Shown here piece by piece: positions 1 through 64,000 of a stretch of 64,000 nucleotides of DNA. The DNA is from Winogradskyella aurantia. Lineage in GTDB: Bacteria; Bacteroidota; Bacteroidia; Flavobacteriales; Flavobacteriaceae. The DNA lies in the NCBI RefSeq assembly GCF_002266855.1, contig NZ_NGJN01000008.1, positions 1 to 64,000 on the forward strand, read 5' to 3'. Within the stretch, counting starts at the first letter, position 1, and every line of letters begins with the position of its first letter. The notes beneath the pieces were generated by a model. That model worked only from the letters and a program-made list of their open reading frames with translations. It had not been told where the DNA came from and made no database searches. The translations under genes and the position numbers were made by a program.

Positions 1-2787
1 GACCGTATTGGTATAGGGAACCGGCAGCGCGTTCTGGCCGAGGTCCGCGTCACCAGGGGTCGCGTGGTAGCTCACCGAATAGTCCGGGTCGCCCCCAGTT
101 ACCTCAGCGTCCTTAAGGCTCAGGTCCATCAAAGTGATCCCGTCTGGGACCCCGTCGTCGCAGACCTCTAAGGGCGTGGGGGCGTTTATAGATGGTAAAG
201 GATTGACAGTAAATTGCACAACATTACTATTAGAACAGCTACCTGAGCTTATGTACTGTATTTCATATGTTTCTCCCGGTGTAGCGTTGGTAACTTCGCC
301 GGTAGTAGGATCAATAACCGCTCCGTCAACGGGAGGGATGTTAAAGCTAAAGCTACCACCGAGAACACCAGTGACCGTAACAATTCCTCCGTCACATGTG
401 GGTGTAACGTTGAAGCTTACATCATCTAAGGATAATGTATTAAACGTTACAACTTCACTAGATGCACAAGTACCATTCGTTGTATAACTCACCGAATAAG
501 ACGTATTAGGGCTTGCATTAGTAATTTCACCCGTATTTGTGTCAATTAATGCAGCATCGGTCGGAGCAACATCAAAATTAAAAGTGCCTCCTAGTTCACC
601 TGTAATTGTCATTGTTGCCCCTTCACAAGTTGGATTTACAGTAAAAGACGCATCCTCTCTAGGACTGACGACTAAATTGAAAACTGGAGCTGCCGAAGCG
701 TTATAACAATTAGCATCTGAAACACTTTCTATTCGTACATAAATTTCCTGAGGTGAAGCAGAATTTGTATATGACGTTGGTAATATTCCCGTACCTGCAT
801 CGGCATCAGCAAAACTCAAATGATAAGTAACATTAAATGCTGTTGAAGATTGTGCTCCTAAAATACCTAATGTTTGAAGACTTAAATCAAACTCCTCTAC
901 CCCATCATTCGATGGGTCGTCACATAATACTAAATCTGCAACAGGGTTAATAACTGGCTGACCAGATACAACTAAGGAAAAAGGTAAAACGTCGTAACAA
1001 CCCGAGGTCTGATATTCAATCCGCACATAAATTATTTCACCATCAGCACCAGAATATGTTCCTGTCCCCGCAATAGGGGCAATACCTGCTTCAGCATCAG
1101 CGAGTGAGTTATGATAGGAGATTTGCAAATCTCCCGGGTTAGGCGCATCTGCCAAGACTACACTTGTATTGGAATCTAAATTGAAAATATAGGGAGGTGA
1201 CCCTGCATCACAAACTACAAGGTCATTTGGTGCCGCCGTTATAATTTCAGGAAGCACATCTATACATACCTCTTCGGTATATTCACATCCAAAATCGTCC
1301 GTAACTCTATAGGTATAACAATACTGTCCTGCATCTGGTGGGGTAACTGTAATAATATTACCGTTTATATTAGTTATGCTTGCATCAGTATCCCAAGCTT
1401 CAGCTGTTATAACTGGTGTAAAGGATAATTCTGGTGGTTGTAAATTGGGATCAAATTCTATTTCCCATGAGAAAATATAACCATTATCAATACCCAAATT
1501 ATCGGTAACTTCTATGGTCCAATCTCCATTTAAAGGGCTCCCTACTAAATTGGTAAAAGATTGCTCCGGCAAATAAGTTCCTGGAGCAATTGAAGGACCA
1601 GCGGGAGTTCCAGCTGTTATTGTTGGACCATTTACAAGGGTCTGGGTACCCGTCATGGAGAAGCAATAATCCGCACCTACGCCAGGTGTATTACTTCCAT
1701 CATCGTTCGCACCACCGAGATAGGTTCCTCCTCCTCCCGGAAAATCCTTTAAAATAGCCTGTTGTCCATTTGGACTTATTATAGTGATTTCCAAATCTCC
1801 CAAATAGGAATGTTCTATATTTAAACAAATACTCACTATTTGTAATGGATCCGAAATTGTTGCCGCCGAATCGAAACAATCCACAGGTATAGATGATGTA
1901 TACGATACCCCGTTCCCATCAGGTAAGAAAGTAGTGTCGGCTACCGGAGGCGTACAATCATTAATAAAAGGAGTAGGCTGAACCACCCCTGTTAAATCCG
2001 TGCTTTCCCCAAAACAAATGACCGGACTAGTCGCCCGAGTTCCCGTAAAATCAGGTTCTGTGGCTACCTGTATTACCTGATTAATTAAATTGTTATTTGT
2101 ACAACCCAATGGGTCTTGACTAGTATTAGTATCCCGAATATTAAGATTAACTATATAAACACCTGGATTCGCATATGAGAAAGTCGCAGTCTGACCTGCT
2201 ACTGTATTACCATCTCCCAAATCCCATTCATAAGTAGCGCCTGTTCCATCAATTGAAAAAGTTCCGCTACCTGATAGGGTAATATCTTCATTTGGACAAA
2301 CTCTTATGTAACCATCGCCATTAGGTGCTGGAACAGCGGAGTCAAGCTGTGAATTAATAACCTGACAAGGCGTTAAACAGGAAATATCAGCAGCCCATCC
2401 TGCAGTATTTCCAGAGCCATTTGACGTGAACTCAATAGTTATGCATCCCGTTGCATTAGCCGAAGTTGCCTGAACCAAACCGGGACTGCTCCCCCCAGTA
2501 AATTGACCAAATGCTGGTGCAGCGGTTGAATCACCATTATAAATGGTCATAAAATCTAAATTCAATTGAATGGTAAATTCTGTAAAATTAATTTGCATAC
2601 GCTGTCCCGGATTTTCAGGACAAAATGTGAGTACCAAATTTTCATCATCTTCATAATTTCCAAACTCTCCTCCTGAATCATAAAACACACCGCTACATTG
2701 ATTTACAGTACCATTCTGCATCAACACATCCTGGCTCCATCCCAAACTCGACAAACTGCATAATATGATAAAAATAAAATTCCTCAT
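1..2787 (-). CDS. Giant modular secreted/surface protein, 3' end outside the window (T9SS-type)
   Basis: The frame is open from the ATG at 2787 to the window edge (929 codons) and continues beyond it. It starts with a signal peptide (MRNFIFIILCSLSSLGWSQ). A CUB-like domain (about residues 27-125) follows, then a PKD domain with the YEWDLGDG motif near residue 190, and a proprotein-convertase-type P domain (about 300-460, SYLGDLEI to DNGYIFSWEIEF). After that come Ig-like repeats: units with the CDDPSNDG / YTNS / IYVR signature and two 77-residue tandem copies starting SFTVNPTC and SFNVTPTC. Proteins built like this in Flavobacteriaceae usually end in a type B T9SS sorting domain; that end is not visible, so export by T9SS is inferred. 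The last 180 bases before the edge are 63% GC against 35% in the next 60. Confidence 0.85.
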   Translation of the reverse strand, partial: MRNFIFIILCSLSSLGWSQDVLMQNGTVNQCSGVFYDSGGEFGNYEDDENLVLTFCPENPGQRMQINFTEFTIQLNLDFMTIYNGDSTAAPAFGQFTGGSSPGLVQATSANATGCITIEFTSNGSGNTAGWAADISCLTPCQVINSQLDSAVPAPNGDGYIRVCPNEDITLSGSGTFSIDGTGATYEWDLGDGNTVAGQTATFSYANPGVYIVNLNIRDTNTSQDPLGCTNNNLINQVIQVATEPDFTGTRATSPVICFGESTDLTGVVQPTPFINDCTPPVADTTFLPDGNGVSYTSSIPVDCFDSAATISDPLQIVSICLNIEHSYLGDLEITIISPNGQQAILKDFPGGGGTYLGGANDDGSNTPGVGADYCFSMTGTQTLVNGPTITAGTPAGPSIAPGTYLPEQSFTNLVGSPLNGDWTIEVTDNLGIDNGYIFSWEIEFDPNLQPPELSFTPVITAEAWDTDASITNINGNIITVTPPDAGQYCYTYRVTDDFGCEYTEEVCIDVLPEIITAAPNDLVVCDAGSPPYIFNLDSNTSVVLADAPNPGDLQISYHNSLADAEAGIAPIAGTGTYSGADGEIIYVRIEYQTSGCYDVLPFSLVVSGQPVINPVADLVLCDDPSNDGVEEFDLSLQTLGILGAQSSTAFNVTYHLSFADADAGTGILPTSYTNSASPQEIYVRIESVSDANCYNASAAPVFNLVVSPREDASFTVNPTCEGATMTITGELGGTFNFDVAPTDAALIDTNTGEITNASPNTSYSVSYTTNGTCASSEVVTFNTLSLDDVSFNVTPTCDGGIVTVTGVLGGSFSFNIPPVDGAVIDPTTGEVTNATPGETYEIQYISSGSCSNSNVVQFTVNPLPSINAPTPLEVCDDGVPDGITLMDLSLKDAEVTGGDPDYSVSYHATPGDADLGQNALPVPYTNTV

Positions 2788-2799
2788 GTTTCTGAATGT

Positions 2800-3267
2800 T
2801 TACTGGTGTTGGGATTTAATTAATATAACGTAGTCTGAACCGTCCACATTGTAGATTTTGGTTTCTAGGCTATAAAACTCCAATTGGTACTTTAATGGAT
2901 TAAAATTCCTTGGGTCAAACAGTTCATCGCGACTTAACTCGGGAACATAATTATTGAACAACGGGACTTCAGATAATTTTGTGGCCTCATTACGTTTTTC
3001 AAAATTGGATTTTTTCTCTATTAGAATACGGTTTCTCAATAATTGCTTTATAGACTTAAGCATTTGGGGTTTGCTGAATACATATTGTTCTGCATAGTCA
3101 CCATACGCTTCTATAATATAATTCCGTTCTTTTAATGTTAGGGGCGCACTCACATTATCATCAAAAACCGCAAGGGGAACAGGAACTTTTTTTGGACTTG
3201 AGTTTGTCTGGCCAATAGCCAAACCACCCATAAATAGCATAATGCTAATGGATAATATATATTTCAT
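2800..3267 (-). CDS. Small exported protein of unknown function, upstream of the giant surface protein
   Basis: 155 residues with a clear signal peptide (cleavage probably after AIGQ, near residue 20). The mature part is charged and mostly helical in character, with the motif ERNYIIEAYGDYAEQYV near residue 50 and no cysteine. I do not recognise the family. It lies 12 bp upstream of the giant modular protein on the same strand, so the two are very likely co-transcribed; a role in assembly or anchoring of that protein is only a guess from position. Confidence 0.75.
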   Translation of the reverse strand: MKYILSISIMLFMGGLAIGQTNSSPKKVPVPLAVFDDNVSAPLTLKERNYIIEAYGDYAEQYVFSKPQMLKSIKQLLRNRILIEKKSNFEKRNEATKLSEVPLFNNYVPELSRDELFDPRNFNPLKYQLEFYSLETKIYNVDGSDYVILIKSQHQ

Positions 3268-3416
3268 TGCTTAACCAAAATAATTAGTGGGGAAAATTAA
3301 GAAAATTTTAATAGAACCTCGTTGAGTTCATCAATGTTATCGGTGTTTTATCGGTTTTTATCGTTAAAGCCTTCGTATTATTATTCGGCTGCATAAAGCA
3401 TACTATTTTTATTATG

Positions 3417-3424
3417 TATCTTTG
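3417..3424 (+). promoter_or_regulatory. Bacteroidota-type -7 box before folE
   Basis: TATCTTTG followed by CA matches the TAnnTTTG consensus of the Bacteroidota primary sigma factor. It lies 40 bp before the folE ATG in the divergent region with the exported protein at 3267. No clear -33 TTG was found at the right distance. Confidence 0.5.
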
Positions 3425-3463
3425 CACCTCCTTTTATGTACATACGATTAAATTATTTTTAGA

Positions 3464-4141
3464 ATGAAAATCGATAGTGATTTTAACGATATAGACGCCA
3501 TAGGAAACGACCACTTAGGTTCATCAAGTGATACACCTATGCGACCCGATGCTTTTAAGCTTTCCAATACCGATAAAATAGATATCATTAAGGATGATGT
3601 TAGGCATATTATGGAAACCCTTGGACTAGACTTAAAAGACGATAGTTTAAAAGGTACGCCAGACCGCGTTGCCAAAATGTTTATCAATGAGATTTTTGCC
3701 GGTCTTGACCCTGCAAAGAAGCCTAGTGCATCAACTTTTGAAAACAAATACAAATACGGTGAGATGCTTGTTGAAAAGAACATAACGGTATATTCAACTT
3801 GCGAGCATCACCTACTACCAATTGTAGGTCGCGCCCATGTTGCTTATATTTCTAACGGGTCGGTCGTTGGCCTATCAAAAATGAATCGTATTGTAGATTA
3901 TTTTGCCAAACGACCTCAAGTACAGGAACGATTAACCATTCAAATTGTAAAGGAACTTCAAAACGTTTTGGGGACCCAAGATGTAGCTTGTGTCATTGAT
4001 GCCAAGCACTTGTGTGTAAATTCAAGAGGGATTCGTGATATTGAAAGTAGTACCGTGACCTCTGAATTTGGTGGGAAGTTTAAGCAAAAAGAAGTCAAAA
4101 GGGAATTCTTGGATTATATTCAATTAGACACTCAATTTTAA
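3464..4141 (+). CDS. folE: GTP cyclohydrolase I
   Basis: Converts GTP to 7,8-dihydroneopterin triphosphate, the first step of tetrahydrofolate synthesis and, in bacteria with queuosine, also of the 7-deazaguanine pathway. The zinc site is complete: C113 and H116 in STCEHHLLPIVG and C184 in KHLCVNSRG. The GLSKMNRIV motif (about 137) and the C-terminal type I core are intact. The first 35 residues are an acidic extension before the core, as in other Bacteroidota proteins. The queE gene of the same window (21353-21985) could use its product through QueD, which is not seen here. Next gene is cysS, 56 bp downstream on the same strand. Confidence 0.96.
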   Translation: MKIDSDFNDIDAIGNDHLGSSSDTPMRPDAFKLSNTDKIDIIKDDVRHIMETLGLDLKDDSLKGTPDRVAKMFINEIFAGLDPAKKPSASTFENKYKYGEMLVEKNITVYSTCEHHLLPIVGRAHVAYISNGSVVGLSKMNRIVDYFAKRPQVQERLTIQIVKELQNVLGTQDVACVIDAKHLCVNSRGIRDIESSTVTSEFGGKFKQKEVKREFLDYIQLDTQF

Positions 4142-4197
4142 GCCAAAAGATCATCTCAAGTCATTATAAATGTACCTCATAGATTTTTAATAAGACT

Positions 4198-5679
4198 ATG
4201 GCCTTGTATCAACAGCAAACGATTAAAATTTACAACTCACTAAGCGGTAAGAAAGAAGAATTTGAACCTATTCATGAGGGCTATGTAGGCATGTACGTCT
4301 GCGGCCCAACGGTGTATAGTAATGTGCACTTGGGTAATGTTAGAACCTTTATGTCCTTCGATGTCGTTAACAGGTATCTGAAGCATTTAGGCTATAAGGT
4401 TCGGTACGTGAGAAACATTACAGATGCAGGTCACTTAGAAAATGACGCTGATGAAGGTGAAGATCGTATTGCCAAAAAAGCAAGATTAGAAGCCATTGAA
4501 CCTATGGAAGTTGTGCAGCGCTATACAGTAGACTTTCATAACATACTGAACAGCTTCAATTTTTTACCACCTAGTATTGAGCCAACAGCAACGGGCCATA
4601 TCATAGAGCAAATTGAAATTATTAAATGTATTCTTGATAATGGTTTGGCTTATGAAGTTAATGGCTCGGTTTATTTTGATGTATTAAAGTATAACAACAA
4701 AAAAACGTATGGCATTTTAAGCAAACGTAATGTTGAAGACTTAATTCACAACACACGTCAACTAGATGGGCAATCAGACAAAAAAAATCCACAAGATTTT
4801 GCGCTTTGGAAAAAAGCAGAGCCACAACATATTATGCGCTGGCCTTCACCGTGGAGTGATGGCTTCCCGGGATGGCATTTAGAGTGCACGGCCATGAGCA
4901 CCAAGTATCTCGGTGAGCATTTTGATATACATGGTGGTGGTATGGACTTAAAGTTTCCACACCACGAATGTGAAATAGCCCAGGCAGAAGCTTGCAATAA
5001 CGAATCTCCTGTTAATTATTGGATGCACGCAAATATGCTTATTATGAATGGGAAGAAAATGGCAAAGTCTACTGGCAATTTCATTCTACCCAACGAAATT
5101 TTTACCGGAGATAATCCGCACATTTCCAAAGCTTATTTACCAAGTGTAGCGCGATTTTTTATGCTACAAGCACATTATAGAAGTATCCTAGATTTTACGG
5201 ATGACGGTTTACAGGCAGCAGAAAAGGGATTCTTTAGATTGAAGGACGCCATTAATGATATTGATGATTTAAAAACTAGTTCAGCGTCTACCTTTGATGT
5301 TAATGCTTGGCGTCAGCGGTGCTTTGATGCTATGAATGATGATTTTAATACACCTATACTTATTGCTCAACTTTTTGAAGCCGTGAAAATAATTAATCAA
5401 ATAAAAGATGGAAGCGCTACCGTTACTGCAGACGACCTAAACATTCTTAAAACAACCATGACGGAATTTACGTTTGATATTCTTGGTTTAAGCAATACGG
5501 CTAAAGAATCGTCAAGCTCTGATAAATTATCAGGTGTCGTAGAAATATTGATAAACCTAAGAAAAGAAGCTCGTCAAAACAAAGATTTTGCACTATCGGA
5601 TAAGATAAGAGACGAATTGATTGAGGTTGGCATTCAATTACAAGACGGTAAAGATGGCACATCTTTTACGACTAACTAA
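4198..5679 (+). CDS. cysS: Cysteine--tRNA ligase
   Basis: Charges tRNA-Cys in the cytoplasm. Class I synthetase signatures are present: the zinc-ligand C35 in [15 protein letters not shown], which also holds the HIGH-like motif, and KMAKSTGN (KMSKS type, near residue 288). The zinc-binding segment [12 protein letters not shown] and the HHECEIAQ motif are also there. At 493 residues the length is normal and includes the C-terminal anticodon-binding DALR helical domain. yidD starts 2 bp after its stop codon, so the two are translationally linked. Confidence 0.97.
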
Positions 5680-5681
5680 AA

Positions 5682-5918
5682 GTGAAAAAACTGCTTATAT
5701 ATCCTTTTCTATTTTTAATAAAAGTCTATCAAACTCTTATTTCCCCTCTTTTTCCCGCGACATGCAGGTACCAACCCACATGTTCCCATTACGCTAAGGA
5801 GGCATTAGAAGTCCATGGCATCTTAAAAGGTGGCAAATTAGCTTTAAAACGGGTTTTTAGTTGTCATCCCTGGGGAGGCAAGGGTTTTGATCCAGTTCCC
5901 GAAAAGGATGACAACTAA
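5682..5918 (+). CDS. yidD: Membrane protein insertion efficiency factor YidD
   Basis: Small membrane-associated protein that helps the YidC insertase. 78 residues with the family hallmarks: an N-terminal hydrophobic helix ([20 protein letters not shown]), the cysteine motif [15 protein letters not shown] and the C-terminal [12 protein letters not shown]. The start is GTG, 2 bp after the cysS stop; no ATG lies upstream before the conserved helix. The last 51 bases of the gene form the first part of a 123-bp sequence repeated twice more just downstream. Confidence 0.93.
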
Positions 5919-6230
5919 AAATTTTCCCTTAGCGCCACCTCGCCCGTTCGCTAGATATGTACACCGTACATTTCGTTTTTCGCTCCGTCGCCCTGGGGAG
6001 GAAAGGGTTTTGATCCAGTTCCCGGAAAGGATGACAACTAAAAAGTTTCCCTTAGCGCCATCTCGCCCGTTCGCTAGAAATGTACACCGTACATTTCGTT
6101 TTTCGCTCCGTCGCCCTAGGGAGGAAAGGGCTTTGATCCAGTTCCTAAAAAGGATGACAACTAAAAAGTTTCCCTTAGCGCCATCTCGCCCGTTCGCCAG
6201 AAATATATACCGACATTTTATTTACAATTC
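5868..6230 (+). repeat. Three tandem 123-bp units made of the yidD 3' end plus its downstream spacer
   Basis: Unit 1 spans 5868-5990 and begins at the proline codon of [10 protein letters not shown] inside yidD. Unit 2 is 5991-6113 and unit 3 is 6114 to about 6230, with a diverged end. The period is exactly 123 bp (41 codons), so the yidD frame is kept: unit 2 would encode [16 protein letters not shown] and a stop, while unit 3 has an immediate TAG. Each unit also carries a spacer with the palindrome around ATGTAC-ACC-GTACAT. In unit 2 the arms are nine perfect pairs (6077-6085 with 6089-6097). Units 1 and 2 are nearly identical, so the amplification looks recent. Confidence 0.93.
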
Positions 6231-6346
6231 GTGAGTCTGAGAAGTAAAAAGATTTTGCCCTACACTACTAAAAGGCCATTAATATTCCGTTAATCACGGT
6301 TTCAAAACCCTACAAAATAGTATATTTACCGCATAAATATGCAACT

Positions 6347-7171
6347 ATGTTTTTATTACAAATGGAATGGGACCCTACCAAATTCATTGAAATAGGGTTT
6401 TTTAAACTTCATTTTTATAGTGTTATGTGGATTGTAGCTTTCCTATTGGGTTTCTATATTATGAAGCGCATCTACAGAAACGAAAAGCAATCCAACGAGT
6501 CCTTAGATTCCCTCTTTATTTATTCTGTGCTGGGCATTATGATTGGTGCAAGACTTGGGCATGTTATTTTTTATCAATCCGAACTTATAACAGAGGATTT
6601 CTTCAGCATTTTTTTACCGTTTAAATTTAAAGGGGGTATTGAGTTTACAGGGTTTCAAGGTCTTGCCAGCCACGGAGCAGCCATTGGAATGATTATCTCC
6701 ATGTACCTCTACAACAAAAAAATCTTGAAAAAAACAGTTTTATGGATACTTGACCGTATTGTCGTTCCTGTAGCTCTCGGTGCTGTGTTTGTAAGAATAG
6801 GGAATTTTATAAATTCTGAAATCATTGGGAAGTATACCAATAGTGATTTTGGCGTTATCTTTAAACAACTTGGGGAATCGCAACCACGGCACCCCGCTCA
6901 ATTATACGAAGCCTTTTGCTATATTTTTGTGTTCCTTACCTTATTTTATTTCTACTGGAAAACCAAAAAAGCTGAACAAGAAGGTTTTCTCTTTGGTTTG
7001 TTTTTAGTGCTCTTGTGGACCGTAAGATTCTTTGTTGAATTTGTTAAGGAAGCTCAAAACCCAGAACGTGCGGACTGGTTATTGAACACTGGCCAATTAT
7101 TAAGTATTCCATTTATTGTATTGGGATTATACTTTATGTTTGTTTACCAACCAAAAAAGAAGTTAAAATAG
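6347..7171 (+). CDS. lgt: Phosphatidylglycerol--prolipoprotein diacylglyceryl transferase
   Basis: Inner-membrane enzyme that moves diacylglycerol from phosphatidylglycerol onto the lipobox cysteine of prolipoproteins, the first step of lipoprotein maturation. 274 residues with about seven membrane segments. Family signatures are visible: GARLGHVIFY near residue 65, RIGNFINSEIIGKYT (the Lgt signature, about 150) and HPAQLYEA (about 183). A second ATG five codons in (MEWDP) is an alternative start. The window contains many lipobox proteins that would be its substrates. The DUF192 lipoprotein gene follows after 2 bp. Confidence 0.95.
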   Translation: MFLLQMEWDPTKFIEIGFFKLHFYSVMWIVAFLLGFYIMKRIYRNEKQSNESLDSLFIYSVLGIMIGARLGHVIFYQSELITEDFFSIFLPFKFKGGIEFTGFQGLASHGAAIGMIISMYLYNKKILKKTVLWILDRIVVPVALGAVFVRIGNFINSEIIGKYTNSDFGVIFKQLGESQPRHPAQLYEAFCYIFVFLTLFYFYWKTKKAEQEGFLFGLFLVLLWTVRFFVEFVKEAQNPERADWLLNTGQLLSIPFIVLGLYFMFVYQPKKKLK

Positions 7172-7173
7172 TA

Positions 7174-7668
7174 ATGCGAAGCGCCTTTTTACGATTATTA
7201 CCCCTTCTCATATTTCTCGTTTTATTCACTAATTGCAAAGAAGATAAGGTTACTAAAACCAGTGAACAGGTCATTATTAAATTTAAGAAGGAAGGCAATC
7301 TAAACCTTTTTAAAGCGGATAACGATTCCTTAATCAAAAGCATTGATATTGAAATTGCAGATACGGACTATGAAACCCAAATGGGGTTAATGTATAGAAC
7401 GGAACTAAAGGATAATCAAGGTATGTTGTTTATTTTTCCAGATGAAGACTATCGAAGTTTCTACATGAAGAATACAAAAATACCACTAGATATCATTTAC
7501 ATTGGCGAGGATAAAAAGATTGTAAGCATTCAAAAAAATGCTCAACCCTTTAATGAAAGTTCCCTCCCATCCGAAGCTCCAGCAAAATATGTGCTTGAAG
7601 TTTATGCAGGTTTATCAGAAAAATGGCAATTAGAGGTTGGGGACAAAATGAATTATTCTAAACTCTAA
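7174..7668 (+). CDS. DUF192 family lipoprotein
   Basis: 164 residues. The N-terminus is a lipoprotein signal with lipobox LFTNC (cysteine 24 or close). The rest is a DUF192 domain: GLMYRTELKDNQGMLFIF, FYMKNTKIPLDIIYI and the closing GDKM. The function of the family is not established. It starts 2 bp after lgt, so both probably share an mRNA and the lipoprotein is made beside its modifying enzyme. The stop codon at 7666 is in the same frame as the next gene. Confidence 0.88.
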   Translation: MRSAFLRLLPLLIFLVLFTNCKEDKVTKTSEQVIIKFKKEGNLNLFKADNDSLIKSIDIEIADTDYETQMGLMYRTELKDNQGMLFIFPDEDYRSFYMKNTKIPLDIIYIGEDKKIVSIQKNAQPFNESSLPSEAPAKYVLEVYAGLSEKWQLEVGDKMNYSKL

Positions 7669-7683
7669 TTAAAATTTCCTTTT

Positions 7684-8295
7684 ATTTCAGATTCTACAAC
7701 AAGGCTTGAAGGCTTCGAAATTACAGGTTATTTTTACCATAAAAAGGGCTATAATTTTAGACGTTACCTGGATATAAAAAGAGCCAAAGCAACCATCAAA
7801 ATACCAGACCTAATGGTCATTATGATGAATCCCGGGTCTTCCAAACCGCTATACCCTATTATCAATTCTGTAGAAACTACAGCTATTCCCGACCGAACAC
7901 AATTACAAATTATTAAAGTGATGAATAATTGCAATTTCAATTATGCCAGAATACTTAATCTATCTGATATCAGAGAACCTAAAAGCAAAATTTTCTTTAA
8001 GCTTATGAACGGCTTTAATAATGCCAACATACCACATTCTATTTTTTCTAAAACGTATAAGAAGGCGTTTAAAAGACTATTCATTAAAGATGTACCCGTT
8101 ATTATCGCTTGGGGTGTAAACGAAAAACTAAGCCATCTTGCCAAGCTCGCCTTAAAGAATATAGATGAAAAAACTATAGTAGGCCTTAAGAAACCTGGAT
8201 CCCTTTACGGCTATTATCATCCGTTACCTCCGAACCATTTCAAACAAAAGGCATGGGTAAATGCCATAACAGAACAATTACAAAATATCATATAA
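7684..8295 (+). CDS. DUF1643-like protein, probable non-ATG start
   Basis: The first ATG in frame is at 7813, but the frame is open back to the DUF192 stop codon at 7668 and the extra codons read as protein: STTRLEGFEITGYFYHKKG, then NFRRYLDIKRAK, then the core LMVIMMNPGSSKP. Homologous DUF1643 proteins also carry an RRYL-type segment before the MxNP motif, so 7813 would cut off conserved sequence. Possible starts are ATT at 7684 or TTA at 7669; I chose ATT. Other core motifs are NYARILNLSDIRE, VIIAWGVNE and YYHPLPP. The function of the family is unknown. Family assignment is from motif order only. Confidence 0.6.
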   Translation: MSDSTTRLEGFEITGYFYHKKGYNFRRYLDIKRAKATIKIPDLMVIMMNPGSSKPLYPIINSVETTAIPDRTQLQIIKVMNNCNFNYARILNLSDIREPKSKIFFKLMNGFNNANIPHSIFSKTYKKAFKRLFIKDVPVIIAWGVNEKLSHLAKLALKNIDEKTIVGLKKPGSLYGYYHPLPPNHFKQKAWVNAITEQLQNII

Positions 8296-8325
8296 AAAAT
8301 GCCTTTCTGTGCAGAAAGGCATTTT
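8296..8325. terminator. Bidirectional terminator between the DUF1643-like gene and secDF
   Basis: The stem ATGCCTTTCT / AGAAAGGCAT with a GTGC loop is flanked by A-runs on the left and T-rich sequence on the right. It sits between two convergent genes and can serve both. Confidence 0.85.
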
Positions 8326-8368
8326 CATTTCTGAAACACATTCAGAATAAGTATCAAAAAGGCAAAAT

Positions 8369-11300
8369 CTATGCGTCCTCCTCGTCTTTAGGTTTTTTCT
8401 TTAAGGACTCGGCCGCATCCCCTTTTTTAGCCGTATCATACATAATTGGCGTTGCAATAAATAGTGATGAATAGGTACCGACCAAAACACCAACGATTAA
8501 GGCAAATAATAATCCTCTAAGAGAATCCGCTCCAAAAATGAACATTGCCAAAAGTACTACCAAGGTGGTTACCGAGGTGTTTAAGGTTCTACTCAATGTA
8601 CTGTTAAGAGACACATCTATGGTTTTATCAAATGTCCAGCTTGTGTGCTCATTTAAAAATTCGCGAATTCTGTCAAATACAACAACTGTATCATTTAATG
8701 AGTAACCAATTACCGTTAAGATAGCCGCTATAAAAGCTTGGTCAATCTCCATACTAAATGGCATAAATTTCCATGTCAATGAGAAAATTCCTAAAACAAT
8801 TAAAACATCATGGAAAACTGCAGCTACAGCACCAAGTGAGAACTGCCATCTCTTAAATCTAAATAAGATATATAAGAACACCACAACCAGTGAACCTAGG
8901 ATGGCCCAAACTGATGATTTTTTGATATCATCTGCTATGGTTGGGCTTACCTTACTAGAAAGCATTTTACCAATCTTGGCATCTCCAGACCCAGCTAGGA
9001 ACTCTTCATAGGTAATGCCATCTGGTAAATATTTTCTGGTGACTTCAAATAGTTTAGCTTGCACCTCTTCATCAGCTTCCGTAGAGTTATCCTCTACTTT
9101 ATATTTCGTAGAAATCTTTAACTGATTTGGACCGCCAATGGTTTTCACCTCGGCACTTCCAAACACTTCATTCAAATCTCCCTTTATTTCTTCCACACTT
9201 ACCTCTTGGGCAAATCTAACCTGATAGGTTCTACCACCAACAAAATCAATACCTTGATCTAACTTGTTTGTGAATAAAGACCCAATACTTAATACTATTA
9301 ATGCACCAGAAATAACATAAGCAATCTTGCGCTTTCTTAAGAATCCAATATTGACATTCTTAAACAGGTTTTTGGTAACTGCTGTAGAGAAGTCTAGTTG
9401 ACCTCCTCGGTTAGCATACCAATCAATTAATAAACGGGTTATGAAAATGGCCGTAAATAATGAGGTTAAAATACCAATGATTAGGGTCGTTGCGAAACCT
9501 TTAATTGGCCCTGTGCCGAACACAAATAAAATTAAGGCTGTTAAACCAGTAGTGATATTGGCATCCAAAATAGATGATAAGGCATTAGAGAAACCGTCCT
9601 TAATGGACTCCTTCTGGGATTTTCCTTTAGCTATTTCCTCGCGTATGCGCTCAAAAATGAGCACGTTAGCATCAACCGAAATACCAATGGTCAGTACAAT
9701 ACCCGCAATACCAGGTAGGGTCAGTACCGCCCCCAAACTTGCTAAAACACCAAAAATCAATAAGATGTTCAATAACAAGGCAACATCAGCAAAAAGACCA
9801 GCTTTTCCGTAATAGAAAACCATCCATACCAACACAAAAGCCAGTGCGATTAAGAAAGATTTCATACCACTATCAATAGCCTCTTGTCCTAAAGAAGGAC
9901 CAACTTCGTCTGCTTGAACTATTTCCGCTGACGCAGGTAGTTTACCCGCCCTAAGGACGTTTGCTAAATCTATTGCTTCCGTTAGTGAAAATGCACCTGA
10001 AATCTGGGAGTTTCCTCCAGAGATTGGACCATTTGACACGCTCGGCGCCGAATATACAATATCATCTAACACAATAGCAATATATCCTTGAGTCTCGTAT
10101 GCCTCCTTGGTCATCGCTTCCCAAATCTTAGCACCCTTAGCATTCATTTGCATACTAACTGCGGGTCTACTTAACTGGTCGTAATCCTGTCTTGCATCTG
10201 TAATTACTGCACCGCTAAGTTGTGGCTCGCCATCTCGATTACCTTGAATAGCATATAATTCTGAAAACTCAGATTCTTCTTGTTGTATTCCCCAAAGAAA
10301 TTTAACATAGCGCATTTCTGCTGGTAATAGTGATCTGTTTTTTGCGTCATTTAATTGCGCCATAACTTTCTCCCTATCCTTAGCTAAGAATACCGCTACC
10401 ACGGAACCACCATTTCCATAACTTTGAATACCTAAAGGATTAACTTCAGCCACATTAGTAGAATCTGATTCTATTTGTCCTGTTAGGTCATCAATGACGT
10501 TTGAAGTTGAATCTACCACTTCAACAGCATCTTCAATTTCTGAAGCCGCCTCTTCTTTTTCTTTGTTTGCTTCGACTAAAGCTTGGTTAACCTGTAAAAT
10601 ATACGGAAGAACTTCTTGGGTTTTATAGGTTTCCCAGAACTGTAGTTGTGCTGTTTTTGTAATAATATCAACAACCCGTTCCTTGTCCTTTGCACCTGGT
10701 AATTCAATTAAAATTCGTCCAGAATTTCCCAATCGTTGAATATTTGGTGATGTTACACCAAATCCGTCGATACGGTTACGCAATACTTCGAACGCAGATA
10801 CAATAGACTCATCAATCTTTTGCTCTAAAATACCTTTTACCTCGTCATCGGACATATCAAACTTAATGTCATCACTCAAATCCCTGTTGGCAAAAATATC
10901 TGGCGAAGCTAATTTGGTATCACCTTTAATGGCGTCCCAGGCTCTAAAGAAGGACTCTAAATAGGATTCTTGGGCATCTTTTTGTAGTTCTTCAGCATCA
11001 TCGAGCGCTTTATTAAATACAGGGTCTTTACTATTATTAGCTAATCCTTTTAAAATATCTTTAACCGAAATTTGGATTATAGCATTGATCCCTCCCTTAA
11101 GGTCTAGGCCCAATTTCATCGCATTTTCTTCAACCTCTGAATAGGTATATTGACTAACACCTAAATTATAGACCTCAATGGGTTCAAATTTTTCACCTAC
11201 TTTGATTTTAGATGTTTTTAAGGAATCGAGATAGTTGATTTCAGCCTGATTTCGTTTTTCCTGATAATTCTCTTCTGTTTCAGAAAACTGGCTTATTGCT

Positions 11301-11413
11301 GCCTGTTTTGCTTCATCTTCTATTTGGTTGGCCTTGAACGTGAATGATAACTGATAAATACTCACTAGTCCAAACAAAAGAGCAAAAAGCTTAATTAATC
11401 CTTTGTTTTGCAT
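8369..11413 (-). CDS. secDF: Fused protein translocase subunit SecDF
   Basis: Inner-membrane RND-type factor that uses the proton gradient to complete Sec-dependent export. 1014 residues, the fused form usual in Bacteroidota. The SecD half has GLDLKGGINAI near residue 85, a long periplasmic region and a six-helix block with GISVDANVLIFERIREE. The SecF half starts around residue 690 and has GIDFVGGRTYQV and SLNDTVVVFDRIREFL. The low-complexity acidic stretch at about 275-320 is a lineage-specific insert in the periplasmic region. Neighbouring mdh and gyrB on the same strand match an order I recall from other flavobacteria. Confidence 0.96.
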   Translation of the reverse strand: MQNKGLIKLFALLFGLVSIYQLSFTFKANQIEDEAKQAAISQFSETEENYQEKRNQAEINYLDSLKTSKIKVGEKFEPIEVYNLGVSQYTYSEVEENAMKLGLDLKGGINAIIQISVKDILKGLANNSKDPVFNKALDDAEELQKDAQESYLESFFRAWDAIKGDTKLASPDIFANRDLSDDIKFDMSDDEVKGILEQKIDESIVSAFEVLRNRIDGFGVTSPNIQRLGNSGRILIELPGAKDKERVVDIITKTAQLQFWETYKTQEVLPYILQVNQALVEANKEKEEAASEIEDAVEVVDSTSNVIDDLTGQIESDSTNVAEVNPLGIQSYGNGGSVVAVFLAKDREKVMAQLNDAKNRSLLPAEMRYVKFLWGIQQEESEFSELYAIQGNRDGEPQLSGAVITDARQDYDQLSRPAVSMQMNAKGAKIWEAMTKEAYETQGYIAIVLDDIVYSAPSVSNGPISGGNSQISGAFSLTEAIDLANVLRAGKLPASAEIVQADEVGPSLGQEAIDSGMKSFLIALAFVLVWMVFYYGKAGLFADVALLLNILLIFGVLASLGAVLTLPGIAGIVLTIGISVDANVLIFERIREEIAKGKSQKESIKDGFSNALSSILDANITTGLTALILFVFGTGPIKGFATTLIIGILTSLFTAIFITRLLIDWYANRGGQLDFSTAVTKNLFKNVNIGFLRKRKIAYVISGALIVLSIGSLFTNKLDQGIDFVGGRTYQVRFAQEVSVEEIKGDLNEVFGSAEVKTIGGPNQLKISTKYKVEDNSTEADEEVQAKLFEVTRKYLPDGITYEEFLAGSGDAKIGKMLSSKVSPTIADDIKKSSVWAILGSLVVVFLYILFRFKRWQFSLGAVAAVFHDVLIVLGIFSLTWKFMPFSMEIDQAFIAAILTVIGYSLNDTVVVFDRIREFLNEHTSWTFDKTIDVSLNSTLSRTLNTSVTTLVVLLAMFIFGADSLRGLLFALIVGVLVGTYSSLFIATPIMYDTAKKGDAAESLKKKPKDEEDA

Positions 11414-11449
11414 TGTTCTTTTTATTTATGATCGAAAATTTAAATCGCG

Positions 11450-11480
11450 CAAATATAGAGTTTACGTGATTATTCGACAA
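11450..11480 (-). promoter_or_regulatory. Promoter of secDF
   Basis: On the minus strand TTG (11480-11478) and TATATTTG (11457-11450) are separated by 20 bp, a full match to the Bacteroidota TTG-N17..23-TAnnTTTG promoter. It lies 36 bp before the secDF ATG. Confidence 0.65.
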
Positions 11481-11570
11481 TTTATTTTTAATGATATACG
11501 TCGTGATAAATTTTGAATGAATGAAAACCTCATTCGAAATAAGATGTTGTGAATTATCACTTTAAATAAT

Positions 11571-12185
11571 TCAAGAGAAAAAAGGTCCTGCCCTAACCTG
11601 AGGAATTTTGTAGGCGTTTTTCTTTTTATAAACGGTTGAGGGATGGTAAGAAACCAAAGAACCCACTAACCGTTTATTAGAAGTGTCTGAAGGGTTTAGT
11701 CGTGCATAAGTCTTTAGCTTAATTGGGCTAAATCTATCACTTTTAAAATTAGGCGTTATTACTTCGGTAGCATCAAAATGCCAAGAAATACCGGTTTCGC
11801 CATTTAATTCTGAAATCTTTAATCTATAATCTGTATGGCCCTGCTCTTTTGATGTATGTTTAGAATGCTCTCTATTGTCATCAAGATTAAAATGAAAACC
11901 TATTTCACGAGTTAGGGCATTCTTTATCCTGTAAATATCAGTATTGCTATAATACGTAATTTTAAGCTGGCCATTCTGTAATTCACTAATTTGAATTTTT
12001 TCAGCACCTTGCAAACCGAGTACGACTTCTATATTCTCAATGGCACTTTTTGTGTCATAAGAAGATATATCAGTAGCGGTAAAATTTACCAAGATTTGCT
12101 GATTCGGCGGTGTTGAATGGTTTAGATAAGCACCTAAGCCCGATACAAGCAAAATTGAAAATAAAAACTGTAGAGTCGTTTTCAT
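11571..12185 (-). CDS. Exported protein of unknown function
   Basis: 204 residues starting with a hydrophobic signal or anchor segment (LQFLFSILLVSGLGAYL). The remainder is polar, with a likely alpha/beta part (residues 30-90) and a segment of alternating hydrophobic residues. I do not recognise a family. A perfect -7 box (12190-12197) lies only 4 bp upstream of the ATG, which fixes the start and implies a nearly leaderless transcript. Confidence 0.7.
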   Translation of the reverse strand: MKTTLQFLFSILLVSGLGAYLNHSTPPNQQILVNFTATDISSYDTKSAIENIEVVLGLQGAEKIQISELQNGQLKITYYSNTDIYRIKNALTREIGFHFNLDDNREHSKHTSKEQGHTDYRLKISELNGETGISWHFDATEVITPNFKSDRFSPIKLKTYARLNPSDTSNKRLVGSLVSYHPSTVYKKKNAYKIPQVRAGPFFS

Positions 12186-12189
12186 GTGG

Positions 12190-12197
12190 CAAATATA
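12190..12197 (-). promoter_or_regulatory. -7 box immediately before the exported protein at 11571-12185
   Basis: TATATTTG on the minus strand followed by C. Transcription would begin about 6-8 bp further on, at or next to the ATG (12185-12183). The place for a -33 element is occupied by the terminator of the upstream gene. Confidence 0.55.
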
Positions 12198-12200
12198 AAT

Positions 12201-12232
12201 AAATAAAGGCTTTATCTCTAAAGCCTTTATTT
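12201..12232 (-). terminator. Terminator of the DUF4412-like gene
   Basis: A perfect 14-bp stem, AAATAAAGGCTTTA / TAAAGCCTTTATTT, with loop TCTC. It starts 18 bp after the stop codon of the gene at 12250-12912. Confidence 0.85.
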
Positions 12233-12249
12233 AATGTGTACTCTTAAAA

Positions 12250-12912
12250 TTACATGCCCTCCATCTTGGTATAACCTTCTGGTGGCGTCATGTTAAACTT
12301 ATCTTCAGATACTGAGGTCTTGTCTAGTTTAGTAACCTCCATGGTCATGGTCATAGCCATACCTTGTTGGTTCATATTCATTACCATATACATAGGATAA
12401 CCAGAAATTTTGTCGCCTAGCATAGAGGTTTGTTGGGTCATTACAGGTACAATTTCATCGGTTGTAAACATAGACATCTTCACCTCCACGCCATCTTGTA
12501 CCATAGTGACGATCTTTTCTTTACATTCATATCCTAAAATCGTTTTTGTAGCACTTCCCTCCTCGACGGAAATATTTTCAAGCATTTCAGGAGTCACTTC
12601 AACCGTTTTAAGCATAAATTTCTTGCCCCCCATCATTGGACTATCCATCAAAGTTAAGGATTGCATTTTATCCTGATCTGATATCACAACCATATCACCT
12701 GACATAGGATTAGACATCTCTACGCGAGACTTAGTTCCCTTAAAATAGGTCGTGGCCATCATATCTCCCATCTGGTCGAATGTGGCTTGCATTTGAGCAT
12801 TATCAGTAGATAAGGTTTGTTTAGTTGTAATTACACCTTCTGTAATTTTATCTTGGGCAGTTGTTACTAAACTAAACACCACAGCCAGACTAAGTAAGAT
12901 TAATTTTTTCAT
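12250..12912 (-). CDS. Exported DUF4412-like protein
   Basis: 220 residues from the ATG at 12912, which starts a classic signal peptide (MKKLILLSLAVVFSLVTTAQ). A longer frame to 12960 would put 16 residues ahead of the signal peptide, so it is rejected. The mature protein is methionine-rich (GDMMATTYFKGTKSRVEM, MQQTSMLGDK, MNMNQQGMAMTMTM) with the strand pattern of DUF4412 periplasmic proteins that read as GLPG-like or LolA-like beta folds. Function unknown. The methionine clusters might bind metal, but they are also common in this family. Confidence 0.75.
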   Translation of the reverse strand: MKKLILLSLAVVFSLVTTAQDKITEGVITTKQTLSTDNAQMQATFDQMGDMMATTYFKGTKSRVEMSNPMSGDMVVISDQDKMQSLTLMDSPMMGGKKFMLKTVEVTPEMLENISVEEGSATKTILGYECKEKIVTMVQDGVEVKMSMFTTDEIVPVMTQQTSMLGDKISGYPMYMVMNMNQQGMAMTMTMEVTKLDKTSVSEDKFNMTPPEGYTKMEGM

Positions 12913-12943
12913 TGTATAAATTTTATGTTGGCAAGATAAATAC

Positions 12944-12979
12944 AAAAACCTTACCAACAATACTGCTAGTAAGGTTTTT
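12944..12979 (-). terminator. Terminator of mdh
   Basis: The stem AAAAACCTTAC / GTAAGGTTTTT lies 23 bp after the mdh stop codon on the minus strand. Its T-run ends in the region used as the promoter of the DUF4412-like gene. Confidence 0.75.
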
Positions 12980-13001
12980 ATAATGATATATTAATTTAAT
13001 T

Positions 13002-13928
13002 TTAAAATTCTAAAAGATCATTAGTCTTTTTAACCCCTTCTGCGCTTTCTGCCATATGTGCCTTTTCTGCGTCACTCAATGGTACGTCTACAATCTTCTC
13101 AATACCATTTTTACCCAAAATAACCGGCACGCCAATGCATAAATCAGACAATCCATATTCACCATCTAATAATGTTGAACAAGGGAACATTTTCTTTTGG
13201 TCACAGGCAATGGCTTGGACTAAAGCAGAAACTGCGGCCCCTGGCGCATACCACGCTGAAGTGCCCAGTAATTTAGTCAATGTTGCACCACCGACTTTGG
13301 TATCTTCTTTTACCTGATTAAGTCGTTCTTCCGACATAAATTCAGACACGTTGATACTGTTTCTTGTGGCATGTGAAGTTAAAGGCACCATACCCTTGTC
13401 ACTATGACCACCTATAACCATACCATCAATATCACTTATTGGAGCTCCCAAGGCTTCTGCTAATCTGTATTTGAATCTAGCCGAGTCCAAGGCACCACCC
13501 ATACCAATGATTTTATGCTTTGGCAAATCTGTAGTTTTATGCACTAAATACGTCATGGTATCCATTGGATTACTCACAACGATAAGAATGGTATTTGGAG
13601 AATGTTCCACCAAACTAGATGAAACCGTTTTAACGATACCGGCGTTAATACCAATGAGTTCCTCTCGTGTCATACCAGGTTTTCTTGGAATTCCGGATGT
13701 TATTACACAAATATCACTATTTGCTGTTTTAGAGTAATCGTTAGTACTTCCTACAATTTTAGTATCGAAACCATTTAATGATGCACATTGCATGAGGTCC
13801 ATGGCCTTACCTTCAGCATAGCCTTCTTTTATATCTAAAATGACCACTTCTGAAGCAAAATTTTTAATTGCAATATATTCAGCACAACTTGCACCAACAG
13901 CGCCAGCGCCAACTACAGTTACTTTCAT
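13002..13928 (-). CDS. mdh: Malate dehydrogenase
   Basis: NAD-dependent interconversion of malate and oxaloacetate in the TCA cycle. 308 residues of the LDH-like type. Visible signatures are the Rossmann loop GAGAVGASCAEY at residue 7, the substrate-loop ITSGIPRKPGMTRE (about 83), VVSNPMDTMTY (about 118), MGGALDSARFKYRLAEALG (about 143) and the catalytic histidine in IGGHSDKGMVPL (about 175). gltA (51680) of the same cycle is elsewhere in the window. Monocistronic by its own -7 box (TATTTTTG, 13965-13972) and terminator. Confidence 0.95.
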   Translation of the reverse strand: MKVTVVGAGAVGASCAEYIAIKNFASEVVILDIKEGYAEGKAMDLMQCASLNGFDTKIVGSTNDYSKTANSDICVITSGIPRKPGMTREELIGINAGIVKTVSSSLVEHSPNTILIVVSNPMDTMTYLVHKTTDLPKHKIIGMGGALDSARFKYRLAEALGAPISDIDGMVIGGHSDKGMVPLTSHATRNSINVSEFMSEERLNQVKEDTKVGGATLTKLLGTSAWYAPGAAVSALVQAIACDQKKMFPCSTLLDGEYGLSDLCIGVPVILGKNGIEKIVDVPLSDAEKAHMAESAEGVKKTNDLLEF

Positions 13929-14022
13929 GTTATTTTAATTTTTAGTGTTACTTGAAATCGATTACAAAAATAAGGCTTTGCCTATAATTTACCATGATTT
14001 ATGTCATGGTATTACCAAATAA

Positions 14023-14050
14023 AAAAGAGCAACAAGGATGCTGCTCTTTT
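14023..14050 (-). terminator. Terminator of the DUF6588-like gene
   Basis: The stem AAAAGAGC / GCTCTTTT encloses a 12-nt loop. It lies directly after the stop codon of the gene at 14074-15117. Confidence 0.75.
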
Positions 14051-14073
14051 AAACTATTTAATTCTAACTTTTT

Positions 14074-15117
14074 TTATCTAAAGCTGAAGGCTATACCAAC
14101 TGAAGCTGTATTATATTCTTGAAAGGTGTAATCTGCAAAAATCTTAAAAAATCCAAGATTTAAACGAGCCCCAAGTGTTGCATTCATGCCACTTGCCTCA
14201 AAATCTAAATTTATAGGGTTAGTTATGGTTTCCTCCACAGAACCAATGGTATTTCCATTACTATCCTCAACATCATACCTCAAGGTATAATCTCCTTTCA
14301 TTCTTGCCGTGGTTTGGCCGCTATTATAACCAACGCTTCCATACACGGTAACAAGTACAAAATCTAAGGAGCCTATGGCCTGTATGGTCCAAGTATTCAT
14401 TTTAAATTCAGCTTCACCGTTACTCGTAGAAACGTCCTCATTTAGTTCTTCCTCAGATAAATCCGTGGTAACCTTCATGTTAGAGAAAGCACCCAAAATT
14501 GAAATATTCAAAGGCAACTTATCCATAGGTCCAAAATATTGGGTTAAATCATGTTGCAGGCCAAAACCAATTGAACTGGCTTCTACATCATCAAACCTTA
14601 AATTAGGTACAAACCTCGCTTTAATATCCGTTTTAAACGGCAAACCAAAACCAACTTGAACAGTAGGAGCGGGCACTGCATTTAAAGGCAAATCTTGGGC
14701 GATGCCACCGGGCAATTCAAAACTAGCTACTTTAAATCTATTATCCCCATCGGGAATACTTATATCAATTCTTGTTACTGTATCATCCTCGCTCATAACA
14801 GTTCGTATGCGGGTTTCACCGTTAGGCAATGACACAAACTCATAATCACCTGGGTTAAACGCAAAGGTTTGTGCACTCATTGGCACAAAGGATAAATTAC
14901 CCCCAATGGTTAAATCAAAGCCAAATTTCTTATGTACTTTACCTGTAGTAAACCAACCACTATTCATACTATACATTAATCCCACAATCGCAGGGTTTAA
15001 GTAGTTTTCAGTTAACAGGCTCGCATCATCAGCGGCTAATAGAATACCGTCTAAGTCTTGGGCTTTAAGACTATTTATGGTAAAACAAACGGTAATAACA
15101 ACTATAAGTTTTTTCAT
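14074..15117 (-). CDS. Exported outer-membrane-type protein (DUF6588-like)
   Basis: 347 residues with a signal peptide (MKKLIVVITVCFTINSLKAQ). The protein reads as alternating amphipathic strands and ends FADYTFQEYNTASVGIAFSFR, an aromatic/arginine tail typical of beta-barrels. The early YLNPAIVGLMYSMNSGW segment and overall length fit the DUF6588 group of Bacteroidota proteins; this is from memory of the pattern, so moderate confidence. Function unknown, most likely an outer-membrane barrel. It lies between mdh and gyrB with its own terminator. Confidence 0.75.
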   Translation of the reverse strand: MKKLIVVITVCFTINSLKAQDLDGILLAADDASLLTENYLNPAIVGLMYSMNSGWFTTGKVHKKFGFDLTIGGNLSFVPMSAQTFAFNPGDYEFVSLPNGETRIRTVMSEDDTVTRIDISIPDGDNRFKVASFELPGGIAQDLPLNAVPAPTVQVGFGLPFKTDIKARFVPNLRFDDVEASSIGFGLQHDLTQYFGPMDKLPLNISILGAFSNMKVTTDLSEEELNEDVSTSNGEAEFKMNTWTIQAIGSLDFVLVTVYGSVGYNSGQTTARMKGDYTLRYDVEDSNGNTIGSVEETITNPINLDFEASGMNATLGARLNLGFFKIFADYTFQEYNTASVGIAFSFR

Positions 15118-15189
15118 GATTAAGTAGATTTATAAGTATAAATCTATAAAAATATTATATAATGAGACTTAACTTCCTCATTATATATA

Positions 15190-15225
15190 AAAAAAGCAAG
15201 TCCAAAACTTGGACTTGCTTTTTTA
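15190..15225 (-). terminator. Terminator of gyrB
   Basis: The strong stem AAAAAAGCAAGTCCA / TGGACTTGCTTTTTT lies about 20 bp after the gyrB stop codon, with T-runs on both strands. Confidence 0.88.
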
Positions 15226-15245
15226 AAATACCTAATACAATTTAT

Positions 15246-17213
<1,968 letters not shown>

Positions 17214-17250
17214 TTATTAATTTGCTTGTTGAGCCCATATAGACTTCACA

Positions 17251-17279
17251 AAAAAAAGATGCTTTAGAGCATCCTTTTG
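17251..17279 (-). terminator. Terminator-like hairpin in the gyrB leader
   Basis: On the minus strand the stem GGATGCT / AGCATC with loop CTAA is followed by eight T residues, the form of an intrinsic terminator. It lies 55 bp before the gyrB ATG and downstream of the likely gyrB promoter, where no gene ends. It may be an attenuator, or the end of a short RNA. Confidence 0.65.
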
Positions 17280-17287
17280 AATACAAA

Positions 17288-17322
17288 CAAATATACGAAA
17301 TAACGAGGCTTTTTAAAAGCAA
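17288..17322 (-). promoter_or_regulatory. Probable gyrB promoter
   Basis: Minus-strand TTG (17322-17320) and TATATTTG (17295-17288), spaced by 24 bp, near the long end of the Bacteroidota range. Transcription from it would pass through the 17251-17279 hairpin before gyrB. Confidence 0.45.
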
Positions 17323-17738
17323 ATTATTGCCTTAAAAGAATAATTATCAACATTTGTTAATTTCTTAAAAGTGGCTTAAATCGCCTAAAAAGGACCTTAA
17401 ATTTGATTTTAAGGAATTTTTTTCAATTCAAAAATTAAAAAATCTGGAAAGTGCCTTAAAGACGTTTTTTTTGATTTTAAAATGCCAAAAATAAACTGAT
17501 TTTCTGCTTATTTGTAGCTATCAAATCTTTTGAAAAAACAACTCAGAGATTCCAATAATTAAAAATTAGGGTTTTTATATAAGGCTTTGGTTTAATTATT
17601 CAAAAACTGATATTTTAGACGTTTTGCCAGATTAAATATTATTGAAAAATAACCGACTGGACCTTTAATCACTATGTTGAAAAACATAATAGTTGTATAT
17701 TTATATTGAAAAAGATTACATATTTCAAAAATTGCTGA

Positions 17739-18836
17739 ATGAAAAAGTGTTTACTTGGCTTCATAGCGTCTTTTATCGTAATTTTCAGTGTTAAAGGCCA
17801 AAGTAATTCTAAATTTACTGAGAGTAGACCTACCATCATTGGTGTATCTTTAGATTATGGATTCCTGATTAAACACACCCCCTCCTTACGTGAAATAGAA
17901 GATGCCTATCCTTCTGCTATTACGCTCGATTGGAGCAAATTATTATTAACTCAAAATGCTTGGGATTTTTGCAGTTGCTTTCCTAGAGTTGGTGTTGATT
18001 TAGCATATTGGAATTGGGACAACCCTGATGTTCTTGGTAATGGAATCTTAGCAATGGGCTATGTAGAGCCTTATTTTAGAACACAGAAACGAACGAATCT
18101 ATTTTTTAGAATGGGCTTGGGTGGTGCTTACCTCACACAACCATACGATGAGCAAACTAATCCCTTGAACGAATCTTACAGTACCAACCTCAGCTTTGCC
18201 TTAGTGGTGGGATTAGGGGTAAATTACAGACTCACTGATTCTTGGAACTTACGCCTAGCAGCAAAATATAACCATACCTCTAATGGTGGAATTAGCACAC
18301 CAAATAAAGGCTTAAACTTTCCATCCATAAGTTTCGGTGTCAATAAAAGTCTCAAAGACATAACCTATCCAGATTTGGAAAGGATTGATAAACGACATCC
18401 GCCAGAGCAAAAAGAACGTATATCCGTAGTTCATTTTTCGGGCTGGAGCAACGCCGCAGTAGGCGATAAGGATAAGTTTTATGTTTTTGGTTTTAATGGT
18501 AAATACAGCCGTTGGATAGGTGGACGAAGTGCCCTGACGGGCGGTACGGAGTTGATTTTTGATTATTCTAGAAGAGAACAGATTGAGCTTGATGGTGCTG
18601 ATGCTGATTTCTTCCAAGCAGCTGCTTTGGTTGGGCATGAATTTTGGTTGGGCAAAGTAACATTTAGCCAAGAACTAGGTGTCTACTATTACAACGACTA
18701 CCGTATTAATGATGATATTTACCAACGCTATGGACTCACTTATAATTTCAACAAGCACATTTTTGCAGGTTTTAGTTTAAAGGCACATGGGCATGTAGCA
18801 GACTTTTTTGATTTGAGATTAGGCTATACATTTTAA
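17739..18836 (+). CDS. Acyloxyacyl hydrolase / lipid A deacylase PagL-like outer membrane protein
   Basis: 365 residues with a signal peptide (MKKCLLGFIASFIVIFSVKGQ). Residues 174-200 hold the PagL signature AAKYNHTSNGG, then PNKGLNFPSISFG; H179 and S181 would be the catalytic pair of lipid A 3-O-deacylase. The protein is about twice the length of Pseudomonas PagL (roughly 150-170 residues); the second half (210-365) again reads as beta-strands and ends in LRLGYTF, a terminal phenylalanine as in outer-membrane barrels. Inferred role: removal of an acyl chain from lipid A. Monocistronic. Confidence 0.75.
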   Translation: MKKCLLGFIASFIVIFSVKGQSNSKFTESRPTIIGVSLDYGFLIKHTPSLREIEDAYPSAITLDWSKLLLTQNAWDFCSCFPRVGVDLAYWNWDNPDVLGNGILAMGYVEPYFRTQKRTNLFFRMGLGGAYLTQPYDEQTNPLNESYSTNLSFALVVGLGVNYRLTDSWNLRLAAKYNHTSNGGISTPNKGLNFPSISFGVNKSLKDITYPDLERIDKRHPPEQKERISVVHFSGWSNAAVGDKDKFYVFGFNGKYSRWIGGRSALTGGTELIFDYSRREQIELDGADADFFQAAALVGHEFWLGKVTFSQELGVYYYNDYRINDDIYQRYGLTYNFNKHIFAGFSLKAHGHVADFFDLRLGYTF

Positions 18837-18853
18837 AACGCATCAATTAAGAG

Positions 18854-20515
18854 CTAATAGGCATCCTCATGGACCTTTGCCACAGCTCTTCCTGAGGGAT
18901 CATTCATATTTTTAAAGGCCTCATCCCATTCTAAAGCAATTTTTGTACTGCAAGCAACACTAGGCTCTTGGGGTACGCTTAGGGCCGCTGCATCACTAGG
19001 GAAATGTTCTTCAAAAAGAGTCCTGTAATAATATTCCTCCTTATTCTGAGGCGTTTGTATAGGAAATCTAAAATGGGCACTTACCAATTGCTCATCGGTA
19101 ATTTCTTTGTCTACCAATTCTTTTAAGGTATCGATCCAACTATAGCCAACCCCATCACTAAACTGTTCTTTTTGTCGCCATGCCACGGTTTCGGGAATCA
19201 TGTGCTCAAAGGCTTTACGGACAACCCACTTTTCCATGCGATCGCCTGTAATCATTTTATCCTCCGGATTTATACGCATAGCCACATCCATAAATTCCTT
19301 GTCCAAAAATGGCACACGACCCTCAATGCCCCAAGCAGCCAAACTCTTATTGGCTCTTAAACAGTCGTACATGTGCAATTTGCTTAATTTCCTAACGGTT
19401 TCCTCATGAAAATCCTGAGCACTAGGTGCTTTGTGAAAATAGAGATAGCCACCGAAGAGCTCGTCCGCGCCTTCACCAGACAAGACCATTTTAATACCCA
19501 TAGACTTAATAACGCGTGCCATTAAGTACATAGGCGTGCTTGCTCTAATTGTTGTAATATCATAAGTTTCTAATTGGTAGATTACATCTCTTATAGCGTC
19601 CAGACCTTCTTGAATGGTAAACTCAATTTCATGGTGTACTGTCCCTATATGGTCCGCTACCTTTTTTGCAGCCGCTAAATCTGGGGAACCTTCTAATCCT
19701 ACGGAGAACGAGTGCAGTTGTGGCCACCATGCCTTTTCCTTATCGTCTGCCTCAATGCGACGTTCAGAATACTTTTTAGCTATAGCCGAAGTAACTGAGG
19801 AGTCCAACCCTCCTGACAGCAATACACCATAAGGCACATCGCTCATCAATTGACGGTGTACCGCATCTTCTAAAGCTTGTCTCACCTCAGCAATACTTGT
19901 CTGATTATCCTTTACTTCATCGTATGCTTCCCAATCACGCTTGTACCATTGCACCAATTGCCCATCGCTACTACTCATGTAATGCCCAGGGGGAAACAAT
20001 TCTATTTTAGAGCACACACCTTCCAAGGCTTTCAATTCTGACGCTAGGTAAAATGTACCGTACTTATCCCAACCCATATACAACGGAATAATACCCATAT
20101 GGTCCCTCGCAATAAAATATTCATCCTTTTCTACATCGTATAAGGCAAATCCAAAAATGCCATTCATATCATCAATGAAGTGAGCACCTTTCTCTTTGTA
20201 AAGTGCAAGGATGACCTCACAATCACTTTGTGTTTGAAAATTGTAATCAGGAAATTCAGAACGCAATTCTCTATGGTTATATATTTCACCATTTGCGGCT
20301 AAAATCAATTTTTTATCTGCACTAAAAAGGGGCTGTTTACCTGAAGCTGGATCTACAATGGCCAGTCGCTCATGCGCCATTATAACTTTACCGTCGCTAT
20401 AAATACCACTCCAATCAGGGCCACGATGACGAATAGACTTTGCCATTTCCAATACCTGAGGTCTCAAGTCTTCCGATTTCTGCTTTAAATCAAACGCACA
20501 TACAATTCCGCACAT
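18854..20515 (-). CDS. asnB: Asparagine synthase B (glutamine-hydrolysing)
   Basis: Makes asparagine from aspartate, ATP and glutamine. 553 residues. The N-terminal class II amidotransferase domain begins MCGIVCAF, with Cys2 as nucleophile after removal of Met, and has RHRGPDWSG and NGEIYNHRELR. The synthetase domain has the pyrophosphate loop LLSGGLDSSVTSAIA (about 233) and GEGADELFGGY. All key residues are present and the length matches E. coli AsnB. Convergent with the PagL-like gene and divergent from the DUF2911 gene across 236 bp. Confidence 0.96.
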   Translation of the reverse strand: MCGIVCAFDLKQKSEDLRPQVLEMAKSIRHRGPDWSGIYSDGKVIMAHERLAIVDPASGKQPLFSADKKLILAANGEIYNHRELRSEFPDYNFQTQSDCEVILALYKEKGAHFIDDMNGIFGFALYDVEKDEYFIARDHMGIIPLYMGWDKYGTFYLASELKALEGVCSKIELFPPGHYMSSSDGQLVQWYKRDWEAYDEVKDNQTSIAEVRQALEDAVHRQLMSDVPYGVLLSGGLDSSVTSAIAKKYSERRIEADDKEKAWWPQLHSFSVGLEGSPDLAAAKKVADHIGTVHHEIEFTIQEGLDAIRDVIYQLETYDITTIRASTPMYLMARVIKSMGIKMVLSGEGADELFGGYLYFHKAPSAQDFHEETVRKLSKLHMYDCLRANKSLAAWGIEGRVPFLDKEFMDVAMRINPEDKMITGDRMEKWVVRKAFEHMIPETVAWRQKEQFSDGVGYSWIDTLKELVDKEITDEQLVSAHFRFPIQTPQNKEEYYYRTLFEEHFPSDAAALSVPQEPSVACSTKIALEWDEAFKNMNDPSGRAVAKVHEDAY

Positions 20516-20751
20516 AATTTTTTATTTTAACATTAATTAAAAGACAAATATGTTAATAAACTTCCATTTATTAAATACATTAAACTATTTTGGTTTAAAT
20601 TTATAACTATTAATTCTATTTTAATGATAAAACAAAACTTAACCTGCGTGAGATATAGCATTATACTATTGAATTGTAAATTTTAATAATTCTTTACGAC
20701 AGAGTCACCATAATAACTTCTAATTTTAACCAAATAATTATAACAACACTT

Positions 20752-21297
20752 ATGAAATTAACAAGACTTTTTACAGCAATGGCATTTTCTTTTATGATGC
20801 TTTTATCATTTAATGCTAACGCACAGGAATTTAAGGGCCTAGACAAGAGCCCAATGGATGTAGCTGCTTTTCCTAGCGACTACAAAGACGCCAATAAACT
20901 CATTAAGATTGTCTACAGCCGCCCACAATTAAACGGACGCTCTGTTGAAAAGCTAGCACCCAATGGCAAAGTATGGCGAACAGGTGCCAATGAGGCAGCA
21001 GAATTGACCTTATACGTTGATATGATGTTGGGAAAAACGAAAGTAAAAGCTGGCACTTACACCTTTTATGTTATTCCTGGAGAAAAGGAATGGACAGCTA
21101 TTATTAATTCTGACCTGAATGTTTGGGGTAGCTATTTCTACAAACCGGAAAATGATGTGGCACGAATAAATGTCCCTGTAAAATCAGATGAAGACTCGCT
21201 TGAGGCCTTTTCAATAACGTTTGAAAAAGCTGATAATGGTGTCCATATGTTTTTAGGCTGGGGCAATACGCGCATTGCAGTTCCATTTGTAAAATAA
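20752..21297 (+). CDS. Exported DUF2911 protein
   Basis: 181 residues with a signal peptide ending FNANAQ (about 25). The DUF2911 signatures are IKIVYSRPQLNGR, GKVWRTGANEAAELTLY, AGTYTFYVIPGEKEWT and the closing LGWGNTRIAVPF. The family is common in Bacteroidota and has no established function; it is probably periplasmic. Monocistronic, with a bidirectional terminator shared with queE. Confidence 0.9.
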   Translation: MKLTRLFTAMAFSFMMLLSFNANAQEFKGLDKSPMDVAAFPSDYKDANKLIKIVYSRPQLNGRSVEKLAPNGKVWRTGANEAAELTLYVDMMLGKTKVKAGTYTFYVIPGEKEWTAIINSDLNVWGSYFYKPENDVARINVPVKSDEDSLEAFSITFEKADNGVHMFLGWGNTRIAVPFVK

Positions 21298-21315
21298 GAT
21301 CTACATTATTAAGAT

Positions 21316-21347
21316 AAAAAAAGCCTTGAAAGATGTTCAAGGCTTTT
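21316..21347. terminator. Bidirectional terminator between the DUF2911 gene and queE
   Basis: The stem AAAAAAAGCCTTGAA / TTCAAGGCTTTTTT with loop AGATG has A-runs before and T-runs after, between convergent genes. Confidence 0.9.
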
Positions 21348-21352
21348 TTCAT

Positions 21353-21985
21353 TTAGGGTATATTCAAATACTTATGGGTTTGCAGCGACACCTTCCATTT
21401 TGGATTGGCCATCACATAGTCTACAATCTGTGGCATCATTTTATCGCGCTTGCTCCACTCAGGCTGCAGATACAAAATACAATTTGAATTAACTTTGGCC
21501 GCTTGCTCTTCTGCAAAACGAAAATCATCTTTATTGTAGATGATGCATTTTAGTTCATGCGCCTTTTCATAAACCTCTTCTGTAGGTAGTTTGTTTTTTT
21601 TAGGCGATAGACAAATCCAGTCCCAAACCCCTGTTAGTTTGTAAGCACCAGACGTTTCAATATGTGTCTGAAGGCCCTTTGCTTTTAACTGATCTGTGAG
21701 CGGATTCATATCCCACATCAGCGGTTCACCACCGGTAACTACAATGGTATTGCTATACTTCACCGCGTTCTCAACAATTTGTTCAGTGGCTGTCGGTGGG
21801 TGTAATTCGGCCAACCAACTTTCTTTTACATCGCACCAATGGCATCCTACATCACAACCACCTATACGAATAAAATAGGCTGCCGTTCCTTTATGATACC
21901 CTTCACCTTGAATAGTATAAAACTCTTCCATTAAAGGCAATAAAAGGCCTTTATCAATTAGCTCTTGTTGTTCGCGTCTTGTCAT
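21353..21985 (-). CDS. queE: 7-carboxy-7-deazaguanine synthase
   Basis: Radical SAM enzyme that converts 6-carboxytetrahydropterin to 7-carboxy-7-deazaguanine in queuosine synthesis. 210 residues from the ATG at 21985. The cluster-binding CX3CX2C motif is in GGCDVGCHWCDVKESW (about 44), preceded by EEFYTIQGEGYHKGT, and VVTGGEPLMWD follows. A TTG three codons upstream (21994) extends the frame, but it overlaps the -7 box at 21992-21999, so the ATG is preferred. Of the other pathway genes, only folE is in the window, and it is 17 kb away. Confidence 0.93.
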   Translation of the reverse strand: MTRREQQELIDKGLLLPLMEEFYTIQGEGYHKGTAAYFIRIGGCDVGCHWCDVKESWLAELHPPTATEQIVENAVKYSNTIVVTGGEPLMWDMNPLTDQLKAKGLQTHIETSGAYKLTGVWDWICLSPKKNKLPTEEVYEKAHELKCIIYNKDDFRFAEEQAAKVNSNCILYLQPEWSKRDKMMPQIVDYVMANPKWKVSLQTHKYLNIP

Positions 21986-21991
21986 AAGTCG

Positions 21992-21999
21992 CAAAGATA
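21992..21999 (-). promoter_or_regulatory. -7 box of queE, giving a nearly leaderless transcript
   Basis: TATCTTTG followed by CG on the minus strand ends 7 bp before the queE ATG, so transcription would begin at about the start codon. A TTG at 22026-22024 is 24 bp upstream and could be the -33 element. Confidence 0.55.
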
Positions 22000-22053
22000 A
22001 CTTATATAGTTAGAAGTATAAAGCAATAATCTAAGGACCCCAACTAGAATAGT

Positions 22054-22500
22054 TTACTTGGCTGCTATAACATCAATCTCTATACTTGCGCCACCAGCTA
22101 AATCGGCTGCGGCAAATGTAGTCCTTGCTGGTTTCTTTGTGAAATGGGTGGTATATACCGAATTAAATGCCTTAAAATCATTTATATCTTTTAAAATGAC
22201 CGTGCACTTTACCACATGGTCTAGAGATAAGCCATGGTACATCAAGACCTCTTGGATATTTTTAATAACCTGTTTGGTTTCGACTTCAATACCACCTTCT
22301 ACTATTGCACCTGTTTTGTGGTCCTTCCCAATTTGACCTGTTAAAAATAATAAATCACCTGTTTCTACAGCATCACTAAAAGGCGCGTTAGCTCGACTTG
22401 TCTCATGAGATTTATGAAAGATTATCTTTCCCTTGGCCTTATTACAAGACAAAAAGAAAACAATACAAAACAAACTTAAAAATACGTGAGAGTACTTCAT
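22054..22500 (-). CDS. RidA/YjgF/Rid-family lipoprotein
   Basis: 148 residues from ATG 22500; an upstream TTG adds two residues and is not favoured. The N-terminus is a lipoprotein signal with lipobox FLSC at about residue 19. The rest is a complete Rid domain: NAPFSDAVETGDLLFLTGQIG, then the final PARTTFAAADLAGGASIEID, where the R of PARTT is the residue that binds the carboxylate in RidA-type imine deaminases. Most Rid proteins are cytoplasmic; this one should be lipid-anchored outside the cytoplasm, so its substrate is unlikely to be the usual enamine. Confidence 0.88.
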   Translation of the reverse strand: MKYSHVFLSLFCIVFFLSCNKAKGKIIFHKSHETSRANAPFSDAVETGDLLFLTGQIGKDHKTGAIVEGGIEVETKQVIKNIQEVLMYHGLSLDHVVKCTVILKDINDFKAFNSVYTTHFTKKPARTTFAAADLAGGASIEIDVIAAK

Positions 22501-22557
22501 ATACAATGGTTTTAATCTTGACTAAAATTACATTATTTTTATGCAAAATTTGGATGC

Positions 22558-24096
22558 ATGAAAAACAAAGCGGATTTCATTAAACAAATCAACGAAGGCA
22601 ATAGCTTTAAGGGTGATTTCATAACCTTAGGTGCCGCCATGCTCGAGGGTGAAACCATTACGAATGCCTATGTTAATGTTCCCTTGAAAACCATGAATCG
22701 CCATGGATTAATTGCCGGTGCTACGGGAACAGGCAAGACCAAGACCTTACAGGTTCTGGCAGAAAACCTATCTGAAAAAGGGATTCCCGTATTGTTAATG
22801 GATATTAAGGGTGATTTAAGTGGTTTGGCCAAACCAAGCCCAGGACATCCAAAAATTGATGAGCGCCACGAGAAAATTGGCTTACCCTTTGAACCAAAGT
22901 CCTTCCCTGTCGAAATATTGACCCTGTCTAAACAAGATGGGGTACGATTAAGAGCAACCATAAGTGAGTTTGGACCAGTCTTAATTTCTAGAATTCTAGA
23001 TGTTACAGAAACCCAAGCCGGAATCATTTCAGTCATCTTTAAATATTGCGATGACCACAAATTACCCCTTCTAGACTTAAAGGACTTTAAGAAAATTCTT
23101 CAATACGCAACAGGTGATGGTAAACAAGAGTTTGAAGAAGCCTATGGAAGAATATCAACAGCCTCAACAGGTGCTATTTTGAGAAAATTAGTTGAAATAG
23201 AACAACAAGGCGGTGATTTGTTCTTTGGAGAAACATCTTTCGACACGCAAGACCTTCTGCGTATAGATGAAAATGGAAGAGGCTATATAAATATAATTCG
23301 ACTGACCGACATTCAAGACCGACCCAAGCTCTTTTCGACCTTTATGTTGAGCTTACTTGCTGAAATTTATTCTACATTTCCTGAGCAAGGGGATAGTGGT
23401 AGGCCAGAACTTATTATGTTTATAGATGAAGCACATCTTATTTTTAACGAAGCGTCTGATGCCCTTCTCAATCAAATAGAAAGCATTGTAAAACTCATCC
23501 GTAGTAAAGGTATTGGACTGTATTTTGTTACCCAAAATCCAACGGATGTTCCAGAGGCTGTACTGGGTCAACTCGGGTTGAAAGTACAACATGCGCTTAG
23601 GGCCTTTACGGCGAAAGATAGAAAAGCAATTAAACTGACAGCAGAGAATTATCCAGATACCGACTATTACGATACTGCAGACGTATTAACATCCTTAGGA
23701 ATTGGGGAAGCTCTAGTCTCTGCTTTAGACGAAAAAGGCAGGCCCACACCACTTGCGGCTACCATGATGCGTGCACCTATGAGCCGAATGGATATTTTAA
23801 CGGAATCAGAACTTAGTAGTTTATTGTCAGAATCTCAACTCGCCAAAAAGTATAACAAAGAAATAGACCGAGAAAGCGCCTACGAAATGCTTAATGAAAA
23901 AATTGAGCAAGCTGAGGCTGAGGAAGCCAAACAAAAAGCCCTCAAGGAAAAAGAAGCTATCGAACGTGCTGAAAGCAAAAAAAGACAAAGCACCAGTAGT
24001 AGACAAAGCACACGTCAAAATCCATTTGTCAAAGTGCTTTCTAGTCCAACAGTAATACGCAGTGTTTTGGGCATACTTACCAAAATGCTTAAATAA
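22558..24096 (+). CDS. HerA-like ATPase (DUF853, YjgR-type)
   Basis: 512 residues. Walker A is GATGTGKTKTLQVLAE (about 54) and Walker B LIMFIDEAHLIF (about 285), in the FtsK/HerA superfamily. LLMDIKGDLSGLAKPSPGHP and YFVTQNPTDVPEAVLGQLG are characteristic of the DUF853/YjgR group. A charged glutamate/lysine-rich stretch (about 430-490), probably a coiled coil, precedes a short C-terminal tail. Its cellular role is not defined; no NurA or nuclease partner is nearby, so a HerA-NurA type function is not supported. The start follows from the motif MKNKADFIKQINEG. Confidence 0.9.
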   Translation: MKNKADFIKQINEGNSFKGDFITLGAAMLEGETITNAYVNVPLKTMNRHGLIAGATGTGKTKTLQVLAENLSEKGIPVLLMDIKGDLSGLAKPSPGHPKIDERHEKIGLPFEPKSFPVEILTLSKQDGVRLRATISEFGPVLISRILDVTETQAGIISVIFKYCDDHKLPLLDLKDFKKILQYATGDGKQEFEEAYGRISTASTGAILRKLVEIEQQGGDLFFGETSFDTQDLLRIDENGRGYINIIRLTDIQDRPKLFSTFMLSLLAEIYSTFPEQGDSGRPELIMFIDEAHLIFNEASDALLNQIESIVKLIRSKGIGLYFVTQNPTDVPEAVLGQLGLKVQHALRAFTAKDRKAIKLTAENYPDTDYYDTADVLTSLGIGEALVSALDEKGRPTPLAATMMRAPMSRMDILTESELSSLLSESQLAKKYNKEIDRESAYEMLNEKIEQAEAEEAKQKALKEKEAIERAESKKRQSTSSRQSTRQNPFVKVLSSPTVIRSVLGILTKMLK

Positions 24097-24113
24097 TCAA
24101 ACCTCAATCTAAC

Positions 24114-24671
24114 ATGAAACATCAAAACGTAATTGTGCTTTTTTGCGCCATTTTATTAGCTAGCTGCACAAGGGAAAACCCGGTAAACCCATTTTTAATA
24201 CAAAAAAATCGAATAGGTCTATTGACCGATTCAACTCAAGTTAAGGATTTAGATGTCATTTTTCCAATGGATTCTGTGGTTAGATATATCGCTGGCGATG
24301 AATTTGCAGGTTCTGTAAATATCATAGAGGTCTTTGAAAAAGGAGGTAAAAAGTTACTCGATTTATCGCCTGAAGAGGCTCTTGATTCAACCTCGTTGAT
24401 TTCATCAGTGCGAATCATTGACCAACGTTACAGAACCGAAAAGGATATTTCGGTGCTCAGTACATTTAAAGATATCAAAGAAAACTACAAAATATCTAAA
24501 ATCGATAATCTTATTAATTCCATAGTTGTGTCTGTGAACGACATCAACGCCTCTTTCACTATTGATAAAAAAGAGCTACCTGCAAGTTTACGTTTTGATA
24601 TGGACTTAAACATAGACCCCATTCAAGTTCCAGAAAAGGCAAAAATTAAGTATTTTATGGTGCACTGGTGA
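24114..24671 (+). CDS. Lipoprotein of unknown function
   Basis: 185 residues with lipobox LLASC (cysteine at about 18). The mature protein is mixed alpha/beta with no motif I recognise. The repeated pattern of short strands and the tail YFMVHW suggest a compact periplasmic domain. It follows the HerA-like gene by 17 bp and precedes the cupin gene by 23 bp, so it may be in one operon with them. Confidence 0.7.
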   Translation: MKHQNVIVLFCAILLASCTRENPVNPFLIQKNRIGLLTDSTQVKDLDVIFPMDSVVRYIAGDEFAGSVNIIEVFEKGGKKLLDLSPEEALDSTSLISSVRIIDQRYRTEKDISVLSTFKDIKENYKISKIDNLINSIVVSVNDINASFTIDKKELPASLRFDMDLNIDPIQVPEKAKIKYFMVHW

Positions 24672-24694
24672 ATTAGGCAATATATTAAATAGCT

Positions 24695-25060
24695 ATGAAA
24701 AAGAACTATACTATACAAAAATCCCCATTTATTGTACCCACTGATGATGGAAAGGAAATCAAAGAACATTTTGGACTAGCCTCAGATGGTACGTCTGAAA
24801 TTAGCATTGCCCACATGGTGGCACCACCAGGCTGGAGTGAGCCCTTTCAAACACCGCAGTTTGATGAATACACCTTCATTATTAAAGGAAAAAAGCAATT
24901 CATTATAGAGGATGAAACGGTAGTTCTGGAAGCCGGGCATTCCATTAAGGTAGAAAAAAACACCAGACTTCAATACTCCAATCCGTTTACTGAACCATGC
25001 GAGTATATAGCCATTTGTTTACCGGCTTTTTCAATGGAAGCTGTAAATAGAGAATCGTAG
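24695..25060 (+). CDS. Cupin domain protein
   Basis: 121 residues forming a single cupin barrel: PPGWSEPFQTPQFDEYTFII, with a weakened first metal motif, then GKKQFIIEDETVVLEAGHSI and NPFTEPCEYIAICLPAF. The first motif has no histidines in the usual HxH positions and only one histidine (GHS) lies in the second, so metal binding is uncertain. No specific function can be given. The next gene begins 4 bp downstream. Confidence 0.8.
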   Translation: MKKNYTIQKSPFIVPTDDGKEIKEHFGLASDGTSEISIAHMVAPPGWSEPFQTPQFDEYTFIIKGKKQFIIEDETVVLEAGHSIKVEKNTRLQYSNPFTEPCEYIAICLPAFSMEAVNRES

Positions 25061-25064
25061 AGCT

Positions 25065-25892
25065 ATGACTAGTTTCGTTGTAAGGTCCATAGGAAATGTA
25101 CTTAATGCCACTAGCCTTGTCTCAGCGCGTTATGCATCTGATAAAGCCTTAAAATTATTTGCGTCTCCACGAAAAGGAAGATATACCGAAAGCCAAAGAG
25201 AGGTCATCGATTCTGCCATTTACCAAGAGCTGAACTATCAAAATTTAAATATTGCTACCTACAGATGGGCTGGAAAGAATAAAACCGTTCTACTCGCACA
25301 CGGCTGGGAAAGCAATACATCACGTTGGGATTACCTGCTTCACCACTTGAAAGCCGAAGACTATAACATTATTGCATTGGATGCGCCAGCACACGGCCAG
25401 TCGGATGGCAAACAATTCAATGCTCTACTCTATGCTGAATTCATAAACCAAGTGGCTCAAGAATTTAAACCTGAAGTTTACATAGGACATTCCGTAGGAG
25501 GCATGGCATGCGTATTTTGCCTAAATAAACATAAATTACCCTTTGCTGAGAAATTAGTTTTACTTGGGGCACCTGCCCATTTTACCGGTGTTTTCTCAAG
25601 ATATAAATCTATGATGGGCTATAATAGCCGTATTTCAAAAGGCTTAGATAAAATTGTGATGGAGCGTTTCGGCCATTCTACGGATTATTTTTCTGCGGCA
25701 AACTTCTCATCCAAATTTACACTTAAAGGCCTTATTGTGCACGACAAAAAAGATCGGATAATTCCATATGAAGATGCCCTACTCTTTGCTAACAGGTTTA
25801 AAACAGCTGAACTGTTAACTACAGAAGGGTTTGGTCATAGTTTAAGAGACCCATCGCTAACACCAAAAATCATTGATTTTATAAACGGCTAA
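25065..25892 (+). CDS. Alpha/beta hydrolase
   Basis: 275 residues. The fold is shown by LLAHGWESNTSRWDYLL (oxyanion region, about 80), IALDAPAHGQSDG, the nucleophile elbow GHSVGGMA (Ser about 146) and the late histidine in EGFGHSLRDP (about 259). LKGLIVHDKKDRIIPYEDA supplies the acid Asp. The catalytic triad is complete. The substrate is not predictable; the window gives no pathway context. It lies in a compact plus-strand run with spacings of 4-21 bp. Confidence 0.85.
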   Translation: MTSFVVRSIGNVLNATSLVSARYASDKALKLFASPRKGRYTESQREVIDSAIYQELNYQNLNIATYRWAGKNKTVLLAHGWESNTSRWDYLLHHLKAEDYNIIALDAPAHGQSDGKQFNALLYAEFINQVAQEFKPEVYIGHSVGGMACVFCLNKHKLPFAEKLVLLGAPAHFTGVFSRYKSMMGYNSRISKGLDKIVMERFGHSTDYFSAANFSSKFTLKGLIVHDKKDRIIPYEDALLFANRFKTAELLTTEGFGHSLRDPSLTPKIIDFING

Positions 25893-25913
25893 ACTTTATC
25901 GTATTTTTACACT

Positions 25914-26672
25914 ATGCCTGAACAGCAAAAACGCCTAAATAAGTATCTCAGTGAAGCTGGATACTGCTCTCGTAGGGAGGCCGACCGCTTAATTGAGGCT
26001 GGTCGTGTTACGGTGAATGACGCTGTGCCAGAAATGGGAACAAAAGTTACTTCCGAAGATGTTGTTAAAGTGGACGGAAAAATTATCGGTGAACGAAAAC
26101 AAGATTTTGTCTACTTGGCATTTAACAAGCCTGTTGGCCTCGTTTGTACAACAGATACGCGTGTTGAAAAAGATAATATCATTGACTTTATCAATTACCC
26201 TAAGCGTATCTTTCCCATTGGGCGATTAGACAAACCGAGCGAAGGTCTTATACTTCTTACAGACGATGGTGATATAGTCAATAAGATATTAAGAGCCAGT
26301 AATAATCACGAAAAGGAATACGTAGTTACCTTAGACAAGCCCATTTCCCAGACTTTTATCGAGCGCATGTCTGGCGGTATTTATCTCGAAGAACTTGGCC
26401 AACGCACAAGAGAATGTAAGGTTGAAAAAATTGATCGCTTTACATTTCGGATTATTTTGACACAAGGACTTAATCGGCAAATTCGCCGTATGTGCGAATA
26501 CTTAAATTATGAGGTAATAACCCTAAAGCGCATACGCATAATGAATATTGAATTAGATATTCCTACGGGAACCTACAGGGAACTTACAGATGAAGAATTT
26601 AAAACCCTGAAACGATTAATTCAAGATTCCACGAAAACCTTTCAACCTAAAACAAGAAACACCAGAAGATAA
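25914..26672 (+). CDS. rluF: 23S rRNA pseudouridine synthase, RluF-type
   Basis: 252 residues. The N-terminal S4 RNA-binding domain is [21 protein letters not shown]. The catalytic aspartate is in [17 protein letters not shown] (about 108), and [15 protein letters not shown] (about 183) is the RsuA-family basic motif. GRLDKxSxGL with [15 protein letters not shown]-like sequence ([19 protein letters not shown]) is the RluF version, so position 2604 of 23S rRNA is the likely target. A VOC protein gene follows after 1 bp. Confidence 0.88.
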
Positions 26673-26673
26673 C

Positions 26674-27096
26674 ATGACTCAGCTTTCGCCTTTTCATTTA
26701 GCCATTCCCGTACATAATTTAGAAGAATGTCGACGATTTTATACAGATATTTTAAATTTTGAAGAAGGTCGGAGTAGTGACCATTGGGTAGACTATAATT
26801 TTTTTGGTCATCAACTGGTCATCCATTACAAACCTAAAATACAAGAGGATAACCATACCAATCTCGTAGATGGAAAGGATGTTCCCGTCCCACATTTCGG
26901 TGTAGTATTGCCATGGAGCATCTTTCATGATTTTGCCGAATTACTAAAAACCAAGGGGATTACATTCATTATAGAACCCTACACCAGATTTAAAGGTCAG
27001 GTGGGTGAACAAGCTACAATGTTTTTCAAAGATCCTTCAGGTAATGCCTTAGAATTTAAAGCATTTAAGGACATGCGTCAGTTGTTTGCCAAATAG
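26674..27096 (+). CDS. VOC (glyoxalase-like) family protein
   Basis: 140 residues with two beta-alpha-beta-beta-beta modules: [20 protein letters not shown] with metal-ligand-like H8, HQLVIHYKP, then the second half PHFGVVLPW and [15 protein letters not shown] with a terminal glutamate ligand. Metal-binding positions look filled, so an enzyme is likely. The substrate is unknown. It starts 1 bp after the rluF stop codon, thus the same mRNA. Confidence 0.88.
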
Positions 27097-27102
27097 GTAG
27101 CC

Positions 27103-27987
27103 TTACTGTTTATTCTTTCTATGTTGCTCTCTGGCCAATAGAGTATTTTTTAATAACATAGCAATAGTCATAGGACCAACACCACCAGGAACAGGAGTAA
27201 TAAAACTTGCTTTTTTACTGACATTGTCAAAATCTACATCACCGGTAATATGATAACCTTTTTCTGAATCATCCGCAACGCGCGTAATACCAACATCTAT
27301 TATTACGGCATCATCCTTTACCATTTCGGCTTTTAGAAATCCAGGAACACCCAAAGCAGAAATAATAATATCTGCTTGTGATGTAATTTGGGTTATATTT
27401 TTAGTATGACTATGCGTCAACGTTACGGTTGAATTACCAGGAAAACCTTTACGCCCCATCAGAATACTCATAGGTCGTCCTACAATATGTGAGCGCCCAA
27501 TAATAACGGTATGCTTACCATCTGTTTCGACATTATAACGATCTAAGAGCTCTAAAATACCAAATGGTGTCGCCGGAATAAAAGTAGACATATCCAAGGC
27601 CATTTTACCAAAATTCATCGGATGAAAACCATCGACATCCTTATCAGGATTTACTGCCATTAACACTTTTCGGGTGTTAATCTGTGGAGGTAATGGTAAT
27701 TGAATAATAAAGCCATCAATATCATCATTGTGATTTAATTCCTCTATCTTATCAAGAAGCTCAATCTCGCTTGTAGTGTTGGACATACGAACCATTGTAG
27801 ACTCAAATCCTACACGTTCACAAGCTCTTACCTTACTACCAACATAAGTTAAGCTTGCGCCATCATTTCCTACGATTACAGCAGCCAAGTGAGGTACTTT
27901 TTCTCCATTAGCTTTCATCTTGTCGACTTCAGCCTTAATTTCATTCTTAATGTCACTACTGATTTTTCTACCGTCTAAAATTGTCAT
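27103..27987 (-). CDS. folD: Bifunctional methylenetetrahydrofolate dehydrogenase / methenyl-THF cyclohydrolase
   Basis: Interconverts 5,10-methylene-THF and 10-formyl-THF in one-carbon metabolism. 294 residues. The catalytic lysine is in LTYVGSKVRACERVG (about 56), QLPLPPQINTRKVL is the second signature, and the NADP loop is VIIGRSHIVGRPMSILM (about 163). PVPGGVGPMTIAMLLKNT ends the conserved core. Convergent with the VOC gene, separated by 6 bp with no obvious terminator. ffh lies 26 bp upstream on the same strand. Confidence 0.96.
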   Translation of the reverse strand: MTILDGRKISSDIKNEIKAEVDKMKANGEKVPHLAAVIVGNDGASLTYVGSKVRACERVGFESTMVRMSNTTSEIELLDKIEELNHNDDIDGFIIQLPLPPQINTRKVLMAVNPDKDVDGFHPMNFGKMALDMSTFIPATPFGILELLDRYNVETDGKHTVIIGRSHIVGRPMSILMGRKGFPGNSTVTLTHSHTKNITQITSQADIIISALGVPGFLKAEMVKDDAVIIDVGITRVADDSEKGYHITGDVDFDNVSKKASFITPVPGGVGPMTIAMLLKNTLLAREQHRKNKQ

Positions 27988-28013
27988 ACTAATGGATTTA
28001 TTCTATTTGATGC

Positions 28014-29345
28014 CTAACGCGGCATATTTTTCATCATTTGCATCATTCGCTTTCCGCCTCCGCCTTGCATCATTTTCATCATTTTGCTCATCTGGGTGAA
28101 CTGCTTCAATAGTTGATTGATTTCTTGAACTGAAGTCCCTGAGCCTTTGGCAATACGCTTTTTTCTACTGGCGTTGATTACCGATGGGTTTGTGCGCTCC
28201 TCAGGTGTCATGGAATGAATAATAGCCTCAATGCCCTTAAAGGCATCATCATCTATATCGATACCCTTCATCATTTTACTAGCTCCAGGTATCATCCCAA
28301 TAAGGTCCTTCATGTTACCCATTTTCTTAATCTGCTGGATTTGCTTCAAAAAATCATCGAACCCAAATTGATTCTTAGCAATTTTCTTTTGCAGCTTTCT
28401 AGCCTCCTCTTCATCGTATTGGTCTTGGGCGCGTTCAACAAGTGAAACCACATCACCCATACCTAAAATACGATCTGCCATACGTGAAGGATAGAAGACA
28501 TCTATAGCTTCCATCTTCTCACCTGTACCGATAAACTTAATTGGCTTATCAACTACAGATTTAATAGAAATAGCAGCACCACCGCGGGTGTCACCATCTA
28601 ATTTAGTAAGAATGACACCATCAAAATTTAAAATATCATTGAAGGCCTTTGCTGTATTAACAGCGTCTTGACCTGTCATAGAGTCTACAACGAACAAAGT
28701 CTCTTGTGGCTCAATTGCCTCGTGGATATTTGATATTTCAGTCATCATGGCTTCGTCGACAGCCAAACGACCTGCAGTATCTATAATAACCACATTAAAT
28801 CCATTAGCCTTTGCGTGGGCAATCCCTGCTTTGGCAATTGCGACAGGGTCATTGTTTCCTTTGTCACTAAAAACCTCAACATTGATTTGATCACCAACGA
28901 CATGCAACTGATCAATAGCCGCAGGACGGTAGACATCACAAGCTACCAATAGTGGTTTCTTGGTCTTTTTATTTTTTAGATAATTGGCAAGTTTACCAGA
29001 GAAGGTGGTTTTACCAGAACCTTGTAAACCTGACATCAGAATAACACTTGGGTCGCCTGAAAGGTCTATTCCTTCGGCATCACCACCCATGAGTTCGGTT
29101 AACTCATCCTTTACAATCTTAACCATTAACTGACTAGGTTGCAGGGTTGTTAACACATTTTGACCTAAGGCTTTTTCCTTAACGGTATTAGTAAATTCCT
29201 TGGCAATTTTAAAGTTAACATCAGCATCTAAAAGCGCTCGTCTAACTTCCTTCAAAGTTTCGGCCACATTTACCTCGGTAATACTACCATGACCTTTTAA
29301 TACGTGTAACGCCTTATCTAACTTCTCACTTAAATTATTGAACAT
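28014..29345 (-). CDS. ffh: Signal recognition particle protein Ffh
   Basis: GTPase subunit of the SRP that targets nascent membrane proteins with FtsY. 443 residues: N domain (1-90), G domain with GLQGSGKTTFSGKLA (about 107), VDSMTGQDAVN, VIIDTAGRLAVDEA and TKLDGDTRGGAAIS, then a methionine-rich M domain (about 310-443) ending KMMKMMQGGGGKRMMQMM with the helix-turn-helix GMIPGASKMMKGI. All GTPase motifs are intact. folD lies downstream on the same strand. Confidence 0.97.
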   Translation of the reverse strand: MFNNLSEKLDKALHVLKGHGSITEVNVAETLKEVRRALLDADVNFKIAKEFTNTVKEKALGQNVLTTLQPSQLMVKIVKDELTELMGGDAEGIDLSGDPSVILMSGLQGSGKTTFSGKLANYLKNKKTKKPLLVACDVYRPAAIDQLHVVGDQINVEVFSDKGNNDPVAIAKAGIAHAKANGFNVVIIDTAGRLAVDEAMMTEISNIHEAIEPQETLFVVDSMTGQDAVNTAKAFNDILNFDGVILTKLDGDTRGGAAISIKSVVDKPIKFIGTGEKMEAIDVFYPSRMADRILGMGDVVSLVERAQDQYDEEEARKLQKKIAKNQFGFDDFLKQIQQIKKMGNMKDLIGMIPGASKMMKGIDIDDDAFKGIEAIIHSMTPEERTNPSVINASRKKRIAKGSGTSVQEINQLLKQFTQMSKMMKMMQGGGGKRMMQMMKNMPR

Positions 29346-29638
29346 AATCTTGATCTAATTTAGAAGTTGCAAATTTAAGAATTTAAGAGAGATAAACGAA
29401 TGAGGCAAGCGCAATTATGGGTCATTTTTTAATCGCCAAAAGGAAAGACAGCTATTTGGCTGAAAATAGTTCCATGTATTAATTTAAATTCTCTAAATCC
29501 TTTTTAAGCAAAAACTTACAATTCTCGTACCCTGATTTATTTAATTATTACATGTCAATCAGCAAATACAAATAATTAATGCTCACAGAATGCAAAAACT
29601 GCGTATTAAATCCAGCTAATCTCCTTAGCGTGTTTCAT
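29346..29638. other. Intergenic region upstream of ffh
   Basis: No gene, hairpin or promoter match could be supported. I looked for the SRP RNA core (GGUCAGGUC...GGAAGG) and did not find it. Confidence 0.5.
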
Positions 29639-30922
29639 CTAATTTTCTGCTCTGGCTTTCTCTCGCTCTATACTTTTCTGAATCTTTTCTATCGCAGTCT
29701 CAATGGACTTGTCTGGTTCAATTAAATTATAGGCACCCCAAAAATCAGGATCGGAAAAGCCTGAAATGGCATCCGCAATTATCACTGAAGGTTTTAGCCT
29801 GTCTTTAGCCTTAACTTTTTTGTCGGTTGTATTAATCTCCCAATCTGTTATTGCCATTTCGCTTGATAGCGTATATACCTTATTGAATAATTGGCGTTTT
29901 TTATTGATCTTAAAAGTTAAATTGAGATTAGCATAATTGAAATGCCATTTGTTACCACTGATTTTATAATCAACTTTATAATTAGCCTCAAGTGGGTAGA
30001 CCACAACATCTCTAGGCTTTCTCTTAACAAGAAGGTTTTTTGTCCTTGCCCTATTACTTAAATCCAGATAGTAATCGGCACTGACTAAAGCCAATGTTTT
30101 TGAATCGATATATAAGTTGCCATTGTAGTTGATATTAAGCCCACTATCTTTTGTTTTGAAGTACACCACGTAAACGTTCCTATTATCTATGTTTGTTGGA
30201 TCTTTGAATTCAAAATCATAAAAAGGAATCGTTTCTTCAGTAAAAATATACTCTGGATACTTCATTAAATCTAAGTAGATTGTCGAATAGGGTCCTCCCT
30301 GTAGTTTTACAGAGACAGTATCCAATCGTTTATAGTCGGTACTTTTTCTTGCCTTGCTCAAAGCAATTATGTCTTCATCACGCGAGGTGTATGGCTCTTT
30401 GTAAATATCAACTACCGCTTCAGTTAGCGATACGTTTCGCTTTCGTCTTTTTATGGTCTCCCTGTAAAACGCTGTCATAATTACAGATTCATTCTGCAGT
30501 CTTTCGGCCTTATTTTCAAATACCCTTTCAACTAGGGCTTTTGCATTTTTAAATGCTGAAATATTAACTTCTGACAATTCGGTTACAGCCTTATAAAGCT
30601 CTATTTTGATTTTATTATCCTGAAGCTCAGATAGGGATATCATAAAATTCTTGTAGCCCAGATAAGAGGCAACCAAGCGTGGATTTAGTATTTGATTCGG
30701 GATTTTTAGAACAAATTCTCCCTCTGAATTTGTCACTGTGCTCAGGTTTTCGTTCAAAATAATTAAACTTACTGCCTCTAGAGGTTTTTTTGTGTTTCCG
30801 TCTATGACTATACCACTATATTCTGAAAATACTGTTTGAGCCGCTAGTATTGAGGAAAATACCAAACTAAGAATTAACAAATTAAGTTTTAAACCATATT
30901 TCTGATAATGAGTATTTTTCAT
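29639..30922 (-). CDS. Exported protein with carboxypeptidase-like regulatory domain
   Basis: 427 residues with a signal peptide (about 1-29, ending ILAAQ). Residues 35-110 form a CarboxypepD_reg-like beta-sandwich (YSGIVIDGNTKKPLEAVSLI, TVTNSEGEFVLKIP, ASYLGYKNFMI) as found in TonB-dependent receptors, but no receptor barrel follows. The rest (120-427) is a conserved Bacteroidota region with FYRETIKRRKRNVSLTEAVV and YNGNLYIDSKTLALVSADY, suggesting a soluble periplasmic or outer-membrane-associated lipoprotein-fold domain. Function unknown. Monocistronic. Confidence 0.82.
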   Translation of the reverse strand: MKNTHYQKYGLKLNLLILSLVFSSILAAQTVFSEYSGIVIDGNTKKPLEAVSLIILNENLSTVTNSEGEFVLKIPNQILNPRLVASYLGYKNFMISLSELQDNKIKIELYKAVTELSEVNISAFKNAKALVERVFENKAERLQNESVIMTAFYRETIKRRKRNVSLTEAVVDIYKEPYTSRDEDIIALSKARKSTDYKRLDTVSVKLQGGPYSTIYLDLMKYPEYIFTEETIPFYDFEFKDPTNIDNRNVYVVYFKTKDSGLNINYNGNLYIDSKTLALVSADYYLDLSNRARTKNLLVKRKPRDVVVYPLEANYKVDYKISGNKWHFNYANLNLTFKINKKRQLFNKVYTLSSEMAITDWEINTTDKKVKAKDRLKPSVIIADAISGFSDPDFWGAYNLIEPDKSIETAIEKIQKSIEREKARAEN

Positions 30923-31033
30923 CTTTCAAGTAAATCTTTTTTATAGCATAAGTAAATATAGTGATTACCAGCAAAAAAAATATTTGAAAACTGTTAAAAT
31001 GAATTCACTTATTAGTGTAATTTATGCTGTCAC

Positions 31034-32812
31034 TTACATTCTGGAAGGCACCTCAATACCTAATAGGCCAAAAGCGTTCTTAATGGTTTGTCCAACCACT
31101 TTGCAAAGCAGCACTCTAAAGGATTTTTCTTCTTTATTATCTGCGCCTAGAATAGACACATTTTGATAGAATGAATTAAAATCCTTAACAAGCTCATAAG
31201 TATAATTAGCAATTAATGCAGGACTGTATTGGGATGCGGAATTTTGTACGACTTCAGGGAATTGTTCCAATTGCTTTAAAAGCTGTTTCTCCTTTTCGTG
31301 TAATTTAAGTCCTTTGATTACTGTATCTGTAAGGTCAATATCAGATTTTCTTAAAATTGATTGAATCCTGGCATAGGTATATTGAATGAAGGGCCCCGTA
31401 TTACCTTGAAAATCTATTGACTCTTTTGGGTCGAAGAGAATTCGTTTTTTAGGGTCAACCTTAAGGATGAAATATTTAAGTGCACCGAGTCCTATGGTTT
31501 TGTAAAGTAGCTGCTTTTCTGCTTCGGTATAGTCATCTAACTTTCCGAGATTCTCAGATATTTCTTCAGCAGTTGTCGCCATTTCCTCAATTAAATCATC
31601 AGCATCCACCACCGTTCCTTCACGGCTTTTCATCTTGCCACTTGGCAGATCTACCATACCATAGCTTAAATGAAATAGATTCTTAGCCCATTCAAACCCC
31701 AGTTTTTTTAGGATTAAAAACAAGACCTTAAAATGGTAATCCTGTTCATTTCCCACGGTGTAAACCATACCTCCCACATCTGGATAATCCTTTAGGCGTT
31801 GCACAGCAGTGCCAATATCCTGTGTCATGTATACTGCTGTACCATCACTACGCAGAACAATCTTCTCATCCAGTCCTTCATCCGTTAAATCGCACCAAAC
31901 AGACCCATCATCCTTAGTAAAAAAAACACCCGTTTTTAATCCTTCAGCAATAAACTCCTTGCCCAATAAATACGTATCACTTTCATAGTAATACTTGTCA
32001 AAATCAACACCTATGTTTTTGTAAGTTTCTTCAAAACCCTCATAAACCCAAGCATTCATTTTTCTCCAAAGTGCCACAACTTCGTTATCCCCAGCTTCCC
32101 AACGTCGCAGCATGTCTTGAGCTTCAAGCAATATTGGCGCATTTTTTTTTGCTTCTTCTTCAGAAACACCCTCACGCATCATTTCAGTGACTTCAGCTTT
32201 GTATGCCTTATCGAAAGCTACGTAATAATTCCCTACCAACTTATCACCCTTTAACCCTGCCGATCTCGGCGTCTCGCAATTTCCAAAACGCAGCCATGCC
32301 AGCATACTTTTACAAATATGGATTCCTCTATCGTTAATGATTTGGGTCTTGTAAACTTTTTTACCGGAGGCTTTGAGAATTTCTGCCACACTGTAACCTA
32401 ATAGCACATTTCTAACATGCCCTAAATGAAGCGGTTTATTGGTGTTTGGAGAGGAATACTCAACTATTATGGCCTTTTTGTCAATGTTATGAGAAAAACC
32501 ATAATCCTTTAGGTCCTTTATGCCATTAAAGAATTGAAGGTAATAGTCATCCGAAATCTCAATATTCAAAAAACCCTTTACAACATTGAACTTTTCTACC
32601 AAGGGCATTTTATCGACCAAATATTGCCCTATTTGCTCTCCAATCACTGCTGGATTGCCTTTAACAATCCTTAGCATCGGAAATATCACAACAGTAATAT
32701 CGCCAGGGAATTCCTTTCGTGTTGCCTGAAATTCGACAGACTCCAACTCTGCATTAAATATTGATTTTACAGCTTCCTTAACCTGAAATTCTAAAGTTTT
32801 CTGAAGTTCCAT
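31034..32812 (-). CDS. argS: Arginine--tRNA ligase
   Basis: Charges tRNA-Arg. 592 residues, class I. The HIGH motif is in SSPNTNKPLHLGHVRN (about 119) and the KMSKS-equivalent is KMKSREGTVV (about 395). The N-terminal Arg-tRNA binding domain (1-105) and the C-terminal anticodon-binding domain ending GLLGIEVPSRM are present. The start ATG 32812 gives the conserved MELQKTLEFQVKEAV opening. Confidence 0.96.
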   Translation of the reverse strand: MELQKTLEFQVKEAVKSIFNAELESVEFQATRKEFPGDITVVIFPMLRIVKGNPAVIGEQIGQYLVDKMPLVEKFNVVKGFLNIEISDDYYLQFFNGIKDLKDYGFSHNIDKKAIIVEYSSPNTNKPLHLGHVRNVLLGYSVAEILKASGKKVYKTQIINDRGIHICKSMLAWLRFGNCETPRSAGLKGDKLVGNYYVAFDKAYKAEVTEMMREGVSEEEAKKNAPILLEAQDMLRRWEAGDNEVVALWRKMNAWVYEGFEETYKNIGVDFDKYYYESDTYLLGKEFIAEGLKTGVFFTKDDGSVWCDLTDEGLDEKIVLRSDGTAVYMTQDIGTAVQRLKDYPDVGGMVYTVGNEQDYHFKVLFLILKKLGFEWAKNLFHLSYGMVDLPSGKMKSREGTVVDADDLIEEMATTAEEISENLGKLDDYTEAEKQLLYKTIGLGALKYFILKVDPKKRILFDPKESIDFQGNTGPFIQYTYARIQSILRKSDIDLTDTVIKGLKLHEKEKQLLKQLEQFPEVVQNSASQYSPALIANYTYELVKDFNSFYQNVSILGADNKEEKSFRVLLCKVVGQTIKNAFGLLGIEVPSRM

Positions 32813-33354
32813 ATGGGCTTATTACAAGATGTTTTTTAAACGTCTGCAAAGATAGAAGTTATTATTTTAATTCTTTCTTCAATACTGTGAATTCAACAAT
32901 TTCAGAACTCTTGATTTTGAGACCAAAAAATTAATCCGGATATTGAAATTAGTGTCGGTCATATCAGTAACTTTTTAAATGTGGGCTACTCGTTTTTGGA
33001 AAACAATTCATTTACATACAATTTTCTGATTTTCAAACATTTAAACCATATATGCATTTCATCGAGAATAGTGTAGTTTTCCTATGTTTTTTGCCGTTTG
33101 TCGATACATCTTTTTTTTCGTGAATTTCATCTGTCAGTTTATCTAATTTATTGGTATTAAGTCCTAATAATTAGTGTATTTGAGTACATTATGGCATTTT
33201 TGGTAGGCTATTAATCAATGTCCCAAACATTAATGAGGCTTAATTATCAAACATTAACCAAGTTGTTATTGTTTTGTGTTAACTTACTTTTTATTTCCCT
33301 CCGTAAAAGTTTTTCACATCAAAACAGTGCAATTCATCTTACTGCTATTTTAAG
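32813..33354. other. 542-bp intergenic region between argS and the TPR histidine kinase
   Basis: Divergent promoter region with no supported gene. A 51-codon open stretch (32921-33076, plus strand) contains INPDIEISVGHISNFLNVGY and could be a decayed coding remnant, but it has no start codon and no neighbour it obviously belongs to. The remainder is AT-rich with several TTAAT/ATTAA words just before the kinase. Confidence 0.5.
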
Positions 33355-35412
33355 ATGAAGCAGCTACTGACCATAACGTTGGTTCTAATGTCTCTTTTCG
33401 TTTATTCTCAAAACGAAAAGATAGATAAACTTACCTTTGAATTAGCCTATCACAAACAAGACTCTATTAAAGTTGATCTAGCTTTGAAGCTTATTGAAGA
33501 GCTCTATAAGGTTGAAGATTACAAAAAAGCATTGTTATATGTAAATCAAACAACCAAACTCTCCCAAGATTTAAATTACGTAAGGGGCCTTGCCGAAAGC
33601 AGTTACTATAGAGCATTAATCTATGCAAAACGCAATGACTATTTCAATGCTATTGACAATTATAACAAATCTAGAAAGTACTTCACACAAATTAAGGATA
33701 CGCTAGGAGTTGCCAAGGTTAGCAATAGTATTGGCCTCATTGAGATTAAACGTGGCAATTACAGTTTAGGATTAAAAAACTCGCTTGCAGCAATCACCAT
33801 CTTCGAAGAACGCAATCTTCGCGATGAATTAAGTACCGCATACAATAATCTAGCCGAAGCCTACTTCAAAACAGGTCAACTGGACAAGTCTCTAGATTTT
33901 AATTATAAGGCTTTAGAGGTTAGAACACAGATTAATGATAAAAGAGGTATCATACAATCCAATAAGAATATTGCGGAATTATTCTCCATGAGAAAGGAGC
34001 ACCGTAAAGCCATTGAATATTTTGAAAAAGTACTCAACCTTATAAATCCAGAAACCGATAAAGACCTAAGAGGGGAAATATTACCAAAGCTTGGCATTGA
34101 ATACTTGGAGTTTAAAGAGTTTGATAAAGCCAGTGAGCTATTGGTAGAAGGACTAAAATACAATAGAAAGCAAGACAACCAAGAGGGCATTTTAAAAGCC
34201 CTTAACGCCATAGCAAATTTAAATCTTCAAAAAAGAAAAGTTAAATTGGCAGAACTTCAACTGAACGAAGCCTACGCCATTGCTAAAAAAATCGATAATA
34301 AAAAAGCCCTACTGGAAAACTACAAATTGCATATTGCCTTAGATTCCACGAGAGGTTATTTCCAAAACGCCTTCTTTTGGCAGAATAAATATTACGACCT
34401 GAAAAGCCTCATAGAACAAGAAGATGAAGATATTTTGAATGTTAGAAATCAAGTTAAGGAAATAGACGACATTTCTTTATTCGATGCCGTTGATAAAGAC
34501 ACCTCTAATCCTTCTAACAAAAATGTAAAGAGAACCTGGTATAGTAACTCCTATATATTTTATGGCCTTATTGCAGCGCTTATAATAGTGCTTGCTCTTC
34601 TTTTTTATAGCCTAAATAAAACAAAAGGAATTAAAGATGAACTTTTAAAGCAGGAAGATTTCCTTCGTCAAGAAAAAGCTAAAAATGAGACCATATCAGA
34701 ACAAATCCAGCATCTTGAGGAAGTCAATCAAGTAAAGGACAAACTTTTCTCCATAGTTTCACATGACTTAAAGGATTCTATTTCCTCAATTAAAGCCTTC
34801 CTCGATTTACTCAAGGAAGATAGTATTTCAAAAGAAGAGTTTAGGGATTTAATTCCTGAACTTAGCGAAAATGCCGATAACGCCTCATCTCTTTTGTTCA
34901 ATCTACTGAATTGGTCAAAGTCTCAAATGCAAAACCTTGAGCCTAAACCAGAGCTTTTTAATATCCAAGATGTATTTCATACTAAAATGGCTTTGGTTGA
35001 GCAAAAGGTTGAAGATAAACGCATTGTTTTGATTGACGAGTCACAACGTGACTTTGTTTATGCTGACCGAAGTATGATTGAGATTGTGATTCAAAATTTA
35101 ATAACCAATGCCGTCAAATTCAGTAGAACCGGCGATGTTATCACCGTTTCTAATCAAGACGCCAAAGGAAAATCTCTCATTTGCGTCGAAGATACAGGAG
35201 TAGGAATATCTCCAGAAAATATTGAAAAACTATTTAACGTCAATAAAAACTTCACCACTGTAGGCACTAAAAATGAAAAAGGCACCGGACTCGGATTGAC
35301 CATTGCTAAAGACCTTGTAGAACTCAATAAAGGCCGAATCTGGGTTGAAAGCACCCCTAATGTAGGCAGTAAATTCTTTATTGAACTTCCTAAGGCTGCA
35401 CCACAAGCCTAA
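33355..35412 (+). CDS. TPR-containing membrane sensor histidine kinase
   Basis: 685 residues. A signal peptide (1-19, LTITLVLMSLFVYSQ) is followed by about seven TPR-like helical pairs (40-350; for example AIDNYNKSRKYFTQIKDTLG and AIEYFEKVLNL), which would be periplasmic. One membrane helix (about 398-418, YIFYGLIAALIIVLALLFY) is followed by a coiled coil (425-465). The HisKA domain has the phospho-acceptor H470 in IVSHDLKDSISSI, and the HATPase has N-box IQNLITNAVKFSRTG, DTGVGIS and GTGLGLTIAKDLV. The residue after the usual HDLR/K is D rather than the common proline-containing motif, as in many flavobacterial kinases. No response regulator gene is adjacent. Confidence 0.93.
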   Translation: MKQLLTITLVLMSLFVYSQNEKIDKLTFELAYHKQDSIKVDLALKLIEELYKVEDYKKALLYVNQTTKLSQDLNYVRGLAESSYYRALIYAKRNDYFNAIDNYNKSRKYFTQIKDTLGVAKVSNSIGLIEIKRGNYSLGLKNSLAAITIFEERNLRDELSTAYNNLAEAYFKTGQLDKSLDFNYKALEVRTQINDKRGIIQSNKNIAELFSMRKEHRKAIEYFEKVLNLINPETDKDLRGEILPKLGIEYLEFKEFDKASELLVEGLKYNRKQDNQEGILKALNAIANLNLQKRKVKLAELQLNEAYAIAKKIDNKKALLENYKLHIALDSTRGYFQNAFFWQNKYYDLKSLIEQEDEDILNVRNQVKEIDDISLFDAVDKDTSNPSNKNVKRTWYSNSYIFYGLIAALIIVLALLFYSLNKTKGIKDELLKQEDFLRQEKAKNETISEQIQHLEEVNQVKDKLFSIVSHDLKDSISSIKAFLDLLKEDSISKEEFRDLIPELSENADNASSLLFNLLNWSKSQMQNLEPKPELFNIQDVFHTKMALVEQKVEDKRIVLIDESQRDFVYADRSMIEIVIQNLITNAVKFSRTGDVITVSNQDAKGKSLICVEDTGVGISPENIEKLFNVNKNFTTVGTKNEKGTGLGLTIAKDLVELNKGRIWVESTPNVGSKFFIELPKAAPQA

Positions 35413-35458
35413 TTATTTTTATTAAATATCCTTGTTCAGATATGAAACATTTATTTAG

Positions 35459-35641
35459 CAGAGAGATGCGGGGTTATCCTCGCACATATTGCTGCCAAAC
35501 ATTTTAAAGGCAAAACAAGAGATAACAACCGTAAACATTATGTGTTGTACCGCCTTTGCTCACTGTGAAGAAGAAATCTTCGAGGATAAAATAAACTTAC
35601 AAGAGCATGGATTTAGCGCAGTTGGCCATTGTGTTTGGTAA
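35459..35641 (+). other. Possible decayed coding remnant downstream of the kinase
   Basis: An open frame of 60 codons reads from 35459 to the TAA at 35641; from the ATG at 35540 it would encode 33 residues (MCCTAFAHCEEEIFEDKINL and more) with five cysteine or histidine residues near the ends. A second frame at 35461-35575 also reads coherently (VILAHIAAKHFKGKTRDNN), so a frameshifted fossil is possible. I do not recognise the protein. Confidence 0.2.
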
Positions 35642-35675
35642 GCCAAAAAATTAAGTAAATCTTGAATAAGCTCAA

Positions 35676-36608
35676 CTAAGACCTTGGCAAAAATACCTCT
35701 GCCATCATGCAGCGTGCACTACCACCTCCACAGGTTTCAATGGTATCAAGTGAGCTATATATAACGGGGCAATGCTTTTCAATTTTAGTTATTTGCCCTT
35801 TATCTAAGCTCTTATAAGCCGATTCGCTCATAATAAGATATCGTTGTTGATCATCGCCTTGTAACTGAAGCATATTTCCAGCAAAATTTTGCATTTGGGC
35901 TTCAGAAATAGAAATAATTTCTTTCCCATCTCTCTTAAGATGTCCTACAACATTTTTTCGTTCCTTTTTATCATCAATGGCATCCAAACAAATAATCGCA
36001 AAGTTTTCAGCGATACACATCATTACATTTGTATGGTATATGGGCAAACGCTTACCGTCCGTAGTCTGATTGGCCCTAAAAATAACGGGTGTATATTCAA
36101 AATCCTCACAGAACTCAATGAACAAGTCTTCATCAGCTCTTGGAGATAGAGCACAATACGCTTTTCTATTTACTCGATCCAAAATCATACTTCCGGTCCC
36201 CTCTAAAAAAACACCCATGTTTTCGGCAGAGGTATAGTCGATAATATGCTCTATTATAAACCCTTCCTTTTCCAGTCTTATAAATACTTCGTCCCTACGC
36301 TCTTTTCTGCGATTTTCAGCAAACATAGGATATATGGCTACATCACCATTACTATGAAAACTTACCCAATTATTAGGAAAAATAGAGTCTGGCGTGTCCA
36401 TTAGCTTATCATCTTGCTCAACTATGACTTTAATTCCAACCGCTTTTAGTTTGTCCACAAAATCATCAAACTCCTTTTGAGCTTTAGCATTTATTTCAGC
36501 GTTTTTTAAGTCTAAATCTTCTTGAAAATAATTATTTACGGCCGTTTGCTCATTCATCCTGAAATTAATAGGACGAATCATTAAAATAGTATCTGTAGTT
36601 TGCTGCAT
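35676..36608 (-). CDS. ctlX: Citrulline utilization hydrolase CtlX (arginine deiminase-related)
   Basis: Guanidino-group-modifying-enzyme fold (GME/DDAH superfamily), 310 residues. Substrate-binding and catalytic residues are visible: DTPDSIFPNNWVSFHSNG (about 66), LEGTGSMILDR (about 135), the histidine in YHTNVMMCIAE and the C-terminal nucleophile cysteine in CGGGSARCMMAEVFLP. I know this family as CtlX, named for citrulline use in proteobacteria; the reaction in flavobacteria is not settled. A paralogue of the same fold lies at 50701-51612. In several flavobacteria the two genes are close together, as far as I recall; here 14 kb separates them. Confidence 0.8.
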   Translation of the reverse strand: MQQTTDTILMIRPINFRMNEQTAVNNYFQEDLDLKNAEINAKAQKEFDDFVDKLKAVGIKVIVEQDDKLMDTPDSIFPNNWVSFHSNGDVAIYPMFAENRRKERRDEVFIRLEKEGFIIEHIIDYTSAENMGVFLEGTGSMILDRVNRKAYCALSPRADEDLFIEFCEDFEYTPVIFRANQTTDGKRLPIYHTNVMMCIAENFAIICLDAIDDKKERKNVVGHLKRDGKEIISISEAQMQNFAGNMLQLQGDDQQRYLIMSESAYKSLDKGQITKIEKHCPVIYSSLDTIETCGGGSARCMMAEVFLPRS

Positions 36609-36737
36609 TTGTAGAATTTGAAAGATTGGGCAAAATTAATCTATTTTATAATCTCTAGACCTCTTGAAGTAGAGTTTTATAAGTTAAAATCTGTAAGTTT
36701 GAAAACATTTTAAAATACTAAAATCGCCAATACAAAA

Positions 36738-38483
36738 ATGAATAAACTATTTCTTGCCCTACTGCTTTTGGCCTCTTGTGCTGAAAATTCCAACACGGAA
36801 AAAGAAAACGCGATAAAAAATGATTTCACCACTGTTTTTGAGAAAAGTGAAGGCTTTGAAACAGCAACTTATGAAGAAACCATCGATTTTTACGCACACC
36901 TGGCGAAAAACTACCCGGAAATAAGTCTGCAATCTATAGGTGATACCGACGCCGGCAAACCTTTACACATGATTACCTATAATCCGAGCAAAAGCGGCGA
37001 TAACTTCTCAGAGCTTAGAAAAGAGCACCATATTTTAATGATAAATAATGGCATCCATCCAGGGGAATCAGACGGTATTGATGCCACAATGATGCTGTTT
37101 AGGGATTTGGCAAATGGCAAAATAAAAACTAACAATAACACCATTGTTGTGACCATTCCTATTTATAATGTGGGTGGTAGCCTCAATAGAAATTCAACGA
37201 CTAGAACCAATCAAAATGGCCCAAAGGCATACGGGTTTAGGGGTAATGCCCGGAATTATGACTTAAACAGGGACTTTATAAAATCAGACACTAAAAACGC
37301 TAGGACTTTTGCTAAGATATTCCATTTGGTTAAACCTGATGTATTTATTGATAACCATGTTAGCAATGGCGCAGATTATCAATATACATTAACTCATTTA
37401 TTTACACAGCACAATAAACTAGGTGGCGCTTTGGGACCTTATCTACATACTGAAATTATGCCTCAACTCGAAAGTAAGCTCAGTGACAAATCATGGGATA
37501 TAACACCGTACGTAAATGTATTCAATAAGGTTCCAGAATCTGGATTCTCTCAGTTTTTGGATACACCGAGATACTCAACAGGTTATACGACTCTATTCAA
37601 TACCCTGGGCATGATGGTAGAAACACATATGCTTAAACCATACAAACAACGAGTTGAAGGTACATACGAACTTATGAAAAGTATGATTGAAATCGTTGAA
37701 GAAAATGGGGCGACTATTAGGCAACTCAAAGATGGTTACAAATGGTCTGTGGGTGATACCTATCCATTATCTTGGGAAGTGGACACCACAAAACACAGTA
37801 TGTTAAAATTTAAAGGCTTTGAGGCAGACAGGATTACTAGTGATATTACGGGTGCGCCTAGATTAAAATATAACAGGACCAAGCCATTTACCAAGGATGT
37901 AGTGTATGAAAATTATTTTAAACCTAAATCTCAAACTACAATTCCTAAAGCTTATGTTATTCCCCAAGGCTGGCACACTATAATTGACTTACTTCAACTA
38001 AACGATGTTGTTTTGCAAAGCATTGAAAAAGATACCATAATTAAGGTTGAATCATATCGCATAGCAGATTATGACACTAGAAAAAATGCTTACGAAGGTC
38101 ATTATATGCATTATAACACAAAAGTTAAATCATCAATAAGGAACATGAAATTTATAAAGGGTGATTATATAGTTTATACCAATCAACCTAGTCTACGCTA
38201 TTTAATAGAAACTTTAGAACCTATTGCACCAGATTCATTTTTTAACTGGAATTTCTTTGATACGATCCTACAACAAAAAGAGGGGTTTTCTCCATATGTT
38301 TGGGAAGATAAGGCTAACTTTCTTCTAAAAACCAACCCTAAGCTTCAAATTGAATACAACATTAAGATGAGTTATGATGAAGAATTTGCAAATAATTGGT
38401 ATGCACAATTAGACTGGATTCACAAAAAGAGTGAGTTCTATGAAAAAGTGCACTTACTTTATCCCATCTTCAGAATTAATTAA
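36738..38483 (+). CDS. M14-family zinc carboxypeptidase-like lipoprotein
   Basis: 581 residues. Lipobox LLASC (cysteine about 14), so an outer- or inner-membrane lipoprotein. The M14 metallopeptidase domain (about 45-330) has zinc ligands H and E in NNGIHPGESDG (about 111) and H in FIDNHVSNG (about 207), plus the catalytic-type Glu in MMVETHMLKPY (about 297). GGSLNRNSTTRTNQNGPKAYG and NYDLNRDF fit the family's substrate region. The C-terminal part (350-581) is a Bacteroidota-specific extension. The likely substrate is peptides or peptidoglycan fragments; unproven. No neighbour in an operon. Confidence 0.88.
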   Translation: MNKLFLALLLLASCAENSNTEKENAIKNDFTTVFEKSEGFETATYEETIDFYAHLAKNYPEISLQSIGDTDAGKPLHMITYNPSKSGDNFSELRKEHHILMINNGIHPGESDGIDATMMLFRDLANGKIKTNNNTIVVTIPIYNVGGSLNRNSTTRTNQNGPKAYGFRGNARNYDLNRDFIKSDTKNARTFAKIFHLVKPDVFIDNHVSNGADYQYTLTHLFTQHNKLGGALGPYLHTEIMPQLESKLSDKSWDITPYVNVFNKVPESGFSQFLDTPRYSTGYTTLFNTLGMMVETHMLKPYKQRVEGTYELMKSMIEIVEENGATIRQLKDGYKWSVGDTYPLSWEVDTTKHSMLKFKGFEADRITSDITGAPRLKYNRTKPFTKDVVYENYFKPKSQTTIPKAYVIPQGWHTIIDLLQLNDVVLQSIEKDTIIKVESYRIADYDTRKNAYEGHYMHYNTKVKSSIRNMKFIKGDYIVYTNQPSLRYLIETLEPIAPDSFFNWNFFDTILQQKEGFSPYVWEDKANFLLKTNPKLQIEYNIKMSYDEEFANNWYAQLDWIHKKSEFYEKVHLLYPIFRIN

Positions 38484-38565
38484 ATGGAAGAACCGATAAA
38501 ATTTTATACATGAAATGGTTAGCTAAAAAATTCAAGGTTTTAAAAGGATGTTGTTTGCCGATAGC

Positions 38566-39147
38566 TTAAACCAAAACCTTAATGTTTGCATAACTATTTT
38601 CAAGTGCTTTTTTAGATGCATTTTTATCCAGCCACTGCACCTTGGTTATACCTTCGTTTTCTTGTGGAAGAAGCTCACCCTCAAAATTGGTTTTCATTTC
38701 AAACCAATAGGTCACCTTTATCCTATGTTTTCCATTGCGCTTAAAAATATGATAAGTTGTAGGTAAACTTTTAGTAATAGCCAATCCCTTCACACCCGTT
38801 TCTTCTTCAACTTCTCGGATTGCGGTTTCTTCAATAGATTCCTTGCGCTCGGCTTTTCCTTTAGGCAAATCCCATTTGTCGTTTCTATAGATAAAAAGAA
38901 CCTCATTCTTTTTGTTATAGACTTTGCCTCCCCCTGCCACTACCACTGGGAGTAACTTAAGAAAATGCTTAAGAAGCTTTTCTGGGTTTTTGTGTACTAA
39001 ATGAACCGCTTTTAAATCTGTTTTATTTAAGGTTTTGATAACCTTACCGATACTAACAGATTTTAGAAGGAACGATTTGAAATCAGTCTCAGGTTGTACT
39101 TCTGAGGTTAAAATAATAGGTTTATTACCAACGTAAACCGTGTACAT
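38566..39147 (-). CDS. NUDIX hydrolase
   Basis: 193 residues from ATG 39147; an upstream TTG adds one residue. The Nudix box GX5EX7REUXEEXGU is complete in GKAERKESIEETAIREVEEE followed by TG (about 96). An N-terminal segment (1-60) of small mixed structure precedes it. Substrate unknown. Divergent from pyrE across 120 bp. Confidence 0.9.
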   Translation of the reverse strand: MYTVYVGNKPIILTSEVQPETDFKSFLLKSVSIGKVIKTLNKTDLKAVHLVHKNPEKLLKHFLKLLPVVVAGGGKVYNKKNEVLFIYRNDKWDLPKGKAERKESIEETAIREVEEETGVKGLAITKSLPTTYHIFKRNGKHRIKVTYWFEMKTNFEGELLPQENEGITKVQWLDKNASKKALENSYANIKVLV

Positions 39148-39255
39148 CAATTAGGAAAATTACCACTTCATTAGTGTAAAAGTATTATTTTTTTTATTAA
39201 AAATGTTGAATTAAAAATTAATTGTATTTAAAATGAGTGAAGCTACAAAATTGTT

Positions 39256-39263
39256 TAATTTTG
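39256..39263 (+). promoter_or_regulatory. -7 box of pyrE
   Basis: TAATTTTG followed by CC lies 4 bp before the pyrE ATG (39268), again implying a leaderless or near-leaderless mRNA. No good -33 TTG at normal spacing. Confidence 0.45.
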
Positions 39264-39267
39264 CCGT

Positions 39268-39912
39268 ATGATTTTTAATAAGGAAACCGCCAAGAAAACC
39301 GCTGAAGTCTTATTACAGATTAACGCTATTAAATTACAACCTGAGGACCCATTTACCTGGGCGTCTGGATGGAAATCTCCAATTTATTGTGATAACCGAA
39401 TTGTATTGTCTTTTCCTCTGATAAGGAATTACATTAGGGAAACACTTGCTAAATATATTGAGATCCACTATGGAAAGCCAGATGTTATTGCTGGTGTAGC
39501 TACAGGTGCCATAGGAATTGGGGCATTGGTTGCTGAATATTTGAATTTGCCTTTTGTTTATGTGAGACCTGAAGCTAAGAAGCACGGTCGACAAAATCAA
39601 ATTGAAGGATATTTGGAGCAGGGCCAAAACGTGGTGGTTGTAGAAGATTTAATCAGTACTGGAAAAAGTAGCCTTAATGCCGTAAAAGCATTGCAGGAGG
39701 CTGAAGTTAATGTAAAAGGCATGGTTGCAATTTTTTCATATGGTTTTGAAATCGCCGAAAAAAACTTTGAAAAAGCTAATGTTCAATTGCATACACTGAG
39801 TAATTATGACAATCTTTTAGAACAAGCCTTGGACACAAATTATATTTCCCAAAAACAACGTTCTATTTTGGCAGATTGGAATGCCAATCCTAGTGAGTGG
39901 AACGCGATTTGA
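39268..39912 (+). CDS. pyrE: Orotate phosphoribosyltransferase
   Basis: Makes orotidine 5'-monophosphate from orotate and PRPP in pyrimidine synthesis. 214 residues. The PRPP-binding signature is VVVVEDLISTGKSS (about 122). WASGWKSPIYCDNR and VRPEAKKHGRQNQIEG (PRPP/orotate site) are complete. carA of the same pathway is at 54561. An SRPBCC-type gene follows after 32 bp. Confidence 0.95.
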   Translation: MIFNKETAKKTAEVLLQINAIKLQPEDPFTWASGWKSPIYCDNRIVLSFPLIRNYIRETLAKYIEIHYGKPDVIAGVATGAIGIGALVAEYLNLPFVYVRPEAKKHGRQNQIEGYLEQGQNVVVVEDLISTGKSSLNAVKALQEAEVNVKGMVAIFSYGFEIAEKNFEKANVQLHTLSNYDNLLEQALDTNYISQKQRSILADWNANPSEWNAI

Positions 39913-39944
39913 TATAAACGTATTAGGACAGAAAAAACCAAGTC

Positions 39945-40340
39945 ATGAAATTAGAATCTCCAAAAGTTGTTTTAGATAAAAGTGCAGAAGAAACATTCAA
40001 TTTTTTGTCTGATGTAAAAAATTTTGAATCGTTAATGCCTGAGAATATTAGTAAATTCGAAGTACTTGACGAGGGGAAATTCTTATTTGCGCTTAAGGGT
40101 ATGCCAGAAATAATCTTACAAAAAAAGGAAACTATACCTTTTGAAAAGATTGTCTTAGGTGCTGCCGGAGGAAAATTAGACTTCTCATTAACTTGTTTTA
40201 TCACAAACGTTGATGATAATAAGAGCGAAGCAAATTTGGTGTTTGATGGTGAGTTTAATCCTATGATGTCCATGATGATAAAAGGGCCTATTTCTAAGTT
40301 TATAGAAACCTTAACCACGAATATGAAAACTGCCGTTTAA
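39945..40340 (+). CDS. SRPBCC (START/CoxG-like) family protein
   Basis: 131 residues. The pattern SPKVVLDKSAEETFNFLSD, then FESLMPENISKFEVLDEG, FDGEFNPMMSMMIKGPISKF and a C-terminal helix is that of the helix-grip fold. Ligand or function unknown; a lipid or hydrophobic molecule is the usual guess for the fold. It follows pyrE on the same strand, and its stop codon overlaps the end of birA on the other strand by 4 bp. Confidence 0.75.
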   Translation: MKLESPKVVLDKSAEETFNFLSDVKNFESLMPENISKFEVLDEGKFLFALKGMPEIILQKKETIPFEKIVLGAAGGKLDFSLTCFITNVDDNKSEANLVFDGEFNPMMSMMIKGPISKFIETLTTNMKTAV

Positions 40341-41068
40341 TATAAAAGATTGACTTCCTTAAAGTTAAAAGATTTAATAATATCGTCCTCAATCAATATC
40401 CTAAGTTTTCCGTCATTATCTATACCTTTTATGATACCAGAAAAGGTCTCTCCTATTTGTGTTTTAAAAGTCGATGGTTTGTGTATTCTAAACAATTGAG
40501 ACTGATACTCCTCCTTAATAGCGGCCAGTTCACCCGAATCTAATAAACCTAAATATAGTTTAAGCTTATTTAAGACCTCAGAAAGTACCTCATCCTTATC
40601 TTGTAAGACACCTGTAAGTAGATATAATGAACTGGCATTGGGTAAATTATAAAAGAACTTTTGATTCACATTTAACCCAAAACCAATAACAGACCCAACG
40701 TAAGAGTTGTTTTTAATGACATTCTCTATTAAAATACCACAAATTTTTTTGTCTTCTGACAAAATGTCGTTTGGCCATTTTATCTTAAGTTTAGGTAGAC
40801 GAAATTTTTTAAGGCCCTGGCAAATAGCCAATGAAACAGCCATACTTACAAAGAATTGCTCATCTATATTTAATGTATTTACCCTCTTGAATACACTAAC
40901 AGTTAGGTTCTTACCTTTTTCTGATTGCCAAAAAGTTCCCATCTGTCCCCTACCTTTGGTTTGAACTTCACTTGCAACTACCGTAAAATCTTTTGGTAAG
41001 GTAACTGATGTCATACTTTTTAAATAGGCATTAGTAGAGTCAATGGCATCAAGTTTGATTATATACAT
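40337..41068 (-). CDS. birA: Biotin--[acetyl-CoA-carboxylase] ligase (monofunctional BirA)
   Basis: Attaches biotin to the biotin carboxyl carrier protein. 243 residues, lacking the N-terminal helix-turn-helix of E. coli BirA, so it cannot be the transcriptional repressor. The biotin loop is TKGRGQMGTFWQSEKGKNL (about 36), KIKWPNDIL (about 96) and ICGILIENVIKN follow. The C-terminal SH3-like part is GETFSGIIKGIDNDGKL. Convergent with the SRPBCC gene (4 bp overlap), divergent from rsfS. Confidence 0.94.
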   Translation of the reverse strand: MYIIKLDAIDSTNAYLKSMTSVTLPKDFTVVASEVQTKGRGQMGTFWQSEKGKNLTVSVFKRVNTLNIDEQFFVSMAVSLAICQGLKKFRLPKLKIKWPNDILSEDKKICGILIENVIKNNSYVGSVIGFGLNVNQKFFYNLPNASSLYLLTGVLQDKDEVLSEVLNKLKLYLGLLDSGELAAIKEEYQSQLFRIHKPSTFKTQIGETFSGIIKGIDNDGKLRILIEDDIIKSFNFKEVNLLY

Positions 41069-41133
41069 GCAAAGGGCATTTTATTTTATAGTTTTCTTAT
41101 GAAATATAGGACTTACAAGAACTAAAAAAATAA

Positions 41134-41141
41134 TAACTTTG
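41134..41141 (+). promoter_or_regulatory. -7 box of the rsfS-ftsH transcript
   Basis: TAACTTTG followed by CA lies 20 bp before the rsfS ATG. Confidence 0.5.
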
Positions 41142-41161
41142 CATAAAATTAAAACATTTTA

Positions 41162-41533
41162 ATGACGGAACGAAAAACCAATGCTGACCAACTCATTACA
41201 ACCATAATTAGTGGAATAGAAGACGTAAAGGGAAAAGAAATTACAGTTTTAGATTTAAGAGATATAGAAAACACAGTTTGCGATTATTTTATAGTTTGTG
41301 AAGGTACCTCTAACACACAGGTCAACGCAATCGTAAACTCAATCCAAAAACAAGTTAGCAAAACACTTAAGGATAAACCCTGGCATATTGAGGGAACCGA
41401 TAATGCTGAATGGGTCCTTATGGACTATGTCAACGTTGTGGTCCATGTTTTTCAAAAACAGATAAGAGAATATTACGACATTGAAAGTCTTTGGGGAGAC
41501 GCTAAGACAACCCAAATAGAAACAAGTTATTAA
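41162..41533 (+). CDS. rsfS: Ribosomal silencing factor RsfS
   Basis: Binds ribosomal protein L14 and blocks 30S/50S joining under starvation. 123 residues, normal length. Signatures: ITVLDLRDIENTVCDYFIVC, GTSNTQVNAIV, PWHIEGTDNAEWVLMDYVNV and VHVFQKQIREYYDIESLW. ftsH follows 17 bp downstream, the usual order in Bacteroidota, and both likely share a promoter. Confidence 0.95.
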   Translation: MTERKTNADQLITTIISGIEDVKGKEITVLDLRDIENTVCDYFIVCEGTSNTQVNAIVNSIQKQVSKTLKDKPWHIEGTDNAEWVLMDYVNVVVHVFQKQIREYYDIESLWGDAKTTQIETSY

Positions 41534-41550
41534 AAAGACAAAAGCTAAGA

Positions 41551-43527
41551 ATGGCAAAAGACAATAAAAATTCAAATAAAAAACCTAAAGTAAATCCGTA
41601 TTGGATTTATGGTGTTATTATAGCGGTATTCATTTCAATACAACTATTCTCAGGTGGTTTTGGAGGCTCCACAGGAACTCAAACAACTCCGGCCCAGTTT
41701 TTAGACTATTTAAGCAAGGGAGATGTTGAAAAAGTTGAGATTGTAAATAAGAGAGAGGCTCGAGTATACCTTACAAAAGAAGCTCAAGAACAAGAGGTAC
41801 ATAAAAAATCAGTACCCAAAACGATGTTTCCATCGGTAACTCCGGTGCCTAATTACAAGTTTGAGTTTGGTAGCCTTGAAAATTTCGAGGATGATGTAAA
41901 TGAAACAATTAAGGAAAATAATCTAACTACTGAACTTACCTACGAGACAGAACATAATGTCTGGGGTGACTTTTTATTGACCTTACTGCCTTTTGTTTTA
42001 ATAATTGGTGTTTGGATATTCATTATGCGCCGCATGTCTTCAGGCGGAGGTGGTGGAGCTGGAGGCCAAATATTTAATATTGGAAAATCCAAAGCAAAGC
42101 TTTTTGATGAAAAAACAGATACGAAAACCTCTTTTAAGGATGTTGCAGGTTTAGAAGGAGCTAAAGAAGAAGTTCAGGAAATAGTTGACTTTCTAAAATA
42201 TCCAGAAAAATATACTGCCTTAGGAGGAAAAATACCAAAAGGTGCTTTATTGGTAGGGCCTCCAGGAACAGGTAAAACGTTATTAGCTAAAGCTGTCGCA
42301 GGGGAAGCTAAAGTGCCGTTCTTTTCACTCTCGGGTTCTGACTTTGTGGAAATGTTTGTTGGTGTTGGTGCTTCTCGAGTTAGAGACCTTTTCAAACAAG
42401 CTAAGGAAAAGTCTCCTTCAATTATTTTTATAGATGAAATTGATGCGATTGGAAGGGCAAGAGGTAAGAATAACTTCTCCGGCTCTAATGATGAGCGCGA
42501 AAACACCTTAAACCAGCTCTTAACCGAAATGGATGGTTTTGGCACCAATACCAATGTGATTGTATTGGCCGCAACTAACCGAGCTGACGTATTGGACAGC
42601 GCTCTTATGCGGGCAGGCCGATTTGACCGTCAAATATATGTTGATTTACCAGACGTTAGGGAGCGTAAAGAAATCTTTGAAGTTCATCTCAGACCACTAA
42701 AGAAGGAAGAGACACTAGATATTGAGTTTTTAGCAAAACAAACACCCGGATTCTCAGGTGCGGACATTGCAAACGTTTGTAATGAAGCTGCCCTAATTGC
42801 TGCTAGAAAAGGAAAAAAAGCGGTTAACAAGCAAGATTTTCTTGACGCCGTGGATAGAATCATTGGCGGTCTGGAAAAGAAGAATAAAATTATAACACCA
42901 GAAGAAAAAAGAGCCGTGGCTTTCCATGAAGCAGGTCATGCCACGATCAGCTGGATGTTAGAACATGCCGCCCCGTTGGTAAAAGTGACTATTGTGCCGA
43001 GAGGTCGCTCTCTTGGAGCTGCCTGGTACTTACCAGAAGAACGCCTTATTGTTAGGCCGGAACAAATGTTAGACGAAATGTGTGCTGCTTTGGGTGGGCG
43101 TGCAGCAGAGCAGGTTACCTTTGGTCAAATCTCTACAGGTGCTTTAAGCGATTTAGAGAAAGTTACCAAGCAGGCAAGAGCCATGGTCACCATTTATGGC
43201 CTGAGTAAAAAAGTGGGGAACTTAACTTATTACGATTCATCGGGACAATCTGAATATGGGTTTACAAAGCCATATAGCGAGCGTACAGCAGAACTTATCG
43301 ATAAAGAAATTTCCGATATTATTGAAGAACAATATGTCCGTGCCGTCAAGCTGTTAGAAGAGAACAAAGATAAATTGACGCAACTAGCAGAAGTACTGTT
43401 AGATAAAGAAGTTATTTTTAAAGACAACCTGGAAAAAATATTCGGAAAACGTCCATTTGAAAAACAAGAAAGTTTCGAAGAGGCAGCAAAGGAAGAACCG
43501 AATCAGGATATCTCGGAAGAGGAGTGA
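41551..43527 (+). CDS. ftsH: ATP-dependent zinc metalloprotease FtsH
   Basis: Membrane AAA+ protease for membrane-protein quality control. 658 residues. Two membrane helices (about 13-32 and 138-157) flank a periplasmic domain. AAA domain: Walker A GPPGTGKT (about 236), Walker B SIIFIDEIDAIG, SRH ATNRADVLDSALMRAGRFDRQ. The zinc site HEAGH is near residue 457. The C-terminus is acidic (EAAKEEPNQDISEEE). All catalytic motifs are intact. Confidence 0.97.
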   Translation: MAKDNKNSNKKPKVNPYWIYGVIIAVFISIQLFSGGFGGSTGTQTTPAQFLDYLSKGDVEKVEIVNKREARVYLTKEAQEQEVHKKSVPKTMFPSVTPVPNYKFEFGSLENFEDDVNETIKENNLTTELTYETEHNVWGDFLLTLLPFVLIIGVWIFIMRRMSSGGGGGAGGQIFNIGKSKAKLFDEKTDTKTSFKDVAGLEGAKEEVQEIVDFLKYPEKYTALGGKIPKGALLVGPPGTGKTLLAKAVAGEAKVPFFSLSGSDFVEMFVGVGASRVRDLFKQAKEKSPSIIFIDEIDAIGRARGKNNFSGSNDERENTLNQLLTEMDGFGTNTNVIVLAATNRADVLDSALMRAGRFDRQIYVDLPDVRERKEIFEVHLRPLKKEETLDIEFLAKQTPGFSGADIANVCNEAALIAARKGKKAVNKQDFLDAVDRIIGGLEKKNKIITPEEKRAVAFHEAGHATISWMLEHAAPLVKVTIVPRGRSLGAAWYLPEERLIVRPEQMLDEMCAALGGRAAEQVTFGQISTGALSDLEKVTKQARAMVTIYGLSKKVGNLTYYDSSGQSEYGFTKPYSERTAELIDKEISDIIEEQYVRAVKLLEENKDKLTQLAEVLLDKEVIFKDNLEKIFGKRPFEKQESFEEAAKEEPNQDISEEE

Positions 43528-43544
43528 AATACGCCAAACCTATA

Positions 43545-43581
43545 AAAAACTTAAATTGACAGTATGTTCGTTTAAGTTTTT
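43545..43581 (+). terminator. Terminator of ftsH
   Basis: The stem AAAAACTTAAA / TTTAAGTTTTT with a 15-nt loop, 17 bp after the ftsH stop. The -33 TTG of the next promoter lies inside its loop. Confidence 0.65.
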
Positions 43582-43590
43582 TTATATTTG
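43556..43590 (+). promoter_or_regulatory. Promoter of the LUD-cdsA-psd-ACBP operon
   Basis: TTG (43556-43558, in TTGACA) and TATATTTG (43583-43590), spacer 24 bp, 35 bp before the LUD gene. Confidence 0.5.
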
Positions 43591-43625
43591 ATAAATACCT
43601 AATTCCTTATAACAGCACCTATTGA

Positions 43626-44234
43626 ATGAGCTTATTTCGTAAACTCTTCGGTAAAAAATCAGATAAAACTGAAGAAAGCATTCCTAATCAAGAGCGTGGC
43701 AAATATATGCCTGAGATTAAGTTGCCTGCAGATGAGCGATTTACCATAAACTTTAAAGCTAACGGAGGTAAATTTCTATATTGTGAAAATATGGATGAAA
43801 TCAAGGATAGCTTTAATTCCATCTTAGAGGAAAATAACTGGCAAGATGAAAAGGTCTTTCTAATCGATGAGCGACTAAAGGCTCTTTTTAAGGATTTTAA
43901 TATCAATACCACCAAGCTCGTTTCCGAAAGCGCCTATTTTTTATCAACTTGTGAATACTTAATTTCAGACGACGGCTCACTACTAATATCATCAAATCAA
44001 ATCGCTGAAAAGAAATTACAAGAACTTCCTGATCATTTTATCATTTATGCCACTACCAGCCAATTTGTTGAAAATATTGGTGAAGGTCTAAAGGGTATCA
44101 AGGCCAAAAGTAAATCTACTATACCTACAAATATTACTACCATTAAGCATTTTAAGACGGTTGACGATAAAGACTTCTTAACTTACGGAAGCAGCGCTAA
44201 GAATTTGTACTTACTTCTACTTGAAGATCTGTAA
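43626..44234 (+). CDS. LUD domain protein (LutC/YkgG-like)
   Basis: 202 residues. The LUD fold is seen in TTKLVSESAYFLSTCEYLIS, DDGSLLISSNQIAEKKLQELP, HFIIYATTSQFVENIGEGL and the tail YGSSAKNLYLLLLEDL. LutC partners take part in lactate oxidation, but no LutA or LutB gene is here. In this operon it lies with phospholipid genes, its stop overlapping the cdsA start (TAATG). A role in lipid metabolism cannot be inferred from the fold alone. Confidence 0.75.
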   Translation: MSLFRKLFGKKSDKTEESIPNQERGKYMPEIKLPADERFTINFKANGGKFLYCENMDEIKDSFNSILEENNWQDEKVFLIDERLKALFKDFNINTTKLVSESAYFLSTCEYLISDDGSLLISSNQIAEKKLQELPDHFIIYATTSQFVENIGEGLKGIKAKSKSTIPTNITTIKHFKTVDDKDFLTYGSSAKNLYLLLLEDL

Positions 44235-45043
44235 TGAAAGAGTTATTTACAAGAGCAATTTCTGGATTAATCTATGCCTTGTTATTGATTTGTTCCCTTT
44301 ATTTTCAGCAAGGTTTATTCCTTGTTCTTTTTGTGTTTGGAATAATAAGCCTGATTGAATTTAATAAACTTATCTCTTTAAAATCTGTAGTTCCATATAT
44401 CATTTTCACCATCTTTTATATTGTTTTCGGATATTTATGTGTCCAAAATTCAGGTTTACCCGAAAGTGATGAGGTAATTCAAATTTTATTGGTCATCACA
44501 ATTTTTGTGAATCTTATCTTGATTAAAGATCTATTTACCACCAAGAAAATACCACTCTTTGAATCTAAACGCTTCATAACAACAACCTTTTACCTCTCAA
44601 GCGGCTTTATTTTTATGTTGCAAATAGGAAATTATAAAAATGAATTCACACCATTACTTTTACTAGGCAGCTTCATTCTTATTTGGGTCAACGATAGTGC
44701 GGCCTATTTGGTTGGTAAAAATTTTGGACATCAAAAATTATTTCCGAGTATTTCCCCTAAAAAAACGGTAGAGGGTTTTTTAGGAGGTTTGCTGTTTGCA
44801 TGTATTTCAAGCTATTTTATTGCTTTATATACAGAAACATTAAGTTTTAATAGTTGGCTCATCTTAGCCATCATTGTAAGTGTTCTTGGAACTTTTGGAG
44901 ATTTAATCGAATCAAAATTTAAGCGACAGGCAGGAGTTAAGGACAGTGGAATTATCATGCCTGGCCATGGCGGTTTATTAGACCGCTTGGATAGTCTTAT
45001 ATTTGCCGCACCTTTTATATATTTATTTTTAAGAATTTCATAG
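44234..45043 (+). CDS. cdsA: Phosphatidate cytidylyltransferase
   Basis: Makes CDP-diacylglycerol from phosphatidate and CTP. 269 residues with about seven membrane helices. The C-terminal family signature is clear: KFKRQAGVKDSGIIMPGHGG then LLDRLDSL (about 230-255). NDSAAYLVGKNFGHQKLFPS is the other conserved block. It is translationally coupled to the LUD gene (overlapping TAATG) and followed by psd after 2 bp. Confidence 0.95.
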   Translation: MKELFTRAISGLIYALLLICSLYFQQGLFLVLFVFGIISLIEFNKLISLKSVVPYIIFTIFYIVFGYLCVQNSGLPESDEVIQILLVITIFVNLILIKDLFTTKKIPLFESKRFITTTFYLSSGFIFMLQIGNYKNEFTPLLLLGSFILIWVNDSAAYLVGKNFGHQKLFPSISPKKTVEGFLGGLLFACISSYFIALYTETLSFNSWLILAIIVSVLGTFGDLIESKFKRQAGVKDSGIIMPGHGGLLDRLDSLIFAAPFIYLFLRIS

Positions 45044-45045
45044 TT

Positions 45046-45699
45046 ATGTTTCACAGAGAAGGGCATAAAATCATTTTTACTACACTAGTCTTCGTAGTTG
45101 GTTCATTTTTTCTAATAGACGAATTCATGACTATTGAATGGTTGAGAAAGGCTTTAATGATTGCTGTACTTATTATCTTTGTACTCATTCTCCAATTTTT
45201 CAGGAACCCTAAGCGACATACACATACTAATGAGAATAATGCACTGTCTCCTGTTGATGGTAAAGTTGTAGTTATTGAGGAGGTTTTTGAAAAAGAATTT
45301 CTAAAGGAAAAGTGTATTCAGGTTTCTGTTTTTATGTCCCCACTAAACGTGCATGTAACAAGATATCCTGTAACAGGCACAATTGTTTATAGTAAATACC
45401 ACCCTGGGAAATATTTGGTAGCTTGGCACCCTAAATCTAGTGAGGAAAATGAACGGACTACCGTTGTAATTGAAAATAATCGTTTTGGTAAAGTGTTATA
45501 CAGACAAATCGCCGGGGCACTTGCTAGACGCATTGTCAACTATGCAAAAGTAAATACTATGGCCACACAAGGCGCTGATTCCGGTTTTATTAAATTTGGG
45601 TCAAGAGTAGATTTATTTTTACCTTTAAATGCTGACATAAAAGTAGAAATTAACCAAAGCGTTCGTGGTGGCGAAACCATTATTGCCGAAGTGAAATGA
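45046..45699 (+). CDS. psd: Phosphatidylserine decarboxylase proenzyme
   Basis: Makes phosphatidylethanolamine from phosphatidylserine. 217 residues, the short bacterial/archaeal type. N-terminal membrane segments, then SPVDGKVVVIEE, FMSPLNVHVTRYPVTG and the self-cleavage site FGS in GFIKFGSRVDLF (about 183), where Ser becomes the pyruvoyl group. The catalytic Asp/His residues lie upstream in SPVDG and NVHVTR. No pssA gene, needed to make the substrate, is in this window. Confidence 0.94.
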   Translation: MFHREGHKIIFTTLVFVVGSFFLIDEFMTIEWLRKALMIAVLIIFVLILQFFRNPKRHTHTNENNALSPVDGKVVVIEEVFEKEFLKEKCIQVSVFMSPLNVHVTRYPVTGTIVYSKYHPGKYLVAWHPKSSEENERTTVVIENNRFGKVLYRQIAGALARRIVNYAKVNTMATQGADSGFIKFGSRVDLFLPLNADIKVEINQSVRGGETIIAEVK

Positions 45700-45962
45700 C
45701 ACCTGAGGAACTCGAAATAGAATTTAGGGATGCCGTTGAGCGCGTTAATTCGCATACAGCTCCTTTTCCTGCTGACTTTTTATTACGATTATATGCCTAC
45801 TACAAAAAGGCAACAAATGACTACGGTCGACCGAATAGTAAAAAGCAAATTATAAATGCTTTCAAGACCAATGCTCTTTTTCAAGTTCAAGATATTAGTC
45901 AAGACCAGGCAAAACAAGAGTATATCAACTTAGTCAAAAATTACTTCTTATATCGCAAATAA
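45696..45962 (+). CDS. Acyl-CoA-binding protein
   Basis: 88 residues, a complete four-helix ACBP: FRDAVERVNSHTAPFPADFL, LYAYYKKATNDYG, then NSKKQIINAFKTNAL and the final helix QAKQEYINLVKNYFLYRK. Binds long-chain acyl-CoA in the cytoplasm. The ATG overlaps the psd stop (ATGA), so it is translationally coupled; acyl-CoA binding next to CDP-DAG and PE synthesis fits lipid traffic. Such proteins are typical of eukaryotes but do occur in Bacteroidota. Confidence 0.9.
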   Translation: MTPEELEIEFRDAVERVNSHTAPFPADFLLRLYAYYKKATNDYGRPNSKKQIINAFKTNALFQVQDISQDQAKQEYINLVKNYFLYRK

Positions 45963-45982
45963 GTTAATGCTATCTAAAAAAA

Positions 45983-46012
45983 GAAATCACCAATTTTATT
46001 GGTGATTTCAAA
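45983..46012. terminator. Bidirectional terminator after the ACBP gene
   Basis: A perfect 12-bp stem, GAAATCACCAAT / ATTGGTGATTTC, with a 3-nt loop, between the convergent ACBP and 46050-46739 genes; A-run before and A/T run after. Confidence 0.85.
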
Positions 46013-46049
46013 ATGATTATAAGTCAAAATAAAATTTATAGTGCGATAT

Positions 46050-46739
46050 CTAGGCTTCAGACTTTGGTAGATTTATGCCTTGCTTTAACACAACAGCGCC
46101 CATAGCAATCAACCAAATGACTTTGATATGAAATAATGGTTTGTATATTTCAAAATTATCTGGGATAGCTAAGATGATACCCATCGCAGCAAGACCTAAA
46201 AGAGCAGTAAACCAACCCAACCATTTACTCACCATATGCCATTTAATTAAAGCATAGCCCAATAAGACCAAACCAACACCAGAAAAGATACGGCCAAACC
46301 TTATAAAACAGGTCACATACTGATTTGTGAACAATATGTCATGCATAAAAGCCTCTATTTCAACGGGCGTTTTCCCTGCAGTTTCTCCAACGCCCCAAGC
46401 TCCGAAATTATAGAAATATGCGTTTGCTATGGCCAAGGTAAACGTGCCAATGATTACCATACCTGCACCTGGCAAAATTACGACCCTATAAGGTCTTCGA
46501 GCTGTTACAGATACAAGAGCAAATAAAGCAATACCCATAGTCACCCAGCCAAAAATATGTATGCGATACATCCAAATCCAGGTCCATACATTTTCTCCAA
46601 TCGCTTCAAAATCCGATGCCACGATGTATTCACCTATATGATGTGGGGATAAGGCCCAACCCAGCCATAATAATAATGCTGCCAAAATAAAGGCCCATCC
46701 TGTAAACTTTGTTTCGAAGTCTTTTTGTAAACTGTTCAT
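46050..46739 (-). CDS. Six-helix membrane protein of unknown function
   Basis: 229 residues with about six membrane helices (FILAALLLWLGWAL, IFGWVTMGIALFALVSV, GMVIIGTFTLAIANAYF, FSGVGLVLLGYALI, WFTALLGLAAMGIIL, VIWLIAMGAVVL). Conserved-looking polar positions are SPHHIGEY (about 31), MYRIHIFGW (about 57) and LFHIKVIW. I do not recognise the family. The histidines inside or next to helices could bind haem, but this is only a possibility. It diverges from the sulfite-dehydrogenase operon and has its own copy of the TGTAAC-N4-GTTACA operator 53 bp before its ATG, so joint regulation is likely. Confidence 0.75.
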   Translation of the reverse strand: MNSLQKDFETKFTGWAFILAALLLWLGWALSPHHIGEYIVASDFEAIGENVWTWIWMYRIHIFGWVTMGIALFALVSVTARRPYRVVILPGAGMVIIGTFTLAIANAYFYNFGAWGVGETAGKTPVEIEAFMHDILFTNQYVTCFIRFGRIFSGVGLVLLGYALIKWHMVSKWLGWFTALLGLAAMGIILAIPDNFEIYKPLFHIKVIWLIAMGAVVLKQGINLPKSEA

Positions 46740-46792
46740 GTTTATATTATTTAATAGATACTAACAATGTAGTAGTATCTATTTTTTTCTTA

Positions 46793-46808
46793 TGTAACAT
46801 ATGTTACA
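46793..46808. promoter_or_regulatory. Palindromic operator, copy 1 (TGTAACATATGTTACA)
   Basis: A perfect 16-bp palindrome, 53 bp upstream of the membrane protein ATG at 46739. The half-site TGTAAC with a 4-bp spacer is the shape of a dimeric helix-turn-helix site of the Crp/Fnr kind; regulator identity is inferred. Confidence 0.7.
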
Positions 46809-46837
46809 CGACTTCATGCCACGTAGCGTTTAAACTG

Positions 46838-47026
46838 TTCAATTATATAGGTAACTACTTACTAATTCCAATACACAAAAATGAATTATCTATTTTAATT
46901 CTATTCAAAAACCCACTTATATGGGCCTTACAAGATAATATTAGTATTTCATATCATTTAAAATATAGTAATGGAGTTGATCATTATGGAGTACTAACTA
47001 AAATACCGTTAAAAGGCCTATTTTAA
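46838..47026 (+). other. Open stretch without start codon, possible gene remnant
   Basis: In frame with the TAA at 47024, the sequence ends NISISYHLKYSNGVDHYGVL followed by TKIPLKGLF, which looks like the last beta-strand of an outer-membrane barrel (final Phe). There is no ATG upstream in frame before the operator at 46808, so this may be the fossil C-terminus of a lost gene. Confidence 0.25.
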
Positions 47027-47086
47027 ATTCTATTACCTGTAAAATGAATACAAACCTATAACCTTCCAATTGATATTAAACCGATG

Positions 47087-47102
47087 TGTAACATTGGTTA
47101 CA
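47087..47102. promoter_or_regulatory. Palindromic operator, copy 2 (TGTAACATTGGTTACA)
   Basis: Same half-sites and spacing as copy 1 (TGTAAC-N4-GTTACA), 62 bp upstream of the molybdoenzyme start codon at 47165. Confidence 0.7.
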
Positions 47103-47164
47103 AAGACATATTTGAAAAAAATGTATCTTAATTAATTATTTAGGTAGCTTATAAATTCAATATT

Positions 47165-48385
47165 TTGAAAAGAAGAGATTTCGTTAAAAAAGGGACGCTT
47201 AGTTCTATTGCAGCGCTCATAGGAACAGAGGTGGTTTTTGGCTCTAATATGCTAAAAGGTTACACACCGTTAGCTTTACAAGATCCAGATCCTTTCAAAC
47301 TCTTTAATAAGCACAAGGATATGGTTGTCCTTAATGATAAGCCGTGGAATATCGAATCTCAGGCACACCTATTGGACGATAATATTACACCTAATGCCTC
47401 CATGTTTATCAGAAATAATGGTTTGGTTCCAGAGGATATAGATGCTAAAAACTGGACATTGACAATTGATGGCGAATCGGTAAAAAACAAAAAGACTTAT
47501 ACGCTACAAGAGTTAAAGTCTAAATTCGAGCAACACACATATCAATTAACTATAGAATGTGGTGGCAACGGTCGTGCAGAATTTAACCCACCCGCTAAAG
47601 GCAACCAATGGACTGTTGGTGCTGTACACTGCGCTTCATGGACTGGCGTTCGTTTGCGCGATGTTTTACAGGATGCAGGCATTAGAAATAATGCTGTTTA
47701 TATTGGATTTCATGCAGTAGATAAACATCTCAGTTTAGACCCTAATAAAGAACCAATTTCCAGAGGTTGTCCTATGTCTAAGGCATTACAGGATGAAACC
47801 CTTTTGGCTTTCAAAATGAATGGAAAGGACATTCCTCTTATCCATGGCTACCCCTTGCGCCTCGTGGCCGGAGGTTGGCCAGCTTCGGTATCTGGTAAAT
47901 GGGTCAACCGAATCAGTATACGCAATAAAGTACACGACGGAACAAAAATGACAGGTACAGCCTATAGAGTACCTTGCGAGCCTGTGGCTCCAGGAGCTAA
48001 GGTCAAGGATGAAGATATGTGCATTATAGAATCTATGCCTGTAAAGTCATTGATAACATATCCTAAATCTGGAGCAATAATCAAAAAAGGTAAATCCTTA
48101 AATATAAGAGGGCATGCTTGGGCAGGAGAACTAGAGGTAACTAAAGTAGAGTATTCTATAGATTTTGGTTCAACTTGGAAGGATTGTAAGCTAGAAGCAC
48201 CTGCAAATAGATTAGCATGGCAACATTTTTCAGCTTCTGTTGATTTACCAAAGTTGGGTTATTATGAAGTTTGGGCAAGAGCCACGGATACAAAAGGAAA
48301 TGCGCAACCAATGGTATTACCAGGTTGGAATCCGAAAGGGTATTTGAATAACGCTTGTCATCGTATAGCGGTTAAGGTAAGTTAA
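47165..48385 (+). CDS. Tat-exported molybdopterin sulfite dehydrogenase (SorA-like)
   Basis: 406 residues beginning with TTG at 47165. The next ATG in frame is 28 codons on and would remove the twin-arginine signal MKRRDFVKKGTLSSIAAL. The Mo-cofactor cysteine is C132 in TIECGGNGRAEF, matching the ECAGNGR motif of the sulfite oxidase fold. HCASWTGVRLRDVL, RGCPMSKALQDETLLAFKMN and the dimerisation domain (about 285-395, AGELEVTKVEYSIDFG) complete the family. It probably oxidises sulfite to sulfate in the periplasm and passes electrons to the cytochrome encoded next. Nitrate reductase or another substrate is less likely. Confidence 0.85.
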   Translation: MKRRDFVKKGTLSSIAALIGTEVVFGSNMLKGYTPLALQDPDPFKLFNKHKDMVVLNDKPWNIESQAHLLDDNITPNASMFIRNNGLVPEDIDAKNWTLTIDGESVKNKKTYTLQELKSKFEQHTYQLTIECGGNGRAEFNPPAKGNQWTVGAVHCASWTGVRLRDVLQDAGIRNNAVYIGFHAVDKHLSLDPNKEPISRGCPMSKALQDETLLAFKMNGKDIPLIHGYPLRLVAGGWPASVSGKWVNRISIRNKVHDGTKMTGTAYRVPCEPVAPGAKVKDEDMCIIESMPVKSLITYPKSGAIIKKGKSLNIRGHAWAGELEVTKVEYSIDFGSTWKDCKLEAPANRLAWQHFSASVDLPKLGYYEVWARATDTKGNAQPMVLPGWNPKGYLNNACHRIAVKVS

Positions 48386-48855
48386 TGAATAAGGAAAGCA
48401 CATTCAGAAAACAAGTTAGAAGGATATATCACTTATTAATGGTATTATTTGGCTTGTTTGTTGTTACTGGAGGGAGCTTAATTTATTATGTGAATAATCC
48501 AGGTGCTTTCGATTTTAAAGCAAAATCAGAAATAGCCTCTATAACCCCTGTTGAAGATGAAGATCGTATAGAAAATGGTATACATGTGAGGACAGGACTA
48601 ATTGATAGTGAAGGGCTTATGGTAGTTGTTAATAATTGTACCAATTGCCATTCTGCTAAATTAGTCACACAAAACAGAATGACTAAAGAAGGTTGGAATA
48701 CCACTATTAAATGGATGCAAGAGACACAGAACTTATGGGACTTGGGGGGTAATCAAGAAATTATAGTCAATTATTTAGTCACCAACTATCCGCCAAAAGC
48801 AAAGGGAAGACGAATGACTTTAACAGATATTGAATGGTATGAGTTGGAGGATTAA
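48385..48855 (+). CDS. Membrane-anchored monohaem cytochrome c (SorB-like)
   Basis: 156 residues. A single membrane helix (about 14-33, IYHLLMVLFGLFVVTGGSLI) and one haem c motif C85-T-N-C88-H89 in NNCTNCHSAKL. The Met ligand may be in QNRMTKEGW. TAATG overlap with the preceding gene and a 17-bp overlap with the following one show tight coupling. It is the expected electron acceptor of the sulfite dehydrogenase; in SorAB of other bacteria the cytochrome is also monohaem. Confidence 0.85.
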   Translation: MNKESTFRKQVRRIYHLLMVLFGLFVVTGGSLIYYVNNPGAFDFKAKSEIASITPVEDEDRIENGIHVRTGLIDSEGLMVVVNNCTNCHSAKLVTQNRMTKEGWNTTIKWMQETQNLWDLGGNQEIIVNYLVTNYPPKAKGRRMTLTDIEWYELED

Positions 48856-49765
48856 TTTTTTAATTTTAGTTGTACTCTCGTGGGCATGTCAGAAAGAGAA
48901 GCAGGTCGTAATACCTAATCATAATGAAGGTAATTTAATTGAGGCTGCAGAACTAAAAGCTATAATAAACCAACCAAACATAAAATTGTTGGATTTTAGA
49001 AAAAAAGACGAATACGATAAGGGACACATAACTAAAGCTTTGAATATATGGCGAACAGATATAGAGGATAGTTCTTACCCTTATAGAGGAATGATGGCAA
49101 GTAAATCGCAGATTCAAGCTGTTTTTGGTCAATTAGGAATCAATTCTAACGATACTATTATAGTGTATGATGACAACGGCATGTGTGAAGCTGCAAGATT
49201 ATGGTGGGTATTACAAAACTATGACTTTAAAAATGTAAGGATATTAAATGGAGGTATTTCAGCATGGGCGTTAAACAATGGTTCATTGACAACGCAAAAG
49301 GTTAAATTCAAGCCTTCCACTTTTGAGCTATCTGATAATGCTTCTATGGTTTATCATATATCAAAAGCGGAGCTTGAACAGGCTTTAAAATCGGACGTAA
49401 CAGTTATAGATACAAGAACTTTGGATGAATATACCGGTAAGACCCACAAAAATGGAGCAACGAAATCAGGAAGGATTCCAGAAAGTTTACATATTGATTG
49501 GGCCGAAAGTATTAATTACGACGGGGACCAACGATTCAAAACAATAGAAGAAATTAAAAAAAAGTATAGAAAGTTAAACATAAAAAAAACAGATTTGATT
49601 GTTTTATATTGCCATACTGGTGTTCGATCAGCACATAGTACCTTTGTGTTGACTCAAATATTAGGTCATCAAAATGTTAAAAATTATGATGGCTCTTGGG
49701 TAGAATGGAGTTATTTTAACAATTTACCTTTTGAAAATGATCAAGTCTCTCTAATTAAAAAATAA
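48839..49765 (+). CDS. Lipoprotein sulfurtransferase (tandem rhodanese)
   Basis: 308 residues from ATG 48839; a TTG three codons upstream is not needed. Lipobox SWAC at residue 16. Two rhodanese domains: the first (about 35-140) has VYDDNGMCEAARLWW and is probably inactive; the second (about 165-300) has the catalytic C258 in LYCHTGVRSAH. Layout matches thiosulfate or 3-mercaptopyruvate sulfurtransferases, and DTRTLDEYTG and SGRIPESLHI are typical. Lipid-anchored to the outside of the cytoplasmic membrane, it could cleave thiosulfate and give sulfite to the dehydrogenase of this operon. Its start lies inside the cytochrome gene. Confidence 0.85.
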   Translation: MSWRINFLILVVLSWACQKEKQVVIPNHNEGNLIEAAELKAIINQPNIKLLDFRKKDEYDKGHITKALNIWRTDIEDSSYPYRGMMASKSQIQAVFGQLGINSNDTIIVYDDNGMCEAARLWWVLQNYDFKNVRILNGGISAWALNNGSLTTQKVKFKPSTFELSDNASMVYHISKAELEQALKSDVTVIDTRTLDEYTGKTHKNGATKSGRIPESLHIDWAESINYDGDQRFKTIEEIKKKYRKLNIKKTDLIVLYCHTGVRSAHSTFVLTQILGHQNVKNYDGSWVEWSYFNNLPFENDQVSLIKK

Positions 49766-49766
49766 A

Positions 49767-50642
49767 ATGGAAAAGTATTTAGACGCATTCGTAAATGCCT
49801 TTGAAGGCACATTAACATGGACCTGGAAATCAATTATTTTTGAAGTGCCTTGGTATACAAATTACTTTTGGGGCCTTATTGCCATCTCCTTAGTTGTTTG
49901 GTTTTTGGAAATAGCCTTTCCATGGCGAAAAAACCAATCTATTTTTAGACGCGACTTCTGGTTAGATGCATTTTATATGTTTTTTAATTTTTTCATTTTC
50001 GCCATTGTCGTGAGTGGAGTATATGAAGTTTTAGGAGTACTATTTAGTGATATAAACATCACTGCAAAAAGTCTTGCCATTGTGGATATTTCAAATTGGG
50101 CACCTGGACTGCAATTATTTGTTTTCTTTATTGTGCTAGACTTTGTACAATGGTTTACACATGTATTATTACATCGTTATGGCTTCCTTTGGAAATTTCA
50201 TAAAGTACACCACAGTGTTAAGGAAATGGGCTTTGCTGCCCATTTACGATACCACTGGATGGAGAATATTTTATATAAGCCTTTAAAAACCTTTGGGGTT
50301 ATGATACTTGGAGGGTTTGAGCCAGAGCAGGCCTATATTGTTCATTTTATTGCCATTGCTATTGGTCACCTCAACCATTCTAATATTAAAATTACTTGGG
50401 GACCTCTTAAGTATATTTTCAATAATCCGGTTATGCACTTGTACCACCACGCTTACCATTTACCAGAGGGGAAAAATGGCGTTAATTACGGTATAAGCTT
50501 AAGTCTTTGGGACTATCTATTTAAAACTGATTATATCCCTGAAGATAGCGGTACTATAGAAATTGGATTTAAAGGTGATGATAAATTTCCTCATGATTTT
50601 ATTGGCCAAAACACCTACGGGTTTAAAAAAGGTCAACATTAA
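49767..50642 (+). CDS. Sterol desaturase / fatty acid hydroxylase family membrane protein
   Basis: 291 residues with four or more membrane helices. The di-iron histidine clusters are complete: HVLLH (about 131), KFHKVHHS (about 144) and HLYHHAYH (about 227), plus HLNHS. Members of this superfamily hydroxylate or desaturate lipids or cleave ether bonds. It starts 1 bp after the rhodanese stop, so it belongs to the same operon, which is unusual for a sulfur-oxidation locus. Bacterial members do not necessarily act on sterols. Confidence 0.85.
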   Translation: MEKYLDAFVNAFEGTLTWTWKSIIFEVPWYTNYFWGLIAISLVVWFLEIAFPWRKNQSIFRRDFWLDAFYMFFNFFIFAIVVSGVYEVLGVLFSDINITAKSLAIVDISNWAPGLQLFVFFIVLDFVQWFTHVLLHRYGFLWKFHKVHHSVKEMGFAAHLRYHWMENILYKPLKTFGVMILGGFEPEQAYIVHFIAIAIGHLNHSNIKITWGPLKYIFNNPVMHLYHHAYHLPEGKNGVNYGISLSLWDYLFKTDYIPEDSGTIEIGFKGDDKFPHDFIGQNTYGFKKGQH

Positions 50643-50700
50643 GGGTTAAGTCTTAGAGTATATTCTTTGGCTCTTGTAAATGGGGATTGAACAACTAGGT

Positions 50701-51612
50701 TTAATCCCTTATTAAGGGCATAGTAGAGCAACGCAGCAAACCCTCTTGTTTTGCAATTTCTGCATAGGGGACTTCCTCCACAATAAATCCATGGGCTCGT
50801 AACCATGAGTTTAGTCTCGTAAAGTTGCGTTCTGAAACAATCACATCTTCTGAAATTGAGAAAATATTACTGTTCATATCGTACATTTCGTCTTTTGTGA
50901 TTTCAAAAATATTATCCGCACCAAAGTAATCAACGAGCCATTGATATTCACTTTCAACTAAAAACCCATTTTTATGAATTATTGCCTTGTCCTTACCGAT
51001 GGGCTGAAAGCAACAATCTAGATGAAGGGCATTCTCCTTTGGATCCGTGTTGGACTTCCTAAGTTGGAAGGCCTTTACTTTTTTATGCGGAAATAAGCCT
51101 TGTATTGCTCTAACCGCTTGAATATTGGTTCGAGCTGTGATGAAATCAGCATAATCCTCTCCAGTATACGTACCTACAAAAATATAATCATTCCAAGGCA
51201 TAACATCACCTCCTTCAACATGGCAATCATCTGGTAAGATAATTCTATTGGATTTGTCCACATGAGTCCAAACATATTCGGTGGCCTCAATTTCACGTTT
51301 GCGATCTGGTAGGATATTGGCAATGATAATCTTATCTTCAATAACAAAAGAAATATCCCTTGCAAAAATCTGGTTATAGTCTTGTATAACTTTAGGGCGA
51401 TAGACTTTAACGTCGTATTTTTTCAAGACCTCAGCAAATGCTGCCATTTCCCTTTTCATATCTTCTTCCTTAGGATAAGTACCTGCTAGAACATGTTGTA
51501 AACTTTTAGGATCGTAACAGGCTTCTGGTTTTGGCACTGGCCCGTTACTCTCAGCGGTTCCCAAAATTACAGCTCTTAGCCTTGAAGTCTCGTTTTGAAT
51601 ATTTAATTTCAT
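50701..51612 (-). CDS. Arginine deiminase-fold enzyme (DDAH-like / amidinotransferase)
   Basis: 303 residues from ATG 51612 (MKLNIQNETSRL); an ATG four codons upstream (51624) is possible. Catalytic residues of the guanidino-group-modifying superfamily: FARDISFVIEDKI (about 88), the His/Glu of DCHVEGGDVMPW (about 125), LHLDCCFQP and the nucleophile C in LLRCSTMPLIRD at the end. Same fold as ctlX at 35676. Deimination of arginine, methylarginine or agmatine is the likely reaction. Confidence 0.82.
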   Translation of the reverse strand: MKLNIQNETSRLRAVILGTAESNGPVPKPEACYDPKSLQHVLAGTYPKEEDMKREMAAFAEVLKKYDVKVYRPKVIQDYNQIFARDISFVIEDKIIIANILPDRKREIEATEYVWTHVDKSNRIILPDDCHVEGGDVMPWNDYIFVGTYTGEDYADFITARTNIQAVRAIQGLFPHKKVKAFQLRKSNTDPKENALHLDCCFQPIGKDKAIIHKNGFLVESEYQWLVDYFGADNIFEITKDEMYDMNSNIFSISEDVIVSERNFTRLNSWLRAHGFIVEEVPYAEIAKQEGLLRCSTMPLIRD

Positions 51613-51626
51613 ATGTATTCTCATAT

Positions 51627-51657
51627 AAAAAGCCTCATAAAATTATGAAGCTTTTCT
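51627..51657 (-). terminator. Terminator of gltA
   Basis: The stem AAAAGCCTCATAA / TTATGAAGCTTTT has one mismatch. It lies between the gltA stop and the upstream end of the DDAH-like gene. Confidence 0.65.
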
Positions 51658-51679
51658 TTTGTTTTATATATAAAGACAA

Positions 51680-52966
51680 CTAACGTTTATCTAATGTTTT
51701 GAATGCTCTATAGGTCTCACCTATGTAAAGCTGACGAGGTCTTCCAATTGGCTCCTTTCGCAAGCGCATTTCTCTCCATTGAGCTATCCAACCTGGTAAT
51801 CTACCAAGAGCAAACATTACGGTAAACATTTCTACCGGAATTCCCATGGCTCTGTAAATTATACCAGAGTAAAAATCTACATTTGGGTATAATTTTCTAT
51901 CTACGAAATACGGGTCTTCTAGCGCTTCTTTTTCCAATCCTTTTGCGATATCCAATATAGGATCTTCAACACCTAAGTTTCCGAGTACTTCATCAGCTGC
52001 CTTTTTTATAATTTTGGCTCGTGGATCAAAATTCTTATATACCCTATGACCAAATCCCATTAATCGGAATGGATCATCTTTATCCTTTGCTTTAGACATA
52101 TATTTCTTAGTATCACCACCATCTTCCTTGATGGCTTCTAACATCTCTAAAACAGCTTGGTTAGCCCCTCCATGCAACGGTCCCCAAAGTGCTGATATCC
52201 CAGAAGCTAAAGAAACAAATAAGCCTGCGTGAGATGACCCGGTAATTCTAACTGTTGATGTCGAACAATTTTGCTCATGATCTGCATGAAGTATCAATAA
52301 CTTATCCAAGGCATCTACCAATATCGGGTTTTGCTCATATTCCCTATTTGGGTTTTTGAACATCATTTTCAGTACATTTTCAACATAGCCCAAGTTGTCA
52401 TCTCCATATTCTAAAGGTAACCCGTGCTTTTTGCGCATGGTCCATGCCACTAAAACAGGAAACTTACCCAAAATCCGCACTATGGAATTATACATGTCCT
52501 CCTCTGAATTAACATCCACAGACGACGGATTGAAAGCTGTTAAAGCAGACGTCAATGAGGATAAAACTCCCATCGGATGAGCTGATTTTGGAAAAGCGTC
52601 TAAAATCTTCTTAACATCATCATCAACTACAGAGTGAGACTTTATATCTGTATGAAATTTTTCTAATTGCTCTTTATTTGGCAATTCCCCAAAAATGAGA
52701 AGAAATGCTACTTCTAGAAAGTCCGCCTTTTCCGCTAGCTCCTCAATAGAATACCCTCTGTATCTAAGAATACCCTTTTCACCATCAAGAAATGTTATGG
52801 CACTCTCACAACTACCCGTATTTTTATAACCAGGGTCTATTGTTATAATACCACCAGTAGAACTTCTTAAGGTTTTGATATCTATAGCAACTTCATTTTC
52901 CGTTCCCCTAATAACAGGGAATTCATATTTTTCACCGTTTACTTCTAAGGTAGCTTTGTCTGACAT
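51680..52966 (-). CDS. gltA: Citrate synthase
   Basis: Condenses acetyl-CoA with oxaloacetate, entering the TCA cycle with Mdh of this window. 428 residues, type II. Catalytic histidine and substrate motifs: HADHEQNCSTSTVR (about 232), GPLHGGANQAVLEML (about 263), MGFGHRVYKNFDPRAKI (about 303) and the catalytic Asp in YPNVDFYSGI (about 362). Its own terminator is at 51627-51657. Confidence 0.96.
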   Translation of the reverse strand: MSDKATLEVNGEKYEFPVIRGTENEVAIDIKTLRSSTGGIITIDPGYKNTGSCESAITFLDGEKGILRYRGYSIEELAEKADFLEVAFLLIFGELPNKEQLEKFHTDIKSHSVVDDDVKKILDAFPKSAHPMGVLSSLTSALTAFNPSSVDVNSEEDMYNSIVRILGKFPVLVAWTMRKKHGLPLEYGDDNLGYVENVLKMMFKNPNREYEQNPILVDALDKLLILHADHEQNCSTSTVRITGSSHAGLFVSLASGISALWGPLHGGANQAVLEMLEAIKEDGGDTKKYMSKAKDKDDPFRLMGFGHRVYKNFDPRAKIIKKAADEVLGNLGVEDPILDIAKGLEKEALEDPYFVDRKLYPNVDFYSGIIYRAMGIPVEMFTVMFALGRLPGWIAQWREMRLRKEPIGRPRQLYIGETYRAFKTLDKR

Positions 52967-53062
52967 ATTGTGAGTGTAATTTTTTGTTTCAAAGAGTTAC
53001 AAAATTACGAAATCTCAAACGATTTCGAAACTAGAATTAGATTGGTTTTAACAATTGATTGC

Positions 53063-53096
53063 CAAAAAAACCCCTCACTAGTGAAGGGTTTTTAAA
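53063..53096 (-). terminator. Terminator of eno
   Basis: The stem AAAAACCCCTCACT / AGTGAAGGGTTTTT has one mismatch and lies 20 bp after the eno stop. Confidence 0.75.
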
Positions 53097-53113
53097 TATT
53101 TCAATTTGAAGAA

Positions 53114-54412
<1,299 letters not shown>

Positions 54413-54520
54413 TTATGGATTTTTATCGTTGAATACTTTCAAATTTACAAAAAACAAAAGGGTAAAACAGAAGAAAAATCATAAATGCGATTAATTTTTA
54501 CTATAATGTTTTCGTAGAGC

Positions 54521-54559
54521 AAAAAACGCAATGATTTTTATTTTTCATTGCGCTTTTTT
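54521..54559 (-). terminator. Terminator of carA
   Basis: The stem CGCAATGA / TCATTGCG is flanked by A-run and T-run, directly after the carA stop codon (54561). Confidence 0.75.
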
Positions 54560-54560
54560 C

Positions 54561-55664
54561 CTAATTATTCTTGATGTTTTCAATAAATTGATCAAACAAA
54601 TAGTCAGAGTCATGAGGACCAGGACTGGCCTCTGGATGGTATTGCACCGAAAAGCAATTTTTATCTTTTATTTTAATTCCCGCTACTGTATTATCATTGA
54701 GGTGCACATGAGTAATTTCAACATTGGGGTTGGCCTCAGTTTCTTCTCTGTTAATAGCGAATCCGTGATTTTGAGAAGTAATCTCCCCCTTTCCTGTTAA
54801 TAAGTTCTTTACAGGATGATTAATGCCCCTGTGACCATTGTGCATCTTGTAGGTTGAAATTCCATTTGCCAAGGCGATAACCTGGTGCCCTAAACAAATA
54901 CCAAATAAGGGTTTATTCCTTTTTATTATTTCCTTTGCGACCTCTTTAGCCTCAATTAATGGCTCTGGATCACCAGGACCATTGGATAAAAAATAACCAT
55001 CCGGTTTAAATGCTTCTAAATCCTCAAACTTTGAATTATATGGAAATACTTTGACATAAGCATCTCGCTTAGCCAAATTCCTCAAAATGTTCTTCTTTAT
55101 CCCAATGTCTAAAGCGGCTATTTTATAAGTTGCATTTTCGTCACCAACAAAATACGGCTCTTTGGTTGAAACTTTTGAGGCTAACTCCAATCCTTCCATA
55201 GAAGGCACTTTAGCCAACTGCTTCTTAAGGTCATCTATCTTATCTACCTCTGTAGATATCACCGCATTCATAGCTCCTTTTTCCCTTATGTAACTTACTA
55301 ATGCACGTGTATCTACATCTGAAATAGCTAATGTATTATATCTCTCAAAAAATGCTTCAAGGGATAAATCTGCAGCAGGTCTGGAGTATTCAAAACTGAA
55401 ATTTTTACAGATAAGCCCTGCAATCTTAATATCGTCTGACTCTACCTCATCGGCCTTTGTTCCATAATTTCCGATATGGGCATTGGTCGTCACCATTAAC
55501 TGACCAAAATAAGACGGGTCTGTAAAAATTTCTTGATAGCCAGTAGTACCGGTATTAAAACAAACCTCACCGAAGGCCGTACCTTCTTTACCTATTGATT
55601 TTCCGTAAAAAATGGTTCCATCAGCCAATAGGATAATAGCTTTTTTCCGTTGTTTATATTTCAT
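54561..55664 (-). CDS. carA: Carbamoyl-phosphate synthase small subunit
   Basis: Glutamine amidotransferase subunit that supplies ammonia for carbamoyl phosphate, used for pyrimidines and arginine. 367 residues. The class I triad is in LFGICLGHQVIALA (nucleophile Cys about 255) and YHPEASPGPHDSDYL (His and Glu). The N-terminal carA domain has LADGTIFYGKSIG and GEVCFNTGTTGYQEI. carB is not in the window. pyrE lies 15 kb away. Confidence 0.96.
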   Translation of the reverse strand: MKYKQRKKAIILLADGTIFYGKSIGKEGTAFGEVCFNTGTTGYQEIFTDPSYFGQLMVTTNAHIGNYGTKADEVESDDIKIAGLICKNFSFEYSRPAADLSLEAFFERYNTLAISDVDTRALVSYIREKGAMNAVISTEVDKIDDLKKQLAKVPSMEGLELASKVSTKEPYFVGDENATYKIAALDIGIKKNILRNLAKRDAYVKVFPYNSKFEDLEAFKPDGYFLSNGPGDPEPLIEAKEVAKEIIKRNKPLFGICLGHQVIALANGISTYKMHNGHRGINHPVKNLLTGKGEITSQNHGFAINREETEANPNVEITHVHLNDNTVAGIKIKDKNCFSVQYHPEASPGPHDSDYLFDQFIENIKNN

Positions 55665-55725
55665 GTTTTTAGTTTGAATGACGTCCTGATCTGCAGGAAG
55701 TAAGTTTTACAAAATTCCAAAAAAA

Positions 55726-55752
55726 AAGGATAAACTTAAAAAGTTTATCCTT
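55726..55752 (-). terminator. Terminator of rplQ, end of the ribosomal cluster
   Basis: A perfect 12-bp stem, AAGGATAAACTT / AAGTTTATCCTT, with loop AAA and an A-run, 24 bp after the rplQ stop. Confidence 0.85.
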
Positions 55753-55776
55753 GATATTTATAAATGCTTATTAACA

Positions 55777-56256
55777 TTATTCTTCTTCGTTAGTAGCTTT
55801 TGGTTCTACTGCCGGTGGTGTAGTTGCTGAGGATTTCTTTCCACCTCTTCTACTTCTACGGGTTGATTTCTTAGCCGTCTTACCAGCATTGTAAAGCTCG
55901 TTATAATCTACCAATTCTATCATGGCCATATCTGCGTTATCCCCAAGTCTGTTACCCAATTTAATAATACGGGTGTAACCACCTGGTCGATCACCTATTT
56001 TGGCAGCAACGTCTCTGAACAATTCTGCTACAGCTTCTTTTTGTCTTAATTTAGAAAATACAATACGTCTGTTGTGTGTTGTATCCGTTTTAGACTTGGT
56101 AATCATGGGCTCGATGAACTGTTTCAAAGCCTTTGCTTTTGCCGTAGTCGTATTGATTCTCTTGTGTTCTATTAAAGAACAGGCCATATTCGCCAACATT
56201 GACTTTCTATGTGCCGTTTTACGACTTAAATGATTGAATTTTTTTCCGTGTCTCAT
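55777..56256 (-). CDS. rplQ: 50S ribosomal protein L17
   Basis: 159 residues. The conserved core [21 protein letters not shown] and [20 protein letters not shown] is followed by a basic then acidic C-terminal extension (about 125-159, [17 protein letters not shown] and EPKATNEEE) not present in E. coli L17; such tails are usual in Bacteroidota. Last gene of the rpsD-rpoA-rplQ transcript. Confidence 0.97.
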
Positions 56257-56323
56257 GACCTTTGTTTTAAACCTCTATCTTGCTACAACTCTTGTAAGGA
56301 GCAAAACTATAAAGGAGTTATAA

Positions 56324-57316
56324 TTAATCTTTATCTAATTTATACTTACTTAAATCCATTCCGAAATTTAGGCCCTTAACACTTACCAGTTCTTCTAGCT
56401 CTGTTAATGATTTTTTACCAAAATTTCTAAACTTCATTAAATCATTTTTATTAAATGAAACCAAGTCACCTAAAGTATCTACTTCAGCAGCCTTTAAACA
56501 ATTTAAGGCACGGACTGAAAGATCCATATCCACTAATTTGGTTTTCAATAATTGTCTCATGTGAAGAGATTCCTCATCATAAGTTTCAGTCTGGGCTATT
56601 TCATCAGCTTCTAGTGTGATACGCTCATCTGAGAATAACATAAAGTGATGTATCAATATCTTAGCCGCTTCAGTTAATGCATCCTTAGGATGTATGGAAC
56701 CATCCGTGATTATTTCAAAAACCAGTTTTTCATAATCTGTTTTCTGTTCCACACGGAAATTTTCAATACTGTACTTTACATTCTTTATCGGCGTGTATAT
56801 TGAATCTGTAAAGATGGTTCCCATTGGTGCGGAAGCTTTTTTATTTTCTTCAGCGGGAACATAACCTCTACCCTTTTCAATAGTTAACTCCATATTGATA
56901 TTTACCTTAGGGTCCAAGTTACAGATGACTAAATCTGTATTTAACACTTGAAATCCTGAAATAAATTTTTGAAAATCACCAGCAGTGATTTGCTCTTGAC
57001 CTGAGATTGAAATTGTGACAGTCTCATTGTCAATTTCATCTATTTGACGCTTAAAGTTAACTTGCTTTAAGTTTAATATCATTTCAGTTACATCCTCAAC
57101 TACTCCAGGTATTGTAGAAAATTCATGATCTACACCTTCAATTCTAACTGATGTGATAGCAAAACCTTCTAAAGAAGACAACAATACTCTTCTTAAGGCA
57201 TTTCCTACCGTTAATCCGTATCCTGGTTCTAAAGGTCTAAATTCAAACTTACCTTCAAAATCAGTGGAATCAATCATGATTACTTTGTCGGGCTTCTGAA
57301 AATTTAATATTGCCAT
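56324..57316 (-). CDS. rpoA: DNA-directed RNA polymerase subunit alpha
   Basis: 330 residues. The assembly domain has [20 protein letters not shown] (about 32) and [15 protein letters not shown]-like dimer contacts; the C-terminal domain (about 250-330) has [20 protein letters not shown] and [12 protein letters not shown] for UP-element or activator contact. Standard Bacteroidota length. Confidence 0.97.
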
Positions 57317-57340
57317 ATTGCGTTTTGTATCAGTTATTAA

Positions 57341-57946
57341 TTATTTAGAGTAAAGTTCAACGATAAATTGTTCGTTGATTTGTTCTGGAATTTGAATTCG
57401 CGCTGGAACAGAAACATAAGTTCCTTCCATAGTTTCATTATTCCATGTAATCCATTCATACACATTGCTAGAGTTAGCTAATGCATTTTGAATAGCCTCA
57501 AGTGATTTTGATTTTTCTCTTACACCAACAACATCACCAGCATTCAATTGATACGAAGGGATGTTCACCTTTTCGCCATTGACTGTAATGTGTCTGTGAG
57601 AAACCAACTGTCTTGCAGCACTTCTAGACGGTGCAATACCCATTCTGTAGACAACGTTATCTAAACGTGACTCACACAATTGTAATAGTACTTCACCGGT
57701 AATACCTTGAGCAGCGGTTGCTTTTTTAAACATATTTCTGAATTGCTTTTCTAATATACCGTAAGTATATTTAGCTTTTTGCTTCTCCATTAATTGGATT
57801 GCGTATTCAGATTTTTTACCACGACGACGGTTGTTACCGTGCTGCCCTGGAGGGTAATTTCTCTTTTCGAAAGCTTTATCGTCTCCGAAAATAGGTTGCC
57901 CGAATTTACGAGCGATTTTAGTTTTAGGACCAGTATATCTTGCCAT
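57341..57946 (-). CDS. rpsD: 30S ribosomal protein S4
   Basis: 201 residues. [15 protein letters not shown] opening, the S4 RNA-binding domain with [20 protein letters not shown] and [20 protein letters not shown] (about 90-150). The zinc-finger cysteines of the C+ type are absent. It has its own promoter (58049-58077) and a 95-nt leader, so its unit is separated from rpsK. Confidence 0.97.
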
Positions 57947-58048
57947 TTTTAATAAATTATGAGAGTGCTTGCAGAATTAAGGTCTTATTTGTTCTTATCC
58001 TTCTGCTTACGTTGACCTCTCGTTGATACTTGTTTATTTTTCAGTTTG

Positions 58049-58077
58049 CAAATTTACGCATAAAAACCTAATATCAA
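58049..58077 (-). promoter_or_regulatory. Promoter of the rpsD-rpoA-rplQ unit
   Basis: Minus-strand TTG (58077-58075) and TAAATTTG (58056-58049), spacer 18 bp, a good Bacteroidota promoter. Start would be near 58042, leaving a leader of about 95 nt before rpsD. Confidence 0.65.
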
Positions 58078-58098
58078 CCATCTATGAGGTTGATATTA
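58069..58098 (-). terminator. Terminator of rpsK
   Basis: A perfect 11-bp stem, TAATATCAACC / GGTTGATATTA, with an 8-nt loop; on the minus strand it is followed by GGTTTTTA. It lies 18 bp after the rpsK stop codon and overlaps the -33 element of the rpsD promoter. Confidence 0.8.
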
Positions 58099-58115
58099 TT
58101 GTAATTAAACGTCTT

Positions 58116-58499
58116 TTAAACTCTTCTTCGTTTTGGAGGACGACAACCATTGTGCGGTAAAGGTGTAACGTCAATGATTTCTGTTACTTCAATACCTGTA
58201 TTATGAAGTGATCGGATTGCAGATTCTCTTCCGTTTCCTGGGCCTTTTACATAGACCTTAACTTTTTTAAGTCCTGCCTCTTTAGCCACACCTCCTGCAT
58301 CTTCCGCTGCTAATTGGGCGGCGTAAGGCGTATTCTTTTTAGAACCTCTAAAGCCCATCTTACCCGCTGATGACCAAGAAATGACATCTCCTTTTTTATT
58401 AGTCAAGGAAATGATGATGTTATTGAAAGATGCCGTTATATGCGCTTCTCCAATTGCATCAACAATTACCTTACGTTTTTTAGTACTTGACTTTGCCAT
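58116..58499 (-). CDS. rpsK: 30S ribosomal protein S11
   Basis: 127 residues. Signatures: [60 protein letters not shown] and [18 protein letters not shown]. Complete, usual length. Confidence 0.97.
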
Positions 58500-58609
58500 A
58501 TTTTTTAGTTTATAGTTGTTAGCTTTTAGTTGTTAGAATCCTAAACTTTTACATTTCATACAGATTCATCTAACGTCTAATTACTAATGACTGTTGTCTT
58601 AATTAATTA

Positions 58610-58984
58610 TTATTTAGTTACCTTTTTCTTGTTAGCAACTGTTTTTCTTCTACCTTTTCTTGTTCTAGAGTTATTCTTTGTGCGCTGACCACGCAACGGA
58701 AGACCCGCTCTATGACGAATTCCTCTGTAACACCCAATATCCATTAATCGCTTAATGTTTAATTGAGTCTCAGAACGCAATTCACCTTCAATTTTAAATG
58801 AACCCACAGCCTCACGAATGGCACCAATTTGATCATCAGTCCAATCCTGTACTTTTATTCCTTCGTCAACTTTAGCCGTAGCTAAAATTTCTTTGGCTCT
58901 ACTCTTACCTATTCCATAGATATAGGTTAAGGAGATTACACCTCTTTTTTGTTTTGGTATGTCTACACCTGCAATTCTTGCCAT
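58610..58984 (-). CDS. rpsM: 30S ribosomal protein S13
   Basis: 124 residues. [34 protein letters not shown] and the C-terminal [20 protein letters not shown] with basic tail. Separated from rpsK by a 110-bp AT-rich spacer containing a TAGTTGTTAG duplicate. Confidence 0.97.
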
Positions 58985-58986
58985 AA

Positions 58987-59103
58987 CTAGCCTTGTCTTT
59001 GTTTGAATCTAGGATTCTTTTTGTTAATTACGTAAAGTCTTCCTTTTCGTCGTACCAATTTACAATCGGCACTTCTTTTTTTAACTGATGCTCTTACTTT
59101 CAT
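58987..59103 (-). CDS. rpmJ: 50S ribosomal protein L36
   Basis: 38 residues, [20 protein letters not shown] and then [15 protein letters not shown]. Only Cys14 is kept of the usual zinc-binding set, and the last residues lack the CxxxxH; this is the zinc-free (C-minus) type. It lies between infA and rpsM, its normal place. Confidence 0.93.
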
Positions 59104-59131
59104 CTGTTTTAATTTTTTTTAAATACTATGA

Positions 59132-59347
59132 TTAGTATCTATACGTTATACGAGCCTTAGTTAAATCATAAGGACTCATTTCTAATTTCACCTTGTCTCC
59201 TGGTAACAATTTAATGTAATGCATTCTCATTTTACCAGATATATGGGCAGTCACTATGTGACCATTCTCTAATTCTACACGGAACATGGCATTTGATAAT
59301 GCTTCAATAATGGTCCCGTCTTGTTCTATTGCTGCTTGTTTTGCCAT
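59132..59347 (-). CDS. infA: Translation initiation factor IF-1
   Basis: 71 residues, one S1-like OB domain: [40 protein letters not shown] and [11 protein letters not shown]. Normal length and position between secY and rpmJ. Confidence 0.97.
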
Positions 59348-59359
59348 AGTATTTTTATA

Positions 59360-60715
59360 TTAAGCTACTGCTTTCCTATTTTTACCAGTTTTCATCAAGC
59401 CATCATAATGCTTATTTAATAAATAAGAATTAATCTGTTGCATAGTATCAATGGCCACACCGACCATAATTAACAGCGATGTACCTCCAAAGAACAATGC
59501 CCATCCTTGCTGCACGCCCATTAACTTGACAATAAATGCAGGAAATACTGCAATCAATGCTAAGAAAATAGACCCTGGTAAGGTTATTTGCGACATTATT
59601 TTGTCTAAATATTCAGCAGTTTCTGTACCTGGTCTAATTCCTGGAATAAAACCCCCACTTCGCTTTAAATCATCAGCCATTTTATTGGTTGGAACTGTAA
59701 TGGCCGTATAAAAGTAAGTGAATATTATAATCAACAGGGCAAATACTACATTGTACCACAAACCGAAGATATCGTTAAATTGTGCTTGCAACCATTGACC
59801 TGCCGTTGATCCTTCAGATAAAGAACGCCCTACTAGACTTGGCACAAACATAATAGCTTGTGCAAAGATAATAGGCATTACACCAGATGCATTCAATTTC
59901 AAGGGTAAAAACTGCCTTGAACCAAATACATTTTTTTCATAGCCTCCAGATGCCGTACGTCTTGCATATTGAACCGCAATTTTTCGAACTGCCATTACCA
60001 AAAAGACAGAGGCTAGAATAATGAGAAACCAAATCACTAATTCGATTAATATCATCATGAATCCTCCATTTCCTTCAGTCCTTGATAATGCATTTTGCAT
60101 AAAGGATTGCGGCAAGGTGGCAATAATACCAACCATAATCAATAATGAAATACCATTTCCTATACCTTTATCTGTAATTTTTTCTCCTAACCACATAGCG
60201 AATACACAACCAGTAACCAGAATAATAACAGAAGAAAAGTAAAAGACCGTTTCACTAAAATTAGGTACCAATAATGAACTCAATGCTGGCGCACCAGACA
60301 GAGCCGGAATACTAGCTAAATAACCTGGAGCTTGAACTAAACAAATCCCGATAGTTAACCATCTGGTAATTTGTGTTATTTTCTTTTGTCCACTAGCACC
60401 CTCTTTCTGCAATTTTTGTAAATAAGGAATTGCAATACCCATTAATTGAACAACAATAGAGGCTGATATGTAAGGCATGATACCCAATGCAAATACTGAA
60501 GCATTCGCAAATGCACCTCCTGTAAATGCATTTAACAAGCCTAAAAGTCCACTATTAGTTCCATCTTGTAAACCACCTAGGGCATTAATATTGATACCAG
60601 GTAACACTACTTGAGCACCAAAACGATAGACCAACAACAAACCAAGGGTTAGCATAATCCTATCCTTAAGTTCCGTGATTTTCCAAACGTTTTTTAATGT
60701 TTCTATTATCTTCAT
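59360..60715 (-). CDS. secY: Protein translocase subunit SecY
   Basis: 451 residues with ten membrane helices, the core of the Sec channel. RFGAQVVLPGIN (near 30), GIMPYISASIVVQLM (about 82), GIGNGISLLIMVGI (about 186) and the plug and C5 region RPGTETAEYLDKIMSQITLPG (about 355). Follows rplO in the spc-type order. Confidence 0.97.
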   Translation of the reverse strand: MKIIETLKNVWKITELKDRIMLTLGLLLVYRFGAQVVLPGININALGGLQDGTNSGLLGLLNAFTGGAFANASVFALGIMPYISASIVVQLMGIAIPYLQKLQKEGASGQKKITQITRWLTIGICLVQAPGYLASIPALSGAPALSSLLVPNFSETVFYFSSVIILVTGCVFAMWLGEKITDKGIGNGISLLIMVGIIATLPQSFMQNALSRTEGNGGFMMILIELVIWFLIILASVFLVMAVRKIAVQYARRTASGGYEKNVFGSRQFLPLKLNASGVMPIIFAQAIMFVPSLVGRSLSEGSTAGQWLQAQFNDIFGLWYNVVFALLIIIFTYFYTAITVPTNKMADDLKRSGGFIPGIRPGTETAEYLDKIMSQITLPGSIFLALIAVFPAFIVKLMGVQQGWALFFGGTSLLIMVGVAIDTMQQINSYLLNKHYDGLMKTGKNRKAVA

Positions 60716-60725
60716 CCTTATAATC

Positions 60726-61178
60726 TTATAAAGTTACGGCTTCACCACCAGCAGCTTCAATAGCAGCCTTTGCTGTAGCAGTAAATTTATGAGCAGTGAC
60801 GTTTAACTTGGATTTTAATTCACCTCTACCTAAAATTTTAACTAAATCGTTTTTTCTAGCTAATCCTAAAGAGACAAGTGTTTCAAAATCAACAGTATCT
60901 TTTATTTTCTTAGCATCTACCAATTCTTGAAGGGTGTCTATATTCACCCCTTGGTACTCAACTCTGTTGATATTTTTAAAACCAAATTTAGGAACTCGTC
61001 TTTGTAGTGGCATTTGCCCACCTTCAAATCCTAATTTTTTAGAGTATCCTGAACGCGACTTAGCACCTTTGTGTCCTCTAGTGGCCGTGCCACCTTTACC
61101 AGATCCTTGACCACGACCAACGCGTTTACCTTGACTTTTTACTGAACCTTCTGCAGGTTTTAAATTACTTAAATCCAT
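60726..61178 (-). CDS. rplO: 50S ribosomal protein L15
   Basis: 150 residues. MDLSNLKPAEGSVKSQGKRV then GRGQGSGKGGTATRGHKG, GFEGGQMPLQRRVPKFGFKN and the C-terminal helix TATAKAAIEAAGG. Confidence 0.97.
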   Translation of the reverse strand: MDLSNLKPAEGSVKSQGKRVGRGQGSGKGGTATRGHKGAKSRSGYSKKLGFEGGQMPLQRRVPKFGFKNINRVEYQGVNIDTLQELVDAKKIKDTVDFETLVSLGLARKNDLVKILGRGELKSKLNVTAHKFTATAKAAIEAAGGEAVTL

Positions 61179-61193
61179 TTTAAGTTATTATTT

Positions 61194-61373
61194 TTAAGCT
61201 TCCTCTACAGAAACTAAATGTTCTACTTTCTTAACCATACCAAGGATATTTGGTGTGGCGTTGTGCTCAACGACTTGACCAATTCTCTTTAAACCTAGAG
61301 CTTCTAATGTAAGCTTTTGGGTTTTGGTACGATTGATTGCACTTTTTACCTTCGTTACTTTAATCTTTGCCAT
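61194..61373 (-). CDS. rpmD: 50S ribosomal protein L30
   Basis: 59 residues from ATG 61373 (MAKIKVTKVKSAINRTKTQK). A longer frame to 61421 would overlap rpsE by 35 bp and add 16 residues foreign to the family, so it is rejected. Confidence 0.95.
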   Translation of the reverse strand: MAKIKVTKVKSAINRTKTQKLTLEALGLKRIGQVVEHNATPNILGMVKKVEHLVSVEEA

Positions 61374-61386
61374 CTTATCCTTTAGA

Positions 61387-61911
61387 TTATCCGTTAAAAA
61401 CTTTTTCAAGCGAAATCCCACGCTCTTTAGCCACTGCTCTTGCGTCTCTTAATTGTAATAACGCATCAAACGTCGCTTTTACAACGTTATGAGGATTTGA
61501 AGAGCCTTGAGACTTAGAGAGTACATCATGCACACCAACAGCTTCTAGAACCGTTCTCACAGCACCACCGGCTATAACTCCAGTACCAGGGGCAGCAGGA
61601 ATAATATTTACCCGCGCACCACCGTACTTGCCCTTTTGTTCATGCGGAAGCGTTCCTTTTATGATAGGAATTCTAACTAAATTTTTCTTAGCATCTTCTA
61701 TCGCTTTAGCTATCGCAGTTGCCACGTCTTTAGATTTTCCTAATCCATGACCAACCACGCCTTCCTCATCACCGACAACAACTATTGCAGAGAAGCCAAA
61801 TGCTCTACCACCTTTCGTTACTTTGGTTACACGCTGTACACCTACTAAGCGGTCTTTTAGTTCTAGTCCACCTGGTTTAACTAATTCTGCGTTTTTATAC
61901 TTTTGATACAT
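61387..61911 (-). CDS. rpsE: 30S ribosomal protein S5
   Basis: 174 residues. [60 protein letters not shown] and the final helix. Usual length. Confidence 0.97.
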
Positions 61912-61917
61912 AATGTC

Positions 61918-62274
61918 TTAAAATTTAAGTCCTGCTTCTCTAGCGCCTTCCGCTAATGATTTTACTCTTCCGTGATATAAGTAACCACCTCTATCAAAAG
62001 AAATAGTCTCAACACCAGCCTTCATAGCCTTTTCTCCAACAGCTTTACCAACTAAAGCTGCGATTTCGGTCTTGTTTCCTTTAGCCTTTGCAATGTCTTT
62101 ATCTCTAGAGGACGCTGCAGCTATAGTTTTTCCAGTTAAATCATCTACAACTTGAGCATAGATTTCCTTATTGCTTCTAAAAACAGATAATCTCGGTCTA
62201 GCTTCCGTACCAGAAACTACTTTACGAATTCTGTTTTTTATGCGTATTCTTCTTTCGTTCTTTGTTAGTGCCAT
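61918..62274 (-). CDS. rplR: 50S ribosomal protein L18
   Basis: 118 residues. [40 protein letters not shown] and [20 protein letters not shown]. Confidence 0.97.
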
Positions 62275-62284
62275 AACTTAACTA

Positions 62285-62827
62285 TTAAGCTGATTTACCT
62301 GCTTTTCTTCTGATTTGTTCACCAACAAACTTGATACCTTTTCCTTTGTAAGGTTCTGGTTTTCTGAAGCCTCTAATTTTAGCTGCTACCTGTCCAACCA
62401 ATTGCTTGTCGTGCGATGTTAATTTCACTATAGGATTTTTACCTTTCTCAGTAACCGTCTCTACCTTTACTTCTGGAGCTATGTCCATAACGATATTGTG
62501 AGAGAAACCTATTGCTAAATCTAATTTTTGTCCTTGATTAGACGCTCTATAACCTACACCAACCAATTCTAATTGTTTAGTCCATCCGTTAGAAACACCT
62601 TCTATCATATTGGCAATTAAAGCTCTGTATAAGCCGTGCTTTGCCTTAAATTCATTTTTTTCTGAAGAGCGCTCTAATGTTATTGTACCGTCTTCTACTT
62701 TTATTTCAATTTCTGAATACTCTTGGGTTAATTCTCCTAACTTGCCCTTGGCAGTTATCATATTATCCTTAACCTCTACAGTTACACCTTCAGGAATTGT
62801 TATTGGGTTTTTACCTATTCTAGACAT
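62285..62827 (-). CDS. rplF: 50S ribosomal protein L6
   Basis: 180 residues. MSRIGKNPITIPEGVTVEV and the C-terminal AAKIRGFRKPEPYKGKGI then KFVGEQIRRKAGKSA. Confidence 0.97.
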   Translation of the reverse strand: MSRIGKNPITIPEGVTVEVKDNMITAKGKLGELTQEYSEIEIKVEDGTITLERSSEKNEFKAKHGLYRALIANMIEGVSNGWTKQLELVGVGYRASNQGQKLDLAIGFSHNIVMDIAPEVKVETVTEKGKNPIVKLTSHDKQLVGQVAAKIRGFRKPEPYKGKGIKFVGEQIRRKAGKSA

Positions 62828-62839
62828 TTTTTCCTGTTT

Positions 62840-63238
62840 TTAGTATACGTAACACAATAGCTCGCCACCAACGTTTTCTCTCTCCGCTTGTTTTCCAGTC
62901 ATCACACCGTGTGACGTAGAAACAATTGCAATTCCTAGACCATTTAAGACCCTAGGCATTTCGTTAGCACTAGCATATTTACGTAAACCTGGTTTACTGA
63001 TTCTTTGAATTTTCTTAATGACCGACTCTTTAGTGTCTCTGTTGTATTTCAAGGCGATTTTAATAGTACCTTGGGCAGACGAATCGTCAAATTTATAACT
63101 TAGAATATAGCCCTGATCGAACAATATTTTAGTTATTTCTTTTTTTAAGTTAGACGCCGGGATTTCAACCACACGGTGGTTTGCTTTCACAGCATTTCTA
63201 ACTCGCGTTAAATAATCCGCTATTGGATCTGTGTACAT
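62840..63238 (-). CDS. rpsH: 30S ribosomal protein S8
   Basis: 132 residues. DPIADYLTRVRNAVKANHRV, ISKPGLRKYASANEMPRVLN and the C-terminal STSHGVMTGKQAERENVGGE. Confidence 0.97.
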   Translation of the reverse strand: MYTDPIADYLTRVRNAVKANHRVVEIPASNLKKEITKILFDQGYILSYKFDDSSAQGTIKIALKYNRDTKESVIKKIQRISKPGLRKYASANEMPRVLNGLGIAIVSTSHGVMTGKQAERENVGGELLCYVY

Positions 63239-63305
63239 AGTTATTAATTTGCGGTAACGGTTTTCAGACGTTGGTACAGCCTGAACCTGAGACCAATTTA
63301 TAATT

Positions 63306-63575
63306 TTACCAACTTGCTTTCTTAACTCCTGGAATCAGCCCTTTATTAGCCATTTCTCTAAACATAACTCGAGAAATACCAAACTGTCTCATATAACCTT
63401 TTGGTCTTCCTGTAAGTTTACATCTATTGTGCATACGTATAGGTGAGGCGTTCTTTGGAAGCTTTTGCAATGCTTCATAATCACCAGCTTCTTTTAAAGC
63501 TTTGCGTTTTTCTGCATATTTAGCAACCGTTTTAGCACGCTTAACCTCACGGGCTTTCATTGATTCTTTAGCCAT
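63306..63575 (-). CDS. rpsN: 30S ribosomal protein S14
   Basis: 89 residues. The C-minus, zinc-free type: [40 protein letters not shown]. Only one cysteine in place of the zinc CxxC pairs. Confidence 0.96.
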
Positions 63576-63577
63576 AA

Positions 63578-64000
63578 TTAATTCTTTTTAAATGGTAAAC
63601 CCAATTCTGCTAATAACGACTTTGCTTCCTTATCCGTTTCAGCAGTAGTTACAAACGTAATATCCATACCAGAGATTTTATTGATCTTGTCAATATCAAT
63701 TTCTGGGAAAATAATCTGTTCGGTTATACCTAAATTATAATTTCCTCTTCCGTCAAAACCTGTAGCCTTAATCCCATTGAAATCTCTTACTCGTGGCAAG
63801 GCTGAAGTTACCAAACGATCTAAGAACTCATACATACGTTCTCCTCGTAATGTCACTTTAGCACCAATGGGCATGCCCTTACGTAATTTAAATGACGCCA
63901 CATCTTTCTTAGAAATTGTAGCCACAGCTTTTTGACCAGATATATTTGTAAGCTCGTCCACTGCATGATCAATTAATTTCTTGTCAGCAACAGCAGCACC
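63578..64000 (-). CDS. rplE: 50S ribosomal protein L5, 5' end outside the window
   Basis: 141 codons visible. A start at 63961 (GTG, valine in [10 protein letters not shown]) is not real: the frame is open to the window edge ([13 protein letters not shown]) and the family begins earlier, so the gene is truncated. Core motifs: [53 protein letters not shown] and the tail GLPFKKN. Confidence 0.96.

Follow-up and report, generated by a model that had tools for sequence, protein, structure and literature searches.

The cassette formed by MEM, SOR, CYT, RHO and HYD most likely completes a regulon for sulfide oxidation/detoxification by converting toxic sulfite to sulfate, because its operator, the palindrome GTAACnnnnGTTAC, is common to genes for a sulfide:quinone oxidoreductase (SQR), persulfide-dioxygenase-like (PDO) proteins and sulfur transporters. 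Gene content, conservation, co-occurrence and the enrichment and placement of the operator were observed directly; from sequence we infer all enzymatic activities, the pairing of regulator with operator and the substrate of HYD. In the window (the whole stretch of 64,000 nucleotides of Winogradskyella aurantia DNA that was analysed), ORF and profile analysis located the five genes and their flanking elements as follows.

45983..46009, minus strand: terminator-like hairpin and T run, 3' of MEM (12 pairs, 4 GC)
46050..46739, minus strand: MEM, multi-helix membrane protein (ORF), divergent from SOR, with a very weak resemblance to DUF4386
46793..46808, unstranded: operator TGTAACATATGTTACA, on the promoter side of MEM, perfect match
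47087..47102, unstranded: operator TGTAACATTGGTTACA, 78 bp 5' of the SOR start codon, from the operator search
47165..48385, plus strand: SOR, sulfite-oxidase-family molybdoenzyme with Tat signal and TTG start (PF00174, PF03404)
48385..48855, plus strand: CYT, membrane-anchored monohaem cytochrome c, SorB-like (one CxxCH)
48839..49765, plus strand: RHO, lipoprotein with two rhodanese domains (PF00581 twice), an optional member
49767..50642, plus strand: HYD, FA_hydroxylase-family membrane di-iron protein of the HYD1 clade (PF04116)

The cluster proved to be real. Every gene lay where the original prediction had placed it, and the suggested search for co-occurrence beyond the window recovered the arrangement in dozens of genomes, a recurrence that puts it far from chance. 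The predicted overlaps of 1–17 bp were found for SOR/CYT (1 bp) and, provided that RHO starts at the conserved ATG at 48839, for CYT/RHO (17 bp), but not for RHO/HYD, as HYD starts 1 bp past the RHO stop. The description of the cluster as new is reasonable, since a literature search found no paper pairing a sterol desaturase with a sulfite dehydrogenase.

The cassette is widespread in marine Bacteroidota, and strains of Zobellia, Maribacter and Polaribacter are among its carriers. SOR was detected in 72 of 250 Flavobacteriaceae genomes, and CYT adjoined it in all 60 loci read and in 71/72 of a second (GTDB) set. HYD directly followed SOR-CYT(-RHO) in 47/60 loci and in 65/72 GTDB loci, while RHO was present in 16/60. 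At the genome level, HYD1 occurred in 66/71 SOR-positive versus 33/178 SOR-negative genomes (Fisher 5e-29, uncorrected for shared ancestry), and MEM was confined to SOR-positive genomes (17/17; Fisher 1.4e-10, also uncorrected for shared ancestry). SQR was likewise commoner in SOR-positive genomes (p 0.001). In 11/60 loci the cassette was adjoined by SQR, PDO, YeeE, TauE, SulP or Crp genes.

The palindrome GTAACnnnnGTTAC, a new finding of this analysis, was present in 86 copies in 1.42 Mb of related loci, compared with a mean of 1.6 and a maximum of 6 for 59 permuted half-sites. The copies lie mostly 50–75 bp 5' of the cassette, SQR, persulfide-dioxygenase-like genes, sulfur transporters, a Crp-type regulator or a lone HYD. 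Perfect copies were found upstream of PDO (17/19), SQR (10/13), YeeE1 (7/11), SOR (28/52), MEM (7/11) and HYD1 genes heading their own unit (14/34), as against 18/595 other genes. A good match precedes SOR in 34/61 loci, mostly at about −55 to −85; the remaining 27/61 are without one. The genome of the window has seven core sites, with two in the MEM–SOR intergenic region, one upstream of SQR-TusE-DsrE and another upstream of peroxiredoxin-PDO. The site before MEM is at an equal position in loci L035, L036 and L040. A relaxed search allowing two mismatches gave 7 sites in the window alone where 3.25 were expected by chance, a slight excess, and the genome-wide core-motif count was lower than that of the reversed control; the operator evidence therefore rests on position and comparative enrichment.

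The same genome encodes a Crp-type protein (L259, 5363-5998) with a conserved Cys-Cys pair, together with PDO, TauE and YeeE genes. Judged from gene position only, this candidate regulator most likely activates the regulon via GTAACnnnnGTTAC. A literature search on Bacteroidetes, persulfide dioxygenase and Crp/Fnr returned nothing relevant.

The SQR and PDO genes have the operator in common with the cassette. SQR matches human SQOR, and PDO matches metallo-beta-lactamase/rhodanese structures and ETHE1. In the proposed route, the SQOR-like SQR would convert sulfide to sulfane sulfur, which the PDO-type metallo-beta-lactamase/rhodanese proteins would oxidize to sulfite. TauE would export the sulfite from the cytoplasm, and the Tat-exported SOR would oxidize it to sulfate in the periplasm, with its electrons reaching the respiratory chain by way of the membrane-anchored monohaem CYT. 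Where RHO is encoded, this lipoprotein may add or remove sulfane sulfur, for example from thiosulfate. The Crp-type regulator with its Cys-Cys pair would turn the genes on through the palindrome.

The Staphylococcus cst operon is a comparable SQR/PDO sulfide-oxidation system. Sulfide oxidation by SQR and persulfide dioxygenase is known in heterotrophs (PMC6245092), and, as in these systems and cst, one sulfur regulon here combines SQR, PDO with rhodanese and a TauE-type exporter. It differs from them in that SOR would extend the route to sulfate, in including a membrane hydroxylase and in its operator and Crp-type candidate regulator.

SOR contains PF00174 (180.5 bits, 2.7e-53) and PF03404 (75.5 bits, 5.2e-21), both above the curated cut-offs, and is the sole PF00174 protein of the genome. 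Its N-terminus is of the twin-arginine type (MKRRDFVKKG), with R3, R4 and F6 at least 95% conserved among 61 homologues. Residues C132, R83, R137, W149 and Y267 align with chicken sulfite oxidase (E 2e-54) and are invariant in the 61 sequences. Five of the six catalytic residues checked are kept, and Arg450 (chicken numbering) is replaced by Lys391, a Lys in 60/61. Nevertheless, SOR scored 243 bits with the SorA model (NCBIfam NF052245/NF052246, SorAB; cut-off 600), 204 with SorT (cut-off 570) and 177 with SoxC (TIGR04555; cut-off 420). Because it has the domains and active-site residues of sulfite oxidases, yet falls below all three cut-offs, SOR is assigned to a distinct SorAB-like clade. 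No sox genes were recognized in the neighbourhoods read, for which the sox models were not run systematically.

SorAB (PDB 2blf) similarly has a periplasmic sulfite-oxidase-family catalytic subunit without a haem b5 domain and an adjoining monohaem cytochrome c gene. The cassette is distinguished from it by the low SorA score and a SorB score for CYT of 27 bits (cut-off 93), by a membrane-anchored cytochrome, by Lys in place of Arg450 and by the linked hydroxylase and rhodanese. SorT (PDB 4pw3) shares the fold family and periplasmic sulfite oxidation; aside from the score, the cassette differs in always having an adjoining cytochrome gene. The haem motif of CYT (C85-x2-C88-H89) and M111 are conserved, and a PDB search with CYT gave chance matches only. 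The predicted periplasmic sulfite oxidation is thus backed by the enzyme family, the active-site residues, the cytochrome partner, the SQR/persulfide-dioxygenase islands and the common operator.

RHO has a lipobox cysteine (C20) and an active loop C261-H262-T-G264 (numbering of the 311-aa ORF). It had been proposed to supply the sulfite from thiosulfate. As the gene is optional and the PDO-like dioxygenases of the same regulon can provide sulfite, RHO is less likely to be the main source.

MEM itself has no significant family match and falls below the PF14329 (DUF4386) cut-off; 13/36 of its homologues match this family weakly (best 3.3e-6). We know of no function for DUF4386. The AlphaFold model of MEM (pLDDT 90) had no significant match among PDB structures in Foldseek, the best of the cytochrome-b-like matches having an E of 0.09. 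As these are insignificant, haem binding by MEM is not claimed.

HYD matches PF04116 with 88.4 bits (7e-25; cut-off 31), and its HxxxH, HxxHH and HxxHH boxes (H132/H136, H145/H148/H149 and H224/H227/H228) are invariant in 34 homologues. It shares a superfamily with the ornithine lipid hydroxylase OlsE (NF052566), to which its C-terminal 180 residues align. The score of 88.5 bits is far under the cut-off of 475, however (best E among the 34 homologues 3.6e-28), and the context of HYD is sulfur oxidation or arsenosugar synthesis. No PDB sequence matched the HYD alignment, and Foldseek found no meaningful match for the HYD model. HYD1 also occurs in SQR/PDO islands without SOR, with an operator of its own; about half of the HYD1 loci unlinked to SOR have no nearby sulfur gene. 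The sister clade HYD2 was found in arsenosugar operons in 15/15 cases, and a literature search found no paper on arsenosugars and sterol desaturases. HYD is a genuine member of the regulon in its own right and, by sequence, a candidate hydroxylase.

Our preferred guess, weakly supported and with the balance against it, is that HYD hydroxylates a membrane lipid or quinone under sulfur stress rather than releasing sulfite. A broader reading, tentative though not far below an even chance, is that HYD represents an unrecognized clade of membrane di-iron hydroxylases dedicated to bacterial sulfide/sulfite oxidation, controlled through GTAACnnnnGTTAC by a Crp-type reactive-sulfur regulator, with its sister clade in arsenosugar synthesis and both performing a new oxygen-dependent sulfur- or arsenic-linked reaction.

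An unlikely alternative substrate for HYD is a small methylated or organic sulfur compound, such as a methanethiol-type product of a TPMT-like methyltransferase. Such a gene adjoins HYD in five loci (L039, L093, L100, L101 and L119), and the arsenosugar operons with HYD2 also encode methyltransferase-type genes. Nevertheless, few loci have TPMT, and the best-known substrates of the FA_hydroxylase family are lipids and sterols. More doubtful still is that HYD is a mere hitch-hiker held near SOR by common insertion sites. HYD1 does keep one E1-dehydrogenase locus with or without SOR-CYT, but lone HYD genes have their own copies of the sulfur operator, another family (L250 and L253) has a different gene order, HYD-SOR, in which the two ends overlap, and HYD1 and SOR co-occur strongly across genomes.

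The original prediction also considered, as speculation, that HYD feeds sulfite into the chain from a sulfonated lipid, making the cluster one of lipid-sulfonate degradation. Soluble enzymes, TauD and SsuD among them, offer a precedent, since they free sulfite by hydroxylation beside a sulfonate. Moreover, Bacteroidota make sulfonolipids (PMC9304779), and HYD adjoins SOR in most loci. This reading found no support and is highly unlikely: some SQR/PDO islands without SOR still hold HYD1 under an operator of its own, PDO already accounts for the sulfite, and the sister clade sits in arsenosugar operons. Least probable is an MsrP/YedY-like SOR that reduces oxidized methionine or another oxyanion in periplasmic oxidative-stress repair, as the MsrP match (NF003767; 37.6 bits, 1.6e-9, cut-off 207) and the peroxiredoxin in the regulon might suggest, given the far higher SorA score, the dimerization domain PF03404, the invariant catalytic Tyr and Arg residues of sulfite oxidases and the sulfide-oxidation context.

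Flavobacteriaceae are abundant heterotrophs in coastal seas and sediments. In a survey of sediment metagenomes SorA was limited to Myxococcota bins (PMC12345210), and the SOR clade of Bacteroidota may therefore escape current markers. The operator offers a simple means of mapping the sulfide regulon across Flavobacteriaceae. HYD is a concrete unexplained member of a pathway that had seemed complete. The arsenosugar sister clade HYD2 provides a second handle on its chemistry.

The cassette is laid out in the window as follows:

46050–46739, minus strand: MEM, a divergent multi-helix membrane protein
47165–48385, plus strand: SOR, a sulfite-oxidase-family molybdoenzyme
48385–48855, plus strand: CYT, a monohaem cytochrome c
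48839–49765, plus strand: RHO, a lipoprotein, with its start at the conserved ATG
49767–50642, plus strand: HYD, an FA_hydroxylase-family membrane di-iron protein

SOR shares 1 bp with CYT, and CYT shares 17 bp with RHO, provided that the conserved ATG is the RHO start. The overlaps of 1–17 bp in the original prediction hold for these two junctions but not for HYD, which starts 1 bp past the end of RHO. The genome assembly comprises 3.2 Mb in 19 contigs, and gene content and the relatives found identify the window as a Flavobacteriaceae contig. An arginine deiminase/dimethylargininase-like gene (50701–51624) adjoins citrate synthase, a synteny common to locus L071, and 35676–36608 appears to encode a related amidinotransferase-family protein. 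The ORF at 5887–6234 consists of near-identical repeated segments (PLAPxRPFARxVHRTFRFSLRRP) and is probably non-coding repeat DNA between genes.

SOR carries a Tat signal and, by domain search, the two sulfite-oxidase domains, one for molybdopterin and one for dimerisation; it is the only PF00174 protein in the genome. Cys132 (the Mo ligand), Arg83, Arg137, Trp149 and Tyr267 are invariant in an alignment of 61 homologues and match Cys185, Arg138, Arg190, Trp204 and Tyr322 of chicken sulfite oxidase, while Lys replaces the counterpart of chicken Arg450 in 60 of the 61. Profile scores for SorA (243, cut-off 600), SorT (204, cut-off 570) and SoxC (177, cut-off 420) were good yet short of threshold, and that for MsrP (38, cut-off 207) was far lower. 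CYT has a single CxxCH and a conserved Met111, and matches SorB weakly. Together, SOR and CYT represent a new clade within a known type of system. Two rhodanese domains make up RHO, with a Cys within the C-terminal active loop, and the resemblance of MEM to DUF4386 is weak.

Homologue searches found SOR in 72 of 250 Flavobacteriaceae genomes, with full-length copies sharing 65–87% identity. Among 60 loci read, SOR is followed by CYT in all 60, HYD in 47 and RHO in 16, with MEM near in 12. For 72 loci drawn from GTDB genomes (Algibacter, Winogradskyella, Polaribacter, Zobellia, Maribacter, Aquimarina and others), the corresponding counts were 71 for CYT, 65 for HYD, 45 for RHO and 26 for divergent MEM. 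Its neighbors vary between loci, so the cassette moves as a unit. A search of 395 Bacteroidota genomes with SOR gave 24 matches. Beyond Flavobacteriaceae, one genome of another family carries SOR-CYT-RHO-HYD (L247); two genomes of a further family show the order HYD-SOR with overlapping ends (L250, L253). In co-occurrence tests that ignore the shared ancestry of genomes, all 17 genomes with MEM were SOR-positive, the HYD1 clade of HYD was present in 66/71 SOR-positive versus 33/178 SOR-negative genomes, and SQOR-like sulfide:quinone oxidoreductase (SQR) in 19/71 versus 17/178 (p 0.001).

Sulfur genes adjoin the cassette in 11 of the 60 loci: SQR, YeeE/YedE-type sulfur transporters, TauE or SulP, cytochrome bd, persulfide-dioxygenase-like (PDO) metallo-beta-lactamase/rhodanese proteins, small rhodaneses, TusE/DsrE and a Crp-type regulator. 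Such sulfur islands also house HYD1 without linked SOR (16 loci). The MEM–SOR intergenic region contains two perfect copies of the palindrome TGTAACnnnnGTTACA, one per gene, a putative operator. Across 1.42 Mb of related loci its core, GTAACnnnnGTTAC, is present 86 times, whereas 59 permuted half-sites average 1.6 occurrences with a maximum of 6; most copies of the core lie 50–75 bp upstream of SOR, MEM, PDO, SQR, YeeE1, TauE, Crp, rhodanese and HYD genes. Perfect copies precede unit-leading PDO (17/19), SQR (10/13), YeeE1 (7/11), SOR (28/52), MEM (7/11) and HYD1 (14/34) genes, versus 18/595 other unit-leading genes, many of them transcribed from a divergent promoter shared with PDO, SQR, YeeE1, SOR, MEM or HYD1; part of the HYD1 copies are likewise common to a divergent SQR, YeeE1 or PDO gene.

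The window's genome has seven sites, namely the two between MEM and SOR and one each before SQR-TusE-DsrE, before peroxiredoxin-PDO, before an RND efflux operon, near a small ORF adjoining cytochrome bd genes and at an apparently unrelated place. The RND operon (L159:4594-5907 and downstream) lies directly behind the copy at G000:C11 site 31955, and in L082 homologues of these genes, with operator, adjoin the SOR cassette. A YeeE-TauE-PDO run in the window's genome has a near-consensus site before YeeE1; the Crp-type gene at its head encodes a conserved Cys-Cys pair, and its product is a candidate for binding the operator. The adjacent-cysteine motif TCAMxLTCC and near variants are conserved in sulfur-island Crp-type regulators (L094:1594-2226, L259:5363-5998 and others), and may act as a reactive-sulfur sensor.

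HYD belongs to PF04116, with histidine boxes invariant in 34 homologues. On one side of its tree lies HYD1, in which proteins from the SOR cassette intermingle with those from sulfur islands and from other loci; the other side groups HYD2 with the HYD linked to SOR in the other family. All 15 HYD2 loci read (L109, L110, L111, L140-L151) are arsenosugar operons with ArsS, TIGR04282-type and other glycosyltransferase-like, nucleoside phosphorylase and DUF547-like genes, and the sulfur operator precedes HYD2 in two, L109 and L110. About half of the HYD1 loci unlinked to SOR have no sulfur gene nearby, so HYD1 has a role for which SOR is not strictly required. HYD1 adjoins the same dehydrogenase E1-like gene with SOR-CYT between them (L078, L080, L084) or without (L102, L116, L118, L123, L124, L126, L127, L129, L130), which shows that SOR-CYT has been gained or lost at a single site.

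The literature searched, with most subscription journals outside it, contained no pairing of SOR-CYT with HYD, and neither the operator nor the Crp-type candidate. The most likely route runs from sulfide to sulfate: SQR would convert sulfide to sulfane sulfur, PDO would oxidize this to sulfite for export by TauE, and SOR would form sulfate, passing electrons through CYT to the respiratory chain, with RHO handling sulfane sulfur in some species. HYD may possibly act on small organosulfur substrates or have a lipid-sulfonate role. Our preferred reading, held tentatively and with less than even confidence, is that HYD modifies a membrane lipid or quinone within the sulfur response.
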